In this document: in pieces, positions 1 through 53,301 of the stretch
Position numbering within the stretch: position 1 is the first letter of the stretch
How the letters are laid out: every line of letters starts with the position of its first letter
Assembly (NCBI GenBank): GCA_024277025.1
Contig: JAJRWA010000126.1
Span: 1-53,301 of the forward strand
DNA from: Candidatus Krumholzibacteriota bacterium
GTDB lineage: Bacteria > Krumholzibacteriota > Krumholzibacteriia > LZORAL124-64-63
Length of the DNA: 53,301 bases
Direction of reading: 5' to 3'
Translations under genes and position numbers: made by a program
The notes under the pieces: generated by a model
The model's database searches: none
What the model saw: only the letters and a program-made list of their open reading frames with translations
Told to the model about the DNA's origin: nothing

Positions 1-101
1 GGTATGGCTGATCGGGCGAGTAAGGGCGGAAAAGCGTTTTTGTTTTTTTCATGGGCCGATTATACTGCCCTGAGTGAAATCATAAAGGCCAACTACTGAA
101 T

Positions 102-132
102 TGTGTCGGAAAAGGATGGGTTTTCCGACACA
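102..132. repeat. Perfect 12-bp inverted repeat (hairpin)
   Basis: The arms TGTGTCGGAAAA and TTTTCCGACACA are perfectly complementary around a 7-nt loop (GGATGGG). The hairpin covers the only upstream start codon of the open frame that follows. That frame's first codons are therefore palindrome rather than ordinary coding sequence. It resembles a second, 14-bp palindrome about 800 bases downstream in architecture but not in sequence. It could be a terminator for a gene outside the window or a small palindromic repeat. Confidence 0.8.
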
Positions 133-669
133 CTCCTAGTAACACCTGAAGCCGTGTTTCGCGTGCTGCATCCATGGACCGGAGGGCCGGATTCCCTGGC
201 GACCCTGCCGCTGGAGCGACGATTGCCGGCGGTCAGCCAGTACATCCGTACGGGCACGACGCCGGTCATGGGGCCGGGCACCTCGGTCGCCCAGTCGGTC
301 CGGCTGGGGGACACGGATCTGACCGGGTTGGCGGTGCTCGTGGGCTCGCCCGGGCCCTGGCCGCAGGAGATCAGCCTGCAATTGGACGTGGTCGGGACCA
401 CCGCGGGGCGGGCGGATCGAATGTTGGCACGGATCAACCGGCAGGTCACGCTGACCCGGCAGGTCCAAAAGGTGAGCCTGGTCTTGCCGGCTGTGGCGGG
501 CAGCGCCGACCAGACGGTGATTCTTGATCTGACGGGCAACGCGGCGGGGGATTCGCCGTTTACCCTGTTCTGGAACCAGTCGGACGATGGGGTGGATTAC
601 TATCCTGAGGGGCAGGCGTTCTGGAATCGGGAGCCGGTGGGCGGGGATTTGTTTTTTGCGGTCTATTGA
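103..669 (+). CDS. Beta-sandwich 'choice-of-anchor'-like protein, probably 5'-truncated
   Basis: This is a 188-residue open frame from GTG, with an in-frame TGA two codons upstream. The C-terminal half has alternating hydrophobic strands. It ends with a pattern (WNQSDDGVDYYPEGQAFW, then DLFFAVY) like the last strands of secreted carbohydrate-binding-type jelly-roll domains that end in DLAFKVY-like tails; this is a resemblance by eye only. No signal peptide is present, and the first ten codons lie in a perfect hairpin. Later GTG codons at 154 and 163 are possible starts. I infer a secreted-protein gene that has lost its 5' end rather than a functional cytoplasmic protein. The function is unknown. 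Confidence 0.45.
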   Translation: MSEKDGFSDTLLVTPEAVFRVLHPWTGGPDSLATLPLERRLPAVSQYIRTGTTPVMGPGTSVAQSVRLGDTDLTGLAVLVGSPGPWPQEISLQLDVVGTTAGRADRMLARINRQVTLTRQVQKVSLVLPAVAGSADQTVILDLTGNAAGDSPFTLFWNQSDDGVDYYPEGQAFWNREPVGGDLFFAVY

Positions 670-694
670 GCCCCGCCTCAACTGAGACGGGGCT
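669..694 (+). terminator. Stem-loop terminator after the first gene
   Basis: AGCCCCG pairs with CGGGGCT, and CTCA with TGAG inside it, across one C/A mismatch. It begins at the stop codon. There is no strong T-run, so it may act in both directions or be Rho-assisted. Confidence 0.55.
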
Positions 695-732
695 GCGGTT
701 TGCGCCGCGAGGCCAATCATGCTTCCGGTCGG

Positions 733-914
733 CTACTGGTCGTAGACGACGGTCTCCACCGAGTGTGAAAGGATACTCTCGGTCAGGTGTTCGACGCGAC
801 GCGCCTGGGCGCGGATCGTGTACGTCCCCGCCGCGGACCAACTGAAGTAGCCGTAGTTGTTGACTGCCCAGTATAGGTGCCGTTACCCAGATCGAGGCGA
901 TATTCAAGGGCATG
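733..914 (-). pseudogene. Remnant of a PKD-domain surface protein, frameshifted
   Basis: On the minus strand one frame encodes HALEYRLDLGNGTYT. The next frame continues with WAVNNYGYFSWSAAGTYTIR, then AQARRVEHLT and a short tail ending in VVYDQ and TAG. Read together these follow the PKD-domain pattern (E-Y-R-x-D-x-G-x-G-T-Y, then H/Y-x-x-W-S-x-A-G-T-Y-T-x-x-A-Q-A-R). One deleted base near 871-873 would account for the break. A TGA lies directly upstream of the surviving part, close to a 14-bp palindrome, so only the 3' end of a larger gene is left. Domain identity is recognised from the pattern; the parent protein is unknown. Confidence 0.7.
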
Positions 915-935
915 TCACAGGTTGCTGGAGGTGGA

Positions 936-972
936 AGTAAGAAACCACGCCCAGAGGACGTGGTTTCTTACT
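936..972. repeat. Perfect 14-bp inverted repeat (hairpin)
   Basis: AGTAAGAAACCACG and CGTGGTTTCTTACT flank a 9-nt loop (CCCAGAGGA). It sits at the upstream limit of the PKD-domain remnant. Roles could be terminator, regulatory stem-loop or palindromic repeat; there is no T-run. Confidence 0.8.
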
Positions 973-1079
973 CTTTGCCAAGGCTTTGGGGTCGATCACG
1001 CCGCCCCTAGCCCGGCTCAATACAAGTGCAGAAGAACCGCGGGACAAGTTGGATGCACGACAAACAGGAAGGGATGACC

Positions 1080-1271
1080 ATGGGCTTGCTTTGGGAGATT
1101 GTTCAGTCAGGTTTCGTGTACGGACAACATCAGAAGACCCAGTCGATCGAGGAACGGGTGGAGTTGCTGGAAACCCAACTGAAAGGCACACAGGACACAA
1201 TCCGTGAATTGGTGAAGAAACTCGAGGAACTTCATGGGCTGGACATCGATGGGGATGGGGACGTGGGTTGA
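1080..1271 (+). CDS. Small coiled-coil protein with DxDGDG tail
   Basis: The product is 63 residues. The ATG is chosen because AGGAAGGG lies about six bases upstream; an ATG two codons earlier has no spacing from it. Residues 1-20 are hydrophobic and aromatic (MGLLWEIVQSGFVYGQ). Residues 22-52 form a charged heptad-like helix (IEERVELLE, then IRELVKKLEEL). The protein ends DIDGDGDVG, which looks like half of a calcium-binding DxDxDG loop. No signal peptide or catalytic motif is seen, and the function is unknown. A strong hairpin follows it directly. I recall small proteins of this shape from related genomes but cannot name the family. Confidence 0.65.
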   Translation: MGLLWEIVQSGFVYGQHQKTQSIEERVELLETQLKGTQDTIRELVKKLEELHGLDIDGDGDVG

Positions 1272-1276
1272 TTCTG

Positions 1277-1322
1277 CTCAGGCCGACCCGGCTGGCCGCC
1301 AAGAACGAGCCGGGTGCCTGAG
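1277..1322 (+). terminator. Two-part stem-loop terminator
   Basis: CTCAGGC pairs with GCCTGAG and CCCGGCT with AGCCGGG, separated by a small internal loop and capped by 14 bases. It starts six bases after the stop codon of the small coiled-coil gene. The T-run is weak. Confidence 0.65.
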
Positions 1323-1401
1323 TGACTCGTTCGCAATTCAGTGTTACTTTGGCTAGCGATAACCGGATGCTGCCTTGTACCCAAACACGAAGGGGATTCC
1401 C

Positions 1402-1899
1402 ATGCCGAACACCAACGACAATCTGAAAGAGGCCTTTGCCGGCGAGAGCCAGGCTTTCCAGAAGTACACCTCGTTTGCCGAAGCGGCCGAAAAAGAAGGC
1501 CTGCCCAATATCGCGCGCCTGTTCCGGACCACGGCCCAGGCCGAACGCATCCACGCCGCGGGGCATTTCAAGGCCCTCGATGGCGTGGGTGACACGGCGG
1601 CCAATCTGGAGGCGGCCATCGGTGGCGAGACCTACGAGTTCGAAGAGATGTATCCGCCCATGCTGGAGCAGGCCATCGCCGAAGGCCACAAGGCCAAGCG
1701 CATGTTCAAATTCGCCGTTGAAGCCGAGCAGGTGCACGCGATTCTCTACGCCAAGGCGCTGGCGGCCGCCCGCAAGGGCGAGGATCTGACCGAGGTCGAG
1801 TTCCACCTGTGCCCGATCTGCGGTCACATCGAATTCGGCAAGGCCCCGGAGAATTGCCCGATCTGTGGGGCGCCGGCTGCGAAGTTCGTGCAGGTCTAG
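1402..1899 (+). CDS. rbr: Rubrerythrin
   Basis: This 165-residue non-haem iron protein reduces hydrogen peroxide in the cytoplasm and protects anaerobes and microaerophiles from oxidative stress. The N-terminal ferritin-like four-helix domain carries the diiron ligand pattern: E in AGESQAFQKY, E and H in AERIHAAGH, E in YEFEEMYPP, and E and H in EAEQVHAILY. The C-terminal rubredoxin-like knuckle has two Cys pairs (CPICGH and CPICGAP) for one FeS4 site. The length fits the short rubrerythrin type. The ATG is chosen over an upstream TTG because AAGGGG lies six to seven bases before it. The gene is monocistronic, bounded by hairpins on both sides. Confidence 0.95.
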   Translation: MPNTNDNLKEAFAGESQAFQKYTSFAEAAEKEGLPNIARLFRTTAQAERIHAAGHFKALDGVGDTAANLEAAIGGETYEFEEMYPPMLEQAIAEGHKAKRMFKFAVEAEQVHAILYAKALAAARKGEDLTEVEFHLCPICGHIEFGKAPENCPICGAPAAKFVQV

Positions 1900-1927
1900 C
1901 GCGAACCGGTTCTGAGCTCTGTTTTTG

Positions 1928-1970
1928 ACCCCGTGTGAGATGCCTGGTTGGCGCCGCACACGGGGTTTTT
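1928..1970 (+). terminator. Rho-independent terminator of rubrerythrin gene
   Basis: ACCCCGTGTG pairs perfectly with CACACGGGGT (10 bp) and is followed directly by TTTT. Confidence 0.85.
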
Positions 1971-2178
1971 CGTGGTCGTGCCGCTGCCCGTCAGTGGCCT
2001 CCCGCCGCCCTGTATCCCGCTGAGAATCCGCCGGAAATCATGGTTTTTACCGATGGAACATGATTTGGCACGTTTCAACGCACCATTGAAACAGGCCCGT
2101 TAGCGCTGGAACACGCCGGTTGATTATTCTGCTTTCACGTCGCCCCATTTCATTGACGTCGCAGAATGAGAGGTCGAA
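1971..2178. other. Intergenic region with a small inverted repeat
   Basis: This is the space between the rubrerythrin terminator and the first subtilisin gene, and presumably holds the promoter of the five-gene cluster. A perfect 7-bp inverted repeat, GTTTCAA and TTGAAAC, lies at 2072-2092 and could be an operator. No convincing -35/-10 pair was found. Confidence 0.35.
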
Positions 2179-5163
2179 GTGAAAGCAGCATTCATCATCT
2201 CCGTTGCCGTGTTGATGCTGGCAGGCCAGGCTGGCGCGGGCGTTCTCGCCCCGGCCCTGGAAACCCAACTGGATGACATGAACGAGCAGGACCTGATCAA
2301 GGTGCTGGTCGTGATGCAGGACAAGCCCGACATCCAACAGCTGGACAAGGCTTTGCATCTGGAACGTGCGCCCCTGGCCGAGCGGCATCTGGCTGTGGTC
2401 TCGAGGTTGCAGGACGTCGCGGACGCCGGCCAGACTGAGCTATTGAAGTCGCTGATGGCCGACAAGTCCGCCGGCGGCATTGTGGGCTACCGGCCCTACT
2501 GGATCGTCAACGGCGTGGCTGTCACCGGCACTGTCGCGGCCATTCGCGAGTTGGCGGCCCGGCCGGATGTGCGGATCGTCGAACCGGACCTGACGCCAGA
2601 GTTGATCGAGCCGGTCATGATCAAGGAAGTGCCGTTGCCGCGGGACAAGGGCACGGCGGGATTCACTTCGTCCGGCGTGACGGCCATCGGGGCGCCGCGC
2701 GTCTGGCATGAACTGGGTATCGACGGCACCGGCACCCTGGTGGCCAACATGGACTCGGGTGTCGACGCGACCCATCCGGCGTTGTCCGGCCGCTGGCGCG
2801 GCAACTTCGCGAGCGCCGCCGAATCCTGGCAGGATATCGCCGGCGTGGGCTCACCGGCCTTCCCGGTCGACGGTGTCGGTCATGGCACCCACGTCATGGG
2901 GACGATCATGGGCGCGTCGGCCTTCGACACGACCGGCGTCGCGCCGGGAGCCCAGTGGATCGCCAGCAATGCCATTGCCGTTTCCAGCGGCCTGGACATC
3001 GCGGTGATCGCGGCCTTCGAGTGGTTGGCCGACCCGGACGGCGACCCCACCACCACCGACGACGTGCCGGATGTGTGCCACAACAGTTGGGGCGTGCCGC
3101 CATCAGCCGTGCCCGACCCCTGTGACACGACATTCTGGGAGGCCATCGACAACTGCGAGGCCGCCGGCGTCGTGGTCACCTTTTCCGCCGGCAATGAAGG
3201 GCCGGATGCGGGCACGCTGCGCTTCCCGGGCAATCGCGCCACTTCGCCGACCAACTGCTTCACGGTGGGTTCGACCAGTGCCATCCCGCCCTACGTGATC
3301 AGCGAGTTTTCCTCACGCGGCCCGTCCCAGTGCGGCGGCCCCTACGCCATCAAACCGGAAGTCACGGCGCCCGGCGAGAGCATCTACAGCTCCTATCCCG
3401 GGGGCGGCTACGTCGTGATGGACGGCACGTCCATGGCCGGGCCCCACGTGGCCGGGCTGGTGGCGCTGATGCGCCAGGCCGCACCCGACCTGGACGTCAC
3501 GACAATCAAGGAAGTCCTGATGTCCACGGCCATCGACAAGGGTGCCGTCGGCGAGGACAACGACTACGGGCACGGTTTTATCGACGCCTACGAGGCGGTG
3601 CTCACGGTAATGGGCAACGCCGGCACGGTTGCCGGCATCATTTCGGACCAGGCAACGGGGGACCCCGTGGCCGGGGCCACTATTTCGGATACGCGTGGCA
3701 CTGCGGTCACCGTCAGCGAGGCGGACGGCAGCTACCGGTTCACGCTCTTGGCGGGGCCGGCCACGCTGCAGGTCAGCGCGTTCGGCTACGTGACGACCGC
3801 GCCGGTGGTGGATATTCCCGGCGGCGGCGAACTGAACCTGGATATTGCCCTGGAACCGCTGCCGTCAGGTGTGGTCTCGGGCACGGTGCGCGATGCCGGG
3901 GGACAACCGCTGGCCGGTGCGACCGTCACGGCCCAGAACACACCGCTGGCGCCGGTGACCACTGACGCCCAGGGTGCCTATCGACTGACGCTACCGATCG
4001 GCGAGGACGCCGCGTACGACATTCTGGCCATGGCGCCGAACCTGGCCTATTCGCTGCAGCACATCGGTATGCAGACCAGCCAAACCCTGGATTTCAATCT
4101 ACCGCCTCTGCAGATCGACGGCTTCGAATCCGGAGGTTTCGACACCTTTGACTGGTTGTCGACCGGTGACGCGGTCTGGACCGTGGGCAGTGACCAGGCC
4201 TATGAGGGTATCATGAGCGCGCGCACCGGCACGATCGCCGACGGGTGCGTGACCGAGCTGGCGATCGACTTCTTCGTACAGGGCGCCGGTGAATTGAAGT
4301 TCCGATACAGGGTTGATACGGAGGAGCTCTTCGACACACTGAAATTCTATCTCGACGGCAATCCGGAGGCGACTTGGAGCGGGAGCATCGACTGGACGCT
4401 GTATACGGTGTCCCTGCCGAGCGGAGCCCACAACTTCAAGTGGGTCTATGCCAAGGATGAGGCGGCAGCCGGGGGCATGGATGCTGCCTGGATCGATCTG
4501 GTCGAATTCCCGGGAACCGGCGTCGAGCCGCTGCCGGCGGTGACTCTCAGTGACACATTGATCAGCCTGGTCATGGATGCCGGGACCACCACGAACCGCA
4601 CGGTCAAACTCGGCAATGCCGGGGGGGCGCCGCTCGATTTTACGGTAACTGCAGTGCGCAGCAACCCGGCTTCGCCGGACTGGCTCAGCGTCTCGCCCAT
4701 GGTCGGCACAGTCCAGCCGGGCAGTGTCAAGCTGCTGACCGCGGAGCTGGACGCCAGTCTGATCTGGCCGGGGAACCACGCGGCTGAACTGGTGATCTCT
4801 GCCAATGATCCGGCCTATCCCGACACAGTGGTGGCGGTGGAGTTGACGGTCACTCCCGTGAGTGCCGTCGGCGACGGGCTCCCCCGCCACCTTGTTTTCC
4901 AGGGGGCCGTGCCCAACCCCTTCAATCCGGCAACGGATATCAAGTTCAGCCTGCCGCAAACCGCGCAGGTCGAACTGGGCATCTATGATGTGGGCGGCCA
5001 TCTGGTGCGCACCCTGGTCAGCGGGGTGCGGGCCGCCGGTCCCTACAGCGAGCGTTGGAACGGGACCGACGTTGCCGGACGCAACGCGGCCTCAGGAGTC
5101 TTCTTCGCCCGCCTGCGGGTAGACGGTGAAACCCGAATCAAACGCATGGCCCTGGTCCGATGA
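2179..5163 (+). CDS. Secreted subtilisin-like serine protease (S8) with surface-sorting tail
   Basis: This is a 994-residue exported protease. The GTG start follows GAGGTCGA. Residues 1-20 are a signal peptide (MKAAFIISVAVLMLAGQAGA), and about 25-145 form an inhibitor-like propeptide. The peptidase domain (about 170-475) has an intact triad: Asp192 (MDSGVD), His235 (GHGTHVMG) and Ser418 (GTSMAGPHVAG), plus the oxyanion Asn in SAGNEG. Two carboxypeptidase-regulatory-like beta domains follow (about 480-640). Next come a jelly-roll domain starting IDGFESGGFD (about 645-780), a BACON-like Ig domain (about 785-895) and the C-terminal FlgD/sorting module with PNPFNPATDIKF and the tail RMALVR. It heads a cluster of secreted proteins and a hybrid sensor. 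I expect an active surface or released protease; the substrate is unknown. Confidence 0.93.
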   Translation: MKAAFIISVAVLMLAGQAGAGVLAPALETQLDDMNEQDLIKVLVVMQDKPDIQQLDKALHLERAPLAERHLAVVSRLQDVADAGQTELLKSLMADKSAGGIVGYRPYWIVNGVAVTGTVAAIRELAARPDVRIVEPDLTPELIEPVMIKEVPLPRDKGTAGFTSSGVTAIGAPRVWHELGIDGTGTLVANMDSGVDATHPALSGRWRGNFASAAESWQDIAGVGSPAFPVDGVGHGTHVMGTIMGASAFDTTGVAPGAQWIASNAIAVSSGLDIAVIAAFEWLADPDGDPTTTDDVPDVCHNSWGVPPSAVPDPCDTTFWEAIDNCEAAGVVVTFSAGNEGPDAGTLRFPGNRATSPTNCFTVGSTSAIPPYVISEFSSRGPSQCGGPYAIKPEVTAPGESIYSSYPGGGYVVMDGTSMAGPHVAGLVALMRQAAPDLDVTTIKEVLMSTAIDKGAVGEDNDYGHGFIDAYEAVLTVMGNAGTVAGIISDQATGDPVAGATISDTRGTAVTVSEADGSYRFTLLAGPATLQVSAFGYVTTAPVVDIPGGGELNLDIALEPLPSGVVSGTVRDAGGQPLAGATVTAQNTPLAPVTTDAQGAYRLTLPIGEDAAYDILAMAPNLAYSLQHIGMQTSQTLDFNLPPLQIDGFESGGFDTFDWLSTGDAVWTVGSDQAYEGIMSARTGTIADGCVTELAIDFFVQGAGELKFRYRVDTEELFDTLKFYLDGNPEATWSGSIDWTLYTVSLPSGAHNFKWVYAKDEAAAGGMDAAWIDLVEFPGTGVEPLPAVTLSDTLISLVMDAGTTTNRTVKLGNAGGAPLDFTVTAVRSNPASPDWLSVSPMVGTVQPGSVKLLTAELDASLIWPGNHAAELVISANDPAYPDTVVAVELTVTPVSAVGDGLPRHLVFQGAVPNPFNPATDIKFSLPQTAQVELGIYDVGGHLVRTLVSGVRAAGPYSERWNGTDVAGRNAASGVFFARLRVDGETRIKRMALVR

Positions 5164-5189
5164 CCCGCCGCCGACAAGGAAGGACAACA

Positions 5190-8100
5190 ATGTCTGCCAA
5201 TAGAATGCCAATCGCATTGGCCGTGCTGCTGCTGGCGGTGACGGTCGGGTCGGGACCTGTGCGGGCCACCGACGCCAAATATACGCCGCAGGTCGTCCAG
5301 GCCCTTGCCGATTCGGGTGATGAGCCACTGCTGATCTGGGTCGGATTTGCCGACAAGGGCTTGAGCGCGGCCGCACAGGCGAATGCCCTGGACGCGCTGG
5401 CGGCGCAGTTGCCGGCGCCGGTGCGGGCTCGCCGGACTCTGCGTTCGCGTGGCCGGCCGTTGGTCGACGCGGCGGACCTGCCGCTGGACGCGGGCTATCT
5501 GGCAGCCGTGGCCGCGACCGGCGCCCGGCCACGCCGAGAATCGCGCTGGCTCAACGCGGCCAGCTTTGCCGCGACCCGGGACCAGATCACCGCCATCGCC
5601 GAACTGCCGTTCGTGCAGGCGGTCGACCTGGTGGGGCGGGGGCGCGGCGCCAAGCCGCAGCTCAGTTCGGAACCATCTGCGGCCATGGCTGAGCAGTTGG
5701 CCGGTGGAGGGAAGAGTTTGGGGGGCCTGCCGTACGGGGCGAGCGTGACCGGATTGGCGCAGGCCAATATCACCGGGGCCCACGCCCTGGGGCTGTCCGG
5801 CGCGGGCGTGACGATCGCGATCCTGGATACGGGTTACGAACTGGGTCATGAGTGTTTCCGGGACCTGGACGTCGTGGCCACCTGGGATTTCATCCACGAC
5901 GACGAGTACGTCGGTCCGCGCAAGAACGATCACCGCGACCAGGTCCTGTACGGCACGGCCGCCCTGTCGGCCCTGGCCGGCTACAGCGCCGACAACCTGA
6001 TCGGGGCCGCCTACGGGGCGGCGGTGATCCTGGCCAAGACCGAGGACCTGCTGGACGAGATTCCGGCCGAAGAGGACAACTGGATCGCCGCCCTGGAGTG
6101 GGCCGAGGGTCTGGGCGCCGACGTCGTGGTCAGCGGTCTCGGCTACTACAACTGGTACGACTTCGCCGATCTGAACGGCAGCACGGCCTTGATCACGGTG
6201 GCGGCCGAGTTGGCCGTGGCGCGCGGTGTCTGCGTCGTCAACGCGGTGGGTGACCAGCGGCTCAACCCCGAGTGGAACCACATCCTGCCGCCGGCCGACG
6301 GCCGCAACGTGCTCGCCGTGGGCGCGGTCGATCTGGACGACCAGTTCGCCTCGTTCAGCGGACCCGGTCCGACGGCCGACGGCCGTATCAAGCCCGATTT
6401 GATGGCCCTGGGTGTGAGCACACCCATTGCCTACTTCGGCCTGCCGGACATGTACTACTACGGCAACGGCACCAGCTACGCGGTGGCACTCGTGGCGGGG
6501 ACCGCGGCGCTCATGCTGGAACAGAATCCGGGCCTGACGCCGCGCCTTATCGGCGAGGCCCTGCGCGAAACGGGCAGCCGGGCCCAGTTGCCGGACAACA
6601 ATTTCGGTTGGGGCGTGATCGATGCGGTGGCCGCCATGAACCACGGTTCGCCCGCCATTGATCACACGCCCTTGACGGACAACGAGGGCGGCACCGGCTC
6701 GTATCCGGTCACGGCGCGGATCACCAGCAGCCGGGGCCTGGACGAGTCCGGCCTGTGGGTGGCTTGGCGCGTGGCCGGCGAAGCCTGGCAGATGGTCCCG
6801 ATGTCCGGCGTCGGCGGGGACGACTACACGGGGGCCATCCCACCCCAGAGTCGGACCGGTACCAACGTGGAATACTACCTGGTGGCCACCGACAGCAGTG
6901 GTGTCGCCAGCCGGTTGCCGGCCACGGCGCCCGGCGATGTATTCACCTTTCACGTGGGAGTTGACACCACACCGCCGGTCGTCGCGCACGTCAGTCTGGC
7001 TGACCAGGTGCCGGCCAACTGGCCGCCGACTCTGGTGGTGGCCGCCACCGACAACCAGGCGGTCGCCCAGGCCGAGGTCATTTTCAACCCCGACCTGAAC
7101 GGATCGGGTCCCTATTACCTGACGCCGGTCGGCGACCACTATGAACTGGATTTTCCGGTCGACCAGTCCCTGGTCCTGCCGGGCATGGTGTTCAGCTACG
7201 TCCTGGTGACGCGGGATACGGCGGCCATCCCCAACCTGACCACCAGTGGGCCGTATTCCTTCAGCATCGTGAACAGCAAGGGCCGGGTGCTGCTGGTTGA
7301 TGACCGGGCGAACACCCAGAACGCGCCGGTGAGCGGCCGCGCGGATCCGGCCGGGAGCGCGACGCCAGACAAGAGCGCCGCGGACCTGGCGGCCTGGATC
7401 AGTGCGGCCGGATTCGACGTCGACGTCCTGCCGGCCGAGCAGGTCGGCAGCGGCAGCTTCCTGCCCTACGACGCGGTGGTCGTGTCGTCCGGGAGCAACT
7501 ACGGCCCGCTCAACCATCCGGAATTGCGCCGGACGATGGTCGCCTGGGTCGAGGCCGGCGGCCGATTGGTCATCGACGGGGGCGAAGTGGCCTACGCCGC
7601 GGGCGAGCAGCCGGGATACCCCGACCTGATGGGGACGGTGCTGCCGATCGAATCCTACCAGGGAGAGGACGCCGTCGTGCTGCGGCCGCCCACGGCCATG
7701 GTGGGGCATCCCCTGCTGAACCGGCCCCACCGGATCACCGGGCCGGTGACGATCGACAATCTGGGCGGCATGGACTTCACGGCCGCCGACATGGTGCTGG
7801 CCGCCACCGACGCCATCATGGTGCTGCAGTCCGGTTCGGGCACGCGCCGCGGCGGCGTCGTGGCGCGGGACGACAACACCAGCCCGGATGCGGGCCAGGT
7901 CGTGTACCTGCCGTTCGATCCGCTGCGGATCACGCCGGCCGCCGATGGCCAGGACCTGATCGACAACGTCCTGACCTATCTCCTGTTCAAGGAGGCGCCG
8001 GGGACGGCTTCGATCTCCGGCCGCGTGACCCTGGCCGGAGCGCAGGACCACGGTGGCGTGACCGTGCGCAACGGCGTGAACCAGAGCACGGTCACCGCGG

Positions 8101-8945
8101 CGGACGGCAGTTTCACGCTGTCCGGACTGTGGGGCGGCACGTACACGATCACGGCCGAGGCTGACGGGTACGCACCGGCCACCCGCCGCGTCGTCGTGAC
8201 CGACGACATGGTCACCGACGGCGTGGAGTTCTACCTGCTGCCGGTGGTCGAGGCCCGCTACGCGGCCAACCCCGGCCTGTCGATTCCCGACAACGATCCG
8301 GTCGGGGTGACCGACGCGATCGAGGTCAGCGAGACCGGGACCATTCACGACCTCAACATCGACGTGGACATCAGTCACTTTTCGGTGGGGCAACTGGTTG
8401 TCCGGCTGACGAGCCCCGCCGGCACGACCGTAACCCTGCGCAACCGGACCGGGGGCACGGCTGACGACCTGGTGGGCAACTGGCCCGCGTCCCTGTTTGT
8501 GGACGGTCCGGGCACTTTGGCGGATTTTGCGGGCGAGAATCCCCAGGGTGCCTGGACCTTGACCGTTGCCGATGAACAACTCGGGGCGCTGGGCACGTTC
8601 AATGCCTGGGGTCTCAACCTGCTGGTGGTCGACCACGCCGCGGCAGCCGTGCCGGCCGGCCGGCCGGTCGCCACCCGTCTGCTGGGAAACTCACCCAATC
8701 CTTTCAATCCACGCACGACGATCGCGTTCGAGCTGGTTCGTTCCGGACCGGTGCGGTTGGACGTGTACGACGTAAAGGGGCGGCGTGTCCGCCGGCTGGC
8801 GGCCCGCACTTACCAGGCGGGCCGGCACGAAATCGTCTGGGACGGTCGTGACGAGCGCGGCGGCGAGACCGCCAGCGGGTTGTACTTCTTTCGCCTGCTG
8901 GCGGACCACGAGGTGCAGACCCGCAAGATGATGCTGGTGCGATGA
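5190..8945 (+). CDS. Secreted subtilisin-like protein lacking the catalytic histidine
   Basis: The product is 1251 residues. The ATG preceded by AAGGAAGG is chosen; an upstream ATG overlaps the previous stop but would put 10 charged residues before the signal peptide. The fold is S8: Asp213 (ILDTGYELGH) and Ser429 (GNGTSYAVALVAG) are present. Where the family has HGT the sequence reads LYGTAALSALAGY (Tyr254), and the usual GNEG oxyanion loop reads VGDQR (Asp355). Proteolysis by the normal mechanism is therefore unlikely. Further domains are an Ig-like segment, a GATase/ThuA-like Rossmann segment (about 700-920, starting RVLLVDDRAN), a carboxypeptidase-regulatory-like domain, a proprotein-convertase P-domain (about 1025-1145) and the C-terminal sorting module (NPFNPRTTIAFE to MMLVR). 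It lies 26 bases after the active subtilisin and is probably cotranscribed. Confidence 0.9.
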   Translation: MSANRMPIALAVLLLAVTVGSGPVRATDAKYTPQVVQALADSGDEPLLIWVGFADKGLSAAAQANALDALAAQLPAPVRARRTLRSRGRPLVDAADLPLDAGYLAAVAATGARPRRESRWLNAASFAATRDQITAIAELPFVQAVDLVGRGRGAKPQLSSEPSAAMAEQLAGGGKSLGGLPYGASVTGLAQANITGAHALGLSGAGVTIAILDTGYELGHECFRDLDVVATWDFIHDDEYVGPRKNDHRDQVLYGTAALSALAGYSADNLIGAAYGAAVILAKTEDLLDEIPAEEDNWIAALEWAEGLGADVVVSGLGYYNWYDFADLNGSTALITVAAELAVARGVCVVNAVGDQRLNPEWNHILPPADGRNVLAVGAVDLDDQFASFSGPGPTADGRIKPDLMALGVSTPIAYFGLPDMYYYGNGTSYAVALVAGTAALMLEQNPGLTPRLIGEALRETGSRAQLPDNNFGWGVIDAVAAMNHGSPAIDHTPLTDNEGGTGSYPVTARITSSRGLDESGLWVAWRVAGEAWQMVPMSGVGGDDYTGAIPPQSRTGTNVEYYLVATDSSGVASRLPATAPGDVFTFHVGVDTTPPVVAHVSLADQVPANWPPTLVVAATDNQAVAQAEVIFNPDLNGSGPYYLTPVGDHYELDFPVDQSLVLPGMVFSYVLVTRDTAAIPNLTTSGPYSFSIVNSKGRVLLVDDRANTQNAPVSGRADPAGSATPDKSAADLAAWISAAGFDVDVLPAEQVGSGSFLPYDAVVVSSGSNYGPLNHPELRRTMVAWVEAGGRLVIDGGEVAYAAGEQPGYPDLMGTVLPIESYQGEDAVVLRPPTAMVGHPLLNRPHRITGPVTIDNLGGMDFTAADMVLAATDAIMVLQSGSGTRRGGVVARDDNTSPDAGQVVYLPFDPLRITPAADGQDLIDNVLTYLLFKEAPGTASISGRVTLAGAQDHGGVTVRNGVNQSTVTAADGSFTLSGLWGGTYTITAEADGYAPATRRVVVTDDMVTDGVEFYLLPVVEARYAANPGLSIPDNDPVGVTDAIEVSETGTIHDLNIDVDISHFSVGQLVVRLTSPAGTTVTLRNRTGGTADDLVGNWPASLFVDGPGTLADFAGENPQGAWTLTVADEQLGALGTFNAWGLNLLVVDHAAAAVPAGRPVATRLLGNSPNPFNPRTTIAFELVRSGPVRLDVYDVKGRRVRRLAARTYQAGRHEIVWDGRDERGGETASGLYFFRLLADHEVQTRKMMLVR

Positions 8946-9004
8946 GACCCGGAGGCAACGTACTGAATGACGCCAATGGAACGCCAACCCTGGGAGTAGA
9001 GAAC

Positions 9005-10435
9005 ATGAAACAGACCCTGATCAAGAACACCGGCCTGACGACGATTGTCGTGGCTCTGGTTTGCCTGCTGGCGAGCGCAGCGGCGGCGTTGCCGACCATC
9101 GCCTGGACCGGCGACAACTTTCCCTCGGACATCTCGGCCGACGGGTCCGTGGTTGTCGGCAACAGCAATGACGGCAACTACGAGACCTTTCGCTGGACGG
9201 CCCTGACCGGTGCGGTCTACCTCGGCATGCATACCGGGAATCTCGATTCCGGCGGCGGCACACCCGACGTTTCGGATGACGGTTTGCGCGTATCGGCGAC
9301 CATCATCACCGCGGATTCCCTGTACGCCACCCAGGGCATCTGGACCAAGGGCATCGGCTGGGAGCGTTCGATGCCGCCCATCCCGCCGGAGGGCGGCCTG
9401 CTCGGCGACGGGCTGGGCTCCGCCTGGGGCCTGTCGGGCGACGGCAGCACCCTGACGGGCTTCTTCTGGCGTCCCGGCGCGAGCGACGGCTCCGCGCACG
9501 CCAACACCTGGAACGTGGACGACGGCACCTTCGAGCATCTGACGACACCTTTGAATAATTGCCGCGGCAACGACCTCAGCTACGACGGCTCGGTCGTCGT
9601 GGGCTGGAGCGAGCGCTTCGACGGAGTCTGGCAGCCGACGGTGTGGGAAAACGGCGGCTACGAGGTGCTCCAGCACAGTGAGTATTGGACCGAGGCCACC
9701 GGTGTCTCCAACGACGGGAACACGATCTGGGGCGTGGCGGCCGACACCCTGACCACGATTCCCTCGGCGACCATCTGGCAGCGCACCGCCACGGGCTGGG
9801 ACGAGCAGATCCTGGGCGTGCTGCCGGGGACTTTCCCGGGCTATGGGCAGTCCATCGTGCGGGACGTGGCCGGGATCGGCAATATAGCCGTGGGATACAA
9901 CGAGTTCACCTGGGGTTCGACCACGGGCTTTGTCTGGACCCTGAACGAGGGCATGGTGGCGGCCGCGGACTTCTTCGCGGCCTACGGCGTGACGTTTCCC
10001 GCCAACTTCACGATCTCGACCCTCAGCGCGATCTCATTCGACGGCCGGACCATCTGCGGATTCGGCTTCGATCAGGGGACCTATCCGCCTGCCTACCAGG
10101 GCTTTGTCGTGACGTTGGACTACGTTTCGAGCGTGCCCCTGCCCACGGCGGCTTCCGGTCTGGCCTTCGCGCCCAACTTCCCCAACCCGTTCAACCCGTC
10201 GACGACGATCTCGCTCTCGCTCGATCGGGAGCAGGATGTGCGCCTGGATATCTTCGACATTCGGGGCAGCCTGGTGCGCACGCTGCACACCGGCAGCCTG
10301 CCGGCCGGGCGCAACGAACTGCTCTGGGACGGCCGCGACAACAACGGGCTGCAGGCCGCCAGCGGCATGTATTTCTCGCGCGCCCGGGGTGACCGGGGCG
10401 AGGCTGATTCCGACCGCATGATGCTGGTCAAGTAG
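9005..10435 (+). CDS. Secreted HAF-repeat protein with C-terminal sorting domain
   Basis: The product is 476 residues. The ATG before MKQTLIKNTG is chosen because it gives a clean signal peptide ending SAAAA and has GGAG upstream; a longer in-frame form would bury it. The body is built of repeats of the type 'S-x-D-G-x-x-V-V-G ... F-R/V-W-T' (SADGSVVVGN, SYDGSVVVGW, SFDGRTICGF), the pattern of the extracellular HAF repeat family, probably a beta-propeller-like fold. The last 85 residues are the sorting module (NFPNPFNPSTTISL, LLWDGRDNNG, ASGMYF, DRMMLVK). No enzymatic residues are evident. It stands between the two subtilisin-like genes and its shorter paralogue. Confidence 0.85.
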   Translation: MKQTLIKNTGLTTIVVALVCLLASAAAALPTIAWTGDNFPSDISADGSVVVGNSNDGNYETFRWTALTGAVYLGMHTGNLDSGGGTPDVSDDGLRVSATIITADSLYATQGIWTKGIGWERSMPPIPPEGGLLGDGLGSAWGLSGDGSTLTGFFWRPGASDGSAHANTWNVDDGTFEHLTTPLNNCRGNDLSYDGSVVVGWSERFDGVWQPTVWENGGYEVLQHSEYWTEATGVSNDGNTIWGVAADTLTTIPSATIWQRTATGWDEQILGVLPGTFPGYGQSIVRDVAGIGNIAVGYNEFTWGSTTGFVWTLNEGMVAAADFFAAYGVTFPANFTISTLSAISFDGRTICGFGFDQGTYPPAYQGFVVTLDYVSSVPLPTAASGLAFAPNFPNPFNPSTTISLSLDREQDVRLDIFDIRGSLVRTLHTGSLPAGRNELLWDGRDNNGLQAASGMYFSRARGDRGEADSDRMMLVK

Positions 10436-10456
10436 TCGACCAGGGAGGAATTCATC

Positions 10457-11641
10457 ATTCGACAGCGGGTCACAGTACTCTGGGTCGCGTTCCTGCTCTG
10501 GAGCGGGAGCGCGTCCGCTGAAAAAGCCACCTTCGAGCTGTTGCAGCCGCCGGGTCAAAGCCAGTGGGCCGAGTTCTCCCTGTCGCGGGACGGCAGCAAC
10601 CTGGGCTGTCTGCTCGGTGGAGCGGTCTACTGGTGGACGGCCAGTGGCGGTTTCCGCCTGCTGGACAGCGGGCTGGCCAGTCAGGGCGGTGTGGGCATGG
10701 CCGCCGAGGGGGGAGCTCTGGTTGCGGCCCGGCCCGGTGCCACCGGGGCTGTGCCGACGATCTGGTACCGGGATGGTTCGTCACGAGCCCTGGCGGTCGA
10801 GTTGTCCGATTGCGGGGCCGACCATCAGGTTGATGGCGGCTTTGACCTCAACGCCGATTGCACGGTGGTGGTGGGCCAGGTGGTCGGCTGCGACGGTGAG
10901 CGGGCTTTTCGGTGGTCCAATACCAGCGGCCTGGTTGAATTGCCGGCGGTCCCGGGCGGCGATAGTCGCGGTACCGCGGTCTCGGCCGATGGCCGAGTCA
11001 TCGTGGGGTTCTGCGAGAGCGATGAGGGCGGATACCGCCGGCCGGTGATCTGGCGGGCCGGGCGGAAGCCGGTCTTCTTCCTGGGCGCTGACCATCCCGG
11101 CGAGGCCTTGAACATCAGCCTCAACGGCCAGTTCGTCGTCGGCCAGGCCCAGCTCGGCGGCCTCAGTCCGCAGGCCTTTTTCTGGCAACAGGGCACCGCC
11201 CCGGTCAGTCTCGGCAATCTCAGTGGTCGGGCCACCGACACCAGTCTGGCCCGGGCCGTGGCGGACAACGGGACAGTTGTGGGATGGAGCGGAGACGCCT
11301 TGTGGGGTGACCAGGAAGCTTTCGTGTGGTCGGCGCAGGGCGGTATGCAGTCCTGCGCCCGCCTGCTGGCGGCCCAGGGTGCCAAGTTGCCCGAGGGCGT
11401 GCTGCTGACCGCCGCCCTGGATATTTCCGGCGACGGACGCACCGTCGTCGGTACCTGTCGTGACAAGGACTGGAACCAGGGCTATTGGATGGCCAGGCTG
11501 GGTGAGACGGTCGGTCCGGTGTCTGACGCGACGACCAGACCCTGGCGCCCGGCGGCCATGGACCATCTGGCGCCCGACTCGCTGGATGTCCTGGAGGCCG
11601 ACATGCTGAACCCCTTCCCCTTTGGTCGGCGTCGCTACTGA
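10457..11641 (+). CDS. Secreted HAF-repeat protein, apparent AUU/AUC start, no sorting tail
   Basis: This is about 394 residues, a paralogue of the preceding protein (DISGDGRTVVG, SADGRVIVGF and LNADCTVVVGQ repeats; LLAAQGAKLPEG matching FFAAYGVTFPAN). The first canonical start, TTG 10541, would cut off a good signal peptide encoded just upstream (IRQRVTVLWVAFLLWSGSAS, then A). Reading back in frame there is no ATG, GTG or TTG before the previous gene's TAG. GGGAGGA ends five bases before an ATC and eight before the ATT chosen here. I infer initiation at ATT or ATC, unless a base is misread. The C-terminal sorting module is missing; the chain ends NPFPFGRRRY. It is probably cotranscribed with its neighbours, 21 bases away. 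Confidence 0.7.
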   Translation: MRQRVTVLWVAFLLWSGSASAEKATFELLQPPGQSQWAEFSLSRDGSNLGCLLGGAVYWWTASGGFRLLDSGLASQGGVGMAAEGGALVAARPGATGAVPTIWYRDGSSRALAVELSDCGADHQVDGGFDLNADCTVVVGQVVGCDGERAFRWSNTSGLVELPAVPGGDSRGTAVSADGRVIVGFCESDEGGYRRPVIWRAGRKPVFFLGADHPGEALNISLNGQFVVGQAQLGGLSPQAFFWQQGTAPVSLGNLSGRATDTSLARAVADNGTVVGWSGDALWGDQEAFVWSAQGGMQSCARLLAAQGAKLPEGVLLTAALDISGDGRTVVGTCRDKDWNQGYWMARLGETVGPVSDATTRPWRPAAMDHLAPDSLDVLEADMLNPFPFGRRRY

Positions 11642-11647
11642 AACAGG

Positions 11648-11683
11648 ATGGGCGGTGCATTCCGGCCGCCCATGCGATATACT
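11648..11683 (+). promoter_or_regulatory. Hairpin followed by a -10-like element before the hybrid sensor gene
   Basis: ATGGGCGG and CCGCCCAT form an 8-bp stem around 10 bases. TATACT follows five bases later, without a clear -35 box. It may allow separate control of the regulator gene, by partial termination or an internal promoter. Confidence 0.35.
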
Positions 11684-11737
11684 CAGCGCCAATGGTTCCT
11701 GATCAATACGGCCTGTCCTCCGCTCCGGGATCTGTCC

Positions 11738-14700
11738 ATGAAATTGTTTGCAAAGTGCCTGCTGCTGGTGATCGTGCCGGTGCTGGCCGGATCCGCCGCC
11801 GCGGTACCGGTCCGTTTCGAACACTTGACGGTCAACGACGGCCTGCCCGAGAATTCGGTGCGCGCGATCATCCAGGATCAGTACGGGTTCCTGTGGTTCG
11901 CTACCCAGAACGGTGTCGCCCGCTACGACGGCACCGGCATGAAGACCTACCTGCCGGATCCGGCCGACTCCAACAGTATCGATATCCGCTTTGTGCTGGC
12001 CATGGCCGAGGACGATACGGGTTCCATCTGGCTGGGGTCGTTCTCGGCCGGCGTGTCGTTGTACGATCCGGTGCGGGACCGCTTCACGAACTTTCCCGCC
12101 GGTGACGGCCATCCGGGCCCCGGTGTGGCGGCAATCAAGCCTGCGGCCGACGGGGTCTGGTTCACTTCCACGACCGGCGGATTGTACCGGGCGGTGGGCA
12201 GGCGCTTCGAGCGCATCCCGGTGCCGCCGCTGCAGGCTGTGCGCGACGCCGACCTGACCGGGCTGGATGTGACCGAGCGGGAAATCTGGGTGGGCTCGGC
12301 CGACAACGGCCTGGCGGTGCTGGACCGCACCACCAACTCGTGGCGCCTTTTGCACCATGACGCCAACGACCCGGAAAGCCTGCCCAGCGATCACATCACC
12401 TTCATCTTCCGGGACTCGCAGGGCCGGGTCTGGGTCGGCAGCCGGGCGGGCTTGGCCCTGCACAAGGGTGACGGCCGGTTCATGGTCTTCAAGCCCCGGC
12501 CGGATCTGGGCGCTGTCGAGCCCAACTACCTGGTCTGCATCACCGAGGACCATCAGGGCAACTTGTGGATCGGGGCGGCGGCTGGGCTTTACCAGTTCAT
12601 TCCGGGCACGGGGCGGTTCACCCATTTCGTCAACGAGCCGGACCGGCCGGATTCTCCCGTACTGGGGCCGGTGCTGAGCATCCACTGCGATCGTTCGGGC
12701 ATCATCTGGGCCGGTTCCTGGCACACGGGCCTGAACAAGTACGACCCGGGCAGTTCCAAGTTCGACGTATTCCTGCATGATCCCGCGGACGAGCGCAGCC
12801 TCGACGAGACGGCTATCGGTTCGGTCTTCGAGGATCGTGCGGGTGACCTCTGGGTCGGCACCGGGCCGCGCACGCCGTCGGGGCGGGGTGGGGCGCTCAA
12901 TCGGCGTCGGCCCGGCCAACCGGGCTTCGACCGCTTCCATTTTCCCGGCAGCGGGGAAACCCGGGTCCGCACCGTGTACAGCATGATCGAGGATGCTGCC
13001 GGCGACCTGTGGGTGGGCACGAACGTGGGGCTCTGGCAGTTTGATAGCGCCGCTGGCCGGGTCAGCCGTCCGCCGATCCTCGCGGGGGCGCCGACGCCGG
13101 TGGCCACTGGCCGCATTCTGGACATGGAGTTCGATGCCGCCGGCCGGATCTGGGTCACCGCCTGGCTGGCGGGCATCCACCGTTACGATCCCGCGACCGG
13201 CGTCTGGCATTCCTTCCGGTCTGACCCCGCCGATTCGACCTCGCTGCTGGGCGATGACCTGTCGGCGATCTGCCTGGATCAGACGGGCGGTTTCTGGTTG
13301 GGCAGCGACAAGGCGGGCTTGCAGGTCTTCGTGCCGCAAACCGATGCGTTCCGAACCGTGCCCGGCCTGGCCGGCGAGATGGCTTCGGTCGGTACCATCG
13401 TGCCCGCGGGCGGTCGGCGGGTTCTGGTCAGCACCGGCGCCGGCATCCTGCTCTGCGAACCCGAGGGTATCGTCCGCACTTTCACCACCCGCACCGGCCT
13501 GCCGTCGGACTACGCGGGCCAGATCATTCTCGATCGCAACGACGATCTGTGGGTTTCGACCGGCATGGGCCTGGCCCGGACCGATCTGCAGGGAGGCCAG
13601 GTCACGGTCTACGACGAGCGGGACGGTCTGCCGCGCAATGAACTGTACTTTGCGGCCTGCCAGACCGCGACCGGCCGGATCTACTTTGGCGGCCACGGGG
13701 GGCTGGTCTCTTTTCACCCGGACAGCCTGCGCCAGAACACGTTCGTGCCGCCGGTACTGATCACCGACGTACGGCTGCACGACAAGCCGCTGGTGGTCGC
13801 GCCGGATTCGCCGCTGCACAAGTCACTGCCGGAGACCCGGGTTCTGGAGCTGGGTCCCCGGCAGAACGACATTTCACTGACGTTTGCCGCCCTGGACTTC
13901 GCGCACCCCGAGCGCAATCGCTACCGCTACCGCCTGGAGCCCCACGACGAGGATTGGCGGGAGGCCACCGAACTGAACGCGGCCCACTACACGAACCTCA
14001 ACCCGGGCACCTACACGTTCTCGGTCATGGGCAGCAACAGCGAGGGGTTGTGGAGCGCAGAGCCGGCGGTTCTGCGCATCGTCATCGCGCCGCCCTGGTA
14101 CCGGACCGTCTGGGCCAACCTGTTCTATGTGATCGTGGTCATGTCCCTGGTGGTCGGCGTGTACCGGCACCTGCTGAACCGCGAACGGATGCGCATGGCC
14201 CTGGAGATCGAGCGCAACGAGGCGAGCAACCTGCAGAATCTGGATCAGCTCAAGTCGCGTTTCTTCACCAATATCTCCCATGAATTCCGCACGCCACTGA
14301 CCCTGCTGATGTCGCCCCTGCAACGGTTGCAGGAGGATCCCAACAGCGGCAGTCCCGAGCTGTTCGGGACCATGGCCCGCAACGCGCGCCGACTTGGGCG
14401 GTTGATCGATCAGTTGCTGGACCTGTCCCGCCTGGAGGCGGACCGGATGCCGGTCCGGTGGCGGCACGGCGACTGGGAAAAATATCTGCGCGCCCTGGTC
14501 TCCTCGTTCAGTTCGCTGGCCGAGCAAAGGCATCTGGTCCTGACCGTCAACTGGCCTGGCCAGTCCGACGCCGCCTGGTACGATCCCGACCTGCTGGACA
14601 AGGTGCTGGTCAATCTGCTTTCCAACGCCATGAAATTCACGCCCAGCGGTGGCGAGGTCACGCTGACGGTGGCCGTGTCGGCGACCAAAGCGGTACACCC

Positions 14701-15856
14701 CTGGCCGGGGCAGTTGCACGAACAGCGGACCGGCGGGCAAGCGCGGCAGTTGGCGCTCACGGTGCGCAACACCGGCTCTTTCATCCCGCCCGAGGATCTG
14801 GCCAACGTTTTCGACCGCTTTCACCAGGTGGTCGAGAACTCGGACTTCGGCGACCTGGGTTCGGGGATCGGCTTGGCCCTGGTCAAGGAACTGGTCGAGT
14901 ACCACGGTGGCGAGGTGGGCGTCCGGAGTGATCGCCAGACGGGCACAACCTTCAGCGTTGCCCTGCCTCTGTACCTGACCGCACCGCCCGGCGGCGTGGA
15001 GGTCCCGGCGCGGGAAGATGGACCCGCCGTGGCCGGTGAGGTGGCCGTGGCGCCCGAGGTGGCCGCCGTTGACGATGAAGTGGACGACGTGCTGGACAAC
15101 GATCTGGCGACGGTCCTGGTCGTGGAGGACAATGCCGACCTGCGTAGCTACGTGCGCGAGGAGTTGAGCGGCGAGTTCAATGTCCTGGTGGCCGCCGACG
15201 GTCGGCAGGGACTGGATCTGGCCCGCGACGAGATTCCCGATTTGGTGCTCAGCGACGTGATGATGCCCGTCATGGATGGGTTCGAACTGTGCCGGGCCCT
15301 GAAGCAGGACGACCTGACCAACCACGTGCCGGTGATTCTGCTGACGGCCAAGGCCGAGGCGGCGAGCCGGAAGGAAGGGTTCCAGATCGGGGCCGACGAC
15401 TATGTGGCCAAGCCGTTCGATGTGGAGGAATTGCGCATCCGGATCCGTAACCTGATCGAGCAGCGCCGGCTGCTGGCTGAGCGCTTCAACCAGTTGGAGG
15501 TGGCGCGGCCCGGGCGAGCGCACAATCCGGTGCCTTCGGCGGATGATCGTTTCCTGACCCGGGCCCGCGAGATCATCGCGACCAACCTGGAGGACCCGGA
15601 CTTCCGGGTCGAGGCCCTCTGTCGCGAGATCGGCATGAGCCGCACCCAGTTGCACCGGAAGCTGAAGGCAGTCGCAGGTCGTTCCGCCGGGGAATTCCTG
15701 CGCACCGAGCGTCTGAACAAGGCGGCAGGCATGTTGGCCGGGGGGGACGTCAACGTGACGGAGGTGGCGTACTCGGTGGGCTATCGCAGCCTTTCCCAGT
15801 TCGCCAAGGCGTTTCGGGAGCAGTTCGGCATGGCGCCTTCGGACTTCGAGGCCTGA
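11738..15856 (+). CDS. Hybrid two-component regulator (HTCS): propeller sensor, kinase, receiver, AraC output
   Basis: A single 1372-residue polypeptide holds a whole two-component system. The ATG is chosen because it starts a signal peptide (MKLFAKCLLLVIVPVLAGSA). About 13 two-component-regulator propeller repeats follow (FLWFATQNGVARYDG, SIWLGS, RVWVGSRAGLAL and similar). Then come a Y_Y_Y domain (about 720-785) and one membrane helix (VWANLFYVIVVMSLVVGVYR). The HisKA box has His848 (FFTNISHEFRTPL), followed by HATPase_c with GSGIGLALVKEL, a receiver with Asp1173 (LVLSDVMMPVMDG) and Lys in VAKPF, and a C-terminal AraC-type HTH (SRTQLHRKLKA, VTEVAYSVGYRSLSQFAKAF). In Bacteroidetes such proteins sense oligosaccharides and switch on adjacent uptake loci. 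Here the neighbours are proteases and HAF proteins, which suggests it controls them. Confidence 0.95.
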   Translation: MKLFAKCLLLVIVPVLAGSAAAVPVRFEHLTVNDGLPENSVRAIIQDQYGFLWFATQNGVARYDGTGMKTYLPDPADSNSIDIRFVLAMAEDDTGSIWLGSFSAGVSLYDPVRDRFTNFPAGDGHPGPGVAAIKPAADGVWFTSTTGGLYRAVGRRFERIPVPPLQAVRDADLTGLDVTEREIWVGSADNGLAVLDRTTNSWRLLHHDANDPESLPSDHITFIFRDSQGRVWVGSRAGLALHKGDGRFMVFKPRPDLGAVEPNYLVCITEDHQGNLWIGAAAGLYQFIPGTGRFTHFVNEPDRPDSPVLGPVLSIHCDRSGIIWAGSWHTGLNKYDPGSSKFDVFLHDPADERSLDETAIGSVFEDRAGDLWVGTGPRTPSGRGGALNRRRPGQPGFDRFHFPGSGETRVRTVYSMIEDAAGDLWVGTNVGLWQFDSAAGRVSRPPILAGAPTPVATGRILDMEFDAAGRIWVTAWLAGIHRYDPATGVWHSFRSDPADSTSLLGDDLSAICLDQTGGFWLGSDKAGLQVFVPQTDAFRTVPGLAGEMASVGTIVPAGGRRVLVSTGAGILLCEPEGIVRTFTTRTGLPSDYAGQIILDRNDDLWVSTGMGLARTDLQGGQVTVYDERDGLPRNELYFAACQTATGRIYFGGHGGLVSFHPDSLRQNTFVPPVLITDVRLHDKPLVVAPDSPLHKSLPETRVLELGPRQNDISLTFAALDFAHPERNRYRYRLEPHDEDWREATELNAAHYTNLNPGTYTFSVMGSNSEGLWSAEPAVLRIVIAPPWYRTVWANLFYVIVVMSLVVGVYRHLLNRERMRMALEIERNEASNLQNLDQLKSRFFTNISHEFRTPLTLLMSPLQRLQEDPNSGSPELFGTMARNARRLGRLIDQLLDLSRLEADRMPVRWRHGDWEKYLRALVSSFSSLAEQRHLVLTVNWPGQSDAAWYDPDLLDKVLVNLLSNAMKFTPSGGEVTLTVAVSATKAVHPWPGQLHEQRTGGQARQLALTVRNTGSFIPPEDLANVFDRFHQVVENSDFGDLGSGIGLALVKELVEYHGGEVGVRSDRQTGTTFSVALPLYLTAPPGGVEVPAREDGPAVAGEVAVAPEVAAVDDEVDDVLDNDLATVLVVEDNADLRSYVREELSGEFNVLVAADGRQGLDLARDEIPDLVLSDVMMPVMDGFELCRALKQDDLTNHVPVILLTAKAEAASRKEGFQIGADDYVAKPFDVEELRIRIRNLIEQRRLLAERFNQLEVARPGRAHNPVPSADDRFLTRAREIIATNLEDPDFRVEALCREIGMSRTQLHRKLKAVAGRSAGEFLRTERLNKAAGMLAGGDVNVTEVAYSVGYRSLSQFAKAFREQFGMAPSDFEA

Positions 15857-15877
15857 TTCCGTCGGTGCCTGACGAGC

Positions 15878-15901
15878 AGGGACCCGGCTGCCCGGGTCCC
15901 T
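15878..15901. terminator. Bidirectional terminator between convergent genes
   Basis: A perfect 10-bp stem, AGGGACCCGG and CCGGGTCCCT, closes a 4-nt loop. It lies between the converging regulator gene and the minus-strand secreted-protein gene. The T-run is short (CTTGG). Confidence 0.7.
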
Positions 15902-15929
15902 CTTGGTCCAACCAGCTTCTGTCTGGCCG

Positions 15930-16577
15930 TTACCGGTAAAGAGCCTTCACGGTACCCAGGCTGGCCGCTTCATTGGCCACCGGGCCCATGCCCTCGATCA
16001 GGATGGCGCCGTCCAGACCCGGAGCCCAGCTGCCCCACATCGGCATGGGGAAGCCGCCGGCGTCGTAGGTCGGGGAGTCGTCGCCCACGGCCGGGACGCT
16101 GACGTGGATGTTGTCCGAATTGGGCGCGAACGGCGTCAGGCCGATCCAGTATTCACCCTCAGCGATGACCAGGCCCAGGCCCGTGGCGGTCAATTCCAGG
16201 AAGCCGTTGCCCAGGATGGTGGCCGTCACGGCAACCGTCGTGCCGGTGCTCGGGTCGCCGATGGGCAGGCTGCCGGTCTTGGGCTCGAGGTACAGCACAG
16301 CCGAGGTGACGGCGCCGGCCCACGAAGCGTCGAAGCCGTCGTAGTAGATCCGGTAGGTATCGACGGTCCAGCCACCGGCCGGCACGACGATGTCGTTGAC
16401 CGTGTACATGGTCGAGCCGAACGGGGGGGCGCCGGCGATGGCGTTGAAGAAGCCCTGCTGCCAGCCTTCGTAGCCGGCGGTCTGGTCCCACAGAATGTCC
16501 TGGGCCACGGCGGCGCCAGCCAGAGTGATACTCAGGGCCAGGGTCAGCCAGATGATCATTGTCCGTTGGTTCATCAT
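15930..16577 (-). CDS. Small secreted beta-sandwich protein
   Basis: The product is 215 residues. Two adjacent ATGs follow AGAGGA; the first is given. A signal peptide (WLTLALSITLAGAAVA) is followed by a single domain starting ILWDQTAGYEGWQQGFFNAI. The order is: a disturbed-strand N-terminus, VVPAGGWTVDTYRIYYDGF, strands rich in T/V, then YWIGLTPFAPNSDNIHVSV and a terminal WAPGLDGAILIEG. This resembles the jelly-roll 'choice-of-anchor' domains of secreted proteins that begin with a W-D-Q motif. No catalytic residues and no C-terminal sorting module are seen, so it is probably released or held by partners. The gene is monocistronic and converges on the regulator gene. Confidence 0.75.
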   Translation of the reverse strand: MMNQRTMIIWLTLALSITLAGAAVAQDILWDQTAGYEGWQQGFFNAIAGAPPFGSTMYTVNDIVVPAGGWTVDTYRIYYDGFDASWAGAVTSAVLYLEPKTGSLPIGDPSTGTTVAVTATILGNGFLELTATGLGLVIAEGEYWIGLTPFAPNSDNIHVSVPAVGDDSPTYDAGGFPMPMWGSWAPGLDGAILIEGMGPVANEAASLGTVKALYR

Positions 16578-17048
16578 TTCGAGTCCTCTTTCGTTGTCGG
16601 GCTGCCGCAGTCGGCGGCCGGTTCCTGGGGCGGAGGCCGGATGGCCTGTCTGCGTTGTACTTGCTCCGGCCCGGGAAACCGCACGGACATGTGGGCCTGA
16701 GCCGGAGCTCTCAACGCAGTGGGGAAATAATAGTGGATGGGCGTATTCCAGCGCTAACGGTGGTGTTCCGGGCATATGTTGATATGTTCCGTTGTTTTGT
16801 TCTTTTGTTCCGGATCGGTTTTTTGACAAAAAATATCGAAAAAAAAGGCGCTGGCGGAGCCGGAAGTGGGCTTCGTTCGCGCTGAGGATCGCGATCGTCG
16901 CAGGCGACAGGATCGTCCCTTGCACCCCGGAAGACAGCCAGGACAGGCTGTGGTTTGGTGGTCGGCTGGGCCCGTCGGCTCGATGGAAAACCACTCCTGC
17001 GGTAGGCGACCATTGTGCCGTGGCCACTGGTCCGTGAGAATGGGGATT
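16578..17048. other. 471-bp intergenic region with AT-rich core
   Basis: This separates the ABC importer genes from the small secreted-protein gene on the same strand. About 16730-16860 is much more AT-rich than its surroundings, with runs of T and A and short GTT/TTGTTC repeats. It is the likely promoter region of the secreted-protein gene. A TTGACA on the plus strand near 16823 has no usable -10 box. No gene was found. Confidence 0.4.
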
Positions 17049-17765
17049 TCATTCGGCTCGGGGTGCTCCCGTCTGATAATACTTCCGGATATCCGCCACG
17101 CTCCCGTCCCGTTCGATTCGCCCCCGGGCAACCACGACCACCCGTGTGCCCAGCGCGAAGGCTTCGTCCCGATCGTGAGTGACGTGAACGAGCGTGAACC
17201 CGAGCTTTTCGTGCAGCCGCAGGATTTCGTGGCGCAGGCGGATGTTCAGTTCCAGATCGAGGCTGGAAAGCGGTTCATCCAGCAAGAGCAGGCCTGGTGT
17301 CAGGACCAGGGCCCGTGCCAGGGCCACGCGCTGCTGCTGGCCGCCCGACAGTGCAGCGGGTTTGCGGCCGGCGTAGTCGCGCAGGCCAACCAGAGTCAGG
17401 GCCTCGTCGAGCAGGCGTTTACGCTCCGGCCGGGGCAGGCCCCTGGCTTTCAGTCCGAATTCAATATTTCCGCCTACGGTGAGGTGGGGCCAGAGGGCCA
17501 GGTCCTGGAAGACCAGGCCCAGGTCACGCTGCTCCGGTGGTTTGAGCAGGCGGCGGTCGCAAGCGACCAACTCGCCGCCCAGAGACACACTGCCGCTGTC
17601 CGGTGTGATGAAACCGGCCAGCAGGCGCAGGATCGTGGTCTTGCCGCAGCCCGACGGGCCCAGAATGACGATGCGTTCGCCGGTGTCAATCTGCAGTGAA
17701 ATGTCGTCCAGGGCCTTGGTTTTTCCGAAGGAAACCGAGACGGAAACCAGATCGACGATTCTCAT
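17049..17765 (-). CDS. ABC transporter ATP-binding protein, Fe(3+)-type importer
   Basis: This is a 238-residue ATPase that would drive the adjacent permease from the cytoplasmic face. Motifs in order are Walker [10 protein letters not shown] (about residues 36-44), Q-loop region [13 protein letters not shown], signature [15 protein letters not shown], Walker [13 protein letters not shown] and H-loop HVTHDRDEA. These match the ferric iron/putrescine/sulphate class. It lacks the long C-terminal regulatory domain of MalK/PotA members. The ATG overlaps the permease stop (ATGA) and is preceded by AAAGGTGG inside the permease gene, so translation is probably coupled. Substrate assignment rests on the neighbouring genes. 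Confidence 0.9.
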
Positions 17766-19309
17766 TCGACCACCTTTCCTTGCCTGAGGCCGGAGACCAG
17801 CCACAGCAGCCCGATCGGCACCACCGCCGCAGCTATCATGATCACGCAAAGGGCCGCGATCAGCCCCGGCGACCCATTGGCCATGAGGGTGAAGATTCGC
17901 ACCGGCAGCGTCTCCCGACCCGGCGGATAGACCAGCATCGTGATGTCGGTGTCCCGCAGGCAGAAAATGTAGCCGATCAACCAGCCGGCCAGCAGACCCC
18001 GCCGAGCCAGGGGCACTTGAATCAACGCCAGCCGGCGCAGCCAGCCGGCGCCGGCCACCTGGGCCGCTTCAGCCATCGTGGGTGGGATCTGCGCCAGTTG
18101 GGTGACCATGATTCGGCTGGTCAGGGCCGTGTACTTGGCCAGATAGCCGATGATGATGATGGCGGACGTGCCATAGACCAGGTTGGTCCGGGGCGTGTTC
18201 CAGAGGCTGATCAGGCCGATGCCGATCACGATGCCCGGCAGCGCGAAGAGGAAGACAGTCAACGAGTCCACCGCGCGCCAGCAGCGCAGGGCGCGGGTCT
18301 GGACCAGGTAGCCGGTAAAGAAGCCGAAGACGGTCAGCAGGCTGGCTCCGCCGACGGCGAAGGCGAAGCTGCGACCGAGGCTGCCGCCGGCCCGCCTGAG
18401 CGCCTCGGCGTAGTTGCCGTGGCCCGCCGAGCGGCTGACCAGCACCACGACCGGCAAGACCACGATGAGAAATCCCGCGGCGGTCACCAGGGCGAACAGC
18501 CACTTGCGATGAGGGCCGAGGGCGATGACCGGTGAGCGTTCAGGCGTCGCCGATGGGCGCAGTAGGTAGGTGCGGTCCCGCAGAAACACAGCCTCGACAA
18601 ACAACAGGATCAGGGTGACCCCAGCCAGGGGAACCACTGCGGCGGTGGCGGCCTTGAAGTCGTAGAACGCCGAAAAACGTGTGAAGCTCTCCACCGGGAA
18701 AACGTCGAAACGCAGAAAATTGGGTACGCTGAATTCGCCGAAACTCAAGAGAAAGACCAGTAGTCCGGCCAGCAGGACACCGGGCAGGATGAGAGGAATC
18801 GTGATCCTGGCCAGGACCGTGGGCCACGCCGCGCAAAGTCGGCCGGCCTCTTCCAGGCGTGGATTGACCGTGCGCAGGAAGACCATGGTCAACAGCATCG
18901 GGATCGGCAGGAAGATCGAGAACAGGATGAAAGTGCAGCCGGACAGACCGGCGAGGCGGCCATCCGGGCCCAGAAGATCGAACCACGAGACGGCGAAAAT
19001 ATATGGGGGCACCAGCAAGGGAGTCACAAAGAGCATCGCCAGAAATTGCCGCCCGGGCAGGTCCGTCTTGCCCAGCAAAATCCCCAGCGGAGTGCCGGTC
19101 ACCACGGTCAGCAACGTGACCAGGGCCGACAGCGCCAGACTGTTTCGCATCAGGGTCCATTGCCGGGTCGATTGCAACAGGCCGCCGTAGGCCGCCAGGC
19201 TGAGCTGGCCATCCACGAAGATACTCCGCCCGAACATGGACAGCACCGGCAGCAGGCCGAACCCGACCAGCAGGGCCACGATGAAACCGAGCAGCAGGCG
19301 CCTGGTCAT
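17762..19309 (-). CDS. ABC transporter permease, fused two-domain Fe(3+) type
   Basis: The 515-residue membrane protein is two permease halves in tandem, the architecture of FbpB/ThiP-type importers. About twelve hydrophobic helices are visible. Coupling-helix motifs appear in each half: EEAGRLCAAWPTVLARITIP (about 180-200) and EAAQVAGAGWLRRLALIQVP (about 430-450). The ATG gives a signal-anchor start (MTRRLLLGFIVALLVGFG). It begins five bases after the binding-protein stop and overlaps the ATPase start, so the three form one operon. Thiamine or 2-aminoethylphosphonate transport would be the alternatives to iron. Confidence 0.9.
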   Translation of the reverse strand: MTRRLLLGFIVALLVGFGLLPVLSMFGRSIFVDGQLSLAAYGGLLQSTRQWTLMRNSLALSALVTLLTVVTGTPLGILLGKTDLPGRQFLAMLFVTPLLVPPYIFAVSWFDLLGPDGRLAGLSGCTFILFSIFLPIPMLLTMVFLRTVNPRLEEAGRLCAAWPTVLARITIPLILPGVLLAGLLVFLLSFGEFSVPNFLRFDVFPVESFTRFSAFYDFKAATAAVVPLAGVTLILLFVEAVFLRDRTYLLRPSATPERSPVIALGPHRKWLFALVTAAGFLIVVLPVVVLVSRSAGHGNYAEALRRAGGSLGRSFAFAVGGASLLTVFGFFTGYLVQTRALRCWRAVDSLTVFLFALPGIVIGIGLISLWNTPRTNLVYGTSAIIIIGYLAKYTALTSRIMVTQLAQIPPTMAEAAQVAGAGWLRRLALIQVPLARRGLLAGWLIGYIFCLRDTDITMLVYPPGRETLPVRIFTLMANGSPGLIAALCVIMIAAAVVPIGLLWLVSGLRQGKVVE

Positions 19310-19314
19310 CACGC

Positions 19315-20367
19315 TCAGAGCCCCAGCCAGCGATCCAGATAGGGCTGAATGGCCACCATCCTGAGGGCGACGTCGGCGTAGTTGACGGGTATGACTCGCA
19401 GTTCGGCAAGCGGCGTCAACTCCGGCGGGATGGGCACGTCCGGATGCAGGGGAATTTGGGCGCAGTCGGCAATAGCCAGTCGGCGTTCGGTTTCCCGCGT
19501 CAGCAGATAGTCCATGAGCTGACGCGCCGTTACCGGGTGGGGCCCGTTCTTGATGAGCATCACCGCGTTGGGCACGATGAAGCAACCGAGGCCTCCCGGC
19601 TCCTGATCCGGGTAGACCATGGCCACGGGTCGGCCCTGCCGCATGCGGTTGACCGCGTCGTCGCTGTCGACCAGGCTGAAGTCGTAGCGGCCGGCGGCGA
19701 CAAAGTCGGCACTCTCGCCGTTGCTGGTCGAGATCGCCACCTCGTTCTGTTTCAGGGCCGTCATGAAAGCCCGGGCCTGCTCGTCGCCCCAGATCGTGAA
19801 CAGGGCCGCGATCTGGGCGGTCGTTGTGCCGAAGAGCGGGTTGGTGATGACCGACTTCCCGCGCCAGCGGGAGGCCGTGTAGGCGCGGATCGTGCTCGGT
19901 GCCTCCTTGATGCCGGTGTTGACGATCAATACCCTCGCCCGGGCGGAAAAACCGGTCCAGTACCCGTCCGGATCCTTGAACGTGGCCGGGATGTCATTGG
20001 CCTGTGGGGAGACATACGGGACCGAAATCCCTTTGTGTTTGAGGACCTCGGCCCGGATCGGCTCGTTGGCCCAATAGACATCGGCCTGGGGGTTGCTCCT
20101 CTCGGCGATGAGGCGGTTCATCGACCCGGTGCTCTTGGCTTCCTCGGTGTCGTAGACGGCCCGCACCCTGATACCGGTTTCCCGCTCGAAGGCCTGCAGG
20201 ATGGGTTCGGAAAACACCTGATCCTCCGAGACGTAGACCGTCACTGTCTGATCGGATTTCTGCCCACGGCCACAACCTGCGGGCAGGATCAGGGCGAGTG
20301 CCACCAGGACCAGCAGCAACATATTGCGCCGTGAAGAGACCTTGTCGATGACGTCCGTTCTGACCAT
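19315..20367 (-). CDS. Extracellular solute-binding lipoprotein, Fe(3+)-type
   Basis: The product is 350 residues. The signal sequence ends in a lipobox (LILPAGC, Cys about 32), so the mature protein is lipid-anchored outside the inner membrane. Family features are TVTVYVSEDQVFSEPILQAF at the mature N-terminus, AVYDTEEAKSTGSMNRLIAE, QADVYWANEP and YDFSLVDSDDAVNRMRQGRP near the hinge. These match binding proteins of the ferric iron/2-aminoethylphosphonate type. The tyrosine pair used by classical FbpA for Fe(3+) is not obvious, so the ligand is uncertain. GGGAG precedes the ATG. It follows the lectin-like gene by 30 bases. Confidence 0.88.
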   Translation of the reverse strand: MVRTDVIDKVSSRRNMLLLVLVALALILPAGCGRGQKSDQTVTVYVSEDQVFSEPILQAFERETGIRVRAVYDTEEAKSTGSMNRLIAERSNPQADVYWANEPIRAEVLKHKGISVPYVSPQANDIPATFKDPDGYWTGFSARARVLIVNTGIKEAPSTIRAYTASRWRGKSVITNPLFGTTTAQIAALFTIWGDEQARAFMTALKQNEVAISTSNGESADFVAAGRYDFSLVDSDDAVNRMRQGRPVAMVYPDQEPGGLGCFIVPNAVMLIKNGPHPVTARQLMDYLLTRETERRLAIADCAQIPLHPDVPIPPELTPLAELRVIPVNYADVALRMVAIQPYLDRWLGL

Positions 20368-20397
20368 GGATCCAACTCCCTTGGCTGGTCTGCCTGG

Positions 20398-21108
20398 TTA
20401 TTCCTGCCCACCGCCGGCGTCTACTGAAAAATCAGCGAAGGAGGTGGCGGCGTCGGCCTTGGTCCACAGGCCAACCCCGCCGGCTGCGGTGAACAGATCG
20501 TTCGTGCCGGTCAACAGCACCTTGCCGTCCAGGGCTCCGCTATACCGGTTGCCGTGCTGGGTGATTGTGAGCAGGTGCCACTGGCCAGGGGCGAGGGCGA
20601 CTTCCGCACTGGCCAGAGTCCTGCGAGAACCATTGCGGACCGAGTAGAGGCGGAAGTTGTCTTCCAGGGGGTTGAAGCGGGCGATGTAGTAGTTGTCCCG
20701 ATCCTGCACGCGCCAGATCACGCTGCCGCCCTGGTCCTCCCGGCCCTGGTCGGCCCGGAACCGGACGGCTATCTCGCCGTCGAGAAATGACACCGAGTCC
20801 GTCCAACAGAGGTTGAAAGTGCTGCCGTGATGGCGGTTGGTGTCGAACAGAGCCAGCACCTTCTTGCCGGTGGGCGCTGCCTTGTCCGCGACGACCCGCC
20901 AGATTGCGGGGTCGCCGTTGCCGTTCGTGGACTCGGTCCGCCAGCCCGCGGGCAGCTGTCCGGTGGAGACGTCGTCGAAGCTCCACGAGACACTGACTGG
21001 CTCGCCGGTCGCAGACGGCTGGTCAACAGTGCCCGCCGGCGCAGCGGCCACGACGAAGGACACCACCAGGGCTGCTGCGATGCCGATCGGCCCGGTGGAG
21101 TGGGACAT
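20398..21108 (-). CDS. Secreted concanavalin-like (DUF1080/LamG-type) protein
   Basis: The product is 236 residues. The ATG is chosen because GGAGG precedes it and a signal peptide follows (GIAAALVVSFVVAAAPAG); the frame stays open further upstream without a start of that quality. The mature part begins SWSFDDVSTGQLPAGW and continues with WRVVADKAAPTGKKVLAL, VSFLDGEIAVRFRA, VIWRVQDRDNYYIARFNPLE and HLLTITQHGNRYSGALDG. This is the order seen in DUF1080/family-16-like concanavalin domains. Known relatives bind or cleave glycans, but no catalytic acid pair is certain here. It is the first gene of the ABC importer operon, which is unusual. Confidence 0.75.
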   Translation of the reverse strand: MSHSTGPIGIAAALVVSFVVAAAPAGTVDQPSATGEPVSVSWSFDDVSTGQLPAGWRTESTNGNGDPAIWRVVADKAAPTGKKVLALFDTNRHHGSTFNLCWTDSVSFLDGEIAVRFRADQGREDQGGSVIWRVQDRDNYYIARFNPLEDNFRLYSVRNGSRRTLASAEVALAPGQWHLLTITQHGNRYSGALDGKVLLTGTNDLFTAAGGVGLWTKADAATSFADFSVDAGGGQE

Positions 21109-22993
21109 GACTGCAGCCTCCTTGCCCGCTCGGGCGGCGGTGGATTGGGTTGGTGGACAATACGATAACTTGCACCAGCAATGGATACACCGCCGACCGA
21201 TCAAATGCGACCATAATCCTGGGAACCGGGCTGCAGCGGTTGCGGCCCAAGCCACTGCCGGGTAGGTGGTAACGATCGTCACAAGAGCTTCGGCTACTTG
21301 AGCAGTAACATACCCTGGGTCTGAGTCTGCGATCCGGCCCGCAGTCGACAGAAATACAGGCCCGACGCGACAGCACGCCCCTGTTGGTCCAAGCCGTGCC
21401 ACAGCGACTGGTGACGTCCCGGGAGCAAGTCTTCTCCATTGATCAGCGTCACGACAAGGCGCCCGGTCAAATCGAAAACCTGCAGATCGACCCTCGCGGC
21501 GGCCGCGAGATCAAAGCGGATGATCGTCGCTGGATTGAACGGGTTCGGGGCGTTGTCGTAGAGGATCGTCCGCGGCGGGATTCCGGGTTCGGTCACGCCA
21601 CTCACGTCGGTGGGACCCACAAGACCGCTGCTGTTGCCGGCCGAGTCGACCGCTGCCAGCCAGTATCGGTATTGCCAGGCGTCGCTGTCGAGCGTGGGCA
21701 TCGGATCAGACCAGGTTGTCGCCGCCAGGGTCGTCGTCGGCACGGCGTTATCGCCAGGAGGATCTGCCGGGCTCAGCATCCGGTAGATCCTGAAACCCAG
21801 GAGGTCGCCGTCGCCGGGGTGTTCCCAGGTCAGTTGATTGCGGTCGTACCGGTAGTCGACCGAGAAAGCCGCCGGCGCGGCGGGGCTGAGGTTGTCAAGC
21901 GAGTGGCCCACTTCCGGCGGAGAATTGAAGTGGATCCCGGGATCGGCGGTCAAAGCGGAAACCATGAAGATGGAGTCGCATGGCCCCAGGCTGATGGTCG
22001 AGTCGCAGATCGTCGGGGCCACGACCTGATATGTGCTGCACTGGGCGGCCGCAACCTGCTCGACAAGATCCCAGCCCCCAGTTTTCCGAGGCTGTCCGGC
22101 CAACTGCCGTGAATCGAGCGAATCGGCCTGTGCGCGATATATGCCGTAGTCGGTGACTGGGATGGTTGAGCCGACTCGGTCATAGCCGCAGCGGCGCCAG
22201 GTCACTGTGACCCAGCCGCCCTGGTCAGCCGCCACATCGGACACACTCTCAATGGCGGGCAGGCCGTCACAGCCGACCGGTCGCACACCGATCTGGCCAC
22301 ACACGGGATTGTTGCCGGCGGCGCACGGTGAGCCGGCCTCCAGGGCGAATGGATCAGACTCTGCCTGTTCACCACAAAAACCGGGGTCAACTGAAAGGTT
22401 GCCGTCGACCCCCAGGAGAGAGGCGAGGCTCCCGGACCAATCGCCACCCGCGTTGCCGTAGATATCGGTGCAGGAAAGCAATGGCGTCCCGGGACCCGTG
22501 ATGTTGATTGCCTCGCCTCCCGTGCCGAAGACGACCAGGCAATTGCGGAGCTCAAACTCCCACAGATTTGCGTAGGAAAACGCCACGGAACTGCCGACCG
22601 TCGCCTCGTTGTACGCGAAAGTTGAGCCGGTGATGACCACTCCCGTCATGGGGAACGGGATATCGTCCCCCAGAATCGTCAGAGCCCCGCCGGTGGGTGC
22701 CTGATTGTAGGCAAATGTACAACCTGTGTAGCTGTTGCGGGAATATCTGTCACAAACCGCGCCCCCGGTCAACGTGGCCGTGTTGGAATCAAAGCGGCAG
22801 CCGGTAAAGGACATGGTGAGCCAGTCACTCAGGTAGCAGGCTCCGCCCTCGTCGGCTGTGTTGTCGCTGAACTCGCAGTTCTGGAAGGAATCAGAGATCC
22901 TGGCGCTCCCGGAAGTCTCGTTGTGCGACTTGGAATTGGCTTCGGGATTGCAGTAGCCACCACCCTTGGCGGCCGAGTTCCCGGTGAAGACAC

Positions 22994-23002
22994 AGTCGAT
23001 GT
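22994..23002. repeat. Target-site duplication, left copy
   Basis: AGTCGATGT, the direct copy of 24415-24423. The length of 9 bp is usual for IS4-family elements. Confidence 0.9.
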
Positions 23003-24414
23003 CACTGCTGTCCTAAACAGGACAGGGTTCTCTTCCTGCCCCTTAATTCCCAACATTTTACCCGCCTAAATTACGTTTTTCCAGATGAGGTTGCCCGTTT
23101 TTGTCCTGGTCTCCACGCTAGCCTGTCCTAATCACGGCAGCCCCAGCTCCAACTGCACCGGCATTGGTAGAAGTGGCGGCGTATTGAACGGGTCATCAAG
23201 CCAGTCGGCCAACTCTCGGTAGGTAAAGAGGTTCAAGCGAAGCATCGTCGCCAGGTTGGATAGCGACCACCCCGCCTTGGACAGATGGTGCAGCCATTTC
23301 AGCAACAGCATAGCGATCAAGGCTGTCCAAATCTGGATGCGAAGCGCATTTTCACTGGTGCCGACAAAACTCCGGACTTTCAGATTCTGTTTCAGCGCCT
23401 TGAAGAACAGTTCAATCTGCCAGCGCTCTTTGTAGATGGCCCCGATTGTCGTGGCCCCGAAGTCCAGATGGTTGGTGATCAGGACGATCTCGCGTTCGTT
23501 TTCCCGGTCCCAAACAACGACACGGCGCAAAAAGCAGGGGCATTTCTTTTGAGCCTGTGATCCGGTTAATCGGATCACTTCATCGGACAAGATATTTCGA
23601 TTGGTTGGCACGGGAAGGTCATGGATAGTCTCGTAGACGGCGTTATCCTTCATTCGGGTCACGAAGAAGATTCCGTCTTCGGTCCAGCGAGCAAACTGCC
23701 GGTAGTCGTTGTAGGCGCGGTCCATTGCTACGATTGATCCGGGCTGTAACTTCAATAACTTGAGAACCTTGGAATCATGCAACTTGGCTTCACTGATCAG
23801 GACATATGAGGGCAAGTAGTCGTCATGGTCCAGAAGTACGTGGGCTTTGACGCCGCCTTTGGCGCGGCGGAATTCGGCCCAGGGAAACAGATTCAGGCAA
23901 AGGCTGATTGTTGTGGAGTCCAATGACAGGAGTTTGTTTTTGAAGCGGAACTTGTGCTTCCGCGGCCCAAGGTGACCCTGGGTACGGAACCGATCGGTCA
24001 TTTCCCATAACAGATCCTCGAAGATGGCCGCAGGCCGACGGGCATTGGCATACGACAGGTTGGACTTGCTTGGTCTACGGCCGATCCCCAAGTGCGCAAG
24101 CTTGCCGAGACAGCACGCCAAACCATTGCAGATATCACGCAAGGAATCGGCATGGGCCATCTGACAGAACAGCATGGCGGTCATTTGAGTCCAGCAGGTG
24201 AAGCCCTTGGCGCCGCGTTCGCCTTGGTGTTTTTTGACCAGGGCAGCGAAATCATTCCGGGGAATTTGCTTGAGAAGTTGACTGAATAGGCTGGCGGACT
24301 TTACCATCTGTTGGCCCCTCCTGGACGTGTTGTGAAAAGGATTTTTAGTCGAACCCAATTCTCACACGGCCACGGGGGGCCTCGTCAATATTTCAATTGT
24401 TTAGGACAAGAGTG
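23003..24414 (-). mobile_element. IS4-family insertion sequence (1412 bp)
   Basis: The element is bounded by 17-bp imperfect terminal inverted repeats: CACTGCTGTCCTAAACA on the left and, read inward from the right, CACTCTTGTCCTAAACA (15 of 17 match). It is flanked by 9-bp direct repeats AGTCGATGT. It carries one complete transposase gene on the minus strand, the same direction as the gene it interrupts. Ends, duplication and transposase are all intact, which points to a recent insertion. Confidence 0.93.
23132..24307 (-). CDS. IS4-family DDE transposase
   Basis: This is a 391-residue cut-and-paste transposase. The ATG before VKSASLFSQLLKQIPRNDF is chosen because GAGGGG lies upstream. The N-terminal domain (about 1-75, with FTCWTQMTAMLFCQM and SLRDICNGL) matches the DUF4372-type DNA-binding segment. 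The RNase H-like core has the first Asp in LLSLDSTTI, the second in VAMDRAYND and the Glu in the Y-(2)-R-(3)-E-(6)-K signature (YKERWQIELFFKALK). All catalytic residues are present and the frame is intact, so the element is probably still active. Confidence 0.95.
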   Translation of the reverse strand: MVKSASLFSQLLKQIPRNDFAALVKKHQGERGAKGFTCWTQMTAMLFCQMAHADSLRDICNGLACCLGKLAHLGIGRRPSKSNLSYANARRPAAIFEDLLWEMTDRFRTQGHLGPRKHKFRFKNKLLSLDSTTISLCLNLFPWAEFRRAKGGVKAHVLLDHDDYLPSYVLISEAKLHDSKVLKLLKLQPGSIVAMDRAYNDYRQFARWTEDGIFFVTRMKDNAVYETIHDLPVPTNRNILSDEVIRLTGSQAQKKCPCFLRRVVVWDRENEREIVLITNHLDFGATTIGAIYKERWQIELFFKALKQNLKVRSFVGTSENALRIQIWTALIAMLLLKWLHHLSKAGWSLSNLATMLRLNLFTYRELADWLDDPFNTPPLLPMPVQLELGLP

Positions 24415-24423
24415 AGTCGATGT
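24415..24423. repeat. Target-site duplication, right copy
   Basis: AGTCGATGT, the direct copy of 22994-23002. Merging the two copies rejoins the interrupted gene in frame as NSYID followed by CVFTGN. Confidence 0.9.
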
Positions 24424-25149
24424 AGCTGTTGAACTGCTCCCACATCGCGTTGACTCCACCACCATTGACGACAGCGGTGTTGGAATCGAACACACACGAC
24501 GTGAACCTGGCACTGCTGTACCAGTACAGATACATCCCACCGCCATCGTGCGCGAAATTCCCCTGGAAAAGGCAATCCGATACCTGCGGCGATGACCCCT
24601 GGAAGATGTACATGGCACCCCCGCCGGACAACGCCCGGTTGTTCTGAAATCTGCAGTTCTCGATAGTCGGGGTCACCATGGCGTCCTTGTCGGCAGGATC
24701 ACCGAGATAAATGCCCCCACCAAACTCGGCGTACCCGTTCATGATTGTCAGCCCGCGCAGTACGGTCGCGGTGGTTTCCAGGTTGGCCACGATGAAACCG
24801 CGGTGCGGGTTCGCCGGTGTGCCGCCGCAATCGATGATGCACTCGCCCGGGTCGTCATTCTGCGACCGGACTACGATGGCCTTGCCCATCAGGTCGATGT
24901 CCCGGTTGCCCGGACCGGAGAACGTCCCCGGCATCAGCCAAACCTCGTCGCCGTCCGTGGCAACTCTACTGCTTGCTGGATTGTGCCCAACGGGTTGCCG
25001 GCAGAACCGTCGCCCGTCGTGTCTGAGCCCGTGGTTGAAACATAGCGAACCACCGGTGTACAGGCCGCGGGAGTGGGGGGGGCGATGCCGCCCCGGCTGG
25101 AGCTATTGCCAATCACCAACATGCCGAGCAGGCAGCACACCCATTTCAT

Positions 25150-25696
25150 GATCGTCCCGCCGAGGCGAATCGTTCCCTTACTGGACCTACTGACAATATA
25201 AATTCATTTGAGAAGAGTTGCACCACACAGGCGCGTCTGCCCGGCGCGAAGTTGCACCGGCGGCGGTGGCCGGCTGGTCGAGGGCCTGGTTCGCCAATGA
25301 TTTGAGCCTGAGCAGTCCGCTGCCGGGATTTCTCAAGAATATCATCAACAAGAAGGGTATCAAGAACGCCATCTCGTGGGGCAGGAAGCAGAGCGAGCTG
25401 GCGGTTTTGGCGACCGAATACCAATCGCAGCCCCCGATCTGCAGTCAGGTCCACAGGCGCAAAACCTTGCCAAACCCACCCCAGCCTGTTAAATTTCCCG
25501 ATCCACGTCCAACTGAGGGCCGGCCCCGGGTCTGCCGTTGGTTTTTTGTGTCGTGCAACATATTGATTGGCAACAACTTGTTGCAGCGGTAGAGCGGCCT
25601 GCTCCCTTGGCGTGCGGCCCCTGATATCGTTGCCCTTTTGTGCGCGCAAAGGCCGGACGGGGCTGTCCGGCGCCTTTTGCCGCCCCGGAGTAAGCT
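25150..25696 (+). other. 547-bp region with a possible gene remnant and the ffh leader
   Basis: From about 25239 to 25445 the plus strand reads AVAGWSRAWFANDLSLSSPL, then PGFLKNIINKKGIKNAISWG and RKQSELAVLATEYQSQPP. The codon choice is GC-rich in third positions, as in real genes here. It has no credible start or ribosome site, and reading on gives non-protein-like sequence. I take it for a fragment of a lost gene whose family I do not recognise. The rest is AT-richer leader with a small palindrome, GCAACA-ACT-TGTTGC, near 25570-25584. Confidence 0.35.
25652..25678 (+). terminator. Terminator- or attenuator-like hairpin just before ffh
   Basis: GCCGGAC and GTCCGGC form a 7-bp stem around GGGGCT. 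TTTT follows after GCC. It lies about 20 bases before the ffh start, so it either ends transcription from upstream or attenuates ffh. Confidence 0.5.
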
Positions 25697-27043
25697 GTGT
25701 TTCAGGATCTGACCAGGCGCCTCGACCGGACCATGAAGAAATTGGCCGGTGCCGACCGTCTGACCGAAGAAAACGTCAAAGAGGCTCTGCGCGAAGTCCG
25801 CCTGGCCCTGCTTGAGGCCGACGTCCACTACGGCGTGGCCAAGAAGCTGGTGGCGTCGATCCGGGAAAAGGCCCTGGGCCAGGATGTGCTGGGGAGCCTG
25901 ACGCCGGCCCAGCAGGTGGTCAAGATCGTCAACGAGGAATTGACGACCCTGCTCGGCGGCCACACGGCGGAATTGAACCTGGATGTGGCCAACGCCCAGA
26001 CCAAGGGCATGACCACGGTGATGGTCATGGGCCTGCAGGGCTCGGGCAAGACGACATTTTGCGGCAAGCTGGCTTTGCGTCTGCAGAAAGAGGGGCGCCG
26101 GCCCATGCTCGTCGCGGCGGATATCTACCGCCCGGCGGCCATCGATCAGTTGATGGTGATCGCCGAGAGCATCGACGTGCCGGTGCACACGGACCGCGAG
26201 CGCAAGAACGCCGCCCAGATCGTCAAACTGGGCCTGCGCAAGGCCAAGGACAACAAGTGCGACGTGCTGATCGTCGATACGGCGGGCCGCCTGCACATCG
26301 ACGACACCCTGATGGGCGAACTCGAGAGCATCGTCAAGATGGTGCCCATGGACGAGAAGCTGCTCGTCCTGGACGCGATGACGGGCCAGGAAGCGGTGAA
26401 CATCGCCGAGACGTTCGCCGAGCGGCTGGACTTCGACGGGGCCATCCTGACCAAGATGGATGGCGATGCCCGCGGTGGCGCGGCCCTCAGCGTACTCGAA
26501 GTGACGGGCAAACCGGTCAAGATGATCGGTGTGGGCGAAAAGCTGGACGACCTGGAGGTCTTCCACCCCGACCGCATGGCCGGACGCATTCTCGGCATGG
26601 GTGACGTGCTGTCGCTGATCGAGAAGGCCGAAGAGAACATGGATCTGGACGAGGCCGAGAACATGGCCTCGCGCTTCGCCGCCGGCGAATTCAACCTGGA
26701 GGATTTCCAGGGCCAGATCCGGCAGATGAAGAAGATGGGCCCCCTCAAGGGCGTCCTCAAGATGTTGCCGGGCATGAACAGCGACGTGCTGGACAAGGCC
26801 AAGGTGGACGACAAGCAGTTCGCCAAGGTCGAGGCGATCATCAATTCGATGACGATCGCCGAACGCCGCAAGCCCGACATCATCAACGGTTCGCGGCGCA
26901 AGCGTATTGCGCGCGGAAGCGGGACCACGGTCTCGCAGGTCAACAAGCTGTTGAAGCAGTACCGGGACATGCGGAGCATGATGCGCAAGATCAACTCCGC
27001 CGGGGGCCTCGAGGCCTTCGGCAAGGGCATGCTCGGCGGCTAG
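25697..27043 (+). CDS. ffh: Signal recognition particle protein Ffh
   Basis: This 448-residue GTPase binds 4.5S RNA and signal sequences and delivers nascent membrane and secreted proteins to FtsY. The N-domain (about 1-100) is followed by the G-domain with GLQGSGKTT, DIYRPAA, DTAGRL and TKMDGDARGG, then the GMGD linker. The M-domain carries the RNA-binding SRRKRIARGSG motif and methionine-rich helices (MRSMMRKI). The length is standard. The GTG start follows GGAG. It opens the conserved ribosome-maturation block. No SRP RNA gene was seen in the window. Confidence 0.97.
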   Translation: MFQDLTRRLDRTMKKLAGADRLTEENVKEALREVRLALLEADVHYGVAKKLVASIREKALGQDVLGSLTPAQQVVKIVNEELTTLLGGHTAELNLDVANAQTKGMTTVMVMGLQGSGKTTFCGKLALRLQKEGRRPMLVAADIYRPAAIDQLMVIAESIDVPVHTDRERKNAAQIVKLGLRKAKDNKCDVLIVDTAGRLHIDDTLMGELESIVKMVPMDEKLLVLDAMTGQEAVNIAETFAERLDFDGAILTKMDGDARGGAALSVLEVTGKPVKMIGVGEKLDDLEVFHPDRMAGRILGMGDVLSLIEKAEENMDLDEAENMASRFAAGEFNLEDFQGQIRQMKKMGPLKGVLKMLPGMNSDVLDKAKVDDKQFAKVEAIINSMTIAERRKPDIINGSRRKRIARGSGTTVSQVNKLLKQYRDMRSMMRKINSAGGLEAFGKGMLGG

Positions 27044-27108
27044 CTGACCAAACTTGCACGCGTCGGGCATGGGGCCGGGCGCGACACCACACGAAGTGGA
27101 GGTTGATA

Positions 27109-27762
27109 GTGGCAACGACGATCCGATTGACCCGCATGGGTCGCAAGAAACGTCCGTTCTACCGCATGGTCGTTCTGGACAGCCGCAAGCGGCGCGATGG
27201 GGCCTATCTGGCCAACCTGGGTTTCTACAACCCCTTTACCGATCCCCATGAAGTCCAGCTTCATGACGACGAAATCATCTACTGGCTGCAGAAGGGCGCC
27301 ACCATGAGTGACACCGCCCGCAGTCTGCTGCGCAGTGAGGGCGTGCTCTACCGGCTGTCCCTGATCCGCGGTGGCCTGGATGCAGCCGCGATCGAGACCA
27401 AGATGACCGAGTGGCGCGCCGCCGCCGAGGCCAGCAAGGCCCAGCGCGAGCAGGCTGCCGCCGCGAAGGTCGCCGCCAGGAAGGCTGCCGAGGAAGCCGA
27501 GGCCAAGGCGGAGGCCGAAGCCGAAGCCAAGGCCGCCGCCGAGGCCAAGGCCGCCGAAGAGGCGGAAGCCAGGGCTGCTGCGGAGGCCAAGGCCGCCGAG
27601 GAAGCCAAGGCTGCTGAAGAAGCCAAAGCTGCCGAGGAATCTGCCGCTGCCGTCGAGGAAGCGCCTGCCGCCGCAGCCGAAGAGGCTGTAGCAGACGCTC
27701 CGGCGGCAGAGACCGCGGATACCGAAGAGACCAAGAAAGACGAGTCCGAGGGCGGCGAATGA
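27109..27762 (+). CDS. rpsP: Ribosomal protein S16 with long Ala/Glu/Lys C-terminal extension
   Basis: The product is 217 residues; standard S16 is about 80-90. Residues 1-80 are canonical (RLTRMGRKKRPFYRMVV, DGAYLANLGFYNP). The rest, from about residue 100, is a low-complexity helical tail made of AAEAKA/EEAEA-type repeats. It becomes acidic at the end (ETADTEETKKDESEGGE). Extended S16 proteins are known in some FCB-group lineages. The GTG is chosen because GGAGG lies six bases upstream; an in-frame TTG two codons earlier touches it. The stop overlaps the next start (ATGA). Confidence 0.95.
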   Translation: MATTIRLTRMGRKKRPFYRMVVLDSRKRRDGAYLANLGFYNPFTDPHEVQLHDDEIIYWLQKGATMSDTARSLLRSEGVLYRLSLIRGGLDAAAIETKMTEWRAAAEASKAQREQAAAAKVAARKAAEEAEAKAEAEAEAKAAAEAKAAEEAEARAAAEAKAAEEAKAAEEAKAAEESAAAVEEAPAAAAEEAVADAPAAETADTEETKKDESEGGE

Positions 27763-28070
27763 GCGCGCCGGAGGAAAAGAAAAGCAGCCCCGAGCTGGAA
27801 CTGGATCTGGACGACGATCTGAACATCGGCCAGGAGCGGGTTCTCGAACTCATCTCCTACGTCGTGGTCAATCTGGTCCGCTATCCGGATGACGTCACCG
27901 TCGATATCGTGCGCAAGCAGGATCGGGACGTCTACCAGGTGCGCGTGAACCAGGAGGATCTGGGCAAGGTCATCGGCAAGGGTGGCCAGACCGCCCGGGC
28001 CCTGCGCGTGCTGCTGATGGCGGTCAGTGCCAAGACCGATCAGCGGATCGGGCTGGAGATCGTGGAATAG
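27759..28070 (+). CDS. khpA: KH-domain RNA-binding protein KhpA
   Basis: This is a 103-residue single type II KH domain. The GxxG loop appears as GKVIGKGGQTARALR (about residues 69-83), the site that contacts single-stranded RNA. An acidic N-terminal stretch (about 1-25, KSSPELELDLDDDLNIG) is added before the usual start of the family. The gene overlaps rpsP by four bases (ATGA) and precedes rimM by three, the usual order in many phyla. Known relatives act in ribosome assembly or as a partner of KhpB. Confidence 0.93.
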   Translation: MSAPEEKKSSPELELDLDDDLNIGQERVLELISYVVVNLVRYPDDVTVDIVRKQDRDVYQVRVNQEDLGKVIGKGGQTARALRVLLMAVSAKTDQRIGLEIVE

Positions 28071-28073
28071 CCC

Positions 28074-28631
28074 ATGGTGGACGCGGCCGCGGCAGAGACG
28101 GGTCCTGACCGATTCGTGATAGTCGGTGAGGTGGTCAAGGCCATCGGTCTGAAGGGTGAGGTCAAACTCTATCCCTTGCTGAACTACCACCGGGAGCTGC
28201 TCATGAGCGGCTACCTGCAGTGGCAGGACGGTACGCGGGCGGAAATCACCCGGCACCGGCAGGCGGGTTCGTGCGAGGCGCTCAAGGTGAGCGGCGTGGA
28301 TGACCGCAACAAGGCCGAAACCCTGGTGGGCCGGGTGCTGGGCTTCATGAGCCGCAGCTATCTGGACGCGGATTTCCCCAAACCCGACGGAGGGCTGCCC
28401 TTCCGCTGGCTCGAGCGGGAAGTCCGGACCACCACGGGCGAGACGATCGGTGTGGTCGACGAGGTCCGGGTGGCGGGCGCCGGTTATATGCTGGTGGTCG
28501 CGGATCCGGAGCAGCCGGGCGGTCAGTTGATGATTCCCGCGCTGGCGCCGATCCTGCAGCCGGAGGACGACCTGAGCGGAGTCCTGATTGTGGATCCGCC
28601 GGAAGGACTGTTCGATGTCCAGCGAGGTTGA
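28074..28631 (+). CDS. rimM: Ribosome maturation factor RimM
   Basis: This 185-residue assembly factor helps fold the head of the 30S subunit and binds S19. The N-terminal RimM domain has VGEVVKAIGLKGEVKLYPL (about 17-35) and VDDRNKAETLVGRVL. The C-terminal PRC-barrel domain has GETIGVVDEVR, LMIPALAPIL and VDPPEGLFDV. The length is typical. Its end overlaps the trmD start by 17 bases. Confidence 0.95.
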   Translation: MVDAAAAETGPDRFVIVGEVVKAIGLKGEVKLYPLLNYHRELLMSGYLQWQDGTRAEITRHRQAGSCEALKVSGVDDRNKAETLVGRVLGFMSRSYLDADFPKPDGGLPFRWLEREVRTTTGETIGVVDEVRVAGAGYMLVVADPEQPGGQLMIPALAPILQPEDDLSGVLIVDPPEGLFDVQRG

Positions 28632-29337
28632 ACGGGACGTGGTGCCCTGCATCAAGATCCTGACGCTCTTTCCGGACATGGTGCGCACCGTGCTGGAAAC
28701 GAGTATCCCCGGCCGTGCGGCCCGACAGGGCCAGGTCCGGTACGAGGTCGTGGACATTCGCGACTTCTCGGTCGACAAGCATCGCACGGTCGACGACACC
28801 GCGTACGGCGGTGGGGCCGGCATGATCATGATGGCGCAGCCCGTGGTCGAGGCCGTCGAGAGCGTCCGTCAGCACGACGACGCGACGGTGATCCTGACCA
28901 CGCCCCAGGGCGAGACCTTTGACGAGGCGCTGACCCTGGAACTGCTGGACGACCTTCGGCAGAAGGGCGAGCTGATCCTGGTCTGCGGCCACTACAAGGG
29001 CATCGACGAGCGGGCCATCGAACTGGTGGTCAACCGGGAAGTCTCGATCGGGGACTACGTGCTGTCGGGCGGGGAACTGCCGGCGCTGGTCATTGCCGAC
29101 GCGTTGGTCAGGCGCATCGAAGGCGTCCTGCACAACGAGGACTCGGCCAACAACGACAGCTTCACCGCTGTGCGCGACGGTGGCCTGGATTGTCAGTGGT
29201 ACACCAAGCCGCCGGAATACCGGGGCCTGTCCGTACCAGAGGTGCTGCTCTCTGGGCACCACGCCAATATCGAGAAGTGGCGGGCCGACCAGGCGCGCCG
29301 GCGGACCGAAGAACGCCGACCGGATCTGCAGGATTGA
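28615..29337 (+). CDS. trmD: tRNA (guanine-37-N1)-methyltransferase TrmD
   Basis: The 240-residue enzyme methylates G37 of tRNAs with S-adenosylmethionine and prevents frameshifting. The SPOUT knot is visible: VDDTAYGGGAGMIM, then LVCGHYKGIDERAIE and EVSIGDYVLSGGELPAL. The helical C-terminal domain has VPEVLLSGHHANIEKWR. The ATG inside the end of rimM is used because GGAAGGA lies upstream; GTG 28639 is an alternative that would avoid the overlap. Confidence 0.96.
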   Translation: MSSEVERDVVPCIKILTLFPDMVRTVLETSIPGRAARQGQVRYEVVDIRDFSVDKHRTVDDTAYGGGAGMIMMAQPVVEAVESVRQHDDATVILTTPQGETFDEALTLELLDDLRQKGELILVCGHYKGIDERAIELVVNREVSIGDYVLSGGELPALVIADALVRRIEGVLHNEDSANNDSFTAVRDGGLDCQWYTKPPEYRGLSVPEVLLSGHHANIEKWRADQARRRTEERRPDLQD

Positions 29338-29442
29338 GCTGCGGTCGCTGTGATGAATTATTACCCTGCCCGGCGACGGGCTGAGTTGGACGCCTGCGAC
29401 GGGCGCGGATTTTCCCGCCGGCAGGCCTATCAGGAGGCAGAG

Positions 29443-29787
29443 ATGAACATCGTCGAACAAATGCGGGCCGATGGGCTGCGGGATGATCTTCCGGACTTCA
29501 ATATCGGTGACACCATTACCGTCGCCGTGCGGATCAAGGAAGGCAACAAGAGCCGCATCCAGAACTTCATCGGCGCGGTCATCGCCCGCGCCGGGACCGG
29601 CAAGGAGGCCTCGGTGACCGTGCGCAAGATCTCCGGCGGCGTGGCCGTCGAGCGGATCTTCCCGCTGGAGTCGCCCAACGTCGATTCCATCGCGGTCAAG
29701 AAGCGCGGCCGGATCCGTCGGGCCAAGCTGTACTACCTGCGGGGCCGCACCGGTCGCAAGGCCAGGATTCGCGAAGCCCGCCGGTAG
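29443..29787 (+). CDS. rplS: Ribosomal protein L19
   Basis: This is a 114-residue 50S protein located at the 30S interface. Family features include FNIGDTITVAVRIKEGNKSR, FIGAVIARAGTG, TVRKISGGVAVERIFPLESP and KLYYLRGRTGRKARI. The ATG is selected because GGAGG lies just upstream; an in-frame ATG near 29350 would add 31 atypical residues. The 105 bases after trmD hold no clear promoter or riboswitch. Confidence 0.97.
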   Translation: MNIVEQMRADGLRDDLPDFNIGDTITVAVRIKEGNKSRIQNFIGAVIARAGTGKEASVTVRKISGGVAVERIFPLESPNVDSIAVKKRGRIRRAKLYYLRGRTGRKARIREARR

Positions 29788-29790
29788 GGT

Positions 29791-30426
29791 GTGGATGCCC
29801 GCGCCCAGTTGAGCCTCGTCGCCCATGACCGGCAGCGCCGTGGTGACAACCGCCTGGTGCTGGCCGGTGTGGACGAGACCGGACGCGGTTGTTGGGCCGG
29901 ACCTGTGGTCGCCGCGGCAGTCATCCTGCCGGACCAGTGGTGTCCCGCGCACCTGAATGACAGCAAGAAACTCTCTGCCGCGCGCCGTGAGGCCTTGTGT
30001 GGCGAGATTCTCGCAAGCGCCCTCAGTTGGGGCGCTTGCGCCGTATCCCCCGCCGAGATCGACCGCGTCAATATCCTGCAGGCGACCCTGCGGGCCATGG
30101 CGCGGTCGCTGCACAAACTGGACTGTGCGCCGGATCTGGTCCTGGTCGATGGCCTGCAGGTGCCGGATGTGCCCTGGCCCGCCGAAGCGGTGGTCAAGGG
30201 CGACGCGACCAGTGCCTGCATCGCCGCGGCGAGCATCCTGGCCAAGGTCTTTCGCGACCGGATCATGACGGTGTGGGATCGCAAATACCCGGGGTACGGC
30301 TTTGCCGCCCACAAGGGCTATGGAGCAGCGACCCATCAGGTGGCTCTGGCTGCGTTGGGCCCGTGCCGGATCCACCGGTTCAGTTACAAGCCGGTCGCGG
30401 CGCTGGATCAGGGGCAACTGTTCTGA
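29791..30426 (+). CDS. rnhB: Ribonuclease HII
   Basis: The 211-residue enzyme cleaves RNA in RNA-DNA hybrids and single ribonucleotides in DNA. The metal-binding acids are visible: Asp28 and Glu29 in AGVDETGRGCWAGPVV, Asp120 in LVLVDGL and Asp138 in VVKGDAT. DSKKLS and ACIAAASILAKVFRD are also standard. The GTG start lies three bases after the rplS stop, so it is cotranscribed. Confidence 0.95.
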   Translation: MDARAQLSLVAHDRQRRGDNRLVLAGVDETGRGCWAGPVVAAAVILPDQWCPAHLNDSKKLSAARREALCGEILASALSWGACAVSPAEIDRVNILQATLRAMARSLHKLDCAPDLVLVDGLQVPDVPWPAEAVVKGDATSACIAAASILAKVFRDRIMTVWDRKYPGYGFAAHKGYGAATHQVALAALGPCRIHRFSYKPVAALDQGQLF

Positions 30427-30582
30427 AGAGCAGTTGCTGTCGCCTTGAATTTGACTGGGTGAACGGAATCTCAGCACGCGTGCGGGATTCTGAGACGAAA
30501 CATCAAGCGCCGCCCCGTGCCCAGGCCCGGCCCGCCTCTTGCATTCCCGGCCCACTTCCTCCCGGAACGGCCGGACTCGGAC

Positions 30583-30945
30583 ATGACCCAATCCCACCGC
30601 CTCGGCGAATGGGGCGAGAACACCGCCTGTGTCTTCCTGGAACTCTGCGGCTACCGCTGCCTGGATCGCCGTTATCGGCGTCCCGGCGGCGAAATAGACC
30701 TGGTCATGCGCCAGGGCGAGACCCTCGTCTTTGTCGAAGTCAAGACGCGCAGCGGCCACAGCCTGGCTCCGGCCGAGGCCTGGCTCGGCCCCGCGCAACT
30801 GCGGCGCTTGCGCCGGCTGGCCGTCCAGTGGCTGGCCGAACACCCGGGCCAGGCCCCCGGTGACCTGCGTTTCGACGTGGTGGCCGTGGAGTATGCAGGC
30901 CGGCAGGCGGGCGCCTCGATCCGGCATCTGGCCGGGATCGGGTAG
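30583..30945 (+). CDS. YraN/UPF0102 family nuclease-like protein
   Basis: The product is 120 residues. The N-terminus is LGEWGENTACVFLELCGY, and the restriction-endonuclease-like core reads GGEIDLVMRQGETLVFVEVK with TRSG following; the Asp, Glu and Lys of the PD-(D/E)xK pattern are all present. FDVVAVEY ends the domain. The family commonly follows rnhB, as here, and its role is not firmly established. The ATG is chosen for the match to family length; the 156 bases before it hold no gene. Confidence 0.9.
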   Translation: MTQSHRLGEWGENTACVFLELCGYRCLDRRYRRPGGEIDLVMRQGETLVFVEVKTRSGHSLAPAEAWLGPAQLRRLRRLAVQWLAEHPGQAPGDLRFDVVAVEYAGRQAGASIRHLAGIG

Positions 30946-31116
30946 GGCAATCAGGCGGGATATTGCCCACCAGACCGTTCCTCCGTACATTCAGTGGATC
31001 CGGCTGTGCGCAGACTGCGGCACACTGCCCACCCCATGCTCTGCCTGCAGACCTACCGGATCGTAACCTCGACCGCGTGGTTGCGTAGGGGGGCATACTA
31101 CGGTTGACCCGCCTGA

Positions 31117-31134
31117 CCCGGATGGAAATCCGGG
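31117..31134 (+). repeat. Small hairpin in the leader of the third subtilisin gene
   Basis: CCCGGAT and ATCCGGG are closed by a GGAA tetraloop. It is 144-161 bases before the chosen start codon. It may be a terminator for the upstream block or an RNA leader element; no T-run is present. Confidence 0.45.
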
Positions 31135-31277
31135 TAGACACTTCGCACTCCCTGAGGACGAACATGCTCGCAATCCGCTTAGGAAAAGCCCGACACGACG
31201 CCCGTGATTGTCCGAATTTCGCATCCGGCGATCATCCGGCCCCTCGCGCTGCTTTTTCCTGTCGGTGGGGATCTTCA

Positions 31278-34200
31278 GTGAGCATCGGGTTCGCCCTTAC
31301 CCTGCTGTTGCTCGGAGGATTCCTGCCGGCGGTCGGGGGACAAGACGCCCTGGCCGCTCCGGCCAGCGAGTATTTCCGGAATCATCTTGATCAGGACGGC
31401 AATGGCGTTGAGGACCTGCTCGATGCCTGGCGTCGGGGCCAGGCGGCCTGGAGCGCCCTGCAGCAGGCAGCGCAGCCGAAACGCCCGGCGGCTGCGGGAG
31501 CGGCCAAATCCGGCGACCGTGCTGAATTCCCGGATGGCGTGGCACCGGCCAGTTCCGTGGTCGCCGCCGGCCGCCTGCGAATCCTCTGCCTGGGGGCCAC
31601 GGCGGGGCAACTGAGCACGCCGGTGGCCGCCGCGGCCGGCGAGGGCGTGTGCCGGGTCGTGCAGGATGTGTCGCGCTTCGGCGGCATCACGGTGCTGGTT
31701 GTCGATGCGGCCGGGCTGGACCGGTTCCTGGCGGACGGGCCTGCCTGTGCGGTGATGCTCGACCGCGAAGGCGTCCCCGCTCTGGTGGACAGCCGCCACC
31801 TGGTCGGCGTCGGCCGGGTGACGGCCGGAGCCCTGGACCTGGGCAATGACTGGTCCGCCACGGTGGCTATCCTGGACTCGGGCATGGACTCGGCCCACGG
31901 CGATCTGGGGGACGCGCCGGATGACGATCTCGATGGTCCGCCCCCCGCCGTTGGTGACGCCGGCGACTGGTTCGATGCCAGCGGGGGCTGGCCGCTGTTC
32001 GCGGGCTACACCGCCGTGGGCTGGCACGACGTGACCGATGACTTTCCCGGCAGCCAGGGGCCCTGGGACTACAACTACCACGGCACGGCCCTGGCCTCGG
32101 TCGTGGCCGGCAGCGGGACCGTCGACCCGGACTACCGCGGTCTGGCCCCTGGCGGCCGCTTGACGATCGTCAAGTATTGGGACTTCGACGAAACCTGGCA
32201 CGCCTGGGCCGGGGACTTCCTGGCCGCCTGTGCCTGGCCCCTGGACAACCGCGAGACCTATCGCGTGCGCACGGTGCTGATGGCCGCCAACTGGGAGGTG
32301 GACGCGGGCATCAGCGCGGCCATGGCGGCCTTTGTCGACGCGGGACTGCTGCCGGTGGTGGCCATGGGCAACTACGGTGATAATCCGGCCGGTCCGGGTT
32401 ATCCCGCTTCGCTGCCGGAGGTGCTGGCCGTCGGGGCCGCCAACAGCAACGGCGAGGTCAGCGCCTACAGCGGCCGCGGCCTGGCCGGACAGCAGAAGCC
32501 GGATCTGGTGGCACCCGGCGGTGGTCTGCTGCCGGGGAACGGGCGCATTGTCGCGGCTGACAACGAGCCCGACGATACCTACAGCGGACGCTTCGGCACC
32601 AGCCTGGCGGCGGCCCATGTGGCGGGCGCGGCTTTCATGCTGGATGAGGCGTTGCTGGAGAACGGGCTGGCACCAGCCCACGATCGCGCGGGTGTCGAAG
32701 CCCGGCAGATCGTGCTGAGAATGACGGCAGCCTACGTGGCCGCGGCCGAAACGCCGGACGGCAGTGGCAGTCTGGCCCTGCCCCCGTATAACGGGAATGA
32801 CCCTGCCCGCGGCTTCGGACTGCTGCGCGTGGATGCGGCCGTCCACGCCATGATCGACCCCCTGCGGCCCGGCCAGGATCAGGCGGACACGCTGAGCAGC
32901 GACTGGCAAAAACCCGTGGTGGCCCGCCGCCTGGAGACCAGCCCCGGGGTGCGCTATCTGGTGGAGGCCGTGCCCGCCGCCGGCCTGGACGTCGTGGTGG
33001 AAGTGGTCGAAGTCGGTGTTGACGGCCAGCTTCTGCGGCTGGACGTCAATGGCGCCGGCGTTTCGGAGTTCGGGTATTTCCGGCCGGGCACCGACAGCTG
33101 GGCCTTTGTCGTGGTCAAACGCCTGTCCGGAGCCGGGGGCGTGACCCTGCGTCTGCGGGAAGAGGATTCATTCACTGCCCAAGGTGCCGGCCTGACCCTG
33201 CCCGGGGTGGGCTCGGGGGCGCCGAACATGGGCTATCTGGCGCCGTTCACGGGGCCGTCACTGATCGTGCCGTCGCGGGTCCTGGTCGATCCGGTTGCCC
33301 GCTCGCTGAACGTGTTGGACACGACCGGGAGTTTTCGCCCCGGTTGGCCCGTCTTCGTGTTTCCGGCCACGGCCAGTCAAGGCGGGTTGACCCAGCCGGT
33401 GGCCCTGAATCTGGATGGCGTTGGCGGCGATGAAATCGTCACCGCATCCGAGTTCGGTTCCATCTATTTCTTCACCGGCGACGGCAGTGTCAAGACGGTT
33501 GATCTGGAACTGAACCGTTCACTGACCAGGCCGGTCGGTTTTCAGAACGCGGTTGGTGGTTGGCGCGTGCTGGTTGTTGACAAGCTGGGCTGGGCCCGCA
33601 CCTGGTCGTGGAATGCCGCGGCAGGAACCGGTCCGGAGCTGGAAATCGAGATTCCGCTGGGGCACAACCTGCCGCTCGCACCGGCGGCCGGGCGTCTGGC
33701 CGGCGGTGGCGGCGAGTCGGTGGTGATCGCTTTTGCGGACGGCTGGCTGGGGGTTCTGGATGAGAATCTGAATCTGCGCAGCGGCTGGCCGCTGGCCCTG
33801 GGGGTGCCGCTGGAAGTGGCGCCGGTTCTCTGCGACCTCGATGGTGACGGTCTGCATGAGATTGTGCTGCCGGTACGCGACAATCTGAGTGGACAACTGA
33901 CCATGCGGGTCTTCGATGGCGCGGGAAACTCTCTGCCAGCCGATGGTACGGTTGTGCCGGCCCCCCGCGGAGGCCGCTGGCTGTCCCTGTCCGAGGCGTC
34001 GGTGTCCGGCTGGTCGGGGGCCGGGACCCTGGCGGTTTCAGTCGTGGGTTTGGCGGACAATGGGCTGGCCGGGGACGCGACTGTCTGGTCATTGGGTCTG
34101 GGGCGGCTGTTGGCCACAGGTGGCGCCGAATCAGTTGACCTGGCCGGGTTCTCCATTGGTGCGTCCACCGCCGAAGGCCAGTTGCAACTGGACAATCTGC

Positions 34201-34877
34201 TGCTGCCGGCACCTTTGGCCTGGAGTCAGGCCGGTGGGGTACAAACCGAATCCGGTGTCCTGTTCCATGTTTGCTGGAGTGAATTGCTCTATGGGTTCAC
34301 CTCACTGCCGGGCGGCACGACCGGCTGGCTGCTGCCGGCCCACGGAAATTCGCCGCTGGTGCAGAAGCAGCCTCTGACTTTGGGCGGCGCCCAGCAGGCG
34401 CCGTTGTCCTATCTCGGCGGAATGCTGGTGCCGTTGGCGGAGGGACTCCTGCTCAAGGTGGTCACGGTTGAGCGTGAGCTCGGAGTGGCTCCGCTGCTGA
34501 CGACTGCGACCTCGGCACCCCTGTGGCGGTCCGAGCGCGGCGACAGCCGCAACAGTGGTGCTTATCCGCTGGCCCAGTCCGTTTCGGCGGTCCAGCCCGC
34601 CGTGGTCTTGTCGCGCCAGTTGCAGGCCTACCCCAATCCCGGCAGCGGGCGCATTCGGTTCCGCAGCCGGGGGACCGGCCTGGACGGCGGCACCCGCCTG
34701 GATATTTTCGACCTGCGGGGACGGCGCGTACGGCGGCTGCAGGGCGCTGACGGGGAGGGGGTTGTCGCCTGGGACGGCCGGGATGAGCAGGGCCGCCAAT
34801 TGGCCGCTGGGGCCTATCTGGCGGTGGCACGGTCCGGTGGACAGCGCTTGACGACCCGGCTGGTGCTCACCCGCTGA
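31278..34877 (+). CDS. Secreted subtilisin-like serine protease with FG-GAP-type repeats and sorting tail
   Basis: The product is 1199 residues from GTG, chosen because it starts directly at a signal peptide (IGFALTLLLLGGFLPAVGG) after GGTGGGG. ATG 31164, with AGGA upstream, is an alternative that adds 38 poorly coding residues. The S8 triad is complete: Asp200 (ILDSGMDSAHGD), His268 (YHGTALASVVAG) and Ser442 (FGTSLAAAHVAG). After the peptidase come FG-GAP/VCBS-like segments (ALNLDGVGGDEIVTASEFG, LCDLDGDGLHEIVLPV). A diverged sorting module ends the chain (AYPNPGSGRIRFR, WDGRDEQGRQLAAGAY, RLVLTR). It stands alone, between the ribosomal block and the 2047-residue orphan. Confidence 0.9.
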   Translation: MSIGFALTLLLLGGFLPAVGGQDALAAPASEYFRNHLDQDGNGVEDLLDAWRRGQAAWSALQQAAQPKRPAAAGAAKSGDRAEFPDGVAPASSVVAAGRLRILCLGATAGQLSTPVAAAAGEGVCRVVQDVSRFGGITVLVVDAAGLDRFLADGPACAVMLDREGVPALVDSRHLVGVGRVTAGALDLGNDWSATVAILDSGMDSAHGDLGDAPDDDLDGPPPAVGDAGDWFDASGGWPLFAGYTAVGWHDVTDDFPGSQGPWDYNYHGTALASVVAGSGTVDPDYRGLAPGGRLTIVKYWDFDETWHAWAGDFLAACAWPLDNRETYRVRTVLMAANWEVDAGISAAMAAFVDAGLLPVVAMGNYGDNPAGPGYPASLPEVLAVGAANSNGEVSAYSGRGLAGQQKPDLVAPGGGLLPGNGRIVAADNEPDDTYSGRFGTSLAAAHVAGAAFMLDEALLENGLAPAHDRAGVEARQIVLRMTAAYVAAAETPDGSGSLALPPYNGNDPARGFGLLRVDAAVHAMIDPLRPGQDQADTLSSDWQKPVVARRLETSPGVRYLVEAVPAAGLDVVVEVVEVGVDGQLLRLDVNGAGVSEFGYFRPGTDSWAFVVVKRLSGAGGVTLRLREEDSFTAQGAGLTLPGVGSGAPNMGYLAPFTGPSLIVPSRVLVDPVARSLNVLDTTGSFRPGWPVFVFPATASQGGLTQPVALNLDGVGGDEIVTASEFGSIYFFTGDGSVKTVDLELNRSLTRPVGFQNAVGGWRVLVVDKLGWARTWSWNAAAGTGPELEIEIPLGHNLPLAPAAGRLAGGGGESVVIAFADGWLGVLDENLNLRSGWPLALGVPLEVAPVLCDLDGDGLHEIVLPVRDNLSGQLTMRVFDGAGNSLPADGTVVPAPRGGRWLSLSEASVSGWSGAGTLAVSVVGLADNGLAGDATVWSLGLGRLLATGGAESVDLAGFSIGASTAEGQLQLDNLLLPAPLAWSQAGGVQTESGVLFHVCWSELLYGFTSLPGGTTGWLLPAHGNSPLVQKQPLTLGGAQQAPLSYLGGMLVPLAEGLLLKVVTVERELGVAPLLTTATSAPLWRSERGDSRNSGAYPLAQSVSAVQPAVVLSRQLQAYPNPGSGRIRFRSRGTGLDGGTRLDIFDLRGRRVRRLQGADGEGVVAWDGRDEQGRQLAAGAYLAVARSGGQRLTTRLVLTR

Positions 34878-34945
34878 CCGGCTGTTTTTTGACGACTGTG
34901 ATTTTCCTGATGTCTGTCCCGGGCCCGCCGTGATAGATTCCGGCC

Positions 34946-37900
34946 ATGGAAAAGAGCACCTCCTCAAGCACCCAGCACGGCAGCACCTACTGGCAGCTAT
35001 TGGCGGCGGCCGATGATGCCCTGCAGGTCGGCGACTATCCGGCTGCCGAGCGCCGCTATCTGGATGCCTGCGCCCTGCGCGACGCCTCACCGGGGCGTGT
35101 TTTTGTCACCGAGAAAATTGGCGATGGCTTGCGGCGCCTGTTGGGCAGCCGCCGGGCCGGTGCGGCAGCGAAAGGTCTGAGCGGACGCTGGCAGCGGGCC
35201 AGCCGCGCCTTCGTCGACGACTTCAATGGCCGCGGCGAGCACATCGTGCGCGAGGGCGTGCGTTTGGCCGAACTGCGTCCCGAGGACGATGCGGAGACCA
35301 ACCAGCCCATTCTGGAATCCGCCCTGTTTCTCGTCGCTCGCAGCCAGATATTCCAGGATGAGCCGGCTTCGGCGGTGCCGTTGCTGCGGGGCGTGTTCCG
35401 GGCGGCGGCGCGCACCGGACGACCATTCAGCGTCGATCTGGTCCGGCACGATCTGCCGCTGACCGAAGAAGACCGCCTGTGGATGGCTCGCAAGGGCGGG
35501 GAACTGGTCGAATCCTTCGTGGAACAGGGGCATCTGCGGCAGGGTTCGCCGGAGGCTGCAGAGTGGGCCGAGGTGTTTCTGCAACTGCTGCAGGCGCGCT
35601 ACTTCGGCAGCACCGGCCGGCTGGCCGAAGAGCGGGCCTGGCTGGAGGCCCTGACTGCCGACCGTCTGCTGGGGCGCGCGGCGGCCAGCGTGGAATTGTA
35701 TCGGGCCTATCTGGCGGTCAATCCGGAACCCGGATCGCGGCCGGACGAGGCTCGCGTACGTCTGCTCGAGCTGTTGGGCAACACCCACGCGGTCAATTTC
35801 CCGGTACCTCGCTATGAGGAAGCGCTGGGGGCCATGCAGTCGGCGGGCCTGGCGTCCGGCAGTGCGGTCGGCGGCCGCTTCGAAGAGGCTCTGGCGCGGT
35901 TGGAATATCGCCGGCCCGATGGCGATCCGACGGCGAGACAGGCACCGGCCTGGGCCTCGGCTGCGGTCGAACCGGACGGCCGGGTCGCCGTTGTCTACTG
36001 GTGGGACAACGAACCACGAGACCTGGCGTTCTGGCGACCGGGCGAGAGCACCGCAGCCCTGGAAGATTTTCTGTCTCCCTGCGCGGGCCGCCTGCTGGCC
36101 GCCGATGAAGCGACTTTGGCGGCGACCGCGGGTCAATGGGTCTCTGAGCCGGCGCCCTGGACGTCCGAGGAATTCGTGGCCGCGATCATGGAGAGCGTCC
36201 TGCCTGCCTCCGGCCTGGAGCCAACGGCAATGCTGCGTCTGGCACTGGCGGAGACCGGCCCCTGGCGTGCGGGATGGCGCCCGGGCCTGGGCCACAGCCT
36301 GCTGGAGCCACCGCACAGTTCAACTCTGGTGGACGCCTGGCAGCAGGGCACCGCGGTGGGGGCGCTGCAGGCCGGCCTGATGTTTCTGGCGGTCCGCAGC
36401 CGGGTTGCCGCCGCGGATATTTCCCTGCGTGCCGGTATCGGCGAGATGGCCCGACGTGGCGATCCTGCCTCTGACTTCCTGTACGGTTTTCTGACCCTGG
36501 ACAGTGAAGCAGACCGGGCGCTGGACGCCAGTTTTGAAGCCTGGACCCTGCCGCTGCTCTGGACCCGGCCCGACCCCTTCGGCTGGGGCAACAACGCGGC
36601 CGCCGGCGGGGTGTCGGCTGCGGCCGAGGTGGGCATCCGGCCTGATCTGGGGCGCAGCGATTTGACGATAGTGACGACCGGCAATGCGCCGGCGGTGCTG
36701 ACGGCCTGGGGGGACGGCAAGCAGAAGTGGCGGGTCGTGCTGGACCGGATGGACCGGCTGGAGAGCCTGGCTCAGGTGGCCGGTGGCGTGATGGGGCCGG
36801 TCACGTTGATCCCACGTGATGGCCTGGTCCATTCCCTGGCCGCAGCCCTCCAGTTGCTGGAAGATCTCCTGGTGACGGCCCAGCCCGGGTCGGACGGTCT
36901 GCTGGCCCTGTTTCACTGGACCCGCCTGGTGGAGACCCATAACGGGGACCTGCTCGATTTTCAGCAGGTGCGGCCTCGTCCGGTCGGCGCCATTCCGCTC
37001 TATGAGCGGTACGGGGAAAAAATCGCCGGGCTGGCCCAGGACCGTCCGTCGCTGTCGGCGGACGGTTCGCTGGACACCGAGACCCTGCGCACCTGGGGCG
37101 GCCAGTTCAGCCAGCGCGTGCGCAAGGCCGGACTGGTGGCCGGGACCTGCGCCCATCTGGGCACCGATGGGTCGACCCTGGATGCCCTGTGGGGTGTCTT
37201 CGAAGGGAGCGACGCGGCCTGGGTTTTCCTGGACAGCGCGGCCGTGCACTGGACCCTGCACGAACAAGGTGATTTGGGGATCCAGGAGCTGCACAAGCTG
37301 CTGCACAGCCGCGGCGGCCGGCATCTGAGCCTTTTGTCGGCGGCGGCCTGGCAGCGTACCGAACTGGAGGAGTTGCTGGCCACCTGGCTGCGGGTCTTCG
37401 GCAGTGCCTACTGCCTGAGCCTGACTGATACGCGGGCGCCGGCACTGCGGCTGGTCGACCGCGGCGTGCGGCCGGAGGCGAGGTTGGCCGCTGCCGACGA
37501 GTTGGCCGGAACCGTGACCTGGATCGACCGCCGGTTTGCGGAAGAAGGAGCGGGGACCGTGCGCCTGCCGGGTGACGGTCGGACCGGCGAGTTCTGGCGC
37601 CAGATTCGCAGCGGTGACCTGGCCCTGGCCGGACAGGATTGGCATTTCCTGGCCGATGACCGCGAGGCTCCCGGTTTGCCGTCGGCGGCGCTGGTCGTCC
37701 CTGTCCTGCGCAGCCTGGCCGGCGATGGCGTGCCGCGGGCCAGGCAGGATGCGCGCGTGGCCTGGGCCGAGGCCGACCGCGAGCGCGCGGCCTACCTGGG
37801 CTGGCGGCGCAAGCTGTGTGCCCTGGAGATCGCTTCGCTGATGGCTGGGCACTGGCGCAGCGTGGACATCCTGGACACCAGATGGTGGCGCCTCTTGTGG

Positions 37901-40900
37901 TCCGCAGCACCGGCAGCGGCAAGTGCCCGGCCGTGGACCGGCGAGTTGGCGGCCCAACTGGCGACCAATGGGGTGGCGCGAACCTTTGACTTGCCCGGCA
38001 CCGCGGGCTCCGGGGGTCCCATCGACAGCCGGGTCCGGGAAATCGTCCAGGGCTGGCTGGCTCGCCAGGAGGGTGCTGAGCCAGGCTTGGACTCAGCGGT
38101 CGCGACGATCCCCGCGCCACCCGCCGGCGTTCAGCTCCTGGTGGGAGATCTGGCTGCCATCTGGGAACAGAGCAGCCGGTATCTGGCCGTCCAGTGGGAG
38201 CGCGGCGAACTGGCGCGGTGGATGCTTGTGGTCGCTGACAAGATACCGGCCGGAGCCGCCGACCTGGTGGCTGACGGTGGTGTGGCGGGTCGCTCGGTGT
38301 GGGGCGGTGATCTGGAGCCGGACCTGCTCACCCCGGTCCTGTGGGTTGGTCCGGAGGACTTCGCTGACGCACGTCTGCGCCAGTTGCTGGCCGAACGTCC
38401 GCCCGAGATCATCGTGGCCGATGACCTGGCGGACTGGCTGCCCAGTGCGGTCCGTGATGGACAGGAAACGGCGCTTGCCCTGCGCGGGATCCTCGATTGC
38501 GGCGCTCATGCCGTCGTGCTGCATGCCCGGGAGCTGGCTGCCAACTGGGCCGATTTTCTGGCCGGTGCGTGTGGCGCGCGTCTGGCCAACACCACCGGCA
38601 GCGTCGGTGTGGTGCCCGCTGCGGCCACACCGGACAAGCCCCTCTGTGTGGATTGCGGCTGTCCCGATCGACCGGCGGCACTGGCCCGGCGCTTGCGCGT
38701 CCTGCTTGAGCGTATGCGCGAGGTGCTGGTTGCGGTCGCAGGCGAAGAAGCCGACGGTGTGGCGCCGCCGCCGGACCGACAGTTGCTGCCGACCAAGTGG
38801 CTGGCGCGGTTGAGTGGCATGAGCAGCGAGGAGGTCAATGAAGGGGTTCTGCTGCTGCGCTGGGCGGCGCGGTTGAATGGGGATTCCCTGTCTGCGGCGG
38901 GTGGTGAAGGTGCGGACGGAATGTCCGGCGGCCATACCCTGGTCATCGCCAGGCGCTATGCGGAACTGGAAACGATCCTGGCCAAACTGGGCGAGAATCT
39001 GGCCGTGCTGCTGCCGCTCTGGTTCGCCGGGACGACAGTGCCCGGGTTGTTGGGCGCCATCGATCTGGAGCAGCCACCGGTGCGCATCGACCGCCGGGAA
39101 CTGGCTCTGGTCGATGCGTTTCTCGGGGCGGTGGCCGCCGGGTCCAGCTACGGCTGCCGGCTGGTCTACACTTGCCCGCGCGGCCTGTTGAACTCGGCGA
39201 CGCGGCTGGTGGGCTGGGATGGTCCACTGCAGGAAGTCGTGCCCGCCCTGCAGGCGGCGCTGGATGTGTTTCGCGGCCGCGTGCGGGATGTGCTGGAGTC
39301 CGCTCTGGAGACCGGTGCCGGTTTTCGGGTGGAAACAGGCCTGACCGAACTGAGGGCCGAGGAGAGCGACTTCATGGGTCTCGGTGTTGTCCTGGGGCTC
39401 TGGCGCTGGTTGGGACCGCCGTGCCGTGAAGTACTGTATCTGGTGGATCTGTTGACGGTTGCGGACAGCCCGACGGTTCGCCAGTCACCTCTGGGCTGGG
39501 ACTTGTTCAGGGCGCAGATGGCGCCGCGCTACCCGGTGGCGCCGGTGGACCTGCCCGCGCGGCGGGTCGACCGCAAGGCGGCGGGACCACTGCCGAGGCT
39601 GGGGCAACTCCGGCGCCTGCTGTCGTCGGGCGTGGAGGCCAGCGATGATCTGGACACCGTGGTGGAACGTGTGCATCAGGTCACTGGCAGTCCTGGCGAC
39701 CCGGCGTTGCTGGTGCTCAAGGGCATGCTGGGTACCGGACGTCATGAAGTGGTCGTGCGTGGGCTGCTGCGTACGCTCAATCAGGCAGCGGATCCGGGCG
39801 AAATCGTGATCTATTGCCCGGACCAGGCGGTGGCGGCCATGATGTCGCGTGAGTTTCTGCAGCGGGGCTATTGCCGACCACTGGACATCCGGGTGCCAGC
39901 CGGCGGAAGTGGTGTGCCCGCCGGGCCCAACGCTTTGCCGGCCCTGGCCCGGCCTGAGACGGCCGTGGTCGTGATGTGTGAAGTGCAGCGCTTCGATGCG
40001 GAGACCCGCTACCGCGTGGCCCAGATGGGACGGGGCAAGCTGCTGGTGATGACGGCGGATCCGGTGGCCAGTCTGGAACCGTGGGAGCACCTTTTCCTGA
40101 CCACCCCGCGGGCCAACGAAATCATTGAACTGACGAGCCAGCGACGCCTGAGCAAGGCCATCTGGAGCGAGGTCCGGGCCCTGGCGCCGGCCGATCTGGC
40201 CCCCGGCGGGAGGACGCGCCGGCACGAGCGCGGTCACCTCGAGTCCGGCTATGCGGCCAACCTGGTGCAGAGCCTGGCCCGGGTTGTGGCGGCCCGGGCC
40301 GAGGGCACTTTGCCGATGACCTTGCGCCTGACGACTCCGTTGGCTGCGGATCTCGAATTCCTGTCAGGCCAGTTGCGTGAACGCGGCTGGCTGGCTGTGC
40401 CGGAAGCAGAACTGGATGCCGTGTTGTTGCCGGGTCCCCGTGAAATTCTGGCTGCGGTGACTGATGCCCTGGCGCGCAACGGCGAACTGGCGCTGGCTTT
40501 CCCCGCGGCGACGACGACCCCGGAAGCTGGTGGCGGTGCCGATGGTGCCAGGGCGGCCGGGGGCGTACCGGCACAGGCTGAGGAATCCGGGACTGAAGAA
40601 CCGGTTCCCGCCGAGCTCATGCTGCCGCGGCTGCTCGGACCCGGTGCCCAGGCAGACTGGCGGGCCTGGGCGGACGGTTGCGAGGCGGATGCCGAACTGA
40701 CGCTGGCCGAGTTTGTCGGCCGGCTGGTGGGCACGCCCTGGGCCAACACCTTCCTGCGGCAGCCCGAGTCCCGGCACCGCTGCGAGGAACTGCTGGCCCG
40801 CTGGGGTGATCAGCCCCTGCGCTCACTGCTGTCGACGCCTTTGTGGGGCGCCTGGTGGCATACGATGACTGCGGATCTGGGCCTGCGGCCACCGGTTTCC

Positions 40901-41089
40901 CAACGGCCGGTCGTGGTGCTCAGCGATACGGCCAGGTTGCCGGGCTGCCGGGTGCCGGGCGGGGCCTATCTGTGCCTGGGCACCGAACCGGCCCGCCAGC
41001 ACTACGAATTTCTCGGCCGCCTCACCGATAGCGCCGTGGTTCTGTATCAGGAGCGCTCACCTTTGCCGGGCGAAGCGCGCGGCACCTGA
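34946..41089 (+). CDS. 2047-residue orphan protein with TPR-like start and degenerate NTPase-like motifs
   Basis: I do not recognise the family. No signal peptide or membrane helix is visible, so it should be cytoplasmic. Residues about 10-70 look TPR-like (ALQVGDYPAAERRYLDACAL). Near the middle, PEIIVADDLADWL (Asp1159-Asp1160) looks like a Walker B/DEAD-like strand. A Cys cluster CVDCGC sits at 1234-1239. At about 1587-1705 there is a P-loop-like KGMLGTGRHEVV (1592-1603, Arg in place of the usual Lys), VVVMCEVQRF with Glu1679, and KLLVMTADP (Asp1705), in the order and spacing of SF1 helicase motifs I, II and III but with key residues changed. The open frame is intact over 6.1 kb with codon use like its neighbours. 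It follows the third subtilisin gene by 68 bases. Confidence 0.85.
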   Translation: MEKSTSSSTQHGSTYWQLLAAADDALQVGDYPAAERRYLDACALRDASPGRVFVTEKIGDGLRRLLGSRRAGAAAKGLSGRWQRASRAFVDDFNGRGEHIVREGVRLAELRPEDDAETNQPILESALFLVARSQIFQDEPASAVPLLRGVFRAAARTGRPFSVDLVRHDLPLTEEDRLWMARKGGELVESFVEQGHLRQGSPEAAEWAEVFLQLLQARYFGSTGRLAEERAWLEALTADRLLGRAAASVELYRAYLAVNPEPGSRPDEARVRLLELLGNTHAVNFPVPRYEEALGAMQSAGLASGSAVGGRFEEALARLEYRRPDGDPTARQAPAWASAAVEPDGRVAVVYWWDNEPRDLAFWRPGESTAALEDFLSPCAGRLLAADEATLAATAGQWVSEPAPWTSEEFVAAIMESVLPASGLEPTAMLRLALAETGPWRAGWRPGLGHSLLEPPHSSTLVDAWQQGTAVGALQAGLMFLAVRSRVAAADISLRAGIGEMARRGDPASDFLYGFLTLDSEADRALDASFEAWTLPLLWTRPDPFGWGNNAAAGGVSAAAEVGIRPDLGRSDLTIVTTGNAPAVLTAWGDGKQKWRVVLDRMDRLESLAQVAGGVMGPVTLIPRDGLVHSLAAALQLLEDLLVTAQPGSDGLLALFHWTRLVETHNGDLLDFQQVRPRPVGAIPLYERYGEKIAGLAQDRPSLSADGSLDTETLRTWGGQFSQRVRKAGLVAGTCAHLGTDGSTLDALWGVFEGSDAAWVFLDSAAVHWTLHEQGDLGIQELHKLLHSRGGRHLSLLSAAAWQRTELEELLATWLRVFGSAYCLSLTDTRAPALRLVDRGVRPEARLAAADELAGTVTWIDRRFAEEGAGTVRLPGDGRTGEFWRQIRSGDLALAGQDWHFLADDREAPGLPSAALVVPVLRSLAGDGVPRARQDARVAWAEADRERAAYLGWRRKLCALEIASLMAGHWRSVDILDTRWWRLLWSAAPAAASARPWTGELAAQLATNGVARTFDLPGTAGSGGPIDSRVREIVQGWLARQEGAEPGLDSAVATIPAPPAGVQLLVGDLAAIWEQSSRYLAVQWERGELARWMLVVADKIPAGAADLVADGGVAGRSVWGGDLEPDLLTPVLWVGPEDFADARLRQLLAERPPEIIVADDLADWLPSAVRDGQETALALRGILDCGAHAVVLHARELAANWADFLAGACGARLANTTGSVGVVPAAATPDKPLCVDCGCPDRPAALARRLRVLLERMREVLVAVAGEEADGVAPPPDRQLLPTKWLARLSGMSSEEVNEGVLLLRWAARLNGDSLSAAGGEGADGMSGGHTLVIARRYAELETILAKLGENLAVLLPLWFAGTTVPGLLGAIDLEQPPVRIDRRELALVDAFLGAVAAGSSYGCRLVYTCPRGLLNSATRLVGWDGPLQEVVPALQAALDVFRGRVRDVLESALETGAGFRVETGLTELRAEESDFMGLGVVLGLWRWLGPPCREVLYLVDLLTVADSPTVRQSPLGWDLFRAQMAPRYPVAPVDLPARRVDRKAAGPLPRLGQLRRLLSSGVEASDDLDTVVERVHQVTGSPGDPALLVLKGMLGTGRHEVVVRGLLRTLNQAADPGEIVIYCPDQAVAAMMSREFLQRGYCRPLDIRVPAGGSGVPAGPNALPALARPETAVVVMCEVQRFDAETRYRVAQMGRGKLLVMTADPVASLEPWEHLFLTTPRANEIIELTSQRRLSKAIWSEVRALAPADLAPGGRTRRHERGHLESGYAANLVQSLARVVAARAEGTLPMTLRLTTPLAADLEFLSGQLRERGWLAVPEAELDAVLLPGPREILAAVTDALARNGELALAFPAATTTPEAGGGADGARAAGGVPAQAEESGTEEPVPAELMLPRLLGPGAQADWRAWADGCEADAELTLAEFVGRLVGTPWANTFLRQPESRHRCEELLARWGDQPLRSLLSTPLWGAWWHTMTADLGLRPPVSQRPVVVLSDTARLPGCRVPGGAYLCLGTEPARQHYEFLGRLTDSAVVLYQERSPLPGEARGT

Positions 41090-41196
41090 ACGAAATCGTC
41101 CGTTTGACCGGGCTTGTCCTGCTGTGCGCCGAATACTAGTTTTGCCGCACCGCGATTCATGGTCTGGCGAGAGCACCCGCACCAGGAGCCTGTGAC

Positions 41197-42639
41197 ATGG
41201 AAAAAGACACGCGACCGGGGGGCAGGCAGCTGCGCTCGCTGGCCCACACCTTCGAACCCTACCGCATCAAGGTCGTCGAGAAGATCCAGCGGGTCAGCCG
41301 ACAGGAGCGCGTGCAGCATCTGCGCGACGCCGGCTACAACGTGTTCAAGGTGCCGTCCGCGGCGATCTACGTGGATCTGCTGACCGACAGCGGCACCGGC
41401 GCCATGAGCGACAGGCAGTGGGCTGCCCTGATGACCGGTGACGAGGCCTACGCCTACAGCCGCAGCTTCGCGGATTTCGAGGCGACCGTGCGGGATATCT
41501 GCGGCTACAAGCATGTGATCCCCACTCATCAGGGCCGGGCGGCCGAAGGCATCCTGTTTGCGACCACGCTCAAGGAAGGCTCGGTCGTCCCCAACAACAT
41601 CCACTTCGACACGACCCGGGCCAATGTCGAGCACCAGGGCGCCATCGCCCTGGACTGCATCGCCGAGGCCGGCCTGGATCCGGAACTGGAAGCCCCCTTC
41701 AAGGGCGACATGTCCCTGGACAAACTCGCGGCGGCCTTCGGGAAGTACGGCACCGAGCGCATCCCGTTCGTGATGGTGACGATCACCAACAACAGCGGTG
41801 GCGGCCAACCGGTGAGCATGGCCAACGTGCGCGAGATCTCGGCCTTCTGTGACAAGGTGGGCGTGCCGCTGATTTTCGACGCCTGCCGCTTTGCCGAGAA
41901 CGCCTGGTTCGTCCAGCAGCGCGAAGAGGGCTACGCCGACAAGTCGATCAAGGAAATCTGCAACGAGATGTTCGCCCTGGGGCAAGGCTGCACCATGAGC
42001 GCCAAGAAGGACGGTCTGGTCAATATTGGCGGCTTTCTGGCCCTCAACGACGACACGATGGCCCAGAACGCGACAAACCTGCTCATCCTGCGCGAGGGCT
42101 TCCCAACCTACGGCGGTTTGGCGGGACGCGACCTGGCGGCGGTCGCCCAGGGCCTGCGCGAGGTCCTGGACCCCGACTATCTGGCCTACCGGATCGGGCA
42201 GGTCGCCCGGCTCGGCGAACGGCTGGACGAACTGGGCGTGCCGTACCTGCGCCCGACCGGCGGCCACGCCGTGTACCTGGATGCCCGCCAGGCGCTGCCG
42301 CACATTCCCCAGCGTGAGTTTCCGGCCCAGGTCTTCACGGCGGCGCTGTATCTGGAAGGCGGCGTGCGTGGGGTTGAAATCGGCAGCTTGATGTTCGACC
42401 ACCGGGATCCGGACACCGGCGAGATCGTCCACCCGGCCATGGAACTGGTGCGGCTGGCGGTGCCGCGCCGGGTCTACACCCATACCCAACTGGACTATGT
42501 GGCTGAGAGCTGCGCCCGGGTCATGGAGATCGGTGAGCGTCTGCGGGGGCTGGAGATCGTCTGGGAGCCGCCCAGTCTGCGGCACTTCACGGCAAAGCTG
42601 CAACCGGTCGGCGGCGGTCGCATGGTTGCCGAGGCCTAG
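41197..42639 (+). CDS. tnaA: Tryptophanase (tryptophan indole-lyase)
   Basis: This 480-residue PLP enzyme splits tryptophan to indole, pyruvate and ammonia; tyrosine phenol-lyase is the close alternative. The PLP lysine lies in CTMSAKKDGLVNIGG (Lys271, second of the pair). FDACRFAENAWF and HQGRAAEG are family signatures. Two features favour tryptophanase: GVRGVEIGSL followed by RDPDTG, where phenol-lyases have an ERG motif, and the His of LRHFTAKL near the C-terminus. The adjacent NIGGFL is more phenol-lyase-like, so substrate needs testing. No Trp-containing leader peptide like tnaC is seen in the 107 bases upstream. The next gene starts three bases after its stop. Confidence 0.9.
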   Translation: MEKDTRPGGRQLRSLAHTFEPYRIKVVEKIQRVSRQERVQHLRDAGYNVFKVPSAAIYVDLLTDSGTGAMSDRQWAALMTGDEAYAYSRSFADFEATVRDICGYKHVIPTHQGRAAEGILFATTLKEGSVVPNNIHFDTTRANVEHQGAIALDCIAEAGLDPELEAPFKGDMSLDKLAAAFGKYGTERIPFVMVTITNNSGGGQPVSMANVREISAFCDKVGVPLIFDACRFAENAWFVQQREEGYADKSIKEICNEMFALGQGCTMSAKKDGLVNIGGFLALNDDTMAQNATNLLILREGFPTYGGLAGRDLAAVAQGLREVLDPDYLAYRIGQVARLGERLDELGVPYLRPTGGHAVYLDARQALPHIPQREFPAQVFTAALYLEGGVRGVEIGSLMFDHRDPDTGEIVHPAMELVRLAVPRRVYTHTQLDYVAESCARVMEIGERLRGLEIVWEPPSLRHFTAKLQPVGGGRMVAEA

Positions 42640-42642
42640 CCG

Positions 42643-43308
42643 ATGGCGGGTGCTGAGACGGCACTGCAGGGAGAGGGGCTGCCCGGTTCCCTGTGGCGTA
42701 TGGTCGAGCCCCGTCTCGCTGCGGCGCTGTCCGCCCTGGAACTGGCCGCCGAGTTCAGCGCCGTATTGATCACGGCCGACGATCTGCCCGGAGATGATTC
42801 CGCGTGGTACCGTTTGCTGCCCGGCGAGGGTGGGACCGGAAGGCCGACCCTGGCGCTGACCTGTCACGCCGATTCCTTTTGTCGGCACCAGCCTCTGCAC
42901 ACCACGGTCTATCCGGTCCGGGCCATCTGGGACCAGTTGGATGCCCCGCCGGCCGCGCGGATTCCCGACCCGGACGTCTATTCGCCGGAGCGGACCGACA
43001 GTTTCCTGTTTCACCACCTGCTGACGGTCAGGGACCTGCGGCGGGGTGAACTGCAGGGCGGGGACATCCCGGACCACCTGCAGGAGGCTTTCGCGGCCGT
43101 CTGGGCCGTGAGCGTGGACGGTCGCCTGGCCCGGCGCCAGTTGCCCGGTTATGGGTTGGCCGAACGCCGCAACCACTATTCGCGGTTGTTCAGTACTGGC
43201 GGCATTCTTCTGCCTGAACATTGGCAGGTATTTCAGGCCGTGTGGGACGGGGCCCTGTTGGAACAGTCGGCGATTCTGGGCGTAACGAGGCAGTTGCCCC
43301 GGCTCTAG
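42643..43308 (+). CDS. Hypothetical protein paired with tryptophanase
   Basis: The product is 221 residues, with no signal peptide or membrane helix. It contains LALTCHADSFCRHQPLHTTV, FLFHHLLTVRDLRRGEL and AAVWAVSVDGRLARRQLPGY followed by GLAERRNHYSRLF. I do not recognise the family. The paired His residues could bind a metal, but no known zinc motif (HExxH or similar) is present. It starts three bases after tnaA, so it is almost certainly cotranscribed and may act on the same pathway. Codon use matches its neighbours. Confidence 0.75.
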   Translation: MAGAETALQGEGLPGSLWRMVEPRLAAALSALELAAEFSAVLITADDLPGDDSAWYRLLPGEGGTGRPTLALTCHADSFCRHQPLHTTVYPVRAIWDQLDAPPAARIPDPDVYSPERTDSFLFHHLLTVRDLRRGELQGGDIPDHLQEAFAAVWAVSVDGRLARRQLPGYGLAERRNHYSRLFSTGGILLPEHWQVFQAVWDGALLEQSAILGVTRQLPRL

Positions 43309-43401
43309 CGGACGCCGGCCCCGAATCATTCGTTGGGTCCGGCGGATACCATTTGCTTTTTCCGCCGCGATGCCCCAATTTCATGAGGCTGAAAGCAGAT
43401 G

Positions 43402-43431
43402 TTGACGGCACCGATTTGCGGACCGTAGGAT
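43402..43431 (+). promoter_or_regulatory. Predicted sigma70-type promoter of the lipoprotein gene
   Basis: TTGACG and TAGGAT are separated by 18 bases, about 100 bases before the start codon. The rest of 43309-43534 holds no gene. Confidence 0.5.
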
Positions 43432-43534
43432 GGGCTCCATCCTGCCGGAAATAACGCCGGTTGCCGCTCTTATCCGATTGATGTCCTGCATCCCACCTGC
43501 GGGACCAGAGAATACCTTTTAGGGAGGTTGGTTC

Positions 43535-44425
43535 ATGTTCGGTGTTTCTTCCCCGCGTCGTTGGGTCTCCGCATTGATGCTGGCGCTGCTGGCTGTGACC
43601 CTCGTTGGCATGATCGGTTGCGGAGAAAAGGAAGTCGTGGACCCGTACGTATTCGATTCGCTGCGGCGGATCACCCGGGGCGACACCCTGAGTGCCGGAT
43701 TCCTCTTTGAGATCAATGCTCCCGAGTTCGAGTACGTTCGGGGCAATACCGCCATCGTGCGCGAGGGCAACCTCCTGGAGTTCCTGGTCGGCGAGGACCT
43801 CGAGAACAACTACCGCAACCTGGCCGGCACGCTGCTCGGTGTGAAGAAGACCTTCAGCCCGCAGCCGACCCACTTCGTGATCCAGCGCATCAAGCGCAAT
43901 AGCGTGGTCGAAGCCGACAGTCTGCCGGCGCCCGAGCATTATGTCCTGCCGCGCCTGCTGCGCGCCGGCGCGGTGGACCTGGAGACTCCGGGTGCGCCGC
44001 TGCCCGAGTTGGGCTGGAAGACGAAGGACATCAAGGCGGCCCGCTCGACTTTTCTGCCCGAGAACGAGGGCGACGACCTGAGGCCCGTGCAGACCGGTAT
44101 CGAGAAATTCGTCTACGTGCCCCGGCACGATCTGGCGGACAGCGTCAAGGCCAACCCCTCGCCCGAGGATTACGCCTGGTATGCGGTTTTCCCCGAGTCG
44201 GCCCTGGAGATCGTCGACGTCACGCCGGGTGCGGACTGGATGCTGCACCTGATGCTGGACAAGGACCTGCCGCTGATCGGTTCGTTCTCCCTGCTGAGCC
44301 TGAACGACAAGTATCAGGAGCGCAAGATCGAGCACGAGGGCCTCGGCCATGTGGTCGGCACGATGAAGATCAACTGGTTCAAGTACGGCAACACCTTCAT
44401 CGAGGGCAGCAAGCGGGAAGACTAG
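43535..44425 (+). CDS. Lipoprotein of unknown function
   Basis: The product is 296 residues. The ATG follows GGGAGG. The signal sequence (WVSALMLALLAVTLVGMIGC) ends in a lipobox with the lipidated Cys at about 29. The mature part is alpha/beta with many charged residues (FLFEINAPEFEYVRGNT, KFVYVPRHDLADSV) and no recognised domain. The position after the signal (GEKEVVD) does not contain an inner-membrane retention Asp at +2. It stands alone between a predicted promoter and a strong terminator. Confidence 0.85.
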   Translation: MFGVSSPRRWVSALMLALLAVTLVGMIGCGEKEVVDPYVFDSLRRITRGDTLSAGFLFEINAPEFEYVRGNTAIVREGNLLEFLVGEDLENNYRNLAGTLLGVKKTFSPQPTHFVIQRIKRNSVVEADSLPAPEHYVLPRLLRAGAVDLETPGAPLPELGWKTKDIKAARSTFLPENEGDDLRPVQTGIEKFVYVPRHDLADSVKANPSPEDYAWYAVFPESALEIVDVTPGADWMLHLMLDKDLPLIGSFSLLSLNDKYQERKIEHEGLGHVVGTMKINWFKYGNTFIEGSKRED

Positions 44426-44452
44426 TTTCCGGCTGAGGCCAACGGTCAAGAC

Positions 44453-44480
44453 AAGGCTCCTCCAGGCGGAGGAGCCTTTC
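44453..44480. terminator. Rho-independent terminator, probably bidirectional
   Basis: AAGGCTCCTCC and GGAGGAGCCTT form a perfect 11-bp stem around AGGC, followed by TTC. A stem flanked by A's and T's on opposite sides can serve both the lipoprotein gene and the converging pfkA. Confidence 0.85.
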
Positions 44481-44502
44481 TCGTGTCGAGAGGTGGTCAG
44501 GG

Positions 44503-45462
44503 TCAGACCAGGATCTCCATCAACCGCGCGTCCTGCAGTACGGCTTTGGCCGAGACTTTGCCCGACTTGGCGAGACTACTGGTCTTGAACTTGTTCGCCA
44601 CCACGCCGACCATGACACCGTGCTTGCCCTCGAACAGCAACTCGGTGGCCTTGTGCCCCAGGCGGCTGGCCAGGATGCGGTCGTAGGCTGAAGGTGACCC
44701 ACCGCGCTGGACGTGGCCCAGGACCACCATGCGCACGTCCCGCGCCAGGCGTTCCTGCAACTCGAAGCTGACGTACGAGGCCTTGCCCGCCCCCTCGGCC
44801 ACGATGATGATGGCGTGCTGCTTGCCACGCTTGTATCCGGCCGAGATCCGGCGCGCCACGTCATCGATCTTGTAGGGGATCTCGGGCAACAGCACTTCCT
44901 CGGCGCCGGTGGCGATGGCCGTCTGGGCCGCCAGCAGTCCGTACGAACGCCCCATCACTTCGATCACAAAAATCCGGCCGTGGCTGGTGGCCGTGTCGCG
45001 CACCTTGTCCACCGCGTCGATGGCGATGTTCAGGGCCGTGTCGAAGCCGATACTGATGTCTGTTCCGGGGATGTCGTTGTCGATGGTGGCCGGTACGCCC
45101 ACGACCGGGATACCGAACTCTTTGGTCAGCTTGGTCGCGCCGCGGAACGAGCCGTCGCCGCCGATGATCACCATGCCATCAAGCTTCAGTTCCTTGATCG
45201 TCTTGGCTACGGGCGCGGTGCCTTCCTCGGTGGCGAATTCCGGATAACGGAATGTGCGCAGCACCGTGCCACCCTTGTCCAGGATGCCGCTCACCGAACC
45301 GGGCGTCATGGTCTCATAGGTGCCTTCAGCCAGGCCACGCCAGCCGCGTATGATGCCGATGACTTCGGCGTCGTGTTGCCAAGCCGTGCGCACGACCGCG
45401 CGCAGTGCTGGATTCATGCCGGCCGCATCGCCGCCACCGGTCAGGACTCCGATTCGTTTCAT
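44503..45462 (-). CDS. pfkA: ATP-dependent 6-phosphofructokinase
   Basis: The 319-residue glycolytic enzyme phosphorylates fructose 6-phosphate. Nucleotide binding is seen in LTGGGDAAGMN (about 8-18) and GGDGS (101-105); the Gly after GD is the feature that marks the ATP rather than the pyrophosphate type. The catalytic loop is PATIDNDIPGTD (124-135). MGRSYGLLAAQTAIATGAE follows. GGGGAGG for its start is inside the end of rarA, and only one base separates the genes, so the two are cotranscribed. Confidence 0.96.
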   Translation of the reverse strand: MKRIGVLTGGGDAAGMNPALRAVVRTAWQHDAEVIGIIRGWRGLAEGTYETMTPGSVSGILDKGGTVLRTFRYPEFATEEGTAPVAKTIKELKLDGMVIIGGDGSFRGATKLTKEFGIPVVGVPATIDNDIPGTDISIGFDTALNIAIDAVDKVRDTATSHGRIFVIEVMGRSYGLLAAQTAIATGAEEVLLPEIPYKIDDVARRISAGYKRGKQHAIIIVAEGAGKASYVSFELQERLARDVRMVVLGHVQRGGSPSAYDRILASRLGHKATELLFEGKHGVMVGVVANKFKTSSLAKSGKVSAKAVLQDARLMEILV

Positions 45463-45463
45463 G

Positions 45464-46843
45464 CTATGCCTCCCCGGGCCCGTTCGGCCCTTCTGGTTCT
45501 TGACGTCGTTCGTGCCAGCGTCTGATCCGGGCCATGCGCTCGGCCAGTTCGGCCTCGAAGCCGCGCCGGCCCGGTTCGAAGTAGTCGGTGCCCCGCAGGG
45601 TGTCGGGCAGGCAGCTCATTTCGGCCACACCGTCGGCGGTGTCGGGGGCGTAGACGTACCCCTTACCGTAGCCGAGCCCTTTCATCAAGCGGGTCGGCGC
45701 GTTGCGCAGATGCAGGGGCACCGGCGGATTGTGCCCGCGCGCCACCTCGCGCGCCGCCTTCTGGTACCCCTTGTACAGGGCGTTGCTCTTGGGGGAAAGC
45801 GTCAGATAGACCACGGCCTGGGCCAGAGCCAACGCGCCCTCGGGCATGCCGAGGAAGTGCACGGCGTCCCGTGCGTCCAGGGCCTGGCGCAGGGCCGTCG
45901 GCTCGGCCAGACCGATATCCTCGCTGGCGAACCGCACCACGCGGCGCGCGATGTACAGCGGATCCTCGCCGCCTTCGAGCATTCGGGTCAGCCAGTAGAG
46001 CGCCGCATTCACGTCGCTGTTGCGCATGCTCTTGTGCAAGGCCGAGATGATGTTGAAATGCTCTTCGCCGGCCTTGTCATAACGGGCGGCCCGGGTCTGG
46101 ATGTACTCGGCGACCCGCTCGGCGCTCACGGCAGCGGCCGCAGTGGCGCCGATCCCATCGGCCCTGGCGGCCAGGGCCACCGTTTCCAACTGGCCGAGGG
46201 CGGCCCGGGCGTCGCCCTCGCACATCTCGGCCAGCAGTTCGAGCCCGTCGTCGGCCAGGTGCACGGCTCCGGCCAGACCGCGTGGGTCGGTCAGCGCCCG
46301 GTCCAGCAGCAACCGGATATCTTCGGGCTTCAGGGGCGTCAGGACGAACAGGCGGGTCCGCGAAATGAGCGCGCTGTTGACCTCGAAGCTGGGATTCTCG
46401 GTCGTCGCCCCGATCAGGGTCACGTCTCCGCGCTCGACCCAGGGCAACAGCGCGTCCTGCTGGGCCTTGTTGAAGCGGTGGATCTCGTCCAGGAAGAGAA
46501 TTGTCCGGGTGCCGGTGGCTCGTTGCAGCTTCTGGGCATCGGCCATGACGGCCTTCAGCTCTTTCGTGCCCACGGACACGGCGCTGTATTCCAGGCAGCG
46601 GGCTGCCGTCCGACTGGCGATCAGACGGGCCAGGGTCGTCTTGCCACAGCCCGGCGGTCCCCACAGCAACAGTGAGGGTACGGCGTCGGCCTCCAGCAGA
46701 AGTCGCAACGGACCCTTGGGTCCGACGAGATCGGCCTGACCGACGATTTCGTCCAGGCCGGCGGGACGCATGCGGTCCGCCAAGGGGGCGTGGGGCCGGG
46801 CCGGGTCGTCGCCGGCAGATGCAGCAAAGAGGTCGTTGTTCAT
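45464..46843 (-). CDS. rarA: Replication-associated recombination protein RarA (MgsA)
   Basis: This is a 459-residue clamp-loader-like AAA+ ATPase that acts at stalled replication forks. Motifs: LADRMRPAGLDEIVGQ at the N-terminus, Walker A GPPGCGKTT (about 62-70), Walker B ILFLDEIHRFNKAQQDALLP, sensor 1 IGATTENPSFEVNSALISR and the C-terminal tetramerisation region with KSMRNSDVNAALYWL and ARRVVRFASEDIGLAEP. The length and all motifs are standard. It is divergent from deoB. Confidence 0.95.
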   Translation of the reverse strand: MNNDLFAASAGDDPARPHAPLADRMRPAGLDEIVGQADLVGPKGPLRLLLEADAVPSLLLWGPPGCGKTTLARLIASRTAARCLEYSAVSVGTKELKAVMADAQKLQRATGTRTILFLDEIHRFNKAQQDALLPWVERGDVTLIGATTENPSFEVNSALISRTRLFVLTPLKPEDIRLLLDRALTDPRGLAGAVHLADDGLELLAEMCEGDARAALGQLETVALAARADGIGATAAAAVSAERVAEYIQTRAARYDKAGEEHFNIISALHKSMRNSDVNAALYWLTRMLEGGEDPLYIARRVVRFASEDIGLAEPTALRQALDARDAVHFLGMPEGALALAQAVVYLTLSPKSNALYKGYQKAAREVARGHNPPVPLHLRNAPTRLMKGLGYGKGYVYAPDTADGVAEMSCLPDTLRGTDYFEPGRRGFEAELAERMARIRRWHERRQEPEGPNGPGEA

Positions 46844-46884
46844 GGTCCCATTCTAACCCCGGATCGCGCAGAGGCCAAGCTGTG

Positions 46885-46913
46885 TTGACGGAGGCCGGTC
46901 GGCGGGCTAACCT
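46885..46913 (+). promoter_or_regulatory. Predicted sigma70-type promoter of the deoB-cdd-deoA operon
   Basis: TTGACG and TAACCT are 17 bases apart, about 45 bases before the deoB start, in the 113-bp region between the divergent rarA and deoB genes. Confidence 0.55.
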
Positions 46914-46956
46914 ATCAGGCCCACACGTGTTGGCAACCAGCAAGGAGTGCACAGTC

Positions 46957-48132
46957 ATGGCAACGGCCATCTTGATCATATTGGACGGGCTTGGCGTGGG
47001 CGGCGCGCCGGACGCGGCGGCCTACGGCGATCTGGGCAGCGACACTTTGGGCAACATGGCCCGGCAGGTCGGCGGCCTGCAGGTGCCGAATCTGGCGTCG
47101 CTGGGCCTGGGCAACCTGCATCCATTGCCGGGTGTGGAACCCGCACCGGCGCCGCGGGCTGCTTATGGCCGCCTGCAGGAGATCAGCGCCGGCAAGGATT
47201 CGACGACCGGTCACTGGGAGCTGATGGGGCTGGTGACCAGCGTTCCGTTCCCGACTTACCCCGCTGGTTTTCCGCAAGAGGTGCTGGCTGAATTCACTGC
47301 TCGAACCGGTTACGGCGTCATCGGCAACAAGGCGGCCAGCGGTACCGCGATCATCGCCGAACTGGGGGACGAGCATCTGGCCACGGGCAAGCTGATCGTC
47401 TACACCTCGGCCGACAGCGTTTTCCAGATCGCGGCCCACGACAAGGTGTGCGACCTGGACGAACTGTACCGTGTCTGCGAAATCGCCCGCGAGATGCTCA
47501 AGCCGCCCCACGAGGTGAGCCGGGTGATTGCCCGCCCGTTCACCGGTGAGCCGGGGGCCTACACGCGCACGGCCTTCCGGCACGACTACTCGGTCGATCC
47601 GCCGGCGGGACTGCTGCTGCCGATGCTGCAGCAGCACGGGGTCGAGGTGAGTTCCATCGGCAAGATCTACGACCTGTACAACGGGGCGGGCATAGATCAT
47701 TCGCACGCCTCGCGCAGCAATGAGGAAGGCATGGCCAATCTGGCCCGTCTGTACGCTGAGGGCGCCGAGGACCGGGACCGCCTGCTGCTGCTGAATCTGG
47801 TTGACTTCGACATGCTGTGGGGGCACCGCAACGACCCGGAGGGCATGAAGAAGGGACTGGAGGAGTTCGACGTCTGGCTGGGACCATTCCTGGACCGTCT
47901 GGCGCCCGGCGACCTCTTGCTGATGACCGCGGACCACGGCAACGACCCGACGACGCCGAGCACGGACCATTCCCGGGAACAGGTGCCGCTGCTGGCCTTC
48001 TGGTCCGGGCATCCGGGCGGCCAGGAACTCGGTGTGCGCGAGGGATTCATGGACATGGGGGCGACCATCGCCGAGTACTTCGGCAGCCCCGCGCCGGCCA
48101 AGGGCCGCAGTTTCCTGTCTGAAATGAGCTGA
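46957..48132 (+). CDS. deoB: Phosphopentomutase
   Basis: The 391-residue enzyme interconverts (deoxy)ribose 1-phosphate and 5-phosphate, passing nucleoside sugars into central metabolism. It belongs to the alkaline-phosphatase superfamily. Metal ligands appear in ILDGLGVGG (Asp10) and MTADHGNDPT, and the phosphorylated Thr lies in KDSTTGHWE. IDHSHASRSNEEGM and NLVDFDMLWGHRND complete the core. AAGGAG lies nine bases before the ATG. The longer open frame upstream is not used. First gene of a three-gene salvage operon. Confidence 0.96.
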   Translation: MATAILIILDGLGVGGAPDAAAYGDLGSDTLGNMARQVGGLQVPNLASLGLGNLHPLPGVEPAPAPRAAYGRLQEISAGKDSTTGHWELMGLVTSVPFPTYPAGFPQEVLAEFTARTGYGVIGNKAASGTAIIAELGDEHLATGKLIVYTSADSVFQIAAHDKVCDLDELYRVCEIAREMLKPPHEVSRVIARPFTGEPGAYTRTAFRHDYSVDPPAGLLLPMLQQHGVEVSSIGKIYDLYNGAGIDHSHASRSNEEGMANLARLYAEGAEDRDRLLLLNLVDFDMLWGHRNDPEGMKKGLEEFDVWLGPFLDRLAPGDLLLMTADHGNDPTTPSTDHSREQVPLLAFWSGHPGGQELGVREGFMDMGATIAEYFGSPAPAKGRSFLSEMS

Positions 48133-48143
48133 GGAGTACCAAC

Positions 48144-48602
48144 GTGAACGCAGCCTACGAAGATCTGGCCCGCGTGGCCTGCACCCAGCGGGAACGCAGC
48201 TATTCGCCGTACTCGAATTTCCGGGTAGGGGCCGCGCTGCTCGGCGCCTCGGGCACGGTCTATCTGGGCACCAACGTCGAGAACGCCAGTTTCGGTCTTT
48301 CGATCTGTGCCGAACGATCAGCTGTGGTGCGGGCGGTGGCCGAGGGCGAGCATAAATTCGTGGCCATTGCCATCTGTGCCGACGGGCCGACACCGACCGC
48401 GCCGTGCGGAGCCTGTCGGCAGGTGCTGCTCGAGTTCGGTCCGGAAATGCAAGTCATCCTGGTGGGTGATCAGGGGCTGGCCGGCGAGGTACTCGAATTG
48501 ACGGTGAGTGAATTGTTGCCCCACGCTTTCTTCGATTTCACCGACCAACTGCGGCAAAAAGACAAGCAGGACCATGCCGACCAAGGGAAGGATACCCCGT
48601 GA
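48144..48602 (+). CDS. cdd: Cytidine deaminase
   Basis: The 152-residue zinc enzyme converts cytidine and deoxycytidine to uridine and deoxyuridine. The zinc ligands and catalytic acid are Cys55-Ala-Glu57 (FGLSICAERSA), with Cys88 and Cys91 in PCGACRQVLLEFG. YSPYSNFRVGAAL is the substrate-binding region. It belongs to the short tetrameric class, with a charged tail (QKDKQDHADQGK) about 20 residues longer than usual. The GTG start follows GAGGAG. The stop overlaps the deoA start. Confidence 0.95.
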   Translation: MNAAYEDLARVACTQRERSYSPYSNFRVGAALLGASGTVYLGTNVENASFGLSICAERSAVVRAVAEGEHKFVAIAICADGPTPTAPCGACRQVLLEFGPEMQVILVGDQGLAGEVLELTVSELLPHAFFDFTDQLRQKDKQDHADQGKDTP

Positions 48603-49915
48603 ACATCCTGGAGATCATCGAGGCCAAGAAGCAGGGCCGCCAACTGAGCACCGAACAGATCGAGTTCGCCGTCAACGGCTTCACCGGCGACGAGATTCCC
48701 GTCTACCAGATGTCGGCCCTGCTGATGGCGATCTGGTTTCAGGGCATGACTGCGGAAGAGACCGCAGCTCTGACGGGTGTCATGCTGCGCAGCGGGGAAG
48801 AGCTGGATACCAGTGGCCTGGGTGGGCCGTCGGCCGACAAGCATTCGACCGGTGGCGTGGGAGACAAGGTGAGCCTGCTGCTGGCCCCGCTGGCGGCCGC
48901 CTGCGGGTTGAAGGTGCCTATGTTGTCAGGACGGGGGCTGGGCCATACGGGCGGCACCCTGGACAAGCTGGAAGCCATCCCGGGCTACACCATCCACATG
49001 GACAACGAACGGTTCCTGCAACTGACCAGTGACCTGGGTTGCGCGATCATCGGTCAGAGCGGCAATATCGCCCCGGCCGACGGCCGCATCTACGCCCTGC
49101 GCGATGTGTCGGCCACCGTGGATTGCGTGCCCCTGATCACCGCTTCGATCATGTCTAAGAAACTGGCGGCCGGTCCGGAGACCATTGTCATCGATCTGAA
49201 GACGGGTTCCGGGGCCTTCATGCGTGATCTGGACCAGGCCCGGGCTCTGGCCGAGGCCCTGGTGGCCGTCGGCAAGGCCTACGGTCGCCGTATGAGCGTG
49301 ATCTTCTCGGATATGGACCAGCCCCTGGGCAAGGCCGTCGGGCATGCCAACGAGACCATAGAGGCCTTTGACGCCCTGCGTCCGTGCCAGCGCGAGCAAG
49401 CCCCGCAGGATCTTGTGGTTCTGACTGAGGAGTTGGTCGCTGACATGGTGCGGGTGGCCGGCCTGCAGCCCGATCGCGAGTCGGCCCTGGCCCAGGTGCG
49501 CCAGGTCTGGGATGCCGGCCAGGCTTTTGACGCCATGCTGGCCTGGGTCGCCGCCCAGGGCGGCCGGCTGGACCCGGCACGGGCCGATTTCGGCCTGGAT
49601 GTCGCCCCGGTGGCCCTGGAGCTGACGGCCCCGCAGGAAGGCTGGCTGGCCGGCATCAACTGCCGGCAGGTGGGCCTGAGCCTGGCCGACCTGGGCGGCG
49701 CCCGCCGTCAGGTGGAGGACCCCCTGGACCTGACCGCCGGCATCACTTTCCACCCCGCCATCGGCGACAAACTGACCAAGGGCGATCCCATCGCAACCAT
49801 CATGTGCCGCGACAAATCCCGCGCCCAAGCCGCCGCGGACCGCATTCTGGCCGCCCTGACCTTCAGCCGCGAACCCGTATCCCCCCGGGACCTGATCCTG
49901 GATCGTTTAGCCTAG
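48599..49915 (+). CDS. deoA: Pyrimidine-nucleoside (thymidine) phosphorylase
   Basis: The 438-residue enzyme splits uridine, deoxyuridine or thymidine with phosphate to the base and sugar 1-phosphate, which DeoB then isomerises. The phosphate site is DKHSTGGVGDKVSLLLAPL, and the family signature is SGRGLGHTGGTLDKLEAIPG. IVIDLKTGSGAFM lies in the middle and the C-terminal domain follows. The residues do not let me separate the uridine-accepting type (Pdp) from the thymidine-specific type. The GTG overlaps the cdd stop, with AAGGGAAGGA upstream. Confidence 0.95.
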   Translation: MNILEIIEAKKQGRQLSTEQIEFAVNGFTGDEIPVYQMSALLMAIWFQGMTAEETAALTGVMLRSGEELDTSGLGGPSADKHSTGGVGDKVSLLLAPLAAACGLKVPMLSGRGLGHTGGTLDKLEAIPGYTIHMDNERFLQLTSDLGCAIIGQSGNIAPADGRIYALRDVSATVDCVPLITASIMSKKLAAGPETIVIDLKTGSGAFMRDLDQARALAEALVAVGKAYGRRMSVIFSDMDQPLGKAVGHANETIEAFDALRPCQREQAPQDLVVLTEELVADMVRVAGLQPDRESALAQVRQVWDAGQAFDAMLAWVAAQGGRLDPARADFGLDVAPVALELTAPQEGWLAGINCRQVGLSLADLGGARRQVEDPLDLTAGITFHPAIGDKLTKGDPIATIMCRDKSRAQAAADRILAALTFSREPVSPRDLILDRLA

Positions 49916-49947
49916 CCCACCAGGGCTCCCAGCGCTCCGACCGCTCC

Positions 49948-50044
49948 GATTTTGGGCGTCAGGCGGGTGTGGGGATTCGCTTAGCCTCGGGCTGCGCCCT
50001 TGGCGAAATGCGCGAATCCCCACACCCGCCTGACGCCCAAAATC
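49948..50044. repeat. Perfect 33-bp inverted repeat between convergent genes
   Basis: The arms at 49948-49980 and 50012-50044 are exactly complementary over 33 bases, around a 31-nt loop. The right arm overlaps the stop codon of the penicillin-binding protein gene by two bases, and the left arm starts 33 bases after deoA. It probably works as a bidirectional terminator, with AAAATC at its base. Its length and perfection are more than a terminator needs, so it may also be a mobile palindromic (REP-like) element. Confidence 0.92.
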
Positions 50045-52169
50045 AAAACTCGTCATCCTCAGAATCCAGCGTCTGAAAATCCTTGCCGACACCCTCGAAG
50101 TTGTGAAGTTGGCCGCCATGCAGGTCGCAGATATCCTGGGGGAAAAAATCGGGAAGGAAGACTTCGGTGGCCGTCGAGTCGCAGCCCGCAGTGGCGAGCA
50201 TGCCGCTGCGCAGGCACACGGTTTCCTCGATGATGCCGGGCGGCCGGATGAACGGTTCCTCGCCCTTCCGGTCGGTGATCTTGCCCATGAAGTTGGCCCA
50301 GATCGGCAGGGCCATGCGGGCGCCCGTGGCGCCGCGTCCCATGGGGTTGGCCTGGTCGAACCCGACCCACACGCCGCCACAGAAGCTGGGGGTGAAGCCG
50401 CAGAACCAGGCGTTGGTGCTTTCGTTGGTCGTGCCGGTCTTGCCCGCGCCGCTCTTGGTGAAGCCGCGCCAGCGCGAACTGACGGCCGTCCCTTCCTTGA
50501 TCGTGGTCTGCAGCAGGTTGGTCATCATGTAGGCTTCGGCTGGATCAAGGGCTTCCCGCTGCTCGATGCGGGCCTCGTACAGGACCTCCCCTTCGGCGGA
50601 TTCCACCCGCGTGATCAGGTGCTGTTTCGTGTAGACGCCGTGGTTGGCAAAGGTGCTGTAGGCAGCCACGACCTCCCGCAACGTGACCTCCCCGGCGCCC
50701 AGGAACAGGGCGGGGACGCGCGGCAGCTTGGTGGTGAAGCCAAGTTTTCGCACATTCTCAAGGACCGGGGCCAAGCCAAAGTCCTGATATAACTTGGCGG
50801 TCGGTGTGTTGACGGATCTGGTCAGAGCATAGCGCAGGGTCATGGGGCCCTTGAAGCGTCCGCCAAAATTCTTGGGCCGCCACAGGCTGACTCCCGTGTC
50901 CAGGACGAATGGCGTGTCCATCAGGATCGAGCAGGGCATGTAACCATGCTGCAGGGCGGTCAGGTAGACGAATGGCTTGAAGATGGAGCCGGGCTGCCGC
51001 GTGGCCTGCGTGGCCATGTTCCACTTGTAGTCGTCGAAGCTCCGGCCACCGATCATGCCCAGGATGGCGCCGGTCCGTACGTCCTGCAGCAGGGCCGCCC
51101 CCTGCAGGTACTCCAGCTTTTCCGGACGCTCGCCCAGGGTCACCAGACTGTCGTAAAGGGCCTTGGTCATCTCATACTTGCGGTCGGTCTCTTCCTGCGT
51201 CAGGTGGGCTTCCAGGGCTTCCTCCATCCACACCTGATACTGGGGGACCAGGGTCGTCCAGACCCGGAGACCTTCCTTATAGAGCTTCGTGGCTCCGTAC
51301 GTGTGTTCCAGGTCCTTGCGCACTTCCTCGACGAAGTAGGCCGCGAACCCGCCGCGGGTTCGTGTCGCCACACCGCCGTTTATCGGCTGGACTTCAGTCG
51401 CGCCGATTTCTTCGGCTTCCGCGCGCGACAAGTAGCCGGCGCTGATCATGGTCTCCAGCACGGTCGAGCGCCGGGCGTATGCCTTGTCCAGATGCCGCAG
51501 CGGAGAGTAGTGCTCGGGCAACTGGATCATGCCGGCGATCATCGTGCACTCGGCCGGGCCCAGTTCCCAGACATCCTTGGCGAATAAGGTGTGAGCGGCG
51601 GCCTGAACCCCGTACGCCCCCTTGCCCAGATAGATCTGGTTGAGGTACATGGCCAGGATCTCGTCCTTGGTATAGATGGACTCGATCTGGGTGGCGACGA
51701 TCCACTCGCGGAACTTGCGGGTGATGCGCTTCTGGCTCGGCAGCAGTTTGGGGAAGAGGTTGCGGGCCAGTTGCTGGGTCAGCGTACTGCCGCCGGGGCT
51801 GCGGCTGGTGGTCAGGTTGATCCAGATGACGCCCACCAGCCGCCGCAGATCCACTCCGTAGTGTTCGTGGAACCGGCGGTCTTCGACCGAGATGACCGCC
51901 TGCTGCAGCGAGACCGGAATCCGGCTCAATGGGACGATGGTTCGGTTCTCGGTGTAGAACTCCCGGAGGGTGTCGCCGTTGGCGGCGAAGATAACCGTCT
52001 TGACTGAGGGTTCAATGGACTGCAGGGCGTCCAGGGAAGGCAGATCCCGCGACAGGTAGTCGATCCCGGCGATGGTGCCGGCCAGGCTGGCGACAAACAG
52101 CAGGACGAGCGAGACGAGGATACCGCGGATCACGCGGTGGGGGATCGTGTAGTTCAGCAGACGTAGCAT
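50043..52169 (-). CDS. mrcA: Class A penicillin-binding protein (PBP1A family)
   Basis: The 708-residue bifunctional enzyme polymerises and cross-links peptidoglycan. The ATG is chosen because GGAGG precedes it and a membrane anchor follows (ILVSLVLLFVASLAGTIAGI). The glycosyltransferase domain has Glu96 in SVEDRRFHEHYGVD, with GGSTLTQQLARNLF and YLGKGAYGVQAAA. The transpeptidase domain has Ser395 in RQPGSIFKPF, RSVNTPT and GKTGTTN. The tail ends in acidic residues (LDSEDDEF). It converges on deoA. Confidence 0.95.
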   Translation of the reverse strand: MLRLLNYTIPHRVIRGILVSLVLLFVASLAGTIAGIDYLSRDLPSLDALQSIEPSVKTVIFAANGDTLREFYTENRTIVPLSRIPVSLQQAVISVEDRRFHEHYGVDLRRLVGVIWINLTTSRSPGGSTLTQQLARNLFPKLLPSQKRITRKFREWIVATQIESIYTKDEILAMYLNQIYLGKGAYGVQAAAHTLFAKDVWELGPAECTMIAGMIQLPEHYSPLRHLDKAYARRSTVLETMISAGYLSRAEAEEIGATEVQPINGGVATRTRGGFAAYFVEEVRKDLEHTYGATKLYKEGLRVWTTLVPQYQVWMEEALEAHLTQEETDRKYEMTKALYDSLVTLGERPEKLEYLQGAALLQDVRTGAILGMIGGRSFDDYKWNMATQATRQPGSIFKPFVYLTALQHGYMPCSILMDTPFVLDTGVSLWRPKNFGGRFKGPMTLRYALTRSVNTPTAKLYQDFGLAPVLENVRKLGFTTKLPRVPALFLGAGEVTLREVVAAYSTFANHGVYTKQHLITRVESAEGEVLYEARIEQREALDPAEAYMMTNLLQTTIKEGTAVSSRWRGFTKSGAGKTGTTNESTNAWFCGFTPSFCGGVWVGFDQANPMGRGATGARMALPIWANFMGKITDRKGEEPFIRPPGIIEETVCLRSGMLATAGCDSTATEVFLPDFFPQDICDLHGGQLHNFEGVGKDFQTLDSEDDEF

Positions 52170-52525
52170 GGCGCCTCCGTGCCACAGTGAAATAGTGTTC
52201 CCTACTGTCCGGCGGGCCGGCCGCCGGTCCCTAAGATCAGGCCGCTGGCCGGCGATGTCCAGCCTTCTTCGGCGCCTCGGGCTCCCTTTGCAAGTCGCCG
52301 GCCAGACGTCGGGTTCCCGTGCAAGTCGAAATTCGACTCCTCCGGACGGGTCCAGAGCGACTTTCATCCGGCGGGATACTGACTGTGTCTGCCCGATCAC
52401 AGGGTAATAGTGGCCGTCCAGCCACAGTGTGGGGGAGCTGAAGCCCTGCAGAACAGGCGTTTAACCCTTTTCAGGGCCGACTATTGGGGAAAACGAAAAA
52501 AAGTTGAAAAAAATGGATTTTCTTT
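52170..52525. other. 356-bp intergenic region between mrcA and the rRNA promoters
   Basis: This holds the leftward promoter region for mrcA and the upstream region of the rRNA promoters. No gene with a start and ribosome site is seen. About 52490-52525 is A/T-rich (AAAAAAGTTGAAAAAAATGG), directly before the first -35 box, and could act as an UP element. Confidence 0.45.
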
Positions 52526-52554
52526 TTGACAGTGGCACCGGGTGCGTATAACTT
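52526..52554 (+). promoter_or_regulatory. rRNA operon promoter P1 (predicted)
   Basis: TTGACA is followed by TATAAC at 15 bases or TAACTT at 17 bases. An A/T-rich tract lies directly upstream. Confidence 0.65.
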
Positions 52555-52673
52555 GCGCCCCCGTTGCCCAAGTGAACGCCGCAAGGCAGACCGAGGGTAA
52601 CCGCTTTCCGGACGGGCTTTTCGAAGCGCAGAAGGACAGCGGCTCGGAGCCGGAAAAAAAGTCAACTTTCTGG

Positions 52674-52702
52674 TTGACACTGACCCCGCTCCTGAGTATC
52701 TT
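52674..52702 (+). promoter_or_regulatory. rRNA operon promoter P2 (predicted)
   Basis: TTGACA and TATCTT are exactly 17 bases apart, about 200 bases before the 16S gene. The tandem arrangement with the promoter about 150 bases upstream is usual for rRNA operons. Confidence 0.75.
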
Positions 52703-52748
52703 GCTTCTCCCCTGACAAGGGGACCGGCGGCAACGACTGCTCGGTTCA

Positions 52749-52760
52749 GTTCTTTGACAA
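52749..52760 (+). promoter_or_regulatory. boxA-like antitermination element
   Basis: GTTCTTTGACAA, followed by CAGAATAG, is close to the boxA consensus (TGCTCTTTAACA) bound by NusB/S10 in rRNA leaders. Confidence 0.65.
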
Positions 52761-52869
52761 CAGAATAGCGTGCGATGGCCCGAATGCAATTCTTTGAGTC
52801 ATCCCGACACGACGAGTCATCCTCGGATGAATCGGCGCGTCAACGATGACTGGTTTATAATTTGCGAAG

Positions 52870-52888
52870 AACAGGAAAAAATCCTGTT
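52870..52888 (+). other. Leader hairpin just before 16S rRNA
   Basis: AACAGGA and TCCTGTT pair around AAAAA, about a dozen bases before the expected mature 5' end. It is probably part of the pre-16S processing region. Confidence 0.5.
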
Positions 52889-52899
52889 GTTGATATTTG

Positions 52900-53301
52900 A
52901 CAACGGAGAGTTTGATCCTGGCTCAGAACGAACACTGGCGGCGTGGATTAGGCATGCAAGTCGAACGAGAACGTTCTCTTCGGAGAACTAGTACAGTGGC
53001 GAACGGGTGAGTAACGGGTGGAAAACCTGCCCTTCAATGGGGGATAACAGTTCTAACGAGCTGCTAATACCGCATACGACCTTTGGATCGCATGGTTCGA
53101 AGGTGAAAGGTGGCCTCTCTTTGAAGCTGCCGTTGAAGGATGGTTCCGCCTCCCATTAGCTTGTTGGTGGGGTAATGGCCTACCAAGGCGACGATGGGTA
53201 GCCGGCCTGAGAGGGTGTCCGGCCACACTGGGACTGAGATACGGCCCAGACTCCTACGGGAGGCAGCAGTCGAGAAGCTTCCGCAATGGGCGAAAGCCTG
53301 A
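52900..53301 (+). rRNA. rrs: 16S ribosomal RNA, 5' part, cut by the window edge
   Basis: The start is set by alignment in the mind to GAGTTTGATCCTGGCTCAG. Universal segments follow in order: GGCGAACGGGTGAGTAA, ACTGGGACTGAGATACGG and CTCCTACGGGAGGCAGCAGT. About 400 of roughly 1500 bases are present. GTGGATTAGGCATGCAAGTC near the start and GGGCGAAAGCCTGA at the edge are variants found in several deep lineages. This stretch is the best marker for placing the organism. Confidence 0.97.

Follow-up and report, generated by a model that had tools for sequence, protein, structure and literature searches.

The locus described here raises the question of what a chain of 2047 residues can do that appears to be assembled from several helicase folds and carries no usable Walker A lysine at any P-loop site, and whether its gene is maintained at all. 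The gene is present in a single copy in a metagenome-assembled genome of a Krumholzibacteriota bacterium (3.82 Mb in 276 contigs) and lies in the window, the whole stretch of 53,301 nucleotides that was analysed:

34946..41089, + strand: fused pseudo-helicase gene, 2047 aa (open reading frame, orthologues, dN/dS)

An earlier note, made from the sequence of the window, had described this 6.1-kb gene as intact, which is borne out by a frame that is open from the ATG across all 2047 codons and that is kept in relatives. As the frame is retained at identities as low as 20-25%, coding and length are far beyond chance. One near relative with 68% identity (L031) was found in a single-protein scan of genome contigs. 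The statement of the same note that no family is recognisable is correct as far as sequence profiles go: the protein matched none of the Pfam or NCBIfam families at E ≤ 10, Pfam searches across 20 orthologues gave chance-level matches only, and both profile searches and a direct sequence search of the PDB, which revealed no close sequence, returned nothing beyond zinc-ribbon or chance matches. It does not hold for structure, by which most of the length can be placed.

Orthologues are encoded in 36 of 38 genomes of the family to which the window genome belongs (f1), the two genomes without one being 75-76% complete, and in all four genomes of a second family (f5). These organisms are not known to have been cultured. 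One f5 orthologue is divided across two contig ends (L076 on G042:C12 and L108 on G042:C39), which is probably an assembly break. No orthologue was found in the 38 other genomes of the class that were examined; matches near E 0.005-0.01 in G051 and G060 lie in short or partial frames. The distribution is strictly vertical, and searches by sequence found no copy in collections of plasmid and viral contigs. In agreement with the purifying selection that had been assumed for such a large frame, dN/dS values determined by the method of Nei and Gojobori for ten orthologue pairs were 0.05-0.21 in nine pairs and 0.31 in the tenth, a pair of low divergence (dS 0.15). By region, the TPR-like, DinG-like, and SF1 parts described below had the lowest values, and those of residues 1040-1560 were somewhat higher; for the TPR-like and DinG-like parts, dN/dS was 0.05-0.16 in most pairs. 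These low values indicate that the gene is maintained.

The structure of the N half (residues 1-1060) was predicted with AlphaFold2 from an alignment of 33 orthologues (pLDDT 86.3, pTM 0.79), and comprises the following parts:

34946..35935, + strand: all-helical, TPR-like repeat region, residues 1-330 (AlphaFold2 helix pairs, Foldseek)
35948..36355, + strand: domain of three strands and helices, residues 335-470 (DSSP; putative assignment)
36353..37975, + strand: DinG/XPD-like SF2 module, residues 470-1010 (Foldseek, hhalign, motif alignment)

The TPR-like start that had been suggested from sequence is consistent with the helix pairs of the model and with Foldseek matches of residues 1-330 to TPR proteins, both designed and natural ones (E about 0.01); the sole Pfam TPR match among 20 orthologues was TPR_14 in one of them (E 0.039). 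The DinG-like module, at about residues 470-1010, had been missed altogether. The three best Foldseek matches of the N half are all DinG proteins, namely DinG of S. aureus (8.7e-7, probability 1.00, and 6.2e-6) and a CRISPR-associated DinG (4.7e-5), followed by XPD and CasDinG, and the predicted structure contains the MD1/MD2 fold of the XPD type. The top match, ExoDinG, spans 1029 columns, and residues 335-470 (strands 335-341, 347-353, and 356-363) would take the position of its N-terminal (pseudo)exonuclease; a DxE motif is not found in them. The P-loop of the module reads TTGNAP in the window protein and is TGRPTP-like in f5, the Walker A lysine being absent. In motif II, Asp763 is invariant and the glutamate is lost, so that DEAH has become DS or DD. 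The four cysteines of the DinG-type Fe-S cluster are kept in f5 and are absent from the window protein and from f1.

The alignment of the f5 orthologues had pointed to DinG before the Foldseek result came. Their LVCPE ... (T/S)P(D/E/N)GD corresponds to NYLC ... TxxGDL of DinG, CGDSCRLxxGPGCW to C..C...C, RVWV ... V(C/I/V)DDL to VVVNHALL ... DEAH, and the later VC(V/L)DPRLA to ilDpRl. An hhalign comparison of the f5 segment from the Fe-S region to DEAH with 29 native DinGs scored 31.1 in the expected register; 30 column shuffles reached 24.1 at most, and the RecQ and PcrA controls remained at null level. Profile-profile scores of the pseudo-helicase with native DinG and PcrA were weak, and full-length native DinG profiles gave no gain over a helicase-only profile. 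No Pfam match to Helicase_C_2 or DEAD was obtained for the pseudo-helicase; the native DinG of the same genome matches at 1e-36. This native DinG-type protein itself has a long N-terminal region that is not recognised by Pfam, which makes an origin of the DinG-like part by duplication plausible but unproved. A triple-fusion ancestor with an intact DinG was not found in relatives, in which DinG frames outside the family have at most about 1260 aa.

The middle of the chain comprises a second, eroded unit:

38108..38590, + strand: eroded RecA-like domain of a second SF2-type unit, residues 1055-1215 (strand-helix order)
38645..38662, + strand: CVDCGC, residues 1234-1239 (orthologue alignment, tree)
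38780..38947, + strand: strand-helix-helix-strand element, residues 1279-1334 (DSSP order)

In the model, strands and helices alternate over residues 1055-1215 with a pLDDT of about 80-93. A DEAD-like strand with Asp1159-Asp1160 had been noted in this part; it is present and located where motif II is expected, but the two aspartates are not conserved among orthologues. The CVDCGC cluster, which had also been noted, is the remnant of a four-cysteine CxxC...CxxC zinc ribbon, which is whole in f5 and in basal f1 orthologues. On a tree of 26 rows, a single change accounts for the loss of the ribbon, compared to a mean of 7.6 after shuffling, and this change falls on the branch that leads to the clade of the window and has full support. 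A RecA2-like stretch that follows the ribbon in basal f1 is missing from the lineage of the window. From the order of its secondary structure elements in DSSP, the region 1279-1334 is a possible winged helix. The resulting order of RecA, zinc, and winged helix led to RecQ being considered for the middle unit. This identity was suggested by eye in f5, where hhalign gave 21.6 against a shuffled maximum of 21.0, and found no support in basal f1, where the score was under the shuffled maximum.

The C half (residues 1005-2047) was modelled from an alignment of 29 orthologues, again with AlphaFold2 (pLDDT 82.1, pTM 0.81), and ends in an SF1A module:

39698..41086, + strand: UvrD/PcrA/Rep-like SF1A module, residues 1585-2047 (Foldseek against the PDB)
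39722..39745, + strand: worn motif I GMLGTGRH, residues 1593-1600 (orthologue alignment; Lys replaced by Arg)
39965..39991, + strand: worn motif II VVVMCEVQR, residues 1674-1682 (Asp lost; Glu1679 and Gln1681 kept)
40997..41065, + strand: motif VI-like C terminus QHYEFLGRLTDSAVVLYQERSPL, residues 2018-2040 (Arg2025 kept)

Foldseek matched the C half to UvrD (4.6e-9), PcrA (6.4e-9), and Rep (2.6e-6) in the PDB with a probability of 1.00 each, and REP helicase ranks first in a search of BFVD, so that the predicted structure can be said to contain an SF1A core fold. The P-loop fold that had been suspected at GMLGTGR is present in the model: a strand (1587-1593) is followed by the loop (1593-1599) and a helix from residue 1599, and the position is conserved. 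Across orthologues, motif I is mostly GxxG[ST]GR, the lysine of GxGKT being missing in all of them, and motif II (CEVQ, 1678-1681) is CExQ in most members, in which the aspartate of DExQ is lost and the other two residues are kept. The strand of motif III reads MTAD or MTVDP, and the C terminus HYEFLGRLTDSAVVLYQERSPL, with the orthologue versions HYRVATRAQRRLIVL and LLAASRARKVLHVL, forms the motif VI region. Glu1679, Gln1681, and Arg2025 are retained in at least about 90% of members. The earlier note had arranged these elements in the order of a single SF1 helicase, which does not agree with the models: the DEAD-like strand and the cysteine cluster are parts of another, RecA-like unit of SF2 type, and motifs II, III, and VI are all present within the SF1 unit itself (1585-2047). 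The models thus point to a conserved fused assembly of DinG-like and UvrD-like folds together with RecA-like and helical parts.

Among about 35 members, no P-loop site has a usable Walker A lysine, and the only two matches to a Walker A regular expression lie outside these sites. A canonical GKS in one orthologue (L048, residue 1527) precedes the SF1 P-loop and is not located at a P-loop site. Judged from the alignments, the P-loop lysine has been lost in every orthologue and the Fe-S and zinc ligands stepwise along the lineage, the orthologues forming a series of ordered intermediates in which both sets of ligands, then the zinc ribbon alone, and finally neither is kept. The pseudo-helicase would accordingly be read as incapable of ATP hydrolysis as a motor. 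The same genome encodes intact, Pfam-recognised DinG (C268), RecQ with RQC and HRDC domains (C211), and PcrA (C133), as well as an AddA-like frame with UvrD domains (C165); thus, the motors are covered elsewhere and are not replaced by the pseudo-helicase. The AddA-like frame (L111, G000:C165:6568-8004, - strand) has an in-frame TAG inside its Pfam match, which is either an assembly error or a sign of a broken gene. With regard to net charge, the pseudo-helicase does not exceed active helicases in basicity, and its composition therefore gives no indication of nucleic-acid binding. Its tryptophan content is 3.0% (2.6-3.4% in full-length orthologues); active helicases from the same group have 0.3-2.4%.

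Among described proteins, the N half is closest in order to ExoDinG and other DinG-like SF2 helicases such as S. aureus DinG (PDB 9ii8/8zef; PMC12345164), in which an N-terminal domain is followed by an XPD-like helicase and the Fe-S region lies between motifs Ia and II; the f5 proteins keep the four cysteines. In contrast to ExoDinG, the family of the window protein lacks the Walker A lysine, the Fe-S cysteines, and a recognisable DxE nuclease motif, has DS or DD instead of DEAH, and carries in addition a TPR-like front as well as two more helicase-like units. The C-terminal module shares with UvrD, PcrA, and Rep the order RecA1-RecA2 and motifs I, Ia, II, III, and VI at the expected places; it differs in the lysine-to-arginine exchange in motif I, the lost aspartate of motif II, a short 2B region, and its fusion to the end of a giant chain. 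Among bacterial relatives of DinG, proteins that have lost ATP-site residues or the Fe-S domain, or whose exonuclease is dead, have been reported as sDinG and pExoDinG; they were found by homology search from E. coli DinG and have no UvrD-like or TPR part (PMC11981726). The main text of this classification of DinG-like proteins mentions neither RecQ nor TPR, and UvrD solely as a cooperating helicase (PMC11981726). A precedent for a pseudo-helicase is the eukaryotic Utp25, a single DEAD-box core in ribosome assembly, in which selection keeps the helicase fold while the ATPase motifs are dispensable (PMC9539457). A search of one literature library for Krumholzibacteria and DNA helicase found no paper.

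Pseudo-helicases are rare; most of those known are single cores such as Utp25 or subunits of active machines such as RecC and AddB. The window protein is a chain of 220 kDa whose cores, of SF2 and SF1 type, have no motor residues in either family, yet purifying selection preserves it. Since the motor residues are gone and selection retains the gene, it is probably a structural platform and not a motor. There is about an even chance that the protein is a fused pseudo-helicase, specific to this lineage and inherited vertically, which serves as an ATP-independent scaffold or tether during DNA or RNA transactions. The earlier suggestion of a large scaffold-like protein is judged right, the role itself being inferred. 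The chain would consist of a helical TPR-like platform, a (pseudo-exonuclease)-DinG-like SF2 part, a RecA-like SF2-type part with the ribbon remnant, and a UvrD-like SF1A part. The helicase shells would serve nucleic acid and partners as fixed surfaces, and the predicted TPR-like region might dock a client protein; the likeliest clients would be active proteins of repair or of the fork, for instance the intact DinG, RecQ, PcrA, or RarA that are encoded elsewhere. A more specific and rather doubtful version is a lineage-specific hub in which three helicase shells from different superfamilies (DinG-like, other SF2-type, and UvrD-like) were first fused and later emptied of motor function, a single scaffold thereby placing these active proteins at forks or R-loops; if true, this would be a bacterial pseudo-helicase assembly without a described counterpart. 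The pseudo-helicase would be a natural experiment on the role of helicase folds without ATP.

The scaffold reading has to be weighed against others that take the same residues differently. Residual NTPase activity or nucleotide binding, with Arg1599 or migrated residues acting together with Glu1679 and Gln1681 in the SF1 part and Asp763 in the DinG-like part, would turn the protein into a nucleotide-sensing switch. The conservation of these four residues (90-100%) and the retained motif VI Arg2025 speak for it, but the P-loops otherwise vary freely (RITTGAM, GSCR, GTGAP, GGEGERR), the lysine is absent in all members, and the DinG-like P-loop has become TTGNAP, which makes such a switch unlikely. 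Fe-S ligands, zinc ribbon, and the RecA2-like segment of the middle have disappeared step by step, which could also reflect an old fused repair helicase that is being lost. Such decay is quite improbable in view of intact frames over 2000 codons in all complete copies, the dN/dS values given above, and the retention of the gene in nearly every genome of two families.

Known subunits of the pseudo-helicase kind include RecC and AddB, and AdnAB and RecBCD are among the weaker Foldseek matches of the C half; a RecBCD- or AddAB-like end-processing subunit, in which the pseudo-helicase would play the part of RecC or AddB, is nonetheless highly improbable, as UvrD, PcrA, and Rep score far better, no nuclease domain was found in the pseudo-helicase, and the AddA-like frame of the genome is not adjacent to it. 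The earlier note had also considered a role in defence, and size, helicase folds, and GajB at rank 25 of the C-half Foldseek search recall giant helicase-like defence proteins, e.g. the Druantia or Gabija helicases. This reading is the least probable of all: PADLOC gave no match for the pseudo-helicase, the gene was absent by sequence from viral contigs and plasmids, and it is a single-copy gene in a syntenic housekeeping setting, preceded by ffh-rpsP-khpA-rimM-trmD-rplS-rnhB-yraN, that is not island-like.

The pseudo-helicase gene has the gene for a secreted S8 peptidase on one side and that for a tryptophanase-like lyase on the other, and it is not in an operon with any repair gene; in the f5 loci seen, it comes after leuS. 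The S8 peptidase has a FlgD-Ig/T9SS-like tail and is encoded 68 bp upstream (window 31104-34877); the pair is retained in many f1 genomes and is not adjacent in the f5 loci seen. A lipoprotein of unknown family (window 43535-44425) is encoded downstream in both f1 and f5 and is conserved over nearly the whole class. When this lipoprotein was used to locate the corresponding position in other families of the class, no matching gene of such size was found. The downstream neighbourhood further contains, on the opposite strand, the genes for phosphofructokinase (pfk) and RarA/MgsA (rarA) at window positions 44503-46843. As a fork-rescue protein, RarA may be a functional neighbour of the pseudo-helicase. 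Elsewhere in the window, a DDE transposase (DUF4372/DDE_Tnp_1) is encoded on the - strand at 23132-24358, in a stretch of low G+C content (0.53).
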